In this document: in pieces, positions 1 through 34,057 of the stretch | Position numbering within the stretch: position 1 is the first letter of the stretch | Layout of the letters: the number at the start of each line of letters is the position of its first letter | From: a virus | Length of the DNA: 34,057 bases | IMG/VR virus record: IMGVR_UViG_3300023179_000300 | Span: 1-34,057 of that record | Direction: 5' to 3' (one strand) | Notes under the pieces: generated by a model | What the model saw: the letters and a program-made list of their open reading frames with translations, nothing else | The model's database searches: none | What the model was told of the DNA's origin: nothing | Made by a program: the position numbers and the translations under genes

Positions 1-162
1 AATCATTCTTTCTACAGCATCTTCTGTATAAATGTATATGGCACATAACGTATTTGCTGCTACGTGAATTGTGGGACTACAAAATATTGGTACTAACAAC
101 GTTTTGCGACCTTGTATGTATTGCAATATGCTTAGTACGTCTTGTTCAGTATCCACAATCAT
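1..162 (-). CDS. Hypothetical protein, N-terminal 54 residues only
   Basis: An open frame begins at the ATG at 162 and stays open to the left edge of the window, so only the N-terminus (MIVDTEQDVLSILQYIQGRK...) is visible. It starts 23 bases after the stop of the preceding gene and continues the same transcription direction. The start has no Shine-Dalgarno sequence, like the two genes just upstream of it. A hydrophobic stretch around residues 21-30 (TLLVPIF) and another around residues 35-43 look like buried core strands rather than membrane segments. I do not recognise the family. Its position after baseplate genes makes a structural or late function possible, but nothing in the sequence proves it. 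The frame is supported by its continuity and tight packing only. Confidence 0.6.
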   Translation of the reverse strand, partial: MIVDTEQDVLSILQYIQGRKTLLVPIFCSPTIHVAANTLCAIYIYTEDAVERMI

Positions 163-185
163 ATGCAAATAATAAGAAAAAAACG

Positions 186-809
186 TTACGAATCCAACCC
201 GTTGATATCTACAGGCACAACGTAATCAGAATCTGTATAAAATTGTGTTAGATTTGTTAACTCGTTTGCAATATCAGGAATTGTAGTGATTGCATTTGCA
301 ATTTCAAGTTTATTTTTTGTTATAACTCCAGGTTGAAATGCACCACGGTATGTAGTATCATCCAAATTACCCGTTATAGTCCATTGCATAGACAATGCTC
401 GATACATTTTTTTATCAATCGTATTAGAACTCCATTTTTGATATGTTGTTTGATTTACTTCTAAAATTTTAGGATCGTTTATGCGTTGCATAAAATATCT
501 TGTAATGAAGCCATTAGTAATATCTGATTTGGTAACAATAGGCTGCATGGCCAATGGAGTTTCATAACGTACAACAATATTTGGTTTTAATTGGTTGTAT
601 TGTTCATTAGTTGTATCATATTTAACATACGGAAATAACTGTTTAGATATTTTACTGTTCCATACCTGATTTGTATAACGTTCACCCGTTGCATAAGAAT
701 GATATGATCCAACATATTCTACATTGTCTTCGGTCATGTATTCACTACCACTTGTATACAAGTTGTTGGTTATTTCGTCTGCCGTATAAAATGTTTTTAA
801 TCTAGACAT
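186..809 (-). CDS. Conserved-looking structural protein of unknown function, downstream of the hub gene
   Basis: A protein of about 207 residues (MSRLKTFYTADEI...) with no membrane segment or signal peptide. It is rich in Tyr, Thr and Asn, as beta-rich virion proteins often are. I chose the ATG at 809 because it lies one base after the stop of the hub gene, in a TAATATG junction also seen at 3060 and 25547. The longer frame would need a TTG at 818. There is no Shine-Dalgarno sequence, so translation may be coupled to the hub gene. From memory, similar proteins beginning with this kind of KTxYTADEI sequence occur as unannotated genes beside baseplate genes of marine T4-like phages. A baseplate or tail role is therefore plausible but inferred from context. 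Confidence 0.75.
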   Translation of the reverse strand: MSRLKTFYTADEITNNLYTSGSEYMTEDNVEYVGSYHSYATGERYTNQVWNSKISKQLFPYVKYDTTNEQYNQLKPNIVVRYETPLAMQPIVTKSDITNGFITRYFMQRINDPKILEVNQTTYQKWSSNTIDKKMYRALSMQWTITGNLDDTTYRGAFQPGVITKNKLEIANAITTIPDIANELTNLTQFYTDSDYVVPVDINGLDS

Positions 810-810
810 A

Positions 811-3060
811 TTATTCAATACTTGGTCTTTGTATGCACGTTATTTGTGTTTTCCATTCACCCGTATTGGACACGGTATGACTAATACTTATAATACTAAA
901 TACCGTATTAACGCGGTATTTTTCAGGTAATCCATCAAAAGTTAAAACATCCCCATACCGAAAGCCGTTAATACCACTAATTGTAAAGTTTACGGTGAAT
1001 GGAAATAATGGAGCTGTAAGTAAATTTGAATTTTTAATATCACTTGTTGGATATTGTATGTATCGCTTTAACGCTAAACTTAATTCTGCTTGAACTGTAG
1101 GAACATTGGGAGACCTACCAAATTTTTGTTTTGCATCGCGCAATTTTTGTGCAGCATCTACATGTTGTGCATTGTATTGAGCTAAAATTTTGTTAACAGC
1201 ATCTACATTTTTTCCATTATACATAAAATTTAAATATGGTGCAATGTCTTCTTCTGATATATTAGCATTTGAATTTAAAACGTATGAAAGATTTTTTGCT
1301 GATTCTGGTAATTTTGCTGAAAATTGAAAATCTTCTACAATTGTTCCATGCGGATGATTTGCAAACATTGGTACTGAAAATGCTATTACCTTGCTTGTAT
1401 CTGCAGGAGTGCGAACAAATTTACTGTCAGTTAAATACAATTTACTTGTATCATATGGATATGTAACCAATGTTAAATTAATTGCATTACCAGATGCAAG
1501 TGTTATTTTATTACATAATAGTTCAATAAATTTACCTACGGAAAAAGACAATGTATTTTTTTGACTTAAATTATTAATTAAAGTTTCTATAGTTTCTAAA
1601 TTTATGAATATCCGAGATGGATAAAGTTTACCGGCATCATCCGGACTTTTTTCATATACCCCTGGCCATTCTTTCCATAGTCCTTGTTGTTTTAACACAT
1701 CAGTATTAACTGAATTATCAGTTAATTGTTTTAAAACATCATGATAATATACTAAATCTCCATATACGTTGTGATCGTTTTGTCGCCCGATTCGCAAAGA
1801 AGGATTCCCTTCAATATTTAGATCTTTTGGTAAGAATAAAATTTCATTGGGATTTGATGATACCATTAATGGATAATATACACTAAAACATTCTACATCC
1901 GTACAAATAATTTGTGCGCCAGGCAATTTAGTTAAAACATAGCTATTAATGTGTTGTATCAATGCACCCAATGTTATGTAACGTGTATCATTAGTTGATG
2001 ATGCCACGGGCGTATGTATGATGCTAGTTCCAGAATTAGAACGTTTTATTTTTGTTACTGCGGGAAACTGCTCTCCTTTTAAAATAAAATGATCTGTAGC
2101 TTGCGGTGATGGTAAATTTTTATCAATATATGGTATTAAAAATTTGGTTAATTTTGGGGCAGCCGGGTCAGCTTTTTTAAATTGTCCTATTAATTCTTCA
2201 AATCGATTGTACAATATACCATAAAATTCTCGAGAACTAGTAGCTGGCACAATTGGTGCAGTAGCAGTTGTATCGGCCGGATCTGAATTAGCTGGATTAA
2301 TATACATTGAAAGATTTGTATATACGTTGCTAGTACCTGTAAGATTTATAGTAGCTTCAACTGCGCCATCTTTATTATATGAAAAATCAAATTGAGTAAT
2401 TAATCCTTCAAACACAAACCTACGCATTTCTCGAATTTCTTGTTCTAATTCTAGTATATTCCAATCTGGATATAAATTTTTTAGTTTTTCTCGATTTGGT
2501 ATAACTAATTTTGTTAACAACCCATTTGTAGCAGCTCCAGATGCAATTGCAGTTTCTGGATAAACTATTTCAATTCTGGCATATCGGCCTGGTCGCATCC
2601 ATGCTTCTTCAAATTCATCCAAATCGCGATCCGGATTAGGAATTGTTGCATTGAATGATGCTTTATTTAAAAGCCCCATGGAATGATCGCCAATTGATAC
2701 GTTGACTGCCGTAATGTAAGGCCCGGTTCTAGTACTGCGATCTTCTTTGGGGTTAGTAATGAGGTCAACTTTACCAGTTGTATCATTGAATTTTAGTTCA
2801 CGTTGTTCATACATTCTACCAGACATTAAATAACCATCCGGGCCAGTTGGCATATATCTACCTCCTCGTACGGTATTGCCACCCAATGTTGCAACAACTT
2901 CTGATTTAGAACTAGTTGTTTCATATGCTGTAATTTCTACATTTGCTATTTTTGATAGCATATAGTTCAATGCATTATTATCGCGAATTTGAAATGATTT
3001 ACCTCGAGCTCGTAACTCTGTTTGTAAATTTTTATCAACCTCTGAATAAAATATATTCAT
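811..3060 (-). CDS. Baseplate hub protein, gp27-like
   Basis: A 749-residue protein that probably forms the central hub of the baseplate, where the tail tube and the membrane-piercing spike meet. The part around residues 110-165 (YITAVNVSIGDHSMG, then NPDRDLDEFEEAWMRPGRYARI) describes a beta-structured tube-like domain adjoining the sheath and tube axis. The C-terminus (GFRYGDVLTFDGLPEKYR..., then SISHTVSNTGEWKTQI) has the pattern seen at the end of hub proteins of T4-like phages. T4 gp27 is 391 residues, so this one is nearly twice as long. The extra length could replace or incorporate other hub parts, as no separate gp5-like lysozyme is visible here. It starts one base after the stop of the gp53-like gene (TAATATG) with no clear Shine-Dalgarno sequence. 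The hub assignment comes from sequence character plus order; the exact T4 equivalent is less certain. Confidence 0.7.
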   Translation of the reverse strand: MNIFYSEVDKNLQTELRARGKSFQIRDNNALNYMLSKIANVEITAYETTSSKSEVVATLGGNTVRGGRYMPTGPDGYLMSGRMYEQRELKFNDTTGKVDLITNPKEDRSTRTGPYITAVNVSIGDHSMGLLNKASFNATIPNPDRDLDEFEEAWMRPGRYARIEIVYPETAIASGAATNGLLTKLVIPNREKLKNLYPDWNILELEQEIREMRRFVFEGLITQFDFSYNKDGAVEATINLTGTSNVYTNLSMYINPANSDPADTTATAPIVPATSSREFYGILYNRFEELIGQFKKADPAAPKLTKFLIPYIDKNLPSPQATDHFILKGEQFPAVTKIKRSNSGTSIIHTPVASSTNDTRYITLGALIQHINSYVLTKLPGAQIICTDVECFSVYYPLMVSSNPNEILFLPKDLNIEGNPSLRIGRQNDHNVYGDLVYYHDVLKQLTDNSVNTDVLKQQGLWKEWPGVYEKSPDDAGKLYPSRIFINLETIETLINNLSQKNTLSFSVGKFIELLCNKITLASGNAINLTLVTYPYDTSKLYLTDSKFVRTPADTSKVIAFSVPMFANHPHGTIVEDFQFSAKLPESAKNLSYVLNSNANISEEDIAPYLNFMYNGKNVDAVNKILAQYNAQHVDAAQKLRDAKQKFGRSPNVPTVQAELSLALKRYIQYPTSDIKNSNLLTAPLFPFTVNFTISGINGFRYGDVLTFDGLPEKYRVNTVFSIISISHTVSNTGEWKTQITCIQRPSIE

Positions 3061-3061
3061 A

Positions 3062-3358
3062 TTATCTTATATTAATGTTATTAATTATTTGTTGGTAGTT
3101 TGTTTTGTTTGGAATTCGCAAAGAACGATTTGTTGGTACCATCAATGAACCTCGGCCGAGGCCGTTGGCAGCAGCAATTATCCACCAAAGCGTAGGATCT
3201 TGATAAAACCGATATGCTAAATTATCTAATCGTTCTATCGTAGTAGTTTTAATGTATATATCACCAAATGACACTGGCAATGATGGAATTATTGTAGATG
3301 CAAATCTACGTTTTTCATTGTTATCTCGAATTGTTGATGTTGTGCTGTATCTACTCAT
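3062..3358 (-). CDS. Baseplate wedge protein with LysM-like domain, gp53-like
   Basis: A 98-residue protein. Residues about 40-85 (TTIERLDNLAYRFYQDPTLW, then WIIAAANGL and a final LRIP) match the LysM-like signature that T4 gp53 and many small myovirus baseplate proteins carry: a first beta strand, two helices around DPTLWW, and a closing strand. In contractile tails this domain helps join the inner baseplate to the hub. T4 gp53 is 196 residues, so only the core domain is present. The ATG at 3358 follows the stop of the previous gene closely. AAAGGATTG lies upstream at about 12-base spacing, a weak ribosome site. The next gene, the hub, starts one base after this stop. Order (tube cap, gp53-like, hub) agrees with baseplate clusters of T4-like phages. 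Confidence 0.75.
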   Translation of the reverse strand: MSRYSTTSTIRDNNEKRRFASTIIPSLPVSFGDIYIKTTTIERLDNLAYRFYQDPTLWWIIAAANGLGRGSLMVPTNRSLRIPNKTNYQQIINNINIR

Positions 3359-3363
3359 AATTA

Positions 3364-5808
3364 TTACAATCCTTTAGCTTTACCGCGTTGTGTTTGTTTA
3401 TTTTTATTATTTTTTTTCGTTTCTTGTTCTGCCGTTTCGACAATCGTATCAACATTATCACGGAAATCACTTAACCAATTATCCGCACCTCGTTTTGGAA
3501 TTCCTGTTTCATCAAATCGTTTTGCTAATGTATAGAAACGTCCACCTTTTTGTGGCATATAATCACCAATCATGTTGAATTGCAAAGTAACACCAATTTT
3601 CAATGGTACTTGCATCATAGTTGGATCTTCTTCAATGTTAATTTCCCATGATGCGTCCATTGAATATGCATATGATAACGAAGTTAATACAACGGGCGCT
3701 TGCACAAATATATCACCAACCGTTAAACGCATCCAAGGTGCAATCATTGCAATTGATGCTGGATCATATGTTGGCGAAGTATATCCCATTAATGCATTTA
3801 ATTTTCTCCAAATTGGTTTTACTTCATCTCGATCCGTTGCATATACATCAAATGATACACTCACATCGCGTGACATTCCCGTATATGTATAATTTGGATC
3901 AGCACGGCCAATCATTGTTATGGGAGACCAGTTTGCTGATACGCTATCATCAAAATTTGTGATATGAGCACGAAATACAATAATATCATCTGCATTAGGG
4001 TCATTAATATAATCATCGCCCAATCCTTCGGCTTTGGTTAATCCGTTATGCAATTTTGGTCCAGTTAAATAAAATTTTATAAAGTCTTGAGTTAATGATT
4101 GTTTATCAAATAATTCTAAAGCTCGTTTTGGTTTCCAACGATATGCTTCTTTAAGAGTTCGTTTACCAAAATCAATTACCGTTACTCTATCTCCACGAAA
4201 TGGCGTAGCAAGTTCAAGTGGATTTAGTGTTGGTTTCCAATCTCCTTGATCTATTATTTTTGATTTAAATAATAATTGACCGCTCGTTGGATCTGTTTCT
4301 GTATAACTAAATGCTTTTGGTACTTTGGGCTCCCAACGTGTTGCAACATGACTTCTAGATGTAAAATCATTGCGAAATGCCGATGGATTATCATGATCAC
4401 CCCAACCATATCCAGTATTTGCAAATCCATCTAAATTAAAAACACTGTATGGGCCAATTGGTGTTGCTGCAGCCGCTGCATAAATTTCCGATTTCCATGA
4501 TTTTTCTGGTCCAAACCGGGTTGATGCAGCCAAACCATCAACTCTGCGATTTGTAAAATATGCAATTGTTTGATCGGTAGTTTCGAACGTTGCATTAGTT
4601 TCATTGAATAAATCTCCTTTTGGAAATGTAAATGTAGATCTAAAATCTGGATATTTAATAAATTGTCTAATACCTTGTCGCGTTAAACGATCTTTAGCCA
4701 ATGTTAAATAAGTATTTGTTGAATCAAACATTCCTGCTGCCGTTTGACCAACTTGGCCAATCTGCGGAATTCCGGATATTGAACCTAGTATTGAAGATGC
4801 ATATCCAATTAAATTTCCAACAACACTTTTAGGAGTAATATTGGTGTTGATTCCAACAGCCGTATTAGAATATGGACTTGGTGCATTGTTAGCAGTAAAC
4901 TGCGATATGAATACTGGCGATGTACCAATCGGCATAACTACAAATGTTCCAGGCTGTTCAGCTCCTGGGGCAAACGTATTATTAAGCAGTGTTGGATTGT
5001 TTGTTGATTGGGATAATGCAGCAAGATCTGGTCCGGCGGCTACGATGTTATTAAGAGTCGTAGGAATAAAATCATTGCTAGAAGTATAATTAAATGTTGG
5101 TTCATTGCCTAAAACCGTAGTAGGAGTAAACTGTGTAACACCTACCGTTGGATTGGGTATAAAATCATTGCTAGAAGTATAATTAAATGTTGGTTCATTA
5201 CCTATGAATGCATTTGGAGTAAACTGTGTAACACCTACCGTTGGATTGGGTATAAAATCATTGCTAGAAGTATAATTAAATGTTGGTTCATTGCCTAAAA
5301 CTATAATAGGAGTAAACTGTGGATTTCCGGTCGTTGGATTGGGTATAAAATCATTGCTAGAAGTATAATTAAATGTTAAATTACCTCCTAAATTTAATGA
5401 TTGCGTAAATTGTTGCATTGATGGCAACATGGTATTTGGTGTAATTATGTCATTGGTTGTAACATAATTAAACGTATTAAATTGACCTAGTGTTAATGGT
5501 TGTGCAAATTGTGATGCTGCTGCAACCGTTGCATTTGTATATAATACGTCTGGAAGAATATTATACGTAATGAATTGACCTAAGGTTAATGGTTGCGTAA
5601 ATTGCACAGTTGCAGCTACGGTTGGATTGGTGTATGTTACATCTGGCAAAATATTATACGTGATGAATTGACCTAAGGTTAATGGCGTAGTAAACTGAGA
5701 TAATGCCGTTGTGGTTGGATTGGTATACAATACATCCGGAAGAATATTGTATGGATTATTGAATTGTGCACCGGCTTGTGTGGTTGGATTAATCATGCTG
5801 TTATCCAT
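3364..5808 (-). CDS. Baseplate tail-tube cap/initiator protein with N-terminal repeats, gp48/gp54-like
   Basis: About 814 residues in two unlike parts. Residues about 20-250 are nine tandem 31-residue repeats in two families (YNILPDVLYTNP... and FNYTSSNDFIPNP...). The rest resembles proteins at the tube-baseplate junction of T4-like phages. A globular region contains DRVTVIDFGKRTLKEAYRWK, and the C-terminal part contains SANWSPITMIGRADPNYTY and a YATDRDEVKPIWRKLNALMG segment. It ends in a Lys/Gln/Asn-rich tail. T4 gp48 and gp54 are 364 and 320 residues, so the repeats account for much of the excess. The frame is open to an ATG at 5835. I prefer 5808, which overlaps the tape-measure stop (ATGGATAA); 5796 is also possible. 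The function is inferred from the C-terminal part and gene order. The repeat domain is unexplained. Confidence 0.65.
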   Translation of the reverse strand: MDNSMINPTTQAGAQFNNPYNILPDVLYTNPTTTALSQFTTPLTLGQFITYNILPDVTYTNPTVAATVQFTQPLTLGQFITYNILPDVLYTNATVAAASQFAQPLTLGQFNTFNYVTTNDIITPNTMLPSMQQFTQSLNLGGNLTFNYTSSNDFIPNPTTGNPQFTPIIVLGNEPTFNYTSSNDFIPNPTVGVTQFTPNAFIGNEPTFNYTSSNDFIPNPTVGVTQFTPTTVLGNEPTFNYTSSNDFIPTTLNNIVAAGPDLAALSQSTNNPTLLNNTFAPGAEQPGTFVVMPIGTSPVFISQFTANNAPSPYSNTAVGINTNITPKSVVGNLIGYASSILGSISGIPQIGQVGQTAAGMFDSTNTYLTLAKDRLTRQGIRQFIKYPDFRSTFTFPKGDLFNETNATFETTDQTIAYFTNRRVDGLAASTRFGPEKSWKSEIYAAAAATPIGPYSVFNLDGFANTGYGWGDHDNPSAFRNDFTSRSHVATRWEPKVPKAFSYTETDPTSGQLLFKSKIIDQGDWKPTLNPLELATPFRGDRVTVIDFGKRTLKEAYRWKPKRALELFDKQSLTQDFIKFYLTGPKLHNGLTKAEGLGDDYINDPNADDIIVFRAHITNFDDSVSANWSPITMIGRADPNYTYTGMSRDVSVSFDVYATDRDEVKPIWRKLNALMGYTSPTYDPASIAMIAPWMRLTVGDIFVQAPVVLTSLSYAYSMDASWEINIEEDPTMMQVPLKIGVTLQFNMIGDYMPQKGGRFYTLAKRFDETGIPKRGADNWLSDFRDNVDTIVETAEQETKKNNKNKQTQRGKAKGL
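5062..5751 (-). repeat. Tandem 31-codon (93-bp) repeats coding the N-terminus of the tube-cap protein
   Basis: A conserved DNA block beginning ATAAAATCATTGCTAG (plus strand) recurs at 5066, 5159, 5252 and 5345, exactly 93 bases apart. Three further units between about 5470 and 5751 share the same 31-codon period but a different sequence (YNILPDV... type). One 33-residue unit bridges the two families. The Q-F-T and L-G positions align across all units, so the whole array descends from one repeat. Confidence 0.9.
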
Positions 5809-7429
5809 AATATGAATTTGATAAACCTCGACCAAATACCGGATCAGATTTTAATTCTCTTGTTTGATTGTTGATTGCTGCCACTATGGCTGCGGCCATT
5901 TGCATGACATCTCCACTGCTATTACTAGCATTGCCTTTAAACAAATCGGTGCCACCCATTACTACGTCATTGTTATCGATTGACATAGCGCCATGGGGTC
6001 CTAACAACACGCGTCCTCCGCCTGGGCCGGAATAAAAATCACCCGCATCAGCGTCTACATCCGTTATGACCGGCAGTGGATTGGTTTTGCTGACTTTTTG
6101 GCCCCCTACGCCTACATTGATTACACTTCCGAAAAATGTTTTTAATGCGGTTGTAGTAGTTTCTCCGGCAATTTGGGTCACGGCAGCGATAAGCGTTCCC
6201 GGGGCTGCGGTTTTATAAAAAGAGAATGCTTGTTTGCCCGCTTCTTTGGAAAGATCAATTTGTGCGTTAGATGAACTAACAGCGCTGTTTGCATACGTTG
6301 TACCATACCCCGTAATCATGGCTTTGATTCCTTTGGTGGTCATGATATCGAGTAACTCGACTAATTTTTGATCCGTTGAGCGCACATCTTCTGATGCCAT
6401 AACATCGGCGATTTCGGTGGCCGAAGCTCCCATAGTAGCTAATTTTTGTTCAAGATCTTTGCCAGTTAACCCCATTAACTGGCCAGTTGGATCAAGTTTC
6501 TCTAGTATTTCTTCTTTTTTCAACATTTTAGCTAACGTTGATTCATCCATGTTTAAAAGCTCTGACATTTGTTTTCTTGCAAATGCATTTGTACGCAAAG
6601 TTTTGCCTTCTCGTTTTAAAATTTCATGCATAATTTTGGCTTGATCGTTGGCTTTACCTTGAATTGTAGCCATGCGATATGCATTTGTTAAACTGTTACC
6701 TTGATTGTCAACTAATCGTCGTCCTGAAAGCAATTGATATTCCATTTCTTGACCGATACTAGATTCAATGTTCAACAATCCTTGACCGGTAGTATTTAAT
6801 TGAGCCATATTTATACCAAGCTGTTTGGCTTTTATCACGGCTAATTCTAAATCTGCTGGATATTTGTTGTAATGCAGTGCAATATCTGCAGTTAATGATG
6901 CCAGGTCCTGTATAACATCTTTAGTAATTTCAATTCCGCCAATTTGGTCTTCTATAGCTTTAGTTATATTAACATGATATGCTAACTGTTTATCCATGCC
7001 GCCAACGTTAGAATCATCATACAATTCCATGTATTTATTTGCTAAATCACTAGTGAGTCCCAAATGCATTCTCAAAGTTTTTGAAGTCTTTATCAATACG
7101 TCTTCGTAGGCCGCCGTGGCAGTTTTCGCCTGTCCAAAAGATTTGTTTGATGCAAATATTCCGGTAAGCGATTTCATTCCAATTATTAAAGCTTGCACAG
7201 CATCGCCGCCTGTGCCCAGTTTTTCAGCCAAGTTATCTATATTTTCACCAAAAGCTGCAGCTTGTTCAATTGAAAGTCCAAACGTTTGTTGTAAATCTTT
7301 AAATCTTCGTTCAATGATATCAACGCGGTCAAGTTTAATTTTTTGTATTGCGTTTTGAATGCCCCCGACGGAGCTTTCAATTGCTCGAGATTGGGCTAAG
7401 GCTGTTATGTCTGCAATTAATCCTGGCAT
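5801..7429 (-). CDS. Tape measure protein, gp29-like
   Basis: A 542-residue protein, mostly helical, of the kind that fills the tail tube and sets its length. T4 gp29 is 590 residues, which suggests a tail of about T4 length. The N-terminal half is helical with heptad-like spacing (IQNAIQKIKLDRVDIIERRF, LSIEQAAAFGENIDNLAEKL). Around residues 395-450 it becomes Ala/Thr/Gly-rich and hydrophobic. The C-terminus contains GPGGGRVLLGPHGAMSIDNN followed by DVVMGGTDL, a motif common near the end of phage tape measures. It lies just after the gp26-like gene and its overlapping extension, the usual place for a tape measure. AATAAATAT (plus strand), a near match to the recurring upstream motif, lies 15 bases before its start. 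Confidence 0.8.
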   Translation of the reverse strand: MPGLIADITALAQSRAIESSVGGIQNAIQKIKLDRVDIIERRFKDLQQTFGLSIEQAAAFGENIDNLAEKLGTGGDAVQALIIGMKSLTGIFASNKSFGQAKTATAAYEDVLIKTSKTLRMHLGLTSDLANKYMELYDDSNVGGMDKQLAYHVNITKAIEDQIGGIEITKDVIQDLASLTADIALHYNKYPADLELAVIKAKQLGINMAQLNTTGQGLLNIESSIGQEMEYQLLSGRRLVDNQGNSLTNAYRMATIQGKANDQAKIMHEILKREGKTLRTNAFARKQMSELLNMDESTLAKMLKKEEILEKLDPTGQLMGLTGKDLEQKLATMGASATEIADVMASEDVRSTDQKLVELLDIMTTKGIKAMITGYGTTYANSAVSSSNAQIDLSKEAGKQAFSFYKTAAPGTLIAAVTQIAGETTTTALKTFFGSVINVGVGGQKVSKTNPLPVITDVDADAGDFYSGPGGGRVLLGPHGAMSIDNNDVVMGGTDLFKGNASNSSGDVMQMAAAIVAAINNQTRELKSDPVFGRGLSNSYYG

Positions 7430-7443
7430 TTTATACTTTTAAT

Positions 7444-7452
7444 AATAAATAT
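7444..7452 (-). promoter_or_regulatory. Near match to the ATATTTATA motif before the tape-measure gene
   Basis: On the coding strand the sequence reads ATATTTATTATTAAAAG, one base away from the exact nonamer and with the same A-rich tail. It lies 15 bases before the ATG at 7429, within the spacing range of the exact copies. It may be a weak late promoter. Confidence 0.4.
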
Positions 7453-7688
7453 CAACGTTTGGTTTTTTGTGCATGTTGTTTGTTTTGTTGTTCAATGATG
7501 TTATTGATTTTTTTAATCCAAAAGTTTCTCAAAAATACAGGCATATTGTATACAGTATCCCAGTCCCAACGACCTTCACCAAACCAAATCATGTTGAATA
7601 TAGTTTCGTGTAATTGTATGCGATATGATGAGTTAAAACCAAAAAAGGTTTGACCCAACTGGAAATGTTGTCTTGAAGGTGCTCCCAT
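7452..7688 (-). CDS. Out-of-frame extension of the gp26-like protein (candidate tail-assembly chaperone partner)
   Basis: This short frame overlaps the end of the gp26-like gene by about 56 bases in another frame and ends just before the tape measure. Its core, ETIFNMIWFGEGRWDWDTVY followed by NMPVFLRNFWIKKI, resembles small proteins found after the gp26-like gene in many marine T4-like phages. It could be made in two ways. Initiation could occur at the ATG at 7688, which has AAGG five bases upstream. Alternatively a +1 or -2 frameshift on the six-T run at 7641-7646, just before the upstream stop, would give a fusion like the G/GT pair of siphophages or the -2 frameshift of Mu. The frame stays open beyond 7688 only to a TTG at 7700. 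A one-base homopolymer error in the sequence would also explain the split. Confidence 0.7.
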   Translation of the reverse strand: MGAPSRQHFQLGQTFFGFNSSYRIQLHETIFNMIWFGEGRWDWDTVYNMPVFLRNFWIKKINNIIEQQNKQHAQKTKR

Positions 7689-8394
7689 CTTCACCTTCAA
7701 AATTCATTTCATAGTCAATACCAGGAGCATTATCTTTAACATATTCACGAAATTTTTTTGCATCTCGTGCAAAAAATTCATATCGGATAAATTGATCAAT
7801 TGCAGCTCGATCTCGATTTCCGTTAACTTCTGTAATTAATTTGTTGATTGTTTCAGAAACTGTAGCTTGCGTGATTTCATTTGATGGATATACAAATTTA
7901 ATTGTAGTTTCTGCATTTACTTGATATGTAAATTCTCCATTATTATCTGCTTGTAATACAAATGGTTTGAATTGAATTTCCGTTAAATCAATAGTTCGTT
8001 CAATCATATTACCCGTTTTTGGATCTTGAATTTCAACAGCATATTCCGGTCCATACGCCATAATTCGTGCATTGATAATTAATCCATCTTTATCAACACT
8101 GGAAATTTCATTGATATTAATTGGTGTCATGATGATTGATTCTAACAACTTATCAAAAACGACACCTTCTCGTATGTATGAAACGTTAGTTAAAATATCT
8201 TCGTCATATGCAGTCATGTAACGCATTTCAAGTTGTCCTGAATATAAAGGGTGTGTTTTTGCATATATTTTTCCACCCGAAGCTAATTTTACAATATTGG
8301 ATGGTATTTTGTTTTTTTGTTTGTTTTCGTAGTTTTGCCGTGCAATATTTACTAGATCTTGAGATCCTAATCTTGTTGTGACTTTGTTATCCAT
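7633..8394 (-). CDS. Baseplate hub assembly protein, gp26-like
   Basis: A 253-residue protein resembling the T4 gp26 family of baseplate assembly proteins. Residues about 32-85 (SNIVKLASGGKIYAKTHPLY, then LEMRYMTAYDEDILTNVSYI and GVVFDKLLESIIM) carry the family pattern of a glycine-rich turn, a strand, and a D-E-D-I-L-T segment. A middle segment, INARIMAYGPEYAVEI, is also typical. T4 gp26 is 208 residues. The C-terminus ends in NLFWF, where relatives often end in FFWP, so the in-frame product is probably functional alone. It has a good ribosome site (AAAGGAATAC before the ATG) and follows the tail-tube terminator at 8428-8445. Its end overlaps the extension frame, and the last codons hold a six-T run suited to frameshifting. 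The family call is from sequence character and order. Confidence 0.7.
   Translation of the reverse strand: MDNKVTTRLGSQDLVNIARQNYENKQKNKIPSNIVKLASGGKIYAKTHPLYSGQLEMRYMTAYDEDILTNVSYIREGVVFDKLLESIIMTPININEISSVDKDGLIINARIMAYGPEYAVEIQDPKTGNMIERTIDLTEIQFKPFVLQADNNGEFTYQVNAETTIKFVYPSNEITQATVSETINKLITEVNGNRDRAAIDQFIRYEFFARDAKKFREYVKDNAPGIDYEMNFEGEDGSTFKTTFPVGSNLFWF
7639..7648 (-). other. Candidate frameshift site CCTTTTTTGG
   Basis: The coding strand reads AAC CTT TTT TGG TTT TAA in the gp26-like frame. A +1 slip of the TTT codon, or a -2 slip, enters the frame GGT TTT AAC TCA, which continues for about 60 codons through the conserved-looking extension. The stop lies two codons after the run, so the shift must happen here or shortly before. 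Confidence 0.5.
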
Positions 8395-8427
8395 GTATTC
8401 CTTTTTTTATAACTATTTATTAAATTT

Positions 8428-8445
8428 AAGGGGCCGAAGCCCCTT
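8428..8445 (-). terminator. Intrinsic terminator-like hairpin after the tail-tube gene
   Basis: On the coding strand AAGGGGC and GCCCCTT form a perfect seven-pair stem closed by a UUCG tetraloop, six bases after the tail-tube stop codon. The following tract is AAATTTAA rather than a pure T-run, so termination may be partial, allowing some readthrough into the gp26-like gene. Confidence 0.75.
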
Positions 8446-8450
8446 TTGTA

Positions 8451-8972
8451 TTAGAAGCTTAAGAATGCCCAATCATAACGTACTGTTATTGAAATTTCTT
8501 GAACTGCGTCTGCGCCCCAATCATAAGTACCAAATTCGGCATCTGTTAAAAATGCACCATTTAATGTCCATTCTTCTACTGTTTCACCCAATGGCGAAAG
8601 TTGAGATAATTTGATTTGTTTTTTGTAAAAAGATGAATACCCATCTCGTCCTGTTGATGATTCATGATGTAAACGAATCCATTCCATTACTGCTTGTGCA
8701 CCCGATGGAACAATTGGATCATATAGTGTCATCTGTATGGTACTCCATTCGGATTTTCCTTTGACATATCGTTTAATGTTGATTAAATCTAACGGAACTT
8801 CACCGTTACTAATTTGTGGTTTACCGGATGTTTTTACTAAATATGCCGGAATATCCGGAATAGCTAATATAAAATGATGTTGTCTTTTTGGTTCCCACGA
8901 AAATGCTTTATCAAATAATTGATCTTGATTGGCAACCGTTAAAGCAGGATTTATATTATCATATAATGCCAT
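8451..8972 (-). CDS. Tail tube protein, gp19-like
   Basis: A 173-residue protein, close to the 163 residues of T4 gp19, that should polymerise into the inner tail tube. It has the expected beta-rich character: FSWEPKRQHHFILAIPDIPA near the N-terminus, EWSTIQMTLYDPIVPSGAQA in the middle, and a C-terminal strand pair ending VQEISITVRYDWAFLSF. It sits directly after the sheath gene, as in T4. It is set up as its own transcription unit: a terminator at 9012-9042 and an ATATTTATA motif at 8994-9002 lie upstream, and a UUCG hairpin follows its stop. The ribosome site AAGAAGGAAC is among the strongest in the window. This fits a protein needed in very many copies. Confidence 0.88.
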   Translation of the reverse strand: MALYDNINPALTVANQDQLFDKAFSWEPKRQHHFILAIPDIPAYLVKTSGKPQISNGEVPLDLINIKRYVKGKSEWSTIQMTLYDPIVPSGAQAVMEWIRLHHESSTGRDGYSSFYKKQIKLSQLSPLGETVEEWTLNGAFLTDAEFGTYDWGADAVQEISITVRYDWAFLSF

Positions 8973-8993
8973 GTTTGTGTTCCTTCTTTTTTA

Positions 8994-9002
8994 TATAAAT
9001 AT
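8994..9002 (-). promoter_or_regulatory. Putative late promoter (ATATTTATA) of the tail-tube gene
   Basis: On the coding strand the sequence ATATTTATATAAAAAAG lies between the sheath terminator and the ribosome site of the tube gene, 21 bases before its ATG. Its placement straight after a terminator makes a promoter role more likely than a purely translational one. Confidence 0.6.
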
Positions 9003-9011
9003 GGTAACCAG

Positions 9012-9042
9012 TAAAAAAGGTAGAATCAAAATCCTACCTTTT
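9012..9042 (-). terminator. Intrinsic terminator after the tail-sheath gene
   Basis: On the coding strand AAAAGGTAG pairs with CTACCTTTT across a ten-base loop, followed by six Ts and ACTG. It lies about 20 bases after the sheath stop. The same TTTTTTACTG follows the terminators at 20741 and 23714. Confidence 0.85.
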
Positions 9043-9060
9043 AAACAAATTTATTTTTTA

Positions 9061-11571
9061 TTAAAATGCAGCACCCGTTGGTTGAATGTTAAAGTCTAAT
9101 ACAATAAATTCAGCGGTTCGAGTTGGTTGCAAAAATATTTGTCCGTACAATATATTTTGATCAATTAAATCTGGTGTATTGTTTTTATCATCCATAACAA
9201 CTCGGAATGCATATAAACCTTGTTGTATGCGTACTGATTCCATATACGGATTAACAATTGCCAAAAATTTATTTCGTGTTTCTACTGAATTTTGTTCGAA
9301 TACCAAAAATCTTGTAGATGATGCAATAAACTTTTTAACTGCAATAAGTAATCGCCTAACATTGATTCGATCTAATGCACTTGGACGTGCTTGCAATGTC
9401 TTTTGTCCCCAAACGACAATACCTCCGTTTTGTCCACCAAAATTAGCAATAGGATTAACACGACCTTGATACAATGCATCTCTGTCTGCTTGTGCTAATG
9501 ATACTTTAGTTCCAATTGCAGAAACAACGCCTCTACTTAAACCAGCCGGGGCAAACCACGGAGCTTGTGTTTTATCATTAAATGCAATTACATTTGGCAA
9601 TAAAACCGATGGTGGTACAAATATTTGTGCACCCGTAGCCGTATTTGTTGTGCTTAACCATGGCCAATATACTGCTGTATAATTAGTATCCAATGTTACT
9701 ACTTGCTGAGTAACTGTTGCAATAGAATCATTGATTGCATTTGAATCCATTATGTAAAATGTGTCTTGGCGAGTTTCACATAAATTTCTTGCTAATGAAG
9801 TAGCAGATGAATGCAAACTATCAATAAGACCTGGAGTTACAAGCAAATTCATATCATAATAATCAGTATTGCTCAATACTAAAAACGCCTTATTGTATGA
9901 TTTAGTACCAGTAGATGTAGATGTTTGACAATCAAATCCGTAAGTGTTATTTGATGTAATGTATTCTCCTCGGTATTTTGGTAAGTTTGGACGAGCTCCA
10001 TCAAACCCACCTTGAAATGGCACCATAAATTTTCGAGTTGATAATTTAACATTGGTAATGAATGTTGAATTTGTCAATGCAGCTTGCAATGATCCAGTAT
10101 ATGGTGTAATTGCATCTGGATAATTAGATGCTGTTGCTTGAAGTACATCACCTAAATAAAAGTCTGTCGAACTACCTGTATTTGATCCTGATGTTGGAAT
10201 TGGTGTTAAATAGTTCATGTTAGTTGCAGTTGTATAATCAAATCCATGAAAATTTGTTCCTGAATATACTCCATTAACTAATTGCGTACTTCTATATGAT
10301 GCAGCTGGTAATGCTAAACTTCCCGAAACCAATGGCGTTGGTGCATTTGGTGAACGAAATCCAAATGGAATCAACGTTTTGTCAATAATTTTGTTTCTAA
10401 CATCTTCGGATACTTCTACTCGTATAAAATTGTTGTTTGTAGGATAACTACCATTAAAAAATACTTGTCCATTATCATTAACGGTTTGATAGCTATCACC
10501 AATTACGCGAGCAATATATTTAGGAGAATCTGGATTCAAATTAACTTCCCACTCTTGAATAATATCTGGTTGTGCATCGGTATCTTGAGATGCATATGGT
10601 GATCCAGGAATTCCTGGACTTAATGTATTGACTCGTCGAAGTTGAACTACAAATGTACCATATTGATCGGCAGGCCCTAATTCCGTACCCGTTCCCGATG
10701 TTCCTGGAGCTAATTTGATGTCTTTAATTCCAATTTTAACTTCGTGACTAACTGAAGTACCGTGTGATAATGTATGAAATTTAAATAAATTAGTTGCAGA
10801 ATTTCCTACTAACTGCGATGTAATCCATGGTGTTGATGCTACATTGTAATCTTGTAAAAATTCATAGTTGTTAATAATTTGTAATGATGCTGTAACTTTA
10901 GTAATATCCGCAAATTCTTGCCAAAGCTTTTTAGCTTCATATTGTACATATACTGGATAATTTGATGATGCCGGACTTGTACCTAACACTGCGCCAATAT
11001 ATTGATTTGATGAATCAACAATTGAACAAGAAATTCCAGTTGATGTATTTGATAAAAATGAACCATCAAATCCAATAGCCGAATCTTGTGGTGCAGAATA
11101 TGAACCAGAAATAACCAATGAAAAAGATCCATTGTTTAACGCAGTATTGTATGATACAGATGATGATGCAAACAATGATCCAGCTAATCCGTTTGTAGTT
11201 ACTGGACGAGTTGGGTGTAATATATGTGATACTTTTTTAACTAATGTTAATCCAGAACCTGATTCTACAACGATTGCTAATGCACCTTGATTTAAATAAT
11301 AACCATCTTCATACAAGATTCTTGTTACTGTAATTGTTTCACCATTTTTTAAATAATCTTCAACTACCATGGGTACATAATAATCATCTGCAGTATTTGT
11401 TCCAAATATTTGATTGAATTGTGTAATATTTGTTATTTTCGTTGGTACTAGTGCCGGGCCTTTTACAGTTGGGCCAACAACTGCAGCACCAATAGTTCGT
11501 ATTCCTTGTGCTAAAAATGATTGATCGATCTCTCTGGTAAATACTCCAGGCGATACTATTCTTTCTGCCAT
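9061..11571 (-). CDS. Tail sheath protein, gp18-like
   Basis: An 836-residue contractile sheath protein. The N-terminus (RIVSPGVFTREIDQSFLAQG, then GAAVVGPTVKGPALVPTKIT) is the standard start of phage sheath proteins. The C-terminal domain contains WGQKTLQARPSALDRINVRR followed by LLIAVKKF, and ends in FLQPTRTAEFIVLDFNIQPT, the region that locks sheath subunits together and to the tube. T4 gp18 is 659 residues, so the extra 180 or so probably form surface domains in the Ser/Thr/Asn-rich middle (residues about 120-480). The ribosome site is strong (TTAGGAGACATAA before ATG). An ATATTTATA motif lies 22 bases upstream of the start, and a terminator follows. The position before the tube gene agrees with T4 order. 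Confidence 0.93.
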   Translation of the reverse strand: MAERIVSPGVFTREIDQSFLAQGIRTIGAAVVGPTVKGPALVPTKITNITQFNQIFGTNTADDYYVPMVVEDYLKNGETITVTRILYEDGYYLNQGALAIVVESGSGLTLVKKVSHILHPTRPVTTNGLAGSLFASSSVSYNTALNNGSFSLVISGSYSAPQDSAIGFDGSFLSNTSTGISCSIVDSSNQYIGAVLGTSPASSNYPVYVQYEAKKLWQEFADITKVTASLQIINNYEFLQDYNVASTPWITSQLVGNSATNLFKFHTLSHGTSVSHEVKIGIKDIKLAPGTSGTGTELGPADQYGTFVVQLRRVNTLSPGIPGSPYASQDTDAQPDIIQEWEVNLNPDSPKYIARVIGDSYQTVNDNGQVFFNGSYPTNNNFIRVEVSEDVRNKIIDKTLIPFGFRSPNAPTPLVSGSLALPAASYRSTQLVNGVYSGTNFHGFDYTTATNMNYLTPIPTSGSNTGSSTDFYLGDVLQATASNYPDAITPYTGSLQAALTNSTFITNVKLSTRKFMVPFQGGFDGARPNLPKYRGEYITSNNTYGFDCQTSTSTGTKSYNKAFLVLSNTDYYDMNLLVTPGLIDSLHSSATSLARNLCETRQDTFYIMDSNAINDSIATVTQQVVTLDTNYTAVYWPWLSTTNTATGAQIFVPPSVLLPNVIAFNDKTQAPWFAPAGLSRGVVSAIGTKVSLAQADRDALYQGRVNPIANFGGQNGGIVVWGQKTLQARPSALDRINVRRLLIAVKKFIASSTRFLVFEQNSVETRNKFLAIVNPYMESVRIQQGLYAFRVVMDDKNNTPDLIDQNILYGQIFLQPTRTAEFIVLDFNIQPTGAAF

Positions 11572-11593
11572 TTATGTCTCCTAATGATTTTCT

Positions 11594-11602
11594 TATAAAT
11601 AT
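11594..11602 (-). promoter_or_regulatory. Putative late promoter (ATATTTATA) of the tail-sheath gene
   Basis: The coding strand reads TATATTTATAAGAAAATC, then TTAGGAGA and the sheath ATG, 22 bases from motif end to start codon. The motif lies in the 50-base gap after the preceding small gene. Confidence 0.6.
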
Positions 11603-11621
11603 AGTTTTGCGTTTTCAAACC

Positions 11622-11891
11622 TTACGCAGTTGGCGTAAATGTTCCTTGTGCAATATTTATTTGTCCATCACCATAACGATTGCGCATTTTTTCTAAAAGT
11701 TCTTCTTCTTGTTTGCGCAGATCTACAAATTGTTTCATGAATTTAGTTCGCTGTTCTGTTAATTGTTGTAATTGTTGTTGCAAAGAAAATTCTTCAATAT
11801 ATAAATTTCCTAAAGTTTGAGAATTTGCAGAAAATGCATCTCGCAATGTTTGAATTTCATCTAAATGCTCTTTATCTAGTTTTCGAGTCAT
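11622..11891 (-). CDS. Small coiled-coil protein of unknown function
   Basis: An 89-residue, highly charged protein. Residues about 5-70 are predicted helical with heptad spacing and long Gln/Leu/Glu runs (EEFSLQQQLQQLTEQRTKFM, then DLRKQEEELLEKMRNRYG), so it should form a coiled coil. The last 20 residues (QINIAQGTFTPTA) are unstructured. It has a reasonable ribosome site (AAAAGGTTATC before the ATG). I recognise no family. Between the receptor-binding genes and the sheath gene, it could be a chaperone for fibre or sheath assembly or a minor tail component. This is speculation from position; only the coiled coil is visible. Confidence 0.7.
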   Translation of the reverse strand: MTRKLDKEHLDEIQTLRDAFSANSQTLGNLYIEEFSLQQQLQQLTEQRTKFMKQFVDLRKQEEELLEKMRNRYGDGQINIAQGTFTPTA

Positions 11892-11929
11892 GATAACCTT
11901 TTCTTGATATTATAATAAAAATGTTTGAA

Positions 11930-12172
11930 TTATCCAAGCATTTCAGTTTTAGACACGTCAAGTGAAATGTCATCTACAGAAAGAATGTCTCCGATAATGT
12001 TAAAATCTTCACGCGTAGTTAAAAGTGTGCCTGCGGGTACGTTTGAAGTATCAATGTTTAAGCCGTAACATGCTCCATCAACGTATACGTTAATGATTAA
12101 ATCAAATCCATTAACTGTATCAACGGCTGTAATACGTTTACCAAATAAAAATTGTTTTAGTGTTAGTTTCAT
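11930..12172 (-). CDS. Small beta-rich protein of unknown function
   Basis: An 80-residue protein alternating short hydrophobic strands and turns (GFDLIINVYVDGACYGLNID) and ending in a run of Asp-rich loops (DILSVDDISLDVSKTEML). No membrane segment or signal peptide is present. It starts four bases after the stop of the beta-propeller gene without a Shine-Dalgarno sequence, so translational coupling is likely. The family is not recognised. Direct succession to the two large receptor-binding-type genes suggests a partner or chaperone of the fibre, but the sequence offers no proof. Confidence 0.65.
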   Translation of the reverse strand: MKLTLKQFLFGKRITAVDTVNGFDLIINVYVDGACYGLNIDTSNVPAGTLLTTREDFNIIGDILSVDDISLDVSKTEMLG

Positions 12173-12176
12173 ATGT

Positions 12177-14480
12177 TTATGTTATTAAATTTATAATTGA
12201 AAATACTAAATTATCAAATCCATTCCCTACACCATTAAACCCTAATGATCCAGCATTAAAGGATGTATCTAAAACACCGTTTGTATTAAGTTTTGCAATA
12301 TAACCTGCTGTTGAACTGCTATACGCAGTAAATGCATTTCCAATATAAACTGCATTATTTTTATCTAAACTTATAGCGTTATTTGCAAGAGTTCCCCAAG
12401 CGTTTGGTCCTAAATTTGCACCTTGACCAGGTATCCAGCTTGTATTTCTACTTCCATTAGAATTTATTCGCACAAAACGGCTTACTGTTGAGCCTGAGTA
12501 TGTAGTAAATACTCCTGCTGCTAGTATAGTTCCATCGGCTAACAATTTAAGGTTGTATATGCCTCCGTTATTACTACCAGGTTGAAATGTAGTATCTAAA
12601 GTACCATTAGTATTTATGCGAGCTAAACGATTTATGTTAGATCCAGAGTATGTTGTAAAATCTCCTGAAATTAAAATTTTACCATCAGATTGTCCTGTAA
12701 TAGCGTATGCTGTGGTATTAAAACCGGTTCCTATATTAAAAGTTGCATCTTGAGTTCCGTCTGTATTAATACGTACTATTCTATTAACACTAGATCCACT
12801 ATATGCTGTAGTTGCTCCTATTGCTATGATTTTTCCATCGGATTGCAGAGCTAATTGATGGATATTTCCAGTACTTCCTACTCCTACATTAAATGTATTG
12901 TCTTTTGTTCCGTTAGTGTTGATGCGCACAATACCACTATTTGTTGAACCCGAGTATGTTGTAAATGCACCTGCAGCAACAATTTTTCCATCAGGTTGAA
13001 CTTTCATATCATACGCAACCCCATTAAGTCCTGTTCCTGAATTAAATGTAGCATCACGAGTTCCGTCGGTGTTTAATCGAATAATTCGATTTTGTGTTGA
13101 ACCAGAATATGATGTAAATGCTCCACCTGCAATTATTTTACCATCAGATTGAGTTGCCATTGTATAAACGGTGTTATCAAATCCGGCACCCATGTTAAAT
13201 GTCGTATCTATGGATCCTGTGTTATCTAATTTAATAATGCGATTGTATCTAGGTGCATCATATGACAAAAATGCTCCAGCTGCATACAACTTACTACCTG
13301 ATACAAGACTTGTATAAACAAAGTTATTAAATCCTCTGGTTGATTGACCGTTGTATCCTATACTTCCAGTATTGAATGTTGTGTCAATTGCACCACTATT
13401 GTTTGTTTTAACAAAATAATTAACAGTTGATCCTGAGTAAGTTGTAAATCCATTGCCTAAATACATATTGCCCGATGTATCCAACGAAATATAAGATGAA
13501 AAATTAGCAACTACAAAGCTTAATCCTGTACCTACATTAAATGATGCGTCTCGATTTCCGTTGGGCATCGCTCTAACAATTCTAGTGGATGTTGACCCGC
13601 TATAACTACCAAATTCTCCATATGCTATAATTTTTTGATCGGGTTGTATTTTTATGCCATAAACTGAAGAATTAGGGGTTCCTGGGTTAAACGTGGTATC
13701 TAAAGTGCCATCGGTATTTATGCGAGCTAAACGATTTATGTTAGAACCACTATATGTAGTAAATCCTCCTCCCATAACATATTTACCATCAGATTGAATA
13801 TCGATTGCAAATATTGCGCCTGCTCCGGTACCGGCAAATCCAACCCCAGCATTGAACGTAGTGTCTCTAGTACCATCGGTATTAATTCTAAATGATCCGG
13901 TAGGAGCAACTGATCCTGAATATTGAGTTACCCCATTTGAACCTACAATGATCTTTCCATTGGATTGAATTGTTACGCAATTTAGTTGTGTTGTTGATCC
14001 AACACCAGTATTAAATGTAGCATCACGAGTTCCGTCGGTGTTTAATCGAATAATTCGATTTTGTGTTGAACCAGAATATGATGTAAATGCTCCAACTGCA
14101 ATAATTTTACCGTCTGATTGTACTGCTATACCAAGTACGGTATTATTAAATCCTGTTCCTACATTAAATGTAGCGTCTCTAGTTCCGTCGGTGTTTATTC
14201 TTGTTATATACGCACTGTTTGAACCACTATACGTAGTGAATATCCCTCCCACAATTATTTTACCATCGGATTGGGTTGCCATTGTATAAACGGTGTTATT
14301 GAATCCGGTACCCATGTTAAATGTTGTATCTACAGATCCGGATAAATCCATGCGTAATATTCTAGTATAAAATGGTGGTTTATATAAACTAAATGTGCCA
14401 GCTACATACATATAATCTGGAACTGCAGGAATTAAAATTCCAGGAACATATGGTTGTATAAATGCAAAAGGCGTAAACAT
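12177..14480 (-). CDS. Tail-associated double beta-propeller protein (delta-60-type repeats), probable host-binding protein
   Basis: A 767-residue protein made almost wholly of 14 repeats of about 50-55 residues. Each has the core QSDGKIIxGGxFTTYSGS, then NRIxRINTDGTxDxTFN and a variable loop. This matches the delta-60 repeat class known from bacterial secreted proteins, which folds as beta-propeller blades. Repeats 1-7 and 8-14 correspond one to one: 1 and 8 share the odd proline-containing blade start, 5 and 12 share SGSNINRLARIN, and 7 and 14 share the NG-rich insert. The simplest reading is two seven-bladed propellers from one duplication. It lies directly after the fibre gene with three bases between, and has no signal peptide, as expected of a virion part. 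Host binding is inferred from fold and context. Confidence 0.75.
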   Translation of the reverse strand: MFTPFAFIQPYVPGILIPAVPDYMYVAGTFSLYKPPFYTRILRMDLSGSVDTTFNMGTGFNNTVYTMATQSDGKIIVGGIFTTYSGSNSAYITRINTDGTRDATFNVGTGFNNTVLGIAVQSDGKIIAVGAFTSYSGSTQNRIIRLNTDGTRDATFNTGVGSTTQLNCVTIQSNGKIIVGSNGVTQYSGSVAPTGSFRINTDGTRDTTFNAGVGFAGTGAGAIFAIDIQSDGKYVMGGGFTTYSGSNINRLARINTDGTLDTTFNPGTPNSSVYGIKIQPDQKIIAYGEFGSYSGSTSTRIVRAMPNGNRDASFNVGTGLSFVVANFSSYISLDTSGNMYLGNGFTTYSGSTVNYFVKTNNSGAIDTTFNTGSIGYNGQSTRGFNNFVYTSLVSGSKLYAAGAFLSYDAPRYNRIIKLDNTGSIDTTFNMGAGFDNTVYTMATQSDGKIIAGGAFTSYSGSTQNRIIRLNTDGTRDATFNSGTGLNGVAYDMKVQPDGKIVAAGAFTTYSGSTNSGIVRINTNGTKDNTFNVGVGSTGNIHQLALQSDGKIIAIGATTAYSGSSVNRIVRINTDGTQDATFNIGTGFNTTAYAITGQSDGKILISGDFTTYSGSNINRLARINTNGTLDTTFQPGSNNGGIYNLKLLADGTILAAGVFTTYSGSTVSRFVRINSNGSRNTSWIPGQGANLGPNAWGTLANNAISLDKNNAVYIGNAFTAYSSSTAGYIAKLNTNGVLDTSFNAGSLGFNGVGNGFDNLVFSIINLIT
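13041..13125 (-). repeat. 85-bp perfect direct repeat, copy in blade 9
   Basis: The stretch is identical, base for base, to 14010-14094, which lies in blade 3 of the same gene. The copies are 969 bases apart, or six blades, not seven, so they are out of register with the duplication of the two propellers. Confidence 0.85.
14010..14094 (-). repeat. 85-bp perfect direct repeat, copy in blade 3
   Basis: This is the partner of 13041-13125. Both encode the segment SGSTQNRIIRLNTDGTRDAT and its flanks. Perfect identity including silent positions points to recent exchange between blades. Confidence 0.85.
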
Positions 14481-14483
14481 AAC

Positions 14484-16748
14484 TTATATCATATTTCTTA
14501 CAGAACTTACATAAACAGTATTTGAATCAAACGCAACCATTGTTACTATGTCAACTGCGTTTGCTACTGCTGATCCTGTGTATAAAGAACCACTTGGTTG
14601 TTTTACTAATCCAGGAAATGAAACTGTACCAGTTCCTAAAGTTCCTTGAGTTATTAATATATTAACGGTTTGTCCCGGGTTTACATTTGTTGGGGTAATA
14701 ACGGTATTTGCTCCGTTTACTAGTCCTAAAGTAAAGAAATTATTTGTTGATAAATTAACAGATGCAGCACCCCCAGTAATAGTTAGTGCGGATACTTGTC
14801 CACGCAATGAACCAGTAACAACAACTTGTTGATTTAATGGGTTTATAAATGAAGAAGTTGCGGCATACGAGCTCGATAAAGCGGTTGTTGCGTAACTTGC
14901 ACTTACTGCTTGTAAAACATAAGATGCAGTTTGTGCTGTTTGAATGTAACTTGCGGTTGAAGCAAACGAACTCGATAACGCTTGAGAAGCATATGAAGCA
15001 CTTATTGAAGAGCTTACTGTAGAAATATATGGGGTTAATGTACTTGCTACATCTTGATAATTAGCATATGTAGTTAAACCGTTAGCAGTAGTTGTTAATA
15101 TATAAGAACCAGTATTATATCCTATGCTACTGCTAAACCAATTAATTTGATCAGGGTAAAATGTTCCTGATTGATGTAAAGCACCTGAAATAGTACCTCC
15201 TGTTAAAGGTAAATAATCAGGAACGTATGAAGCTGTTTCTGCGTATGAAGCGCTTAACGCTTGAGAAGCATATGAAGCAGTACCCGTCAATGTTCCAGTG
15301 AATGAACCCGTAAACGATCCTGTGTTGCTTAAAAATTGATCTACTCGATTTACAGTTAAAATAATAGACGGCAAAGTAGGTCCATATGTTGGGGCATTAT
15401 CTGCAAGTAATCTGACATGAGTATCTCCACTTGCCCACATTATTTGATAGTAGTCCCCTGCAGCTGAGTTTGTAAACCAATTCCATGCTGCTACTAGCGG
15501 GTTAGCAGCAGCAGTTCCTGTTAATACAATACTAGTGTTTGTTTCAACAATGTCTATTCCATTTTTTCTCAACCAAATGTATACTGTATCTGTACCTGAG
15601 TTTGTTCTATCAAATTGCGCTGAAAATTGTATGTTGTATACCCCAGCATTTGCTGTTTTAATGTATGTGTTATATGGACTTGTGGACCCTGATATAGATA
15701 CACCGTTGCTAATGTCTGTTGTGTTAAAAGACATTGAACGAGGTATACTAGCTACCGGATTTGTTTGAGTTGTAGTATCATAAAAACTACCATATGATCC
15801 TGTTGCTGTGTTAAAGTTTGGACCACCACCTGTCGATGTAATAGTAACTTGTCCTATACCATTTGTTGGAGATAAAGTAATATTAGAACCTGCTAATAAT
15901 TGGGTTACTCCTCCATTTGAAGCATATGATGCACTTGTTGAAGTATTTGAATATGATGCAGAAATAACACTGTTCGAACCATATGGCCCAAATATATTTG
16001 ATGCAGTAATAAATGAAGCTGTTTGAGCCGTTGTTATATACGAAGCCGTTTGCGCAAATGTAGTATATGATGAGCTCACTGCTTGTAAAACATAACTTGA
16101 TGTAACGGCATATGAAGATGATATTGTATTTGATGCATAACTTGATGTTACTGAATAACTCGATGATATAGCAAATGAACTAGTACTAGATTTAGATGCG
16201 GATATTGCAAAACTAGAACTTAATACAGTCATCGATGCAGTACTTGAAGTTAAAACATATGGGTTTAACATTGAACTAGTTTGCGATGCTAATATATAAC
16301 TTGAAGTTGCTGCAGTTAATGAATTTACTTGAGTTTGTATGGAACTAGTAAATGTATTAAATGATGATGTGGTAACAAATGAACTAGTATCAATAGTAGC
16401 GCCACCTCCTCCGTTTAATGCATGTGATGCCGTTATGGCATATGAAGCGGAAGTTGCTGTTATGGAATTGGTAGCAAATGATGCTGAAGTTGCATTAACT
16501 ACATTGTTAATTGTAATAGGAAATGTAGTTGCATTTCCCTTAGTAAACGTTATAGTTGCATTATTTACGGACGCAGTATTAATACTTAATAACGATTGAG
16601 ATGCAGTTGATGCAAACGATGCCGATGTAGCCAAAAGTGCATAAGATGCAGATTCTGCCCATGATGCTGTACCAAAAAATGAACCTGATATTTCATATGA
16701 TCCGGTTGGTAATTGCGCTATGTTAAATATTAATTTTCCACGACTCAT
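14484..16748 (-). CDS. Tail fibre protein with SASYA repeats and a C1q/TNF-like domain
   Basis: A protein of about 754 residues with the plan of a trimeric fibre. Residues about 25-110 and 150-270 are low-complexity repeats of the type TASYA/SSYAVTSSY, which form long thin shafts. Around residues 320-465 lies a globular domain (GVYNIQFSAQFDRTNSGTDT, then VYIWLRKNGIDIVETN and AGDYYQIMWASGDTHVRLLA) with the strand pattern of C1q/TNF-like jelly rolls. A second SASYA shaft (about 490-640) and a C-terminal beta domain follow. I chose the ATG at 16748 because it overlaps the previous stop as ATGA and has GGGAG nine bases upstream; an ATG at 16757 abuts that site too closely. Similar repeats are familiar in fibres of Bacteroidota and marine phages. 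Adhesion to the host is inferred. Confidence 0.8.
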   Translation of the reverse strand: MSRGKLIFNIAQLPTGSYEISGSFFGTASWAESASYALLATSASFASTASQSLLSINTASVNNATITFTKGNATTFPITINNVVNATSASFATNSITATSASYAITASHALNGGGGATIDTSSFVTTSSFNTFTSSIQTQVNSLTAATSSYILASQTSSMLNPYVLTSSTASMTVLSSSFAISASKSSTSSFAISSSYSVTSSYASNTISSSYAVTSSYVLQAVSSSYTTFAQTASYITTAQTASFITASNIFGPYGSNSVISASYSNTSTSASYASNGGVTQLLAGSNITLSPTNGIGQVTITSTGGGPNFNTATGSYGSFYDTTTQTNPVASIPRSMSFNTTDISNGVSISGSTSPYNTYIKTANAGVYNIQFSAQFDRTNSGTDTVYIWLRKNGIDIVETNTSIVLTGTAAANPLVAAWNWFTNSAAGDYYQIMWASGDTHVRLLADNAPTYGPTLPSIILTVNRVDQFLSNTGSFTGSFTGTLTGTASYASQALSASYAETASYVPDYLPLTGGTISGALHQSGTFYPDQINWFSSSIGYNTGSYILTTTANGLTTYANYQDVASTLTPYISTVSSSISASYASQALSSSFASTASYIQTAQTASYVLQAVSASYATTALSSSYAATSSFINPLNQQVVVTGSLRGQVSALTITGGAASVNLSTNNFFTLGLVNGANTVITPTNVNPGQTVNILITQGTLGTGTVSFPGLVKQPSGSLYTGSAVANAVDIVTMVAFDSNTVYVSSVRNMI

Positions 16749-17974
16749 TGAGCCCATCTCCCTTTAACGATAATTGTATCTGCAGCCGTTATGTTAAATC
16801 CAAGTAATATGTTATTAAAAACAATTAATTGAGGTACATTAATACTAGGTGTCCAGTTATATAATGCTTTATCAATATATTGACCGTTAACAAATACATC
16901 AAATTCATGATATGTTGCACTTAATTTAGTTACAGGATTTACAGCTGAACCAAAGTTTAGTTGAACAGTTGACGCATTTACATATGTAGCTTGTCGTTCT
17001 TGCAACGCCGTTAAATAAAACATTATATCTGGAGTAAGATTAGTAATAAGTCCCCCGCCGCCGACTGTTACTGAAACACCAGAAACTATACTGCTTTGTG
17101 CTTGAAGTACTTCTATTGGTACCGATGTAGTTTGAAATATATTAGTATTACCAACATCAATATATTGATCAAATGAAAGTTTCTTAGGTGAAAACATTTT
17201 TTTGATAGTTGATATACGTGCTTCTTGTTCTGATAATAATGTTCCTAGTACCGTTAATGGTATAGTTGCTCGTATTAAACGATCTTCTCCAACGGTATTT
17301 ACAGTTTCAAAATTAATTGAACCTATTGTAGTTTGAAATTTATTGTTATCATTTCCCCAAGCAAATCGGCCATATGGCAAAATTTGATCTATTAAATCAT
17401 TCATTTGCGCAGTAAAATCACACCATATCATCATATCATATTCTATAGTAACATATTTTGGTATATCCACAATATAAATTTTTTGAGATTCTGCAGGTAG
17501 ATTTTTTGGTATTGGAAATAAATCATCTTCATACCGATTTCGTTCATTATATTTGTTTTTATATACAATATAATTTGTTGGGTATGGTCTATTAACATCT
17601 AATGATCGTTGATTATCTCTTTCGGTAACTGAATTTCGTTTTAACATGATTAATGGAGATTGTAACATTCCTTTTTCATCGCGAAGATACCCCAATCTGC
17701 GTACATTGTCCCATTTTTCTCCATTTGAAAAAATTACAGGTATTGAAATCAATTGTTGATTTGCGTTAATTTGTGGTTGTATTTCATTTTCAATAAACCA
17801 TTTAATTGCATAATCAATATCATAAAGAGTTTGTTGTGGCGTACGTATTATATCATCATCTCGACGTGTTTGATTTGCCCGATTTAATAATAAATCGTCA
17901 TTTAATCCTTCTGTTGATTTAGGATTAGGTTTATTGGTTTTTCGATCTATATTCTGTCTATTTAATTTAGGCAT
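16745..17974 (-). CDS. Tail completion/terminator protein, gp15-like, with C-terminal extension
   Basis: A 409-residue protein in the position of T4 gp15, after the gp13- and gp14-like neck genes. The central part (LISIPVIFSNGEKWDNVRRL, then a SPLIMLKRNSV strand and a long segment ending in VTIEYDMMIWCDF) matches the sort of protein annotated as tail-sheath stabiliser in marine T4-like phages. T4 gp15 is 272 residues. Here the last 110 or so residues (after about residue 295) look like a separate beta-rich module containing VNGQYIDKALYNW. It has a good ribosome site (AAAGGATAGAA) and overlaps the next gene, the fibre, as ATGA. The C-terminal module next to the fibre gene could be a fibre-attachment domain, which is inference. 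The gp15 equivalence is moderate. Confidence 0.6.
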   Translation of the reverse strand: MPKLNRQNIDRKTNKPNPKSTEGLNDDLLLNRANQTRRDDDIIRTPQQTLYDIDYAIKWFIENEIQPQINANQQLISIPVIFSNGEKWDNVRRLGYLRDEKGMLQSPLIMLKRNSVTERDNQRSLDVNRPYPTNYIVYKNKYNERNRYEDDLFPIPKNLPAESQKIYIVDIPKYVTIEYDMMIWCDFTAQMNDLIDQILPYGRFAWGNDNNKFQTTIGSINFETVNTVGEDRLIRATIPLTVLGTLLSEQEARISTIKKMFSPKKLSFDQYIDVGNTNIFQTTSVPIEVLQAQSSIVSGVSVTVGGGGLITNLTPDIMFYLTALQERQATYVNASTVQLNFGSAVNPVTKLSATYHEFDVFVNGQYIDKALYNWTPSINVPQLIVFNNILLGFNITAADTIIVKGRWAQ

Positions 17975-17976
17975 TT

Positions 17977-18495
17977 CTATCCTTTATATGAAAATGATGA
18001 ATTATTTCCGCCACGTCGTATATTTGAAATACCCCATGGGGTTTGACGAGTTGCGTGTGCATTACATATAATAGAAACGCTATATCCATGAGAATCTCCA
18101 TTTGGCCAAGTTTCTGGATTCTTACCAACAAAGTATTGATTTGCATCAACATTATCTAATTCATAATATTCATTGTCCCAAAATACAATATCTCCTACTT
18201 CTGGATAAAAATCTGCACGTTCTAATAAATCTCTAGAAATACCAAATGTTAATGTTCTTGTATAACTATGACCATAATCATCCATTGTTGCAGTTTTATC
18301 ATCTTTTGTAATCATGCATGGTAGTAATATTGAATCATAATATGATTTTGAATCAGATTCTCCATATATATTTGATTCTGTATTTTCTACAATAAGTTTG
18401 TAAAATTCAATTTCAGTATCAACAATTGCATTGATTAATTCGCGATTAACTGATGCTAGAAATTTTGCATCTCGTTGAGTTCCAAATAATGCCAT
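17977..18495 (-). CDS. Neck/head-closure protein, gp14-like
   Basis: A 172-residue protein that begins ALFGTQRDAKFLASVNRELI and contains EIEFYKLIVENTESNIYGES, then YYDSILLPCMI. A beta-rich part follows (GDIVFWDNEYYELDNVDANQ) and then a flexible C-terminus. This resembles the shortened gp14-like neck proteins that sit between gp13 and gp15 in non-enteric T4-like phages. T4 gp14 is 256 residues. Its role would be sealing the portal vertex after packaging and offering a tail attachment site. The ribosome site is clear (AAAGGGAAAATT before the ATG), and only two bases separate its stop from the next start. The call rests on order plus the N-terminal pattern. Confidence 0.6.
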   Translation of the reverse strand: MALFGTQRDAKFLASVNRELINAIVDTEIEFYKLIVENTESNIYGESDSKSYYDSILLPCMITKDDKTATMDDYGHSYTRTLTFGISRDLLERADFYPEVGDIVFWDNEYYELDNVDANQYFVGKNPETWPNGDSHGYSVSIICNAHATRQTPWGISNIRRGGNNSSFSYKG

Positions 18496-18505
18496 AATTT
18501 TCCCT

Positions 18506-19732
18506 TTATCCTAGATATATTTTTAATGGAACTTTTGCAAGTATTTCATTCATCTGCGTTGATTCGGCATTTTGTCGTGTCATCATTTGTTCTTTAGTCA
18601 TTTTTTCTAAAAATTCTCGAAGTTGAGTTATCAATTCTCCTTTTTCAGTTTGACCTTGAGATGTTAAATCGCTACCATTAAGTGTTACTTCGCCATTTGG
18701 TATTGGAACAGATGAATATTTACCGCGAATATATCCTAACATTTCTTTTGCAGTAGCGGTTGCATATTTAAAAATCCACGCACGGCCCATATCATTGATT
18801 CTACTATATGTTTGATATGTATATGGTATATTTGATGCGTCTGTTATAACACCTCGCATAAGTGCTGTATTCCCGTATAATACGGCTGAATTAGTTTTAT
18901 CATCTTCTAGTACAAACTCAATCCATACTTTTTTATAAAAAATTGATGATGCTGCACTTCCCGTGCCGCTTGATGGTACAGGATAAAATTTAATATCATC
19001 TCCATGCACTTCAAAAGTAAAATATGATTTACGAACCATATCATTAAATTCAATTGCTTGCAATCTAAATAAATCTGCATGTATCGGCATCATCATAAAT
19101 GATACAGACGGAGAAAATCCACCAAAATCAAATGCATCTAAAAGTTGTTGTGATCCTAATCCAGTACCAACAAACGGATCAAAATATCTTACAATAGCAG
19201 GCGGCATTTGATGCAATACTCGTTTTATTTCTACGGAACTAGTAGTTAAAACTAATCCTATAGATTTAGAAATAGCGGTGCGAATATTATATGATTGTTG
19301 TCCAGGTATAACATCAATTGATGCAGTATACCATTTAAGATGTCCACCAGAATCGGCTTCAGTACCATATGCTTTTGATATTTTACTAATATATCCAAAT
19401 GAATTTCCAATTAATGAATCAGTAAAACTATTTCCTTGTAAAAAACTAGAACCTGTTTGTACGCCTAACGTATTTAATAAGTTGTTAGCAATATTTACTT
19501 GATTTACTTGATTTGAATATTCAATAACAGCAGCTTCAAATGCAGTGTAAAAATTTACTGATTGCATTTCTACATCTAATATTGGGTATCCTAAAACTTG
19601 AGCTGCATGTTTAGCAAATTTATCTGCATGTGATTGAAATATAACATCTGAATCAAAAAATCCAAAAGGAGTACTGCCAGCAGTAAACGAAGAACTTCCT
19701 GGCCATATTGGACGATTTTCTGAATAATCCAT
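18506..19732 (-). CDS. Neck protein, gp13-like
   Basis: A 408-residue protein with the N-terminal pattern of T4-like neck proteins: a short Pro/Gly-rich leader, then FAKHAAQVLGYPILDVEMQS followed by FYTAFEAAVIEYSNQVNQ, a helix pair typical of gp13-type head-completion proteins. A helical C-terminal region (EKGELITQLREFLEKMTKEQ) closes the protein. T4 gp13 is 309 residues. An exact ATATTTATA motif lies 18 bases before its start, and the ribosome site is AAAAAGGAATATAAC. It lies after PhoH and before gp14-like and gp15-like genes, so the neck genes appear to be transcribed together from this motif. Confidence 0.7.
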   Translation of the reverse strand: MDYSENRPIWPGSSSFTAGSTPFGFFDSDVIFQSHADKFAKHAAQVLGYPILDVEMQSVNFYTAFEAAVIEYSNQVNQVNIANNLLNTLGVQTGSSFLQGNSFTDSLIGNSFGYISKISKAYGTEADSGGHLKWYTASIDVIPGQQSYNIRTAISKSIGLVLTTSSVEIKRVLHQMPPAIVRYFDPFVGTGLGSQQLLDAFDFGGFSPSVSFMMMPIHADLFRLQAIEFNDMVRKSYFTFEVHGDDIKFYPVPSSGTGSAASSIFYKKVWIEFVLEDDKTNSAVLYGNTALMRGVITDASNIPYTYQTYSRINDMGRAWIFKYATATAKEMLGYIRGKYSSVPIPNGEVTLNGSDLTSQGQTEKGELITQLREFLEKMTKEQMMTRQNAESTQMNEILAKVPLKIYLG

Positions 19733-19750
19733 TGTTATATTCCTTTTTCA

Positions 19751-19759
19751 TATAAATAT
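19751..19759 (-). promoter_or_regulatory. Putative late promoter (ATATTTATA) before the neck genes
   Basis: On the coding strand the motif begins at the last base of the PhoH stop codon (TGATATTTATATGAAAAAGG) and ends 18 bases before the gp13-like ATG. Its first base is shared with the upstream gene, so it is under constraint from both. Confidence 0.6.
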
Positions 19760-20424
19760 CAGTACGTTTCGTTTAGAAGTTTTAAGATTTCATCTAATGC
19801 TATATGTCGATGATTATCTAGTAATATAATTTCATTAACATATTTTGATTTAGTTAATTTTGGTACTTCATGAATTGCCGAATCATTTCCAAACTTTAAA
19901 TCAATTTGATATCGATCGCCCGTTAATATCATGATGCTGTCTTTTCCTAACCGAGATAACACCATTTGTAATTGTTGTTTGGTTAAATTTTGAAATTCAT
20001 CTACAATGCATACTGCTTGATCAAAAGTTCGTCCTCGAAAATGTGCTAACGAAACTAATTCGATATTTTCTTCACGTTCCATTTTGTCTAATACATCGGG
20101 TTTATTATATACTTTTCGCATATTACTTCGCAACGGTACTAACCATGGATCCATTTTTTCTGCTAATGACCCGGGTAAAAATCCGTTATCTTCATTTGAA
20201 ACTGTAGGACGTGTTATGATAATTTTATTAATTTGTCGTTTAAAAAACATATCTAAAGCTATTTGAACTGCTAACAAAGTTTTACCAGATCCAGCTTTAC
20301 CTAAAATAAAATTAAACGGAGTTTGTAAAATTTTTGCTTTTGCTTGTTTTTGTTCTTCTGATAATGTAATTGAAAATTTAACATCAGTTTTCGGTGGAGT
20401 TTTTTCTCGATTTTGCGTAGCCAT
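19759..20424 (-). CDS. phoH: PhoH-like P-loop ATPase
   Basis: A 221-residue PhoH-family protein. The Walker A motif is GKAGSGKT (residues 42-49), Walker B is CIVDEF (139-144), and a sensor-type TGD follows at 168-170. The TRPTVSNEDNGFLPGSLAEK segment at 71-90 is a hallmark of the family. Phage PhoH proteins are widespread in marine myoviruses; the biochemical role is unsettled, with phosphate-starvation response and RNA-linked ATPase or helicase functions proposed. Here it lies among virion genes, between a small unknown gene and the neck genes, so it is probably expressed late. It has a moderate ribosome site (AAAAGGCAAGTT before the ATG). The family assignment is firm; the function is not. 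Confidence 0.93.
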   Translation of the reverse strand: MATQNREKTPPKTDVKFSITLSEEQKQAKAKILQTPFNFILGKAGSGKTLLAVQIALDMFFKRQINKIIITRPTVSNEDNGFLPGSLAEKMDPWLVPLRSNMRKVYNKPDVLDKMEREENIELVSLAHFRGRTFDQAVCIVDEFQNLTKQQLQMVLSRLGKDSIMILTGDRYQIDLKFGNDSAIHEVPKLTKSKYVNEIILLDNHRHIALDEILKLLNETY

Positions 20425-20434
20425 AACTTGCCTT

Positions 20435-20710
20435 TTATGATAATTTAGTAAGTGTTGATTCGCGATATGTCATCGATTTAAGTGTTTCAATTTTACCTAA
20501 ACATATTTGACGTATTGCATAAAATGTTTTACGTGCGGGATATGGAGTCATAATTTTTATTTTAATTAACTCTCTATCTGGTCCAAGATCTTGTTCAATA
20601 TGTACCATTAATACTAATCGTATAGCTCTAATTCTATCTAATACATCAATAAGCCGACCATCATATCGAATTTCAGCATACATTTCATATTTAGTTCTTT
20701 CTACTGCCAT
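20435..20710 (-). CDS. Small protein of unknown function, possible ferredoxin-like fold
   Basis: A 91-residue basic protein with alternating strands and helices: YEMYAEIRYDGRLIDVLDRI, then AIRLVLMVHIEQDL, a charged turn, LIKIKIMTPYPARKTFYAIR and a final helix. The beta-alpha-beta-beta-alpha-beta order would fit a ferredoxin-like or ACT-like fold, as in many small RNA-binding or regulatory proteins. I do not recognise the family securely. It is the first gene after the major-capsid terminator and carries its own upstream ATATTTATA motif 12 bases before the ATG, while its ribosome site is weak (AAAAGATATC). Its stop lies 10 bases before the PhoH start, so the two are probably cotranscribed. Confidence 0.7.
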   Translation of the reverse strand: MAVERTKYEMYAEIRYDGRLIDVLDRIRAIRLVLMVHIEQDLGPDRELIKIKIMTPYPARKTFYAIRQICLGKIETLKSMTYRESTLTKLS

Positions 20711-20722
20711 GATATCTTTTAA

Positions 20723-20731
20723 TATAAATAT
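20723..20731 (-). promoter_or_regulatory. Putative late promoter (ATATTTATA) after the capsid terminator
   Basis: The coding strand reads TATATTTATATTAAAAG, 12 bases before the ATG at 20710 and just after the capsid-gene terminator. It would drive the small gene and PhoH. Confidence 0.6.
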
Positions 20732-20740
20732 ACAAACAGT

Positions 20741-20767
20741 AAAAAAGGGTGACCGAAGCCACCCTTT
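20741..20767 (-). terminator. Intrinsic terminator after the major capsid gene
   Basis: On the coding strand AAAGGGTGGC and GTCACCCTTT pair around a UUCG tetraloop, with one G-U pair, followed by six Ts and ACTG. It lies about 50 bases after the capsid stop codon and is one of the clearest terminators in the window. Confidence 0.92.
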
Positions 20768-20818
20768 CTTGTTTAATTAGTTAATTCGTTAATTGCTAAT
20801 TCTAATCGAAGTTAACTA

Positions 20819-22486
20819 TTAAAGTGAATTAAGACCGTGCACGTATACTTTTCCGTAGAATTCTGGACGAACTACTTTCTTAGCGTAACGTGTCATGACA
20901 CCTTTACGCGGAGTGAAGTTCACCGGATCGTATACAAGCGGAGTCATAATTAACGGAATATAAGGAGCAAATACAGCACCCGTTTCAAGGAACTGCGAAC
21001 CTCTAAAGCCCATTAAAATTACATTCTCAGTCATGTATGGATTTTTGTATACGGTATAACGATTGTTGATTGAACCAATTTTTTGAACACCGGCAGCAAA
21101 TTCCATTTTGTTACCATCAGTATCAGCAGCAAATCCTGGAATAGATTCGAGGATAGTTGCAACTGCTGGAGATGTTACAAGGAAGTTGGCGCCGCCACGC
21201 AATGTTTTTTGGTGAATTTTATTAGATACTTTTTGAAGTTTGGTACCTAAAGTTTGGAACCAACCACCTTGAGTGTTATAGAATCCATCTCCTGCGGCAG
21301 TAGCTGCACCTGCACCTGATTGCGTAAATCCAGATCCGTTCCAGAAGTTGTTGTTTAATGCAGACCAATACTCAGTTGTAGGAGCTGCAGCAATCAACAT
21401 ATCAAGAATCTCAAGATCAATTTCCATTGATACATACTCAGACAACATTGAAGTCAATTCAGCTTCAGCATCAATTGAATGATATGCATTTAAATCTTGA
21501 GCAAATTCAGGTGTCCAAACAGCTTTCAACTTACGTGTTTTGGCAACAATTGGATCTGATTGCATTTCAAGATTGATTTCTGGAATTTGAATATCGGCAT
21601 TGTATCCGTTAGAATAAGTTGTTCTGTCTTCAAAATCACCTCGCGAAATATCACTAGGTTGTTTGCTATATTGTAACTTAAAGTTAGTTCCAGCAATTGC
21701 TAATTGAATTGCAGTTGCTTGAGCAGTGGTTACAATAAATGATGCAGTAAAATTACTGTCAATTGTTGAAAATGCTTGAATTGGAACAATTTCAGTTGCA
21801 GCAGCACCAGAAACAAATGTCCAAGAACGAACTGAATATAAATCAGCATCGGTAGGAACATTTACAGTTACTTTTTTGTAGCTTGATAATGATGCAGAAT
21901 AAACACTATCATAATTAACTAATCCAGCATCGGTTAATGCACCAGTGCCAGAACCTGTATTTGCAGCTGTACTAGTTAATGCAGATGATGTAATTGAGTT
22001 AATTGAATAACCAAAACGACCAGCACCATAAAGACCACCTGCTGCATCTGAACCAGTTGTGGTAACACCAAACATTGAATCTAATGCATTAGGATTTCCA
22101 AATGGATCACCTGTTCTGTTGTTGTTGTCATTATCAAATCCAGGATGAGCTGTACCATATTTAAAGTCTAAATAAAATACAAGACCTGATGGCAAATTCA
22201 TTGGTTGAACTGAAACAAATTCTTTTGCTGCAAATTCAGCAAAGATACGTCGTACCAATGGAAGTGCTACACCTGCCCACTCTTCAGATCCTTGAGCAAC
22301 ACCAGTTTGTGAAGCTTCTTTTACTAATTGACGTGCTTGGTTTTCAAGCAATTGAGCCATGCCGGCTCTTTCGGTTTCGGTACGAAGGCCTTCTAAAAGT
22401 CCGGTTCGTTCCCATTTGTTTACGGTTGCAATTGCCGCAGATCGTTGTGATCGATCTGGACTTTGCAATAAATTAGAAATACTCAT
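20819..22486 (-). CDS. Major capsid protein, gp23-like
   Basis: A 555-residue protein (T4 gp23 is 521). The N-terminal region contains VNKWERTGLLEGL followed by ERAGMAQLLENQARQLVKEA, and then PLVRRIFAEFAAKEFVSVQP, the pattern of T4-like capsid proteins. The first 60 or so residues probably include a propeptide removed by the prohead protease. The C-terminus (APYIPLIMTPLVYDPVNFTP, then a KKVVRPEFYGKVYV segment) is also characteristic. It forms the hexamers of the head. No separate gp24-like vertex protein is seen in the window. The start is supported by AAAAGGAAACAAC before the ATG, preceded by an A-rich leader. It lies 27 bases after the scaffold stop and is closed by a strong UUCG terminator. 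Confidence 0.94.
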   Translation of the reverse strand: MSISNLLQSPDRSQRSAAIATVNKWERTGLLEGLRTETERAGMAQLLENQARQLVKEASQTGVAQGSEEWAGVALPLVRRIFAEFAAKEFVSVQPMNLPSGLVFYLDFKYGTAHPGFDNDNNNRTGDPFGNPNALDSMFGVTTTGSDAAGGLYGAGRFGYSINSITSSALTSTAANTGSGTGALTDAGLVNYDSVYSASLSSYKKVTVNVPTDADLYSVRSWTFVSGAAATEIVPIQAFSTIDSNFTASFIVTTAQATAIQLAIAGTNFKLQYSKQPSDISRGDFEDRTTYSNGYNADIQIPEINLEMQSDPIVAKTRKLKAVWTPEFAQDLNAYHSIDAEAELTSMLSEYVSMEIDLEILDMLIAAAPTTEYWSALNNNFWNGSGFTQSGAGAATAAGDGFYNTQGGWFQTLGTKLQKVSNKIHQKTLRGGANFLVTSPAVATILESIPGFAADTDGNKMEFAAGVQKIGSINNRYTVYKNPYMTENVILMGFRGSQFLETGAVFAPYIPLIMTPLVYDPVNFTPRKGVMTRYAKKVVRPEFYGKVYVHGLNSL

Positions 22487-22513
22487 GTTGTTTCCTTTTT
22501 TTTAATTTTTTTT

Positions 22514-23572
22514 TTACAATAATCCTGCTAATTTTTTCCACCGGTTAGCTAATTCAAAACCTTCAGATAAAACTTGTGTTGTTGGAGCAGTAGTCCTTGT
22601 AGCTTTTGATGCATACGATTCTTTAACTACTCGTTTTTTAGTTGGTCGTTTAAAGCTTTCAACCAATGTTGCAAATACTAATTTTGCTTCACGTGGGTTT
22701 GCAGCTCTATCAAAATTCTCAATCACTTTCATTTTTTGAGGTTCTGATAATTCAAAGTTACGGAACAATTTGTTTGTGTAAAGCAATTTAGCATTAAGAA
22801 GATTTACTTCGTTGATAACTGATTGCAAACGTTTAACTGTTCGATAAGCTTCTGCTAATTCTTGATTTTTATCTTGTAGTTCATCTTGCATATCTTCTAT
22901 TTCTTGCATCATTGATTCCGAATCTTCCATAGGTTGTTTTGGTTCTTCTAAATCTTCCTCTTCTCGTAAAATTGATTCAATAATTTCATCAATATCACTC
23001 ATTTCTGAACTACCAAGATCTTTCATAGTTGCACCATGCTCATCATCTTCAAAATACATTCCTTCTTCAATGTCAGTTCCTAACAATTCATCTGAATCGT
23101 CCATTGATGCATCTTCTTCTAACTCACGAATAATTTCTGAAATATCCAAATCTTCTGGATTTTCCATGTCCATGCCTTCATTGTATTCAGCTGTCATTTC
23201 TTCTTCAGATGCTGGTTGTTGCTTTTCTGACGCTGTTGTTTCATTTCCTCCTGCCATTCCAACTTGAAAATTGTAATCTTTGCCGCCAACTGATGCTGCT
23301 AAGGTATCATCTGTCCAATTGAAATCATTTCCGTCGGCAGTTGTATCCATATCGCCCATTTCTCCTTTTGCATCCATTTTTGCGTTTGCCCCCATTTCTA
23401 CATCTGCGTCATCTTCTTCATCCATTAATTCGGAATCTAATTTTTCAGCAAACATTCTAGTAAGACGAGGTGCAAATGCTTCTTGTAGAGCAATTTTTGC
23501 GTTAGCTAATGCAGTTTCTTTAACTGTTTTAGCATCCGCGATCGCTTGTTTTAACAAGTCCGATTTTGCCAT
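22514..23572 (-). CDS. Prohead scaffold (core) protein, gp22-like
   Basis: A 352-residue, very acidic protein rich in Asp, Glu and Met (GMDMENPEDLDISEIIRELE, then DDSDELLGTDIEEGMYFEDD). Its helical stretch at about residues 225-270 (MQEIEDMQDELQDKNQELAE) should form a coiled coil. The C-terminus is basic and ends in ELANRWKKLAGLL, a short helical end common to scaffolds of T4-like phages, which probably binds the capsid protein. T4 gp22 is 269 residues. It is expected to fill the prohead and then be degraded by the gp21-like protease. It directly precedes the capsid gene. AAGGAG five bases before the ATG is the strongest ribosome site in the window, and it has a leader of about 110 bases after a promoter-like motif. 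Confidence 0.85.
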   Translation of the reverse strand: MAKSDLLKQAIADAKTVKETALANAKIALQEAFAPRLTRMFAEKLDSELMDEEDDADVEMGANAKMDAKGEMGDMDTTADGNDFNWTDDTLAASVGGKDYNFQVGMAGGNETTASEKQQPASEEEMTAEYNEGMDMENPEDLDISEIIRELEEDASMDDSDELLGTDIEEGMYFEDDEHGATMKDLGSSEMSDIDEIIESILREEEDLEEPKQPMEDSESMMQEIEDMQDELQDKNQELAEAYRTVKRLQSVINEVNLLNAKLLYTNKLFRNFELSEPQKMKVIENFDRAANPREAKLVFATLVESFKRPTKKRVVKESYASKATRTTAPTTQVLSEGFELANRWKKLAGLL

Positions 23573-23651
23573 TTTTCTCCTTAAATTTGTTTTTTTTTTT
23601 GGAAATAAGATTATTTGAAATCTTAATAGAATTTAACTAATTTTTTTATAA

Positions 23652-23676
23652 ACGCTATATAAAGAACGAATAGCGT
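23652..23676 (-). promoter_or_regulatory. Hairpin in the leader of the scaffold-capsid transcript
   Basis: ACGCTAT (23670-23676 read on the minus strand) pairs with ATAGCGT (23652-23658) around an 11-base loop. It would lie at the 5' end of a transcript begun at the motif at 23684-23692, about 80 bases before the scaffold ATG. No long T-run follows directly, so it is more likely a leader or stability structure than a terminator. Confidence 0.45.
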
Positions 23677-23683
23677 ATTCTAC

Positions 23684-23692
23684 AATAAATAT
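23684..23692 (-). promoter_or_regulatory. Near match to the ATATTTATA motif before the scaffold and capsid genes
   Basis: The coding strand reads TATATTTATTGTAG, one base short of the exact nonamer. It follows the bS21 terminator and is the only good candidate for a promoter of the scaffold-capsid unit. Unlike the other copies, it lies about 110 bases from the start codon. Confidence 0.45.
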
Positions 23693-23713
23693 AGACATGT
23701 TTAAAAAAACAGT

Positions 23714-23743
23714 AAAAAAGTCCTAACATTTTTGTTAAGACTT
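23714..23743 (-). terminator. Intrinsic terminator after the bS21 gene
   Basis: On the coding strand AAGTCTTAACA pairs with TGTTAGGACTT (one G-U pair) around a four-base loop, followed by six Ts and ACTG. It separates the upstream head operon, including bS21, from the scaffold-capsid unit. Confidence 0.9.
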
Positions 23744-23760
23744 AATTTTTTTTTAATTTT

Positions 23761-24000
23761 TTAAAATTTATTTTGCAAATCTTGCATTTGTTGACGATAT
23801 CGTGCTTTTGAAACAATGTTTCTTCGTTTGGTAGTTGGTTTTACGAATGTGCGATTTTCTTTCACATGTTCTAATACTCCAGAATCTTTTACTTTGCGTT
23901 TCCAGGTTCTTAATGCAAATCCTAAATCTTGATTTACTACATTTACTGCCGTCGAATTACCCGGAACGATGCTTTGATGTTGTTTTTGTTTTTTGTTCAT
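23761..24000 (-). CDS. rpsU: Ribosomal protein bS21 homologue
   Basis: A 79-residue protein with a bS21 core at residues about 26-79: LGFALRTWKRKVKDSGVLEH followed by VKENRTFVKPTTKRR. It aligns with E. coli bS21 (ALRRFKRSCEKAGVL..., FYEKPTTERK) without gaps. The first 25 residues form a polar, disordered extension. bS21 sits on the small ribosomal subunit near the anti-Shine-Dalgarno sequence and acts in initiation. Phage-encoded bS21 is documented in several phages, where it is thought to enter host ribosomes. After the KPT motif this copy has KARYRQQMQ, with a tyrosine (Y68) where E. coli has a small residue, more like Bacteroidota bS21 as I remember it. Its own start has no Shine-Dalgarno sequence (TAATAAATTATATATG), although the scaffold and capsid genes that follow do. 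Confidence 0.93.
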   Translation of the reverse strand: MNKKQKQHQSIVPGNSTAVNVVNQDLGFALRTWKRKVKDSGVLEHVKENRTFVKPTTKRRNIVSKARYRQQMQDLQNKF

Positions 24001-24010
24001 ATATAATTTA

Positions 24011-24502
24011 TTAAATTTTTCCTTGTGGTTTTTTTGCTGCCTGCTGTCTTACATTGAATCTAAAATGTTTCAACTCAGGTTTTTGAGCTAAATATCCTTG
24101 AAGCTTTTGTGATTCTAATGCAGGATCTTGTCCTAATCGAAAATAAAAATATCCAATTTTTCCCGTTGGCGATAATGTTTTTTTAACTACAGTAAATCCT
24201 TTACGTTCTGCCCATTCTTGAATTTCTTGTGCTACTGATTGCGCAGTTGCTGGATCGCGAAGAACATATTCAATGCCGCCTCGATAATCAGTTAAGTTGT
24301 TAACCAATTGTGCTTCTTCTAATTCAGATTCACCCAATGTAGCACTCAATCCTTGCATTGCAACGTTCATTTCTTTATATGCATCTTTTGCTTTATTTAA
24401 ATTTTCAATATCTTCATCAGAAAATTTTGGAAATGCAGATGGTTTGGTTTGTTCTTTTAAACCAAAAAAATCTCGATATAATTTTTTAAATTTGCTCATC
24501 AT
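24011..24502 (-). CDS. Hypothetical protein in the capsid-assembly cluster
   Basis: A protein of about 163 residues. The N-terminus (MSKFKKLYRDFFGLKEQT) is basic and amphipathic. A short coiled coil follows near residues 33-70, then an alpha-beta domain (EIQEWAERKGFTVVKKTLSP, then GKIGYFYFRLGQDPALES) and a basic C-terminus ending in AKKPQGKI. No family is recognised. The double ATGATG allows a start at 24502 or 24499; AGGTG upstream is better spaced for the second. It lies between a small head-cluster gene and bS21. It could be a head or core component or an RNA-related protein paired with bS21. Neither can be decided from sequence. Confidence 0.7.
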   Translation of the reverse strand: MMSKFKKLYRDFFGLKEQTKPSAFPKFSDEDIENLNKAKDAYKEMNVAMQGLSATLGESELEEAQLVNNLTDYRGGIEYVLRDPATAQSVAQEIQEWAERKGFTVVKKTLSPTGKIGYFYFRLGQDPALESQKLQGYLAQKPELKHFRFNVRQQAAKKPQGKI

Positions 24503-24540
24503 GCACCTATATTATAATAATTTTTTTTACGTTATCCAAA

Positions 24541-24918
24541 TTATCCAACATCAAAAAATCGATTCAAATGATTACCAATGTTTTCGTACGCTAATGACAT
24601 TCGTTGTTGTGCTTCTTTTAATTGCATTGATGCATCAGAAAATTCTTTATAATCTTCATGCATTCTTTTATTTTCTTTTTTAAGTGCCTGATTAGAAAAC
24701 CAATCATCTCCTTCGGTCATAATTCTATCAGCACTTTCTACAATTGTTTTAACGCGTTCAACAATTTCATCAATATCACCTTTACCGTATACCGAATCAC
24801 CCATTGCTGAAAAATTAGCAACTGCTTCTTTAAATGTTTGTTTTTCTTGTGGAGACATTGGTGCAGGTTGATCTTGCATTATGGTCTCTAAAATAAATTT
24901 CAAATTGGGCGTTCTCAT
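24541..24918 (-). CDS. Hypothetical helical protein after the prohead protease
   Basis: A 125-residue, mostly helical protein (QDQPAPMSPQEKQTFKEAVA, then SDASMQLKEAQQRMSLAYEN) with an acidic bias and no membrane segment. It starts inside the stop codon of the protease gene (TAATG) and has AGGATAATATA before its ATG, so coupled translation at a similar level is expected. Its size, helicity and position beside gp21- and gp22-like genes would suit a minor prohead core protein such as T4 gp67 or gp68, but I see no sequence evidence of homology. Confidence 0.7.
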   Translation of the reverse strand: MRTPNLKFILETIMQDQPAPMSPQEKQTFKEAVANFSAMGDSVYGKGDIDEIVERVKTIVESADRIMTEGDDWFSNQALKKENKRMHEDYKEFSDASMQLKEAQQRMSLAYENIGNHLNRFFDVG

Positions 24919-25547
24919 TATATTATCCTACATTTACCATCTTCACATAAAATTGATGTAATGATGTTGTTTACTTTATTATATTTATTAGTTACGTTTT
25001 TATTTATTGATTCATGCACGTGCGTAGGTCGCATGAAAGCTCCTTGTGTTGATGGATTTGATACAAAATCCCAACATATCAATTCAAAATCTTCTTGAAC
25101 TTCTACAGTTCCTTCATTTCGCAATTCTTTTACTGATCCTAACCCTCGTGAAGAAATTCCTAATGTAATACCCGCTTTAAAAAGTTCTTTAAGTATTTTG
25201 CCCGAAGGCGTATCTAGGATTTGTACGGCTCCATGCAAATCATCTCCATTCCACCAAATTTTTAAAACATTATGAGAAACATTGTTTAAATTTACAACAG
25301 AAGATTCCGGGTGGTCTAGTTCGCCTAACGCTCTGTGCTGATCAATATATTCTTGTTGGTATCGTTGGCATTCTCGATCTAAAATTGTTTTTGGGTATAT
25401 ACGACCGTTTTGATTTTTAGCTCCCGCTCGTTGCAAAATCCCTTGAACAACAAATCCTCCGGGTATTCCATATGCCGCCCCGTTTGATTCAGTTAATGAA
25501 CCAATGGGGTTAAATGGCATATATTCTACTATTAGTTGTTTTGACAT
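24918..25547 (-). CDS. Prohead core protease, gp21-like
   Basis: A 209-residue serine protease of the herpesvirus-assemblin-like type used by T4-like phages (T4 gp21 is 212 residues). A fold-specific start is seen at residues 31-52 (GFVVQGILQRAGAKNQNGRI). The catalytic His is probably H79 in GELDHPE, and the nucleophile is a serine in GISSRG (132-133). It should cleave the scaffold and the capsid propeptide after the prohead forms. The C-terminal 40 or so residues may be removed by self-cleavage. The start at 25547 lies one base after the previous stop (TAATATG), with GGGAGA upstream. It overlaps the following gene as TAATG. Confidence 0.9.
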   Translation of the reverse strand: MSKQLIVEYMPFNPIGSLTESNGAAYGIPGGFVVQGILQRAGAKNQNGRIYPKTILDRECQRYQQEYIDQHRALGELDHPESSVVNLNNVSHNVLKIWWNGDDLHGAVQILDTPSGKILKELFKAGITLGISSRGLGSVKELRNEGTVEVQEDFELICWDFVSNPSTQGAFMRPTHVHESINKNVTNKYNKVNNIITSILCEDGKCRII

Positions 25548-25548
25548 A

Positions 25549-26232
25549 TTATTCTCCCAACGCTCTTACTCGTTCTGAAATTTTAATTAATCGTTCTGAA
25601 ATTTTAGTTAATGCCGAATCCACTGATGCCCCATATCCGTTTCTTGCAACCCCCGATTCTGTTTTTAATCGTGATGCATATTTTACAGTACGTTCAATTT
25701 CTTGTAATTGTCGTGCAACTTCTTTTATTGTATGTTTTATTTTTTGTTCTGGTGTTGTTTTTGCATTTCCTGTTGCGTATGTTCGATATGATTCAATAAG
25801 TGATTCATATTTATGATCCATTATTTCTGCAACAGATTGTTTGATAGTTTTATCTTTTGCATGTTTAGTTGGTTTATTCAACATATATTTTAATGGATAT
25901 TCGTATGTTTTATTAAACCAATCATTAGTATCACTAAACGCAAATTTATCACTTAGTTCTTCTTCTTCAGATTCTGGTGTTTGTAAATCTTCATCTTTCC
26001 AACTATATTCAGGTGGCGTGTTTACGGATTCATATGTTTTATCTTTATTTTGCCATTTGCCAGGTTTAGCAAATGCCGCAGGCGTACTATAACCAGCAAT
26101 TGCACCAGTAACATTTTGTTCTTCTATTTCTTCAGAATTTTCTAAATTATCATTATTTTCATGATCGACTGCATCTAAAGATTCTTCTAATTCAATAAAT
26201 TTTGATTCAATTTCTTTTAATAACGATTTCAT
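25549..26232 (-). CDS. Hypothetical acidic protein between portal and protease genes
   Basis: A 227-residue protein with an acidic, largely helical N-terminus (MKSLLKEIESKFIELEESLD, then NNDNLENSEEIEEQNV), a mixed middle and a helical, more basic C-terminus (HTIKEVARQLQEIERTVKYA). No known domain is recognised. It begins with an ATGA overlap of the previous gene and AAAGGATTGCATCA upstream. The next gene, the protease, begins one base after its stop. The charged helical composition suits a prohead core or scaffold-associated protein that the protease would digest. This is inferred from location only. Confidence 0.7.
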   Translation of the reverse strand: MKSLLKEIESKFIELEESLDAVDHENNDNLENSEEIEEQNVTGAIAGYSTPAAFAKPGKWQNKDKTYESVNTPPEYSWKDEDLQTPESEEEELSDKFAFSDTNDWFNKTYEYPLKYMLNKPTKHAKDKTIKQSVAEIMDHKYESLIESYRTYATGNAKTTPEQKIKHTIKEVARQLQEIERTVKYASRLKTESGVARNGYGASVDSALTKISERLIKISERVRALGE

Positions 26233-27083
26233 TGATGCAATCCTTTTAATTCTTTAATCAAATCATAATAACGTAACAATGATAATATGTGTGATTCTTT
26301 AATCATTTTCATGTTTTCTACAGTACATATCATTTCAGATAGTTTTTGTACTTTTATTTTAGTAGCTTTATCTGATATTAATTTAGATTGATTGTATAAT
26401 TCTGTTTTTATTTTTGGAACAATTTGTTCTATATATCGTTTTAAAGTTGTAGTATCATTTACATTAGTAATATATTTGTTTAACAATTGTTTTTGTGATT
26501 CATCTAAAATAGAATATTTTTCATTAAATTTATCAACTAATAATTTATATGCTAATAATCGAACATCGTTGGGTTGTGATTGATATGATTCTATTAATTC
26601 ATCTTGTTTAATGCGATTTTGATTGGTAATTAATCCCGTATTTAATATAACAGTTTTACATTCCATTAGTTGTTTAGGATTATCCGAGTCTTCATATTCA
26701 AATAGCATATATATAGATGCTAAGTTTTTATAATTAGAAATATGAATTTTTGCAATATCATTAAATACAAATTTTTCCGAAATTTCTTTTACTAAATTAT
26801 ATTTTTGGCGTTTTAACGTTGTTTGATTTAATTTTTTATATGATTCTTTAATCATTCGTATATAATCCAATCCTTGCGCATCTGTTTTAAATTGTTGTTC
26901 TTTATTTAAAGCATTGTAAAGTTGCAATTCTTTTGCTAATTCTGTATTATGTCCAAAATATTTTTTTATAATATCAACAGTTATAGTTTTATTGGAAGAT
27001 AATGTTTCAGAAGTTAATTTTCTAACTAATATTTCAAAAAGTATACCGGTATTTTTGTATTTTGAATGTTTTAATTTTTTCAT
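26229..27083 (-). CDS. Hypothetical helical protein after the portal gene
   Basis: A 284-residue, Lys-rich, all-helical protein. The N-terminus (KYKNTGILFEILVRKLTSET, then DIIKKYFGHNTELAKELQLY) recalls an unannotated family that I remember from the portal-protease region of marine T4-like phages. The rest has many amphipathic helices and ends in LLRYYDLIKELKGLHQ. No catalytic motif is visible. It has a strong ribosome site (GAGGAAATA before the ATG) and an exact ATATTTATA motif 28 bases upstream, so it probably heads an operon with the following head genes through bS21. A role in head assembly is likely by association. Confidence 0.75.
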   Translation of the reverse strand: MKKLKHSKYKNTGILFEILVRKLTSETLSSNKTITVDIIKKYFGHNTELAKELQLYNALNKEQQFKTDAQGLDYIRMIKESYKKLNQTTLKRQKYNLVKEISEKFVFNDIAKIHISNYKNLASIYMLFEYEDSDNPKQLMECKTVILNTGLITNQNRIKQDELIESYQSQPNDVRLLAYKLLVDKFNEKYSILDESQKQLLNKYITNVNDTTTLKRYIEQIVPKIKTELYNQSKLISDKATKIKVQKLSEMICTVENMKMIKESHILSLLRYYDLIKELKGLHQ

Positions 27084-27110
27084 TATTTCCTCATACAGAT
27101 TTCGGTTTAT

Positions 27111-27119
27111 TATAAATAT
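27111..27119 (-). promoter_or_regulatory. Putative late promoter (ATATTTATA) after the portal gene
   Basis: The coding strand reads ACATATTTATAATAAACC, just after the portal stop and 28 bases before the ATG at 27083. It would start a transcript covering five head genes and bS21 up to the terminator at 23714-23743. Confidence 0.55.
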
Positions 27120-27127
27120 GTTTGTAT

Positions 27128-28963
27128 TTATAAAATATTATTTTCATCTAACATAGTACCAGTATCGATAATATGATTAGATTTGTTTTTCATTGTTTCC
27201 GAAATAATATTTGGTGATTTTATTTTTTTAATGTATCGTAAAATACTATGTGATTCAGCTGTCATTGGTTTTATTGATGGTTCGGCTTTTGGATCTGGTT
27301 GAAATGTTGTTTTTTGATTTTCTGGACGAAATGCTTGATCTATAGTTTTTTTACCCGTAGGGTCCCACCCAAATTCATTTTTATGTTGACCAAATTTAAT
27401 TCCTTCTTTTGGGCGGCCTCCTTGATCTTTTTCTTCAACCTCATCCGAAGACATATGTATTGATGCTAAATCGTGCGGAGTACCAAATGATACACCTGTT
27501 ATTGCTGGATCATTACCTTCTTGTTCAATTTGATTTTGACGAAATCGAAGTTTTAAATCTTCAATAACATCTGTTCGTTGTTGCAACCACTGATCTTCCG
27601 ACATGTTAAATATATATTCATATATAAATTTATCTGAAACCAATTTTGAATCTCGCATTGCTGTTGCTAATGTCATTTTTTCAGTCATTAATGCAACTTT
27701 TTGTTGATCATATATAATTGATGGCGCCGTTAATTCTAATTCAAATCCAATTAAATCTTCACCTTCAAAACCTTGTGCATATAAATGTACAATTGCAATT
27801 TTATATAATTCGGATATGGCAATTTTTTGTATTCGTTCAATTGTTCTAGCAAAACGAATATCCATTGATGCCAATGTAGTTTTTCCTTCAACTGCTTCTT
27901 CAAAACCTAAAAATGCTTTTGGAATACGTAATGCAGCCATCATTTTGTGTTTGATGTAATTGATATCATCAATACCCGTAAAAGTCATACCAGGCAATGT
28001 ATCAATTGCTGTAGATGATTGTCCTCCGCGAACTGGCAAATAATAATCTTCTAACATGTTAGCAAGATTAAATTTCATATTGTAATTTCCGGTTTGTGGA
28101 TCTACGTGAGGAATTTTTTTCATTTTCATGATAATTTGTTCCATGAATGAATCAACTTCATTTGGTGGAATATTACCAATATCAATTTTAAAAATTCGTT
28201 TTTCTGGTGCTCTCATGATACGATGAATAAGCATTGCATCTTCAAGCATCATTAATTTTTGAAATTCTTGACGAGCTCCTTCTAACATTGATTTACCATA
28301 TGGTAAAAAATTAGAATCCGATAACATTCTAAAATGTGCTATTTCAAAAACATCGTATGTTGCTTGTTGATTTGCAATATTTTTAAATTGTATTTTATAT
28401 TCACCAGTAACTTCATTGTACTCTTCCCAACGTTCCATTTCGTAACTAGAAAATGGACGAACATTAACAATACCAAATTCTTCAGTAATATCAAGTTTTA
28501 AAAAAAAATCTCCATATTTTGTCATATTACGTATCCATGGCCAAAGATTAAATTCTATGTTTAAGATATCATAAAACAAATTATATAAAATTTTTTGAAT
28601 TTGTGTTTTACTAGTTTTAATAGTTAAAATATCGCCAAACTGATCTGCAAGTGTAGATTCATCTGCATATATATCTAATGCTGAACTAATAATTGGGTCA
28701 CGATCCATCATTTCGTAATCTGCATAAAGTTGCATACGATTTTGATGCATATAGTAATTTGAATCATATCCACCCATGCCCCCTACACGATGTTTATTTG
28801 CACCATGTAATCTAGTATATCTATCCGCAACTTTTGATTGATTTAAGTTACCGCGCGATTGTAATTGGTTGGTATCAACAACTTTTAATCGATCTTTACC
28901 ATATGAACGAACAATAACATTCGTAGCAAAAAGATTTTGTAAACGTTTTCTTAATGTGGGCAT
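27128..28963 (-). CDS. Portal protein, gp20-like
   Basis: A 611-residue protein (T4 gp20 is 524) that should form the dodecameric ring through which DNA enters the head. Typical segments are the stretch around residues 60-120 (GGMGGYDSNYYMHQNRMQLY, then MDRDPIISSALDIYADESTL), FRMLSDSNFLPYGKSMLEGA near 215-235, and KMMAALRIPKAFLGFEEAVE near 350-370, in the region of the long helix and channel. The C-terminal 100 or so residues are polar and less ordered. It follows the terminase gene by 49 bases, and the gap holds an ATATTTATA motif. It has no Shine-Dalgarno sequence: the leader is only A and T apart from one G. Confidence 0.93.
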   Translation of the reverse strand: MPTLRKRLQNLFATNVIVRSYGKDRLKVVDTNQLQSRGNLNQSKVADRYTRLHGANKHRVGGMGGYDSNYYMHQNRMQLYADYEMMDRDPIISSALDIYADESTLADQFGDILTIKTSKTQIQKILYNLFYDILNIEFNLWPWIRNMTKYGDFFLKLDITEEFGIVNVRPFSSYEMERWEEYNEVTGEYKIQFKNIANQQATYDVFEIAHFRMLSDSNFLPYGKSMLEGARQEFQKLMMLEDAMLIHRIMRAPEKRIFKIDIGNIPPNEVDSFMEQIIMKMKKIPHVDPQTGNYNMKFNLANMLEDYYLPVRGGQSSTAIDTLPGMTFTGIDDINYIKHKMMAALRIPKAFLGFEEAVEGKTTLASMDIRFARTIERIQKIAISELYKIAIVHLYAQGFEGEDLIGFELELTAPSIIYDQQKVALMTEKMTLATAMRDSKLVSDKFIYEYIFNMSEDQWLQQRTDVIEDLKLRFRQNQIEQEGNDPAITGVSFGTPHDLASIHMSSDEVEEKDQGGRPKEGIKFGQHKNEFGWDPTGKKTIDQAFRPENQKTTFQPDPKAEPSIKPMTAESHSILRYIKKIKSPNIISETMKNKSNHIIDTGTMLDENNIL

Positions 28964-28981
28964 ATATTTTATCTATTTTAA

Positions 28982-28990
28982 TATAAATAT
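28982..28990 (-). promoter_or_regulatory. Putative late promoter (ATATTTATA) of the portal gene
   Basis: The coding strand reads TTATATTTATATTAAAAT, 19 bases before the portal ATG. It is one of the three copies with the full ATATTTATATTAAAA sequence. Confidence 0.6.
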
Positions 28991-29012
28991 AACTTGTTAT
29001 AAAACTGCAAGA

Positions 29013-30596
29013 TTATCGTATCAACCACGTTAAATCTTCATTGCTATCACCAACGTTCCAATTCCAAGTTTCATTTCCAGATTTTTGATTGCGATTAGTA
29101 TAAATGATTTGTTCTGATGTTTTTGTAAATTGTGAAAGTGCACGTTTATTAAGTTCTATTCCTTGTTGTCGAAGTTTAAGTGACGTATCGCGCAGCCATA
29201 ATCCGATACAAAAAGACATAACAAGGTCATCATTGTATCCAGTTTGTGATTGTGCTTTTCCATTCAACCAAATAAAAACAAAAAGTTCTTGTATCAATCT
29301 TTTAGAACGTATTATAGGTGTTCGTTCTCGCATATACATTTCAAGTGCCGATATCATTAATGGACGTGTACGTGAGGTTGTTGATACGCCAGGAACCATC
29401 TGTGACTTATCCTTCATGTCATAACCTTTTTTGAGTTGTACGTCTACATCAACATAACCATCATCTTTATATGTATAAAATATATTTTCATATCCGCGGT
29501 CTAATGCTGGTTGAATTGCTGCCCAACCTATGTTTGCATTTTCAATTGCTAGTAATGCATTATTCCATTCTGTTGCAACTGATACAAGCATATTGCCAAA
29601 ATCTTTAGGTGGCAATTTGCCTTTGTATTCTGCAACTTGAGATACTGATTCTACATCGATAACATGAAATGTTGACCAGTCAGCGCCGTCGCCTCGAGCA
29701 ACGTCAGCTACTACTATGTAATTTTTTTCATAGTTAGGATATTCCCAAATCCAATATGCATTATCAAATCCACGCCGCTCGATAGGTTCAATGCATTTAT
29801 TTTCATAATCCATTAATATTGCACCATCAATTACAGTGTGTCCAGATGAAATAAAATCACAATCACATTCTTGTGCAGCACCTCGTTCTCCTAATAATTG
29901 TGTTTGTTCATCGCGCCATGATTGATCGCGATCTGGGTGTACGGACCAATGCAATTTAATTGTATGAAATCCGTTAATGTTTGATTCGGCATCTGCCCAT
30001 GTTTGATGAAACCAATTTCCAATTCCGTTAGGTGTAGATAAAACAATTGCACCACCACCAGTTGATAACGTTGCTTGCGATGCTATCCATATTTCTTCAA
30101 TGTTTCGTATAAATGCAGCTTCGTCAATAACTAGCAATGACAATGCTTCTGATCGAGCACCCGTTGTTGCAGATGATACTGCTTTGATTTGTGAACCATT
30201 TTTAAATTTTAAAGAAAGTTTATTGTCAGCTTCAATTGTTCCACGCAACCAACTAGGCAAGTTATCATGCATTACCCGTACTTTAGTCACTAAATTTTTT
30301 GCTACTTCTTGTGTTGTTGCAATAACAAGTACGTTGAAATCGGGTTTGAATAACATGCTCCAAAGTGCAAATCCAGCAGCTAATGTTGATATACCTAACT
30401 GACGTGATTTTAAGATTACATTGTAACGATTATCTCGTAGTTCAGTCAATGCAGTTTCTTGAAAATCATACAAATTAAATTTAATTTTTCCTTGAGTTGG
30501 ATGTTGAATATAACAATATTGTCGCATAAAAAAAACTGGATCTTTTGCACACATTGTGTATTGTTGCTGAATGATCTGTTTTATGTTTTGAGACAT
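29013..30596 (-). CDS. Terminase large subunit, gp17-like
   Basis: A 527-residue packaging motor with both expected domains. In the ATPase part, the Walker A-like motif is SRQLGIST (64-71), Walker B with the catalytic Glu is LLVIDEA (D158, E159), and the coupling motif is STPNGIG (187-193). In the C-terminal RNase-H-like nuclease, acidic residues are at VVADVARGDG (D298), LLAIENAN (E352) and GYNDDLV (D456/D457). In T4 gp17 the Walker A motif has Lys where this has Ile; the nearby K63 may serve, as in other terminases with deviant P-loops. T4 gp17 is 610 residues. No clear small terminase gene is in the window. It starts four bases after the preceding stop without a Shine-Dalgarno sequence. 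Confidence 0.96.
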   Translation of the reverse strand: MSQNIKQIIQQQYTMCAKDPVFFMRQYCYIQHPTQGKIKFNLYDFQETALTELRDNRYNVILKSRQLGISTLAAGFALWSMLFKPDFNVLVIATTQEVAKNLVTKVRVMHDNLPSWLRGTIEADNKLSLKFKNGSQIKAVSSATTGARSEALSLLVIDEAAFIRNIEEIWIASQATLSTGGGAIVLSTPNGIGNWFHQTWADAESNINGFHTIKLHWSVHPDRDQSWRDEQTQLLGERGAAQECDCDFISSGHTVIDGAILMDYENKCIEPIERRGFDNAYWIWEYPNYEKNYIVVADVARGDGADWSTFHVIDVESVSQVAEYKGKLPPKDFGNMLVSVATEWNNALLAIENANIGWAAIQPALDRGYENIFYTYKDDGYVDVDVQLKKGYDMKDKSQMVPGVSTTSRTRPLMISALEMYMRERTPIIRSKRLIQELFVFIWLNGKAQSQTGYNDDLVMSFCIGLWLRDTSLKLRQQGIELNKRALSQFTKTSEQIIYTNRNQKSGNETWNWNVGDSNEDLTWLIR

Positions 30597-30600
30597 AATA

Positions 30601-30981
30601 TTATTTTAAAATTTGATTAATCAATATTCCAGATCCTAATGTCGTAAATATACCAGTAGCAAACCACAATGCTTTTGAATCATACCATTTTGGTTTAATT
30701 AATTTTTCTTTGCGAATATACAATTCAATATTGTCTTGTAACAATTTAATTTGTTGATTTTTGTAATGAATTTGTATGGAATCAAATTTGATCAATTCTT
30801 CATGTTGTTTAGACAATGTTACGTATTTATCAATTAATGCCGTATTAATTGAATCTAATTCAAACAATGAATCTATTGTATATGAAATATCAACAATTTC
30901 TTGTTGCGTAAAACATGTATCTGGAACGGTTTGAGTAAATGCAAATACAGGAAATAAAAGTATGATTAATAATTGTTTCAT
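30601..30981 (-). CDS. Small exported membrane protein, possible spanin-like partner
   Basis: A 126-residue protein with an N-terminal signal peptide (MKQLLIILLFPVFAFTQ, cleavage probably near residue 16), a charged helical middle (about 35-95) and a C-terminal membrane segment (about 104-122, ALWFATGIFTTLGSGILI). The FAFTQ end of the signal is common in Flavobacteriia. It starts one base after the stop of another small membrane protein with a coiled coil. Two adjacent small envelope proteins with coiled coils can be a spanin pair joining inner and outer membranes in lysis. However, no lipobox is seen, and this protein keeps a C-terminal anchor. The spanin idea is a guess from topology. Confidence 0.7.
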   Translation of the reverse strand: MKQLLIILLFPVFAFTQTVPDTCFTQQEIVDISYTIDSLFELDSINTALIDKYVTLSKQHEELIKFDSIQIHYKNQQIKLLQDNIELYIRKEKLIKPKWYDSKALWFATGIFTTLGSGILINQILK

Positions 30982-30982
30982 G

Positions 30983-31318
30983 TTATTTTTTTGTTTTTCG
31001 TACGCGACGCGTTTTGTTTAAAATGTTTTGTTTAGCTTGATCAACTGACAATTCTTGTGGATTGATATTTTCTTTTTTGTTTTGTAACGTTTCAATATCC
31101 GTTTTAGTTTCATCAATTTGTTCTTTAATTTTATTGCGTTGTTCATCAATTATTTCAGTTTTGCCTTGAATTTGATCAATTTTTTGATTGGTATCATCAA
31201 TTTTTTTATCAATTTTTATAACTTTGTTTTTATTAATTTTATCATTTGCAAAAATTATTGCAATAACAGTTAAGATTGCACCAACTATGATGCCCCAATA
31301 TTTTTTAATTGTTTTCAT
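30983..31318 (-). CDS. Small membrane-anchored coiled-coil protein, possible inner-membrane spanin
   Basis: A 111-residue protein with one membrane helix near the N-terminus (about 8-25, WGIIVGAILTVIAIIFA). A long Lys/Asp/Gln-rich coiled coil (about 30-90, KIDKKIDDTNQKIDQIQGKT) and a basic end (TRRVRKTKK) follow. This N-in, coiled-coil-out layout is that of inner-membrane spanins (Rz type), though tape-measure-like or host-membrane proteins can look similar. It overlaps the preceding Cys-rich gene by 14 bases and lies just before the exported membrane protein. No lysin or holin is recognised nearby, so the lysis role is only inferred. Confidence 0.7.
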   Translation of the reverse strand: MKTIKKYWGIIVGAILTVIAIIFANDKINKNKVIKIDKKIDDTNQKIDQIQGKTEIIDEQRNKIKEQIDETKTDIETLQNKKENINPQELSVDQAKQNILNKTRRVRKTKK

Positions 31319-31949
31319 TTTGTATATTATTCCTATTTAATTTTTCTAAAAATTTTGTTTTAAATTCTTCAAATTGTTTTTGTATGGTATTTTCAAATTC
31401 TTCTGCAGTCATTTTTGCCGACCAATGTTCAACTTGTCCTTGAGAATTTGAAACAAATTGTTGTACTTGTGTATATGCTTGTTTTAATAAATCAACATCT
31501 CGTTCAGCATCGCGAAGCCAAGCCAATGCATTTTCTCGAATTTTATTTTGTTCATATTCATCATACTTGCCGGTTTTTTTTAATTCATGTTCCATTTCAA
31601 TTACACAATCAAAACACATTCCATGAATTTTACGCATTTTTTGATCTAACTGATGTGTACCGACGCATGTGCACATATCTTTTCTACAATTAGGAAATGA
31701 TTGTAATTCATCTCGTATAGATTGAAATATTTCAGAATTCTTAGTTTTTCGTATACGAAACCCTTCTCGTTGTTCTACAACATGTACATTGCCATTTGAA
31801 TCAGTTTCTTCCCAAACATCTCCTATTTCTCGATGTTCTGATTTTTTTGATTGAGCATCAGAAAAGCCTACAGTTTTTTTAGTTTGAAACTTGTGAGTTC
31901 CATCCAAAAATTGTTGTACGGCTTTAACATTTTGTAACTTTTTTGACAT
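31305..31949 (-). CDS. Hypothetical protein with a Cys-rich probable zinc site
   Basis: A 214-residue protein. The middle region has a compact Cys/His cluster (NCRKDMCTCVGTHQL, then KIHGMCFDCVIEME). The likely metal ligands are C88, C93 or C95, H109, C112 and C115, the last two as C-x2-C. Helical, charged parts flank it, including a long helix after residue 145 (DAERDVDLLKQAYTQVQQFV). The family is not securely recognised. The zinc site and a position upstream of the terminase raise the possibility of a DNA- or RNA-binding factor, even a small-terminase substitute, but there is no direct support. It overlaps the following gene by 14 bases. Confidence 0.75.
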   Translation of the reverse strand: MSKKLQNVKAVQQFLDGTHKFQTKKTVGFSDAQSKKSEHREIGDVWEETDSNGNVHVVEQREGFRIRKTKNSEIFQSIRDELQSFPNCRKDMCTCVGTHQLDQKMRKIHGMCFDCVIEMEHELKKTGKYDEYEQNKIRENALAWLRDAERDVDLLKQAYTQVQQFVSNSQGQVEHWSAKMTAEEFENTIQKQFEEFKTKFLEKLNRNNIQNENN

Positions 31950-31968
31950 AACTTGTTTATTTTATTTA

Positions 31969-32910
31969 TTAAGATTCTGATTCGGATTCTGTTTCATCTG
32001 GTACGTTAATACTTTTAATTTGATTGATAGCCATGGCTTTTGCTCGTTGCAAATCTTCTGGATTCAATTTTAATAACAATTTAGCTAATGGAGATATTGC
32101 TGCAGAAACCATAGAACTAGGTCCTCGTTGTTGTTTTCTTTTTAAAAACTCCAACCATTTTCTAATTGCCACAATTCCTTCAGCTTCTTGTTGTTCTACA
32201 TCTTTTTTTACATCGGTAGTTTCTGCGTCTTGATTAGTTTTTGCTGCATTAGCAGCAGGTGCAGAACTTCCAGCTGGTGGTGTAGCAGCAGTATCTGGTG
32301 CAGGTGCAGTATCTGGTGCAGGTGCAGTATCTGGTGCAGGTGCAGTATCTGGTGCAGGTGCAGTATCTGGTGCAGGTGCAGTATCTGGTGCAGGTGCAGT
32401 ATCTGGTGCAGGTGCAGTATCTGGTGCAGGTGCATCTGCTGGTTCATCTTTTGTTTTTTTGTTATCGTCGCCTTGTTCGTGTAAAACTTTTAAAATTTTT
32501 CTGCGAATATATTCTCGTATCAACAATTCTTTTTGTGACAATGTTAAACGATTTAATCGTTCTTGAATTTCTGGAGTAGTTACTCCATGATCAATTAATT
32601 CTAATTTTTTTAAATATTCATCAGAATCAGTTTTTTGTCGTTTGTTTAAAACTTTTGAAGCATGTTTTGGATCATATTCTGCAGATTCTGGATTATACAA
32701 TCTATCATTGTCAGTATATTTTTGATATAATTTTCCATCATCTTGTACAGTTTTATCAGTTTTACGAGCAACTTTTTCTTGTTTTTTTCCGGTAGAAAAT
32801 GGATTCATTTTTCCTTGTTTGTCATCATACGTATAATCTTTAAGATCTTTACGATATGTTGGTTTTGCATTTTCTGGTTTTTTATATTTGCTTTTGTGTC
32901 GTTCGGCCAT
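31969..32910 (-). CDS. Hypothetical protein with an APAPDT repeat linker
   Basis: A 313-residue protein in three parts. The basic N-terminal 150 residues are Lys/Tyr/Asp-rich and end in a predicted helical segment (PEIQERLNRLTLSQKELLIR). A low-complexity linker of eight APAPDT units follows at about residues 157-206. The C-terminal 105 residues are acidic and Gln/Lys-rich (DVEQQEAEGIVAIRKWLEFL, then ISPLAKLLLKLNPEDLQRAK). The linker should be extended and flexible, joining two domains. An exact ATATTTATA motif lies 20 bases before the start; the ribosome site is weak. Function is unknown. A basic and an acidic part joined by a flexible linker would suit a head or scaffold-associated protein. 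Confidence 0.75.
   Translation of the reverse strand: MAERHKSKYKKPENAKPTYRKDLKDYTYDDKQGKMNPFSTGKKQEKVARKTDKTVQDDGKLYQKYTDNDRLYNPESAEYDPKHASKVLNKRQKTDSDEYLKKLELIDHGVTTPEIQERLNRLTLSQKELLIREYIRRKILKVLHEQGDDNKKTKDEPADAPAPDTAPAPDTAPAPDTAPAPDTAPAPDTAPAPDTAPAPDTAPAPDTAATPPAGSSAPAANAAKTNQDAETTDVKKDVEQQEAEGIVAIRKWLEFLKRKQQRGPSSMVSAAISPLAKLLLKLNPEDLQRAKAMAINQIKSINVPDETESESES
32291..32434 (-). repeat. Eight perfect 18-bp tandem repeats (APAPDT linker)
   Basis: The plus-strand unit GTATCTGGTGCAGGTGCA occurs eight times head to tail without a single mismatch, starting at 32291 and every 18 bases to 32417. The identity includes silent positions, so the array is either young or kept uniform by slippage. 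Changes in copy number would stay in frame. Confidence 0.97.
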
Positions 32911-32929
32911 GATTAAATTCCAATTTTAA

Positions 32930-32938
32930 TATAAATAT
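32930..32938 (-). promoter_or_regulatory. Putative late promoter (ATATTTATA) before the APAPDT-repeat gene
   Basis: The coding strand reads ATATATTTATATTAAAATTGG, 20 bases before the ATG at 32910 and next to the stop of the nucleotidyltransferase-like gene. It carries the full ATATTTATATTAAAA form and could drive the genes through the terminase. Confidence 0.6.
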
Positions 32939-32939
32939 A

Positions 32940-34057
32940 TCAACGCGCATATTTCAATACTCCTAGTATTTGATTAACTGGTGCAAATGCTCCTGTAAGT
33001 TTATATGTATTACCTCGATATGTAAATACTACTCCTTCGGTTGGAACTATTGCATCAAATCCTCCTAATCGATCAATTCGTTTAAGTTCTAATTCCAATT
33101 TAGAAATTGTAGCAGGATTTGGATTATTTTGTAATTCTTGAATAAGTTCAGCCAATTCAGATTTAATTTGTTGTACCGTTTTAGATGGATTTGCTGCTAA
33201 GAAATTTTCTGCATTTTTTAATGCTACTGCACCTAACCGTAAGAATAAAGTTTCAAACGGTTCCATGTTTTGTTTGTAATATTGTTTAAATTCATTTTTA
33301 TCAAATTCCATTACCCAGTTTAAAAATTCTGGATTTGCAATTTGTTTTTTAAGTGATGTCATGCTTTCTGATTTATCAAAAAATGCCCAACGATATATTA
33401 AAGCATTTAATACGGCGTCTGGAATTTCGTATCCCATTTTTTGAGCTTGTGTTTTAATAACATCACGCCACCAAGCACGATGATATTCAGTAACACGGTC
33501 CGTATCTTTTAATCCGTAACGATTTTGTAATTGTGCAATTTCATTAAAAAATGCTGCTTGCTGATCTTCAAAATCAGATATTCGTCCTATTTTGATTCGT
33601 TGCGGCGGAATAAATGAAAATGTTTTTTGAAGATGAGCATTAGCATCTTGTATGATGCCTTGCAATGTAGCTCCACCCGTTAAATCAGTTTCAATTTGAT
33701 TGCCTTGTTCATCATATTCTATTAAGTTATGAAACTGTAATACGGCAACTTCATATGCAATAACATTACGCGTTGCTGGATAAATAATTTCCATGTTGGC
33801 AAATACTCGACCATTTTTAAAAATTTGATTGAGTTGATCTTGTGAAATTTGTCCAAATGCTTCTGCTAAATCTTCTGCTGCATTTCCAAATGCATCTGAT
33901 ATTGGCCCTCGACCTCCAAATTTATCTTGCAATTCTTGTACCGACATTGGATTAACTACAGTACCTTTATTACGAGCAAAACCAATTTGTCCGTTTTTCC
34001 AAGTAACTTGAATGTTTTGCCCATCAGTTTTTTCGGTTACTGCTTGTTCAATATCTA
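32940..34057 (-). CDS. Nucleotidyltransferase-like protein with a KxDG motif (RNA/DNA ligase fold), 5' end outside the window
   Basis: The frame is open without interruption to the right edge, so the Met at 33947 is internal and the gene starts beyond 34057. At 34020-34031 it encodes KTDG, in the context VTEKTDGQNIQVTWKNGQIG followed by FARNKG. KxDG is motif I of covalent nucleotidyltransferases, its lysine carrying AMP or GMP. Further along, FANMEIIYP could be motif III and TEGVVFTYRGNTYKLTG motifs IV and V, near the C-terminus. This order fits an ATP-dependent RNA/DNA-ligase-like core. Related proteins with KWDGAPA-type motifs are, as I recall, common but uncharacterised in marine T4-like phages. 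A large helical insert (about 33300-33650) lies between motifs III and IV. Activity is not shown. Confidence 0.75.
   Translation of the reverse strand, partial: DIEQAVTEKTDGQNIQVTWKNGQIGFARNKGTVVNPMSVQELQDKFGGRGPISDAFGNAAEDLAEAFGQISQDQLNQIFKNGRVFANMEIIYPATRNVIAYEVAVLQFHNLIEYDEQGNQIETDLTGGATLQGIIQDANAHLQKTFSFIPPQRIKIGRISDFEDQQAAFFNEIAQLQNRYGLKDTDRVTEYHRAWWRDVIKTQAQKMGYEIPDAVLNALIYRWAFFDKSESMTSLKKQIANPEFLNWVMEFDKNEFKQYYKQNMEPFETLFLRLGAVALKNAENFLAANPSKTVQQIKSELAELIQELQNNPNPATISKLELELKRIDRLGGFDAIVPTEGVVFTYRGNTYKLTGAFAPVNQILGVLKYAR

Follow-up and report, generated by a model that had tools for sequence, protein, structure and literature searches.

A tail assembly chaperone probably made in two forms by +1 ribosomal frameshifting in a freshwater phage, with a covarying upstream RNA hairpin

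The stretch of DNA analyzed here (34,057 nucleotides, referred to as the window) belongs to a 34-kb virus record of a freshwater phage of the contractile tail type. On its minus strand lies a gene, ORF1, that very probably encodes a tail assembly chaperone (TAC) in two forms, a short TAC-N and a long TAC-NC, the latter produced by a +1 frameshift at CUU-UUU-UGG. The proposal draws on the conservation of the slip site and of the frame reached by it, on the colinearity of the predicted product with a cyanophage fusion, and on the structural matches of the N-terminal domain to chaperones. The conserved slip site, the fusion frame, the lack of separate initiation in some members and the homology with gp26/gp51 of T4 all come from sequence comparison. 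A sequence-only reading of the window had suggested that programmed frameshifting adds an extension to the C terminus of a gp26-like protein, a suggestion that the comparative data support.

Organization of the locus

The minus strand of the window displays the order of a contractile-tail operon: tail sheath, tail tube, ORF1, an overlapping second frame and a 542-aa gene (Table 1). The coding strand reads CCTTTTTTGG at 7648-7639, so that ORF1 ends in CTT TTT TGG TTT TAA. The two overlapping frames and the slippery run close to the first stop that had been pointed out previously are indeed present, and a slip of +1 (or -2), as anticipated, leads into the second frame and yields a 313-aa protein devoid of internal stops. 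The extension had also been described as proximal to the tape measure. Gene order agrees with this description and the equivalent large gene of the phage immuto is annotated as tape measure, but the product of 5801-7429 matches nothing in pfam or phrogs, tape-measure families included; the term thus refers to gene order only.

Table 1. Coordinates of the features discussed in the text (positions in the window)
Feature	Position	Strand	Remarks
ORF1, putative short form (gp26-like, TAC-N)	7633..8394	-	253 aa, ATG start
ORF1 stop UAA, which the +1 slip would bypass	7633..7635	-	sequence
Candidate slip site C UUU UUU GG; codons CUU UUU UGG	7639..7647	-	P-site UUU would re-pair +1 on UUU
Second (+1) frame	open from 7703, stop at 7454-7452	-	overlaps the end of ORF1
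C-terminal extension (gp51-tail-like), +1 frame	7452..7643	-	~63 codons past the slip; conserved FFGF..YR..LHE..GRWDW..YNMP..R
RNA hairpin GAAGGUG-(10 nt)-CACCUUC	7675..7698	-	inside ORF1; pairing and compensatory changes
+1-frame ATG, candidate independent start (alternative explanation)	7686..7688	-	also GTG at 7694
Tail tube protein gene, upstream	8451..8972	-	phrog_4542 tail tube, E 1.4e-23
Downstream gene, 542 aa, tape-measure position	5801..7429	-	begins 22 bases past ORF2

Other features of the tail region can be mentioned here. The tail sheath protein (9061-11571, minus strand, 836 aa) is matched by phrog_23, a profile of 496 positions, over residues 2-836, and seems to carry a large insertion relative to it. 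Farther along, 12177-14480 (minus strand) encodes a 767-aa protein with 14 DUF5122 beta-propeller repeats (PF17164, E 4e-146). A second frameshift was considered between 5801-7429 and 3364-5835, which overlap at 5801-5835, and was discarded because in most close relatives the first stop is followed within a few bases by an ordinary ATG. A search of a plasmid collection gave no match.

Conservation of the slip site and of the extension

A scan of viral contigs retrieved 345 stretches encoding ORF1 relatives, 80 of which were retained as loci. The survey of the slip site covers 93 related loci, near-copies included, and the statistics on close relatives refer to 59 dereplicated loci. The sequence [C/T]TT [T/C]TT TGG is found in 87 of the 93, distributed as 62 loci with CTT TTT TGG, 20 with TTT TTT TGG and five with CTT as the second codon, the remaining six having other sequences; re-pairing in +1 is possible in every one of the 93. 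Among the 59 close relatives the six Ts, the GG and the next TTT are almost invariant. In the same set synonymous differences drop to 0.00 over the last four codons, compared with 0.16-0.26 in codons 5-24 and 0.31-0.48 farther upstream. In essentially all complete loci this T run lies at the end of ORF1 and a +1 frame overlaps the gene there, an arrangement that, together with the slip site, recurs in loci with only ~30% identity in ORF1. Identical geometry is displayed by the Microcystis phage Mel-JY01, the Flavobacterium phage immuto, SP-15, LIS04, GXN1 and the 484-kb genome LR756508, as well as by metagenome contigs whose bins carry the labels of widely different hosts, many of these contigs having TTT TTT TGG CCT. 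Neither a single continuous gene nor a pair of well-spaced genes lacking a slippery run was seen in this lineage.

Conservation also extends past the slip. The +1 translation from this point onward follows the pattern FFGF....R..LHE..F..IW.GEGRW.W..YNMP..LR, and over the first 15 codons its mean pairwise identity is 0.52 versus 0.30 and 0.34 in the other two frames, in line with the earlier impression that the second-frame protein is conserved. A weak match links the extension to phrog_18291. The stretch 7452-7700 (minus strand) also matches DUF6760 weakly (E 0.01, below the cut-off), a possible distant link. In public genomes the extension is listed in several instances (L002, L004, L116, L198 and L205) as a separate short gene with a late internal ATG. 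Annotations of this kind include SP15_046 of SP-15, 232 of immuto, gp51 of S-PM2, gp157 of pf16 and that of MA10, and the long form is thus left unannotated.

Frameshifting or separate initiation

It could be argued that the extension is a separate small protein, initiated at the ATG at 7688 or at the GTG at 7694 and translationally coupled to ORF1, with no frameshift involved. The ATG at 7688 noted in the sequence-only reading does exist, the +1 frame being open well ahead of the slip in the window, and an ATG at the corresponding place is present in 43 of the 59 relatives and a GTG in 58; the frequency of the ATG, however, is close to that expected from the use of GAT/AAT codons in ORF1. Conservation of the +1 frame upstream of the slip does not discriminate between explanations in the window family (0.55 versus 0.58 for ORF1), whereas in cyanophages it does (0.34 versus 0.64). 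A further observation comes from eight relatives (L055, L077, L078, L209, L210, L211, L215 and L216, with L077 and L078 being near-copies) that have no ATG, GTG or TTG in the +1 frame between its last stop and the slip and yet keep an intact extension, which must consequently be reached from ORF1 in these loci. In L050, L055 and L077 a stop lies between such starts and the slip. Moreover, the slip codons are frozen, with zero synonymous change, and the cyanophage and T4 homologues are fusions to the same N-terminal protein. Independent initiation as the sole source of the extension is accordingly improbable, with an additional separate product being possible in the window and in the many close relatives where ATG or GTG precedes it.

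Direction and position of the slip

The frame reached by the +1 slip can equally be entered by a -2 slip, which would add one more Phe (LFFGF instead of LFGF). The sequence-only reading had left both directions open; the change of frame stands, and +1 is favored over -2 by re-pairing in divergent members. Slips of -2 are known in tail chaperone genes (Mu) and UUU UUU would re-pair perfectly in most members of the family, but such a slip would face a middle-base mismatch in L213 and GXN1 and, as placed, a two-base mismatch in LR756508 and LIS04, while the +1 slip pairs in all loci. A -2 shift is for this reason given only a small chance.

The slip might also take place one step later, at UUU-UAA, as a release factor 2-like shift on the stop codon. 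The UUU ahead of the stop is found in 57 of the 59 window-family members, but in L026 and L035 it has been lost whereas the T run has been kept, and distant members carry AAG, GTA, GAC or GAG at this position, making a shift on the stop codon slightly less credible still than one of -2. Finally, homopolymers are prone to error, but a sequencing or assembly mistake in the T run, dividing what would really be a single gene, is ruled out, for practical purposes, by recurrence in ~90 related loci from different samples and in genomes of named phages; a T count of 6 or 7 with an identical split is seen in dozens of independent contigs and complete phage genomes.

Relationship to T4 and cyanophage proteins

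At the protein level, ORF1 matches PF12322 (T4_baseplate; E 5e-9, 36.6 bits, passing the curated cut-off of 24.5) and phrog_150 (baseplate hub; E 4e-9). T4 gp26 (208 aa) and gp51 (249 aa) both belong to PF12322 and phrog_150, with gp51 extending to the end of the profile and gp26 stopping short. In the cyanophage S-PM2 a single profile covers gp26 and then continues in the -1 frame, annotated as a small gp51. The classic -1 heptamer, T TTT TTC, closes gp26 in all 56 distinct cyanophage loci. The two slip codons show zero synonymous change compared with ~0.5 around them, and 21 of the 56 loci lack any start codon close to the junction from which the -1 frame could be translated. The -1 arrangement is also found in pf16, Ps15, phi-pp2 (KVP40 type), LG08, AsFcp_1 and MA10. 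Local folding points to a stem-loop past the cyanophage gp26 stop, with a mean z of -2.56 against 0.3 to -1.0 in controls (single-sequence folding), whereas RNAalifold found no consensus structure in the cyanophage alignment. Among the loci L117-L196, many show a stem-loop a few nucleotides past the gp26 stop, of up to 12 bp in some subclades, at the position expected for a -1 stimulator.

Profile comparisons connect these proteins with each other. The cyanophage fusion aligns with T4 gp51 colinearly from end to end (99.1%), and its extension alone gives 97.9%. The window-family fusion is in turn colinear with the cyanophage fusion across the junction (hhalign, 92.2%, E 6e-7, a score reached by 0 of 25 column shuffles), and the SP-15 group matches the window family at 99.9%. 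Five profile comparisons were checked with column-shuffled controls, none of which reached the observed score. When the window extension is set directly against T4 gp51 the match is not significant (2.8%), and the link between them runs through the cyanophages.

Structure models are consistent with a chaperone. The AF2 models of ORF1 and of a cyanophage gp26 have pLDDT values of 88.9 and 89.0, respectively. Residues 30-115 of the ORF1 model match YqbN (3KLU), which we take to be a TAC, with Z 6.1 and the HK97 tail assembly chaperone (2OB9) with Z 5.9, the next match in the PDB having 2.5; the top PDB matches of the cyanophage gp26 model are 3FGX (7.3) and 3KLU (6.9). TAC structures thus rank first for both of these independent models. 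Plain Foldseek against the PDB gave no significant match for the ORF1 model, and matched it to the models of SP-15 and T4-type gp26. With Z values under 8, these models argue with moderate strength for a TAC fold in the N-terminal domain.

RNA hairpins around the slip site

The drop in synonymous change ahead of the slip falls together with a potential RNA hairpin whose end lies ~27-28 nt upstream of the slip site. Across 38 sequences pairing reaches 98.5% of the cells of the hairpin, compared with 41-53% in slid controls. Changes on both sides affect 3 of its 7 pairs (shuffled mean 0.3, with 0 of 500 shuffles as high), the compensatory variants being GAAAGUG/CACUUUC, GAAGGCG/CGCCUUC and one end pair. 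Furthermore, the GGU codon inside the hairpin is used by 56 of the 59 relatives against a background use of 0.37, and the local folding energy is low (mean z -2.24). This upstream hairpin may tune the slip. Judging from the usual footprint of the ribosome, its distance from the slip site seems too great for contact with a ribosome that pauses there. No conserved purine stretch resembling a Shine-Dalgarno sequence was seen by eye directly upstream of the slip in alignment A5. A hairpin ending ~4-6 nt before the slip can also form immediately ahead of TTTTTTTGG in several of the distant +1 members among L207-L217 (L209, L210, L213 and L214 are examples), with weak support on average (mean z -0.9).

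Copy number and evolution

Of the 55 proteins placed in a tree, the 24 from the +1 group fall on one side of a branch with support 100/99; gp26/gp51 genes of T4 type make up a single group (99/97) inside the other side, the remainder of which is -1. T4-type phages have two copies of the gp26/gp51 family, and +1 and -1 phages have one. The window, a fragment, holds one copy, as do the full-genome +1 phages, apart from SP-15, where a further hit is weak and distant (E 0.03). The two-gene arrangement, in which the long form comes from its own gene, was not found in the window or in +1 phages; it was not seen in the related lineage and is present in T4 and its close relatives, a separate clade. 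It is conceivable that a frameshift common to the entire +1 clade makes the long chaperone under the control of the covarying upstream hairpin, instead of a downstream structure or a Shine-Dalgarno stretch, and that the family switched direction or exchanged frameshifting for gene duplication, a tentative scenario to which we give rather less than an even chance.

Proposed mechanism and significance

From these comparisons we infer that slipping occurs, at some rate and by a +1 mechanism, that the products act as chaperones and that the hairpin may have a part in it. Most ribosomes would terminate at the UAA at 7635 and release the 253-aa short form. A fraction of them would slip +1 at CUU-UUU-UGG: with UGG still unread in the A site, the P-site tRNA-Phe could shift its pairing from one UUU to the UUU that overlaps it. 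Reading would then resume at GGU UUU AAC and yield, from CUUUUUUGG, a fusion product, the 313-aa long form with its gp51-tail-like end. If the locus works like lambda gpG/gpGT, the tape measure protein would be coated by the short form and tail tube subunits would be recruited through the extension carried by the long one, in which case the rate of slipping would set the ratio between the two forms.

Frameshifting in tail chaperone genes sets the protein ratio needed for building long tails. The existence of +1, -1 and two-gene solutions within one family constitutes a natural experiment, suggesting that what is conserved is the pair of products and their ratio and not the mechanism that provides them. 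At a practical level, the analysis corrects the annotation of several public genomes that list the extension as a late-starting short protein or miss it, and the upstream hairpin would represent a testable new kind of +1 control element.

Comparison with known systems

Tail assembly chaperones of the lambda gpG/gpGT type were reportedly described by Xu, Hendrix and Duda in 2004. The locus of the window shares with lambda gpG/gpGT and with SPP1 the gene order past the tail tube, the short and frameshift-extended forms (predicted ones in the window) and, by model comparison, the fold; it differs from them in that no sequence similarity is detected, in its +1 direction and in the T4-type contractile tail. 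As to the slip itself, the +1 frameshift site of release factor 2 is CUU UGA. Both sites have in common a P-site YUU that would slip onto UUU with a slow A site, a re-pairing available throughout the surveyed loci. Unlike release factor 2, the window has UGG and not a stop in the A site, and a hairpin upstream instead of a Shine-Dalgarno stretch.

Among phages, SPP1 gp17.5/17.5* employs a -1 slip at UUUUUUC (PMC6316719), and a two-gene tail chaperonin was noted earlier in phage 0305phi8-36 (PMC2147016). The passages of PMC10885494 and PMC12846349 that deal with T4-like phages credit the identification of their TACs to Vladimirov, Gautam and Davidson (2022, Virology 566:9-15); the former mentions that some of these phages have a short gene together with a long fused one, and the latter poly-T -1 signals in their TAC-N genes. 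With T4-like TACs, the -1 slip and the two-gene form all reported earlier, the kind of system is already known. Neither a +1 clade nor the upstream hairpin turned up in a search of open papers; the apparent novelty lies in this hairpin and in a separate clade with slipping in the +1 direction.

Phage 0305phi8-36 and T4 gp26 plus gp51 resemble the present locus in having short and long forms with a common domain, but there the two forms come from paralogous genes without frameshifting. The closest parallel is provided by T4-like gp26/gp51 and cyanophage TAC-N/TAC-NC, which belong to the same family (PF12322/phrog_150) and have short and long forms with the same junction point, a poly-U slip site being common to the frameshifting members. 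They differ in the way the long form would be reached: +1 at CUU/UUU-UUU-UGG in the window, -1 at U-UUU-UUC in cyanophages and KVP40-type phages, and two genes in T4.
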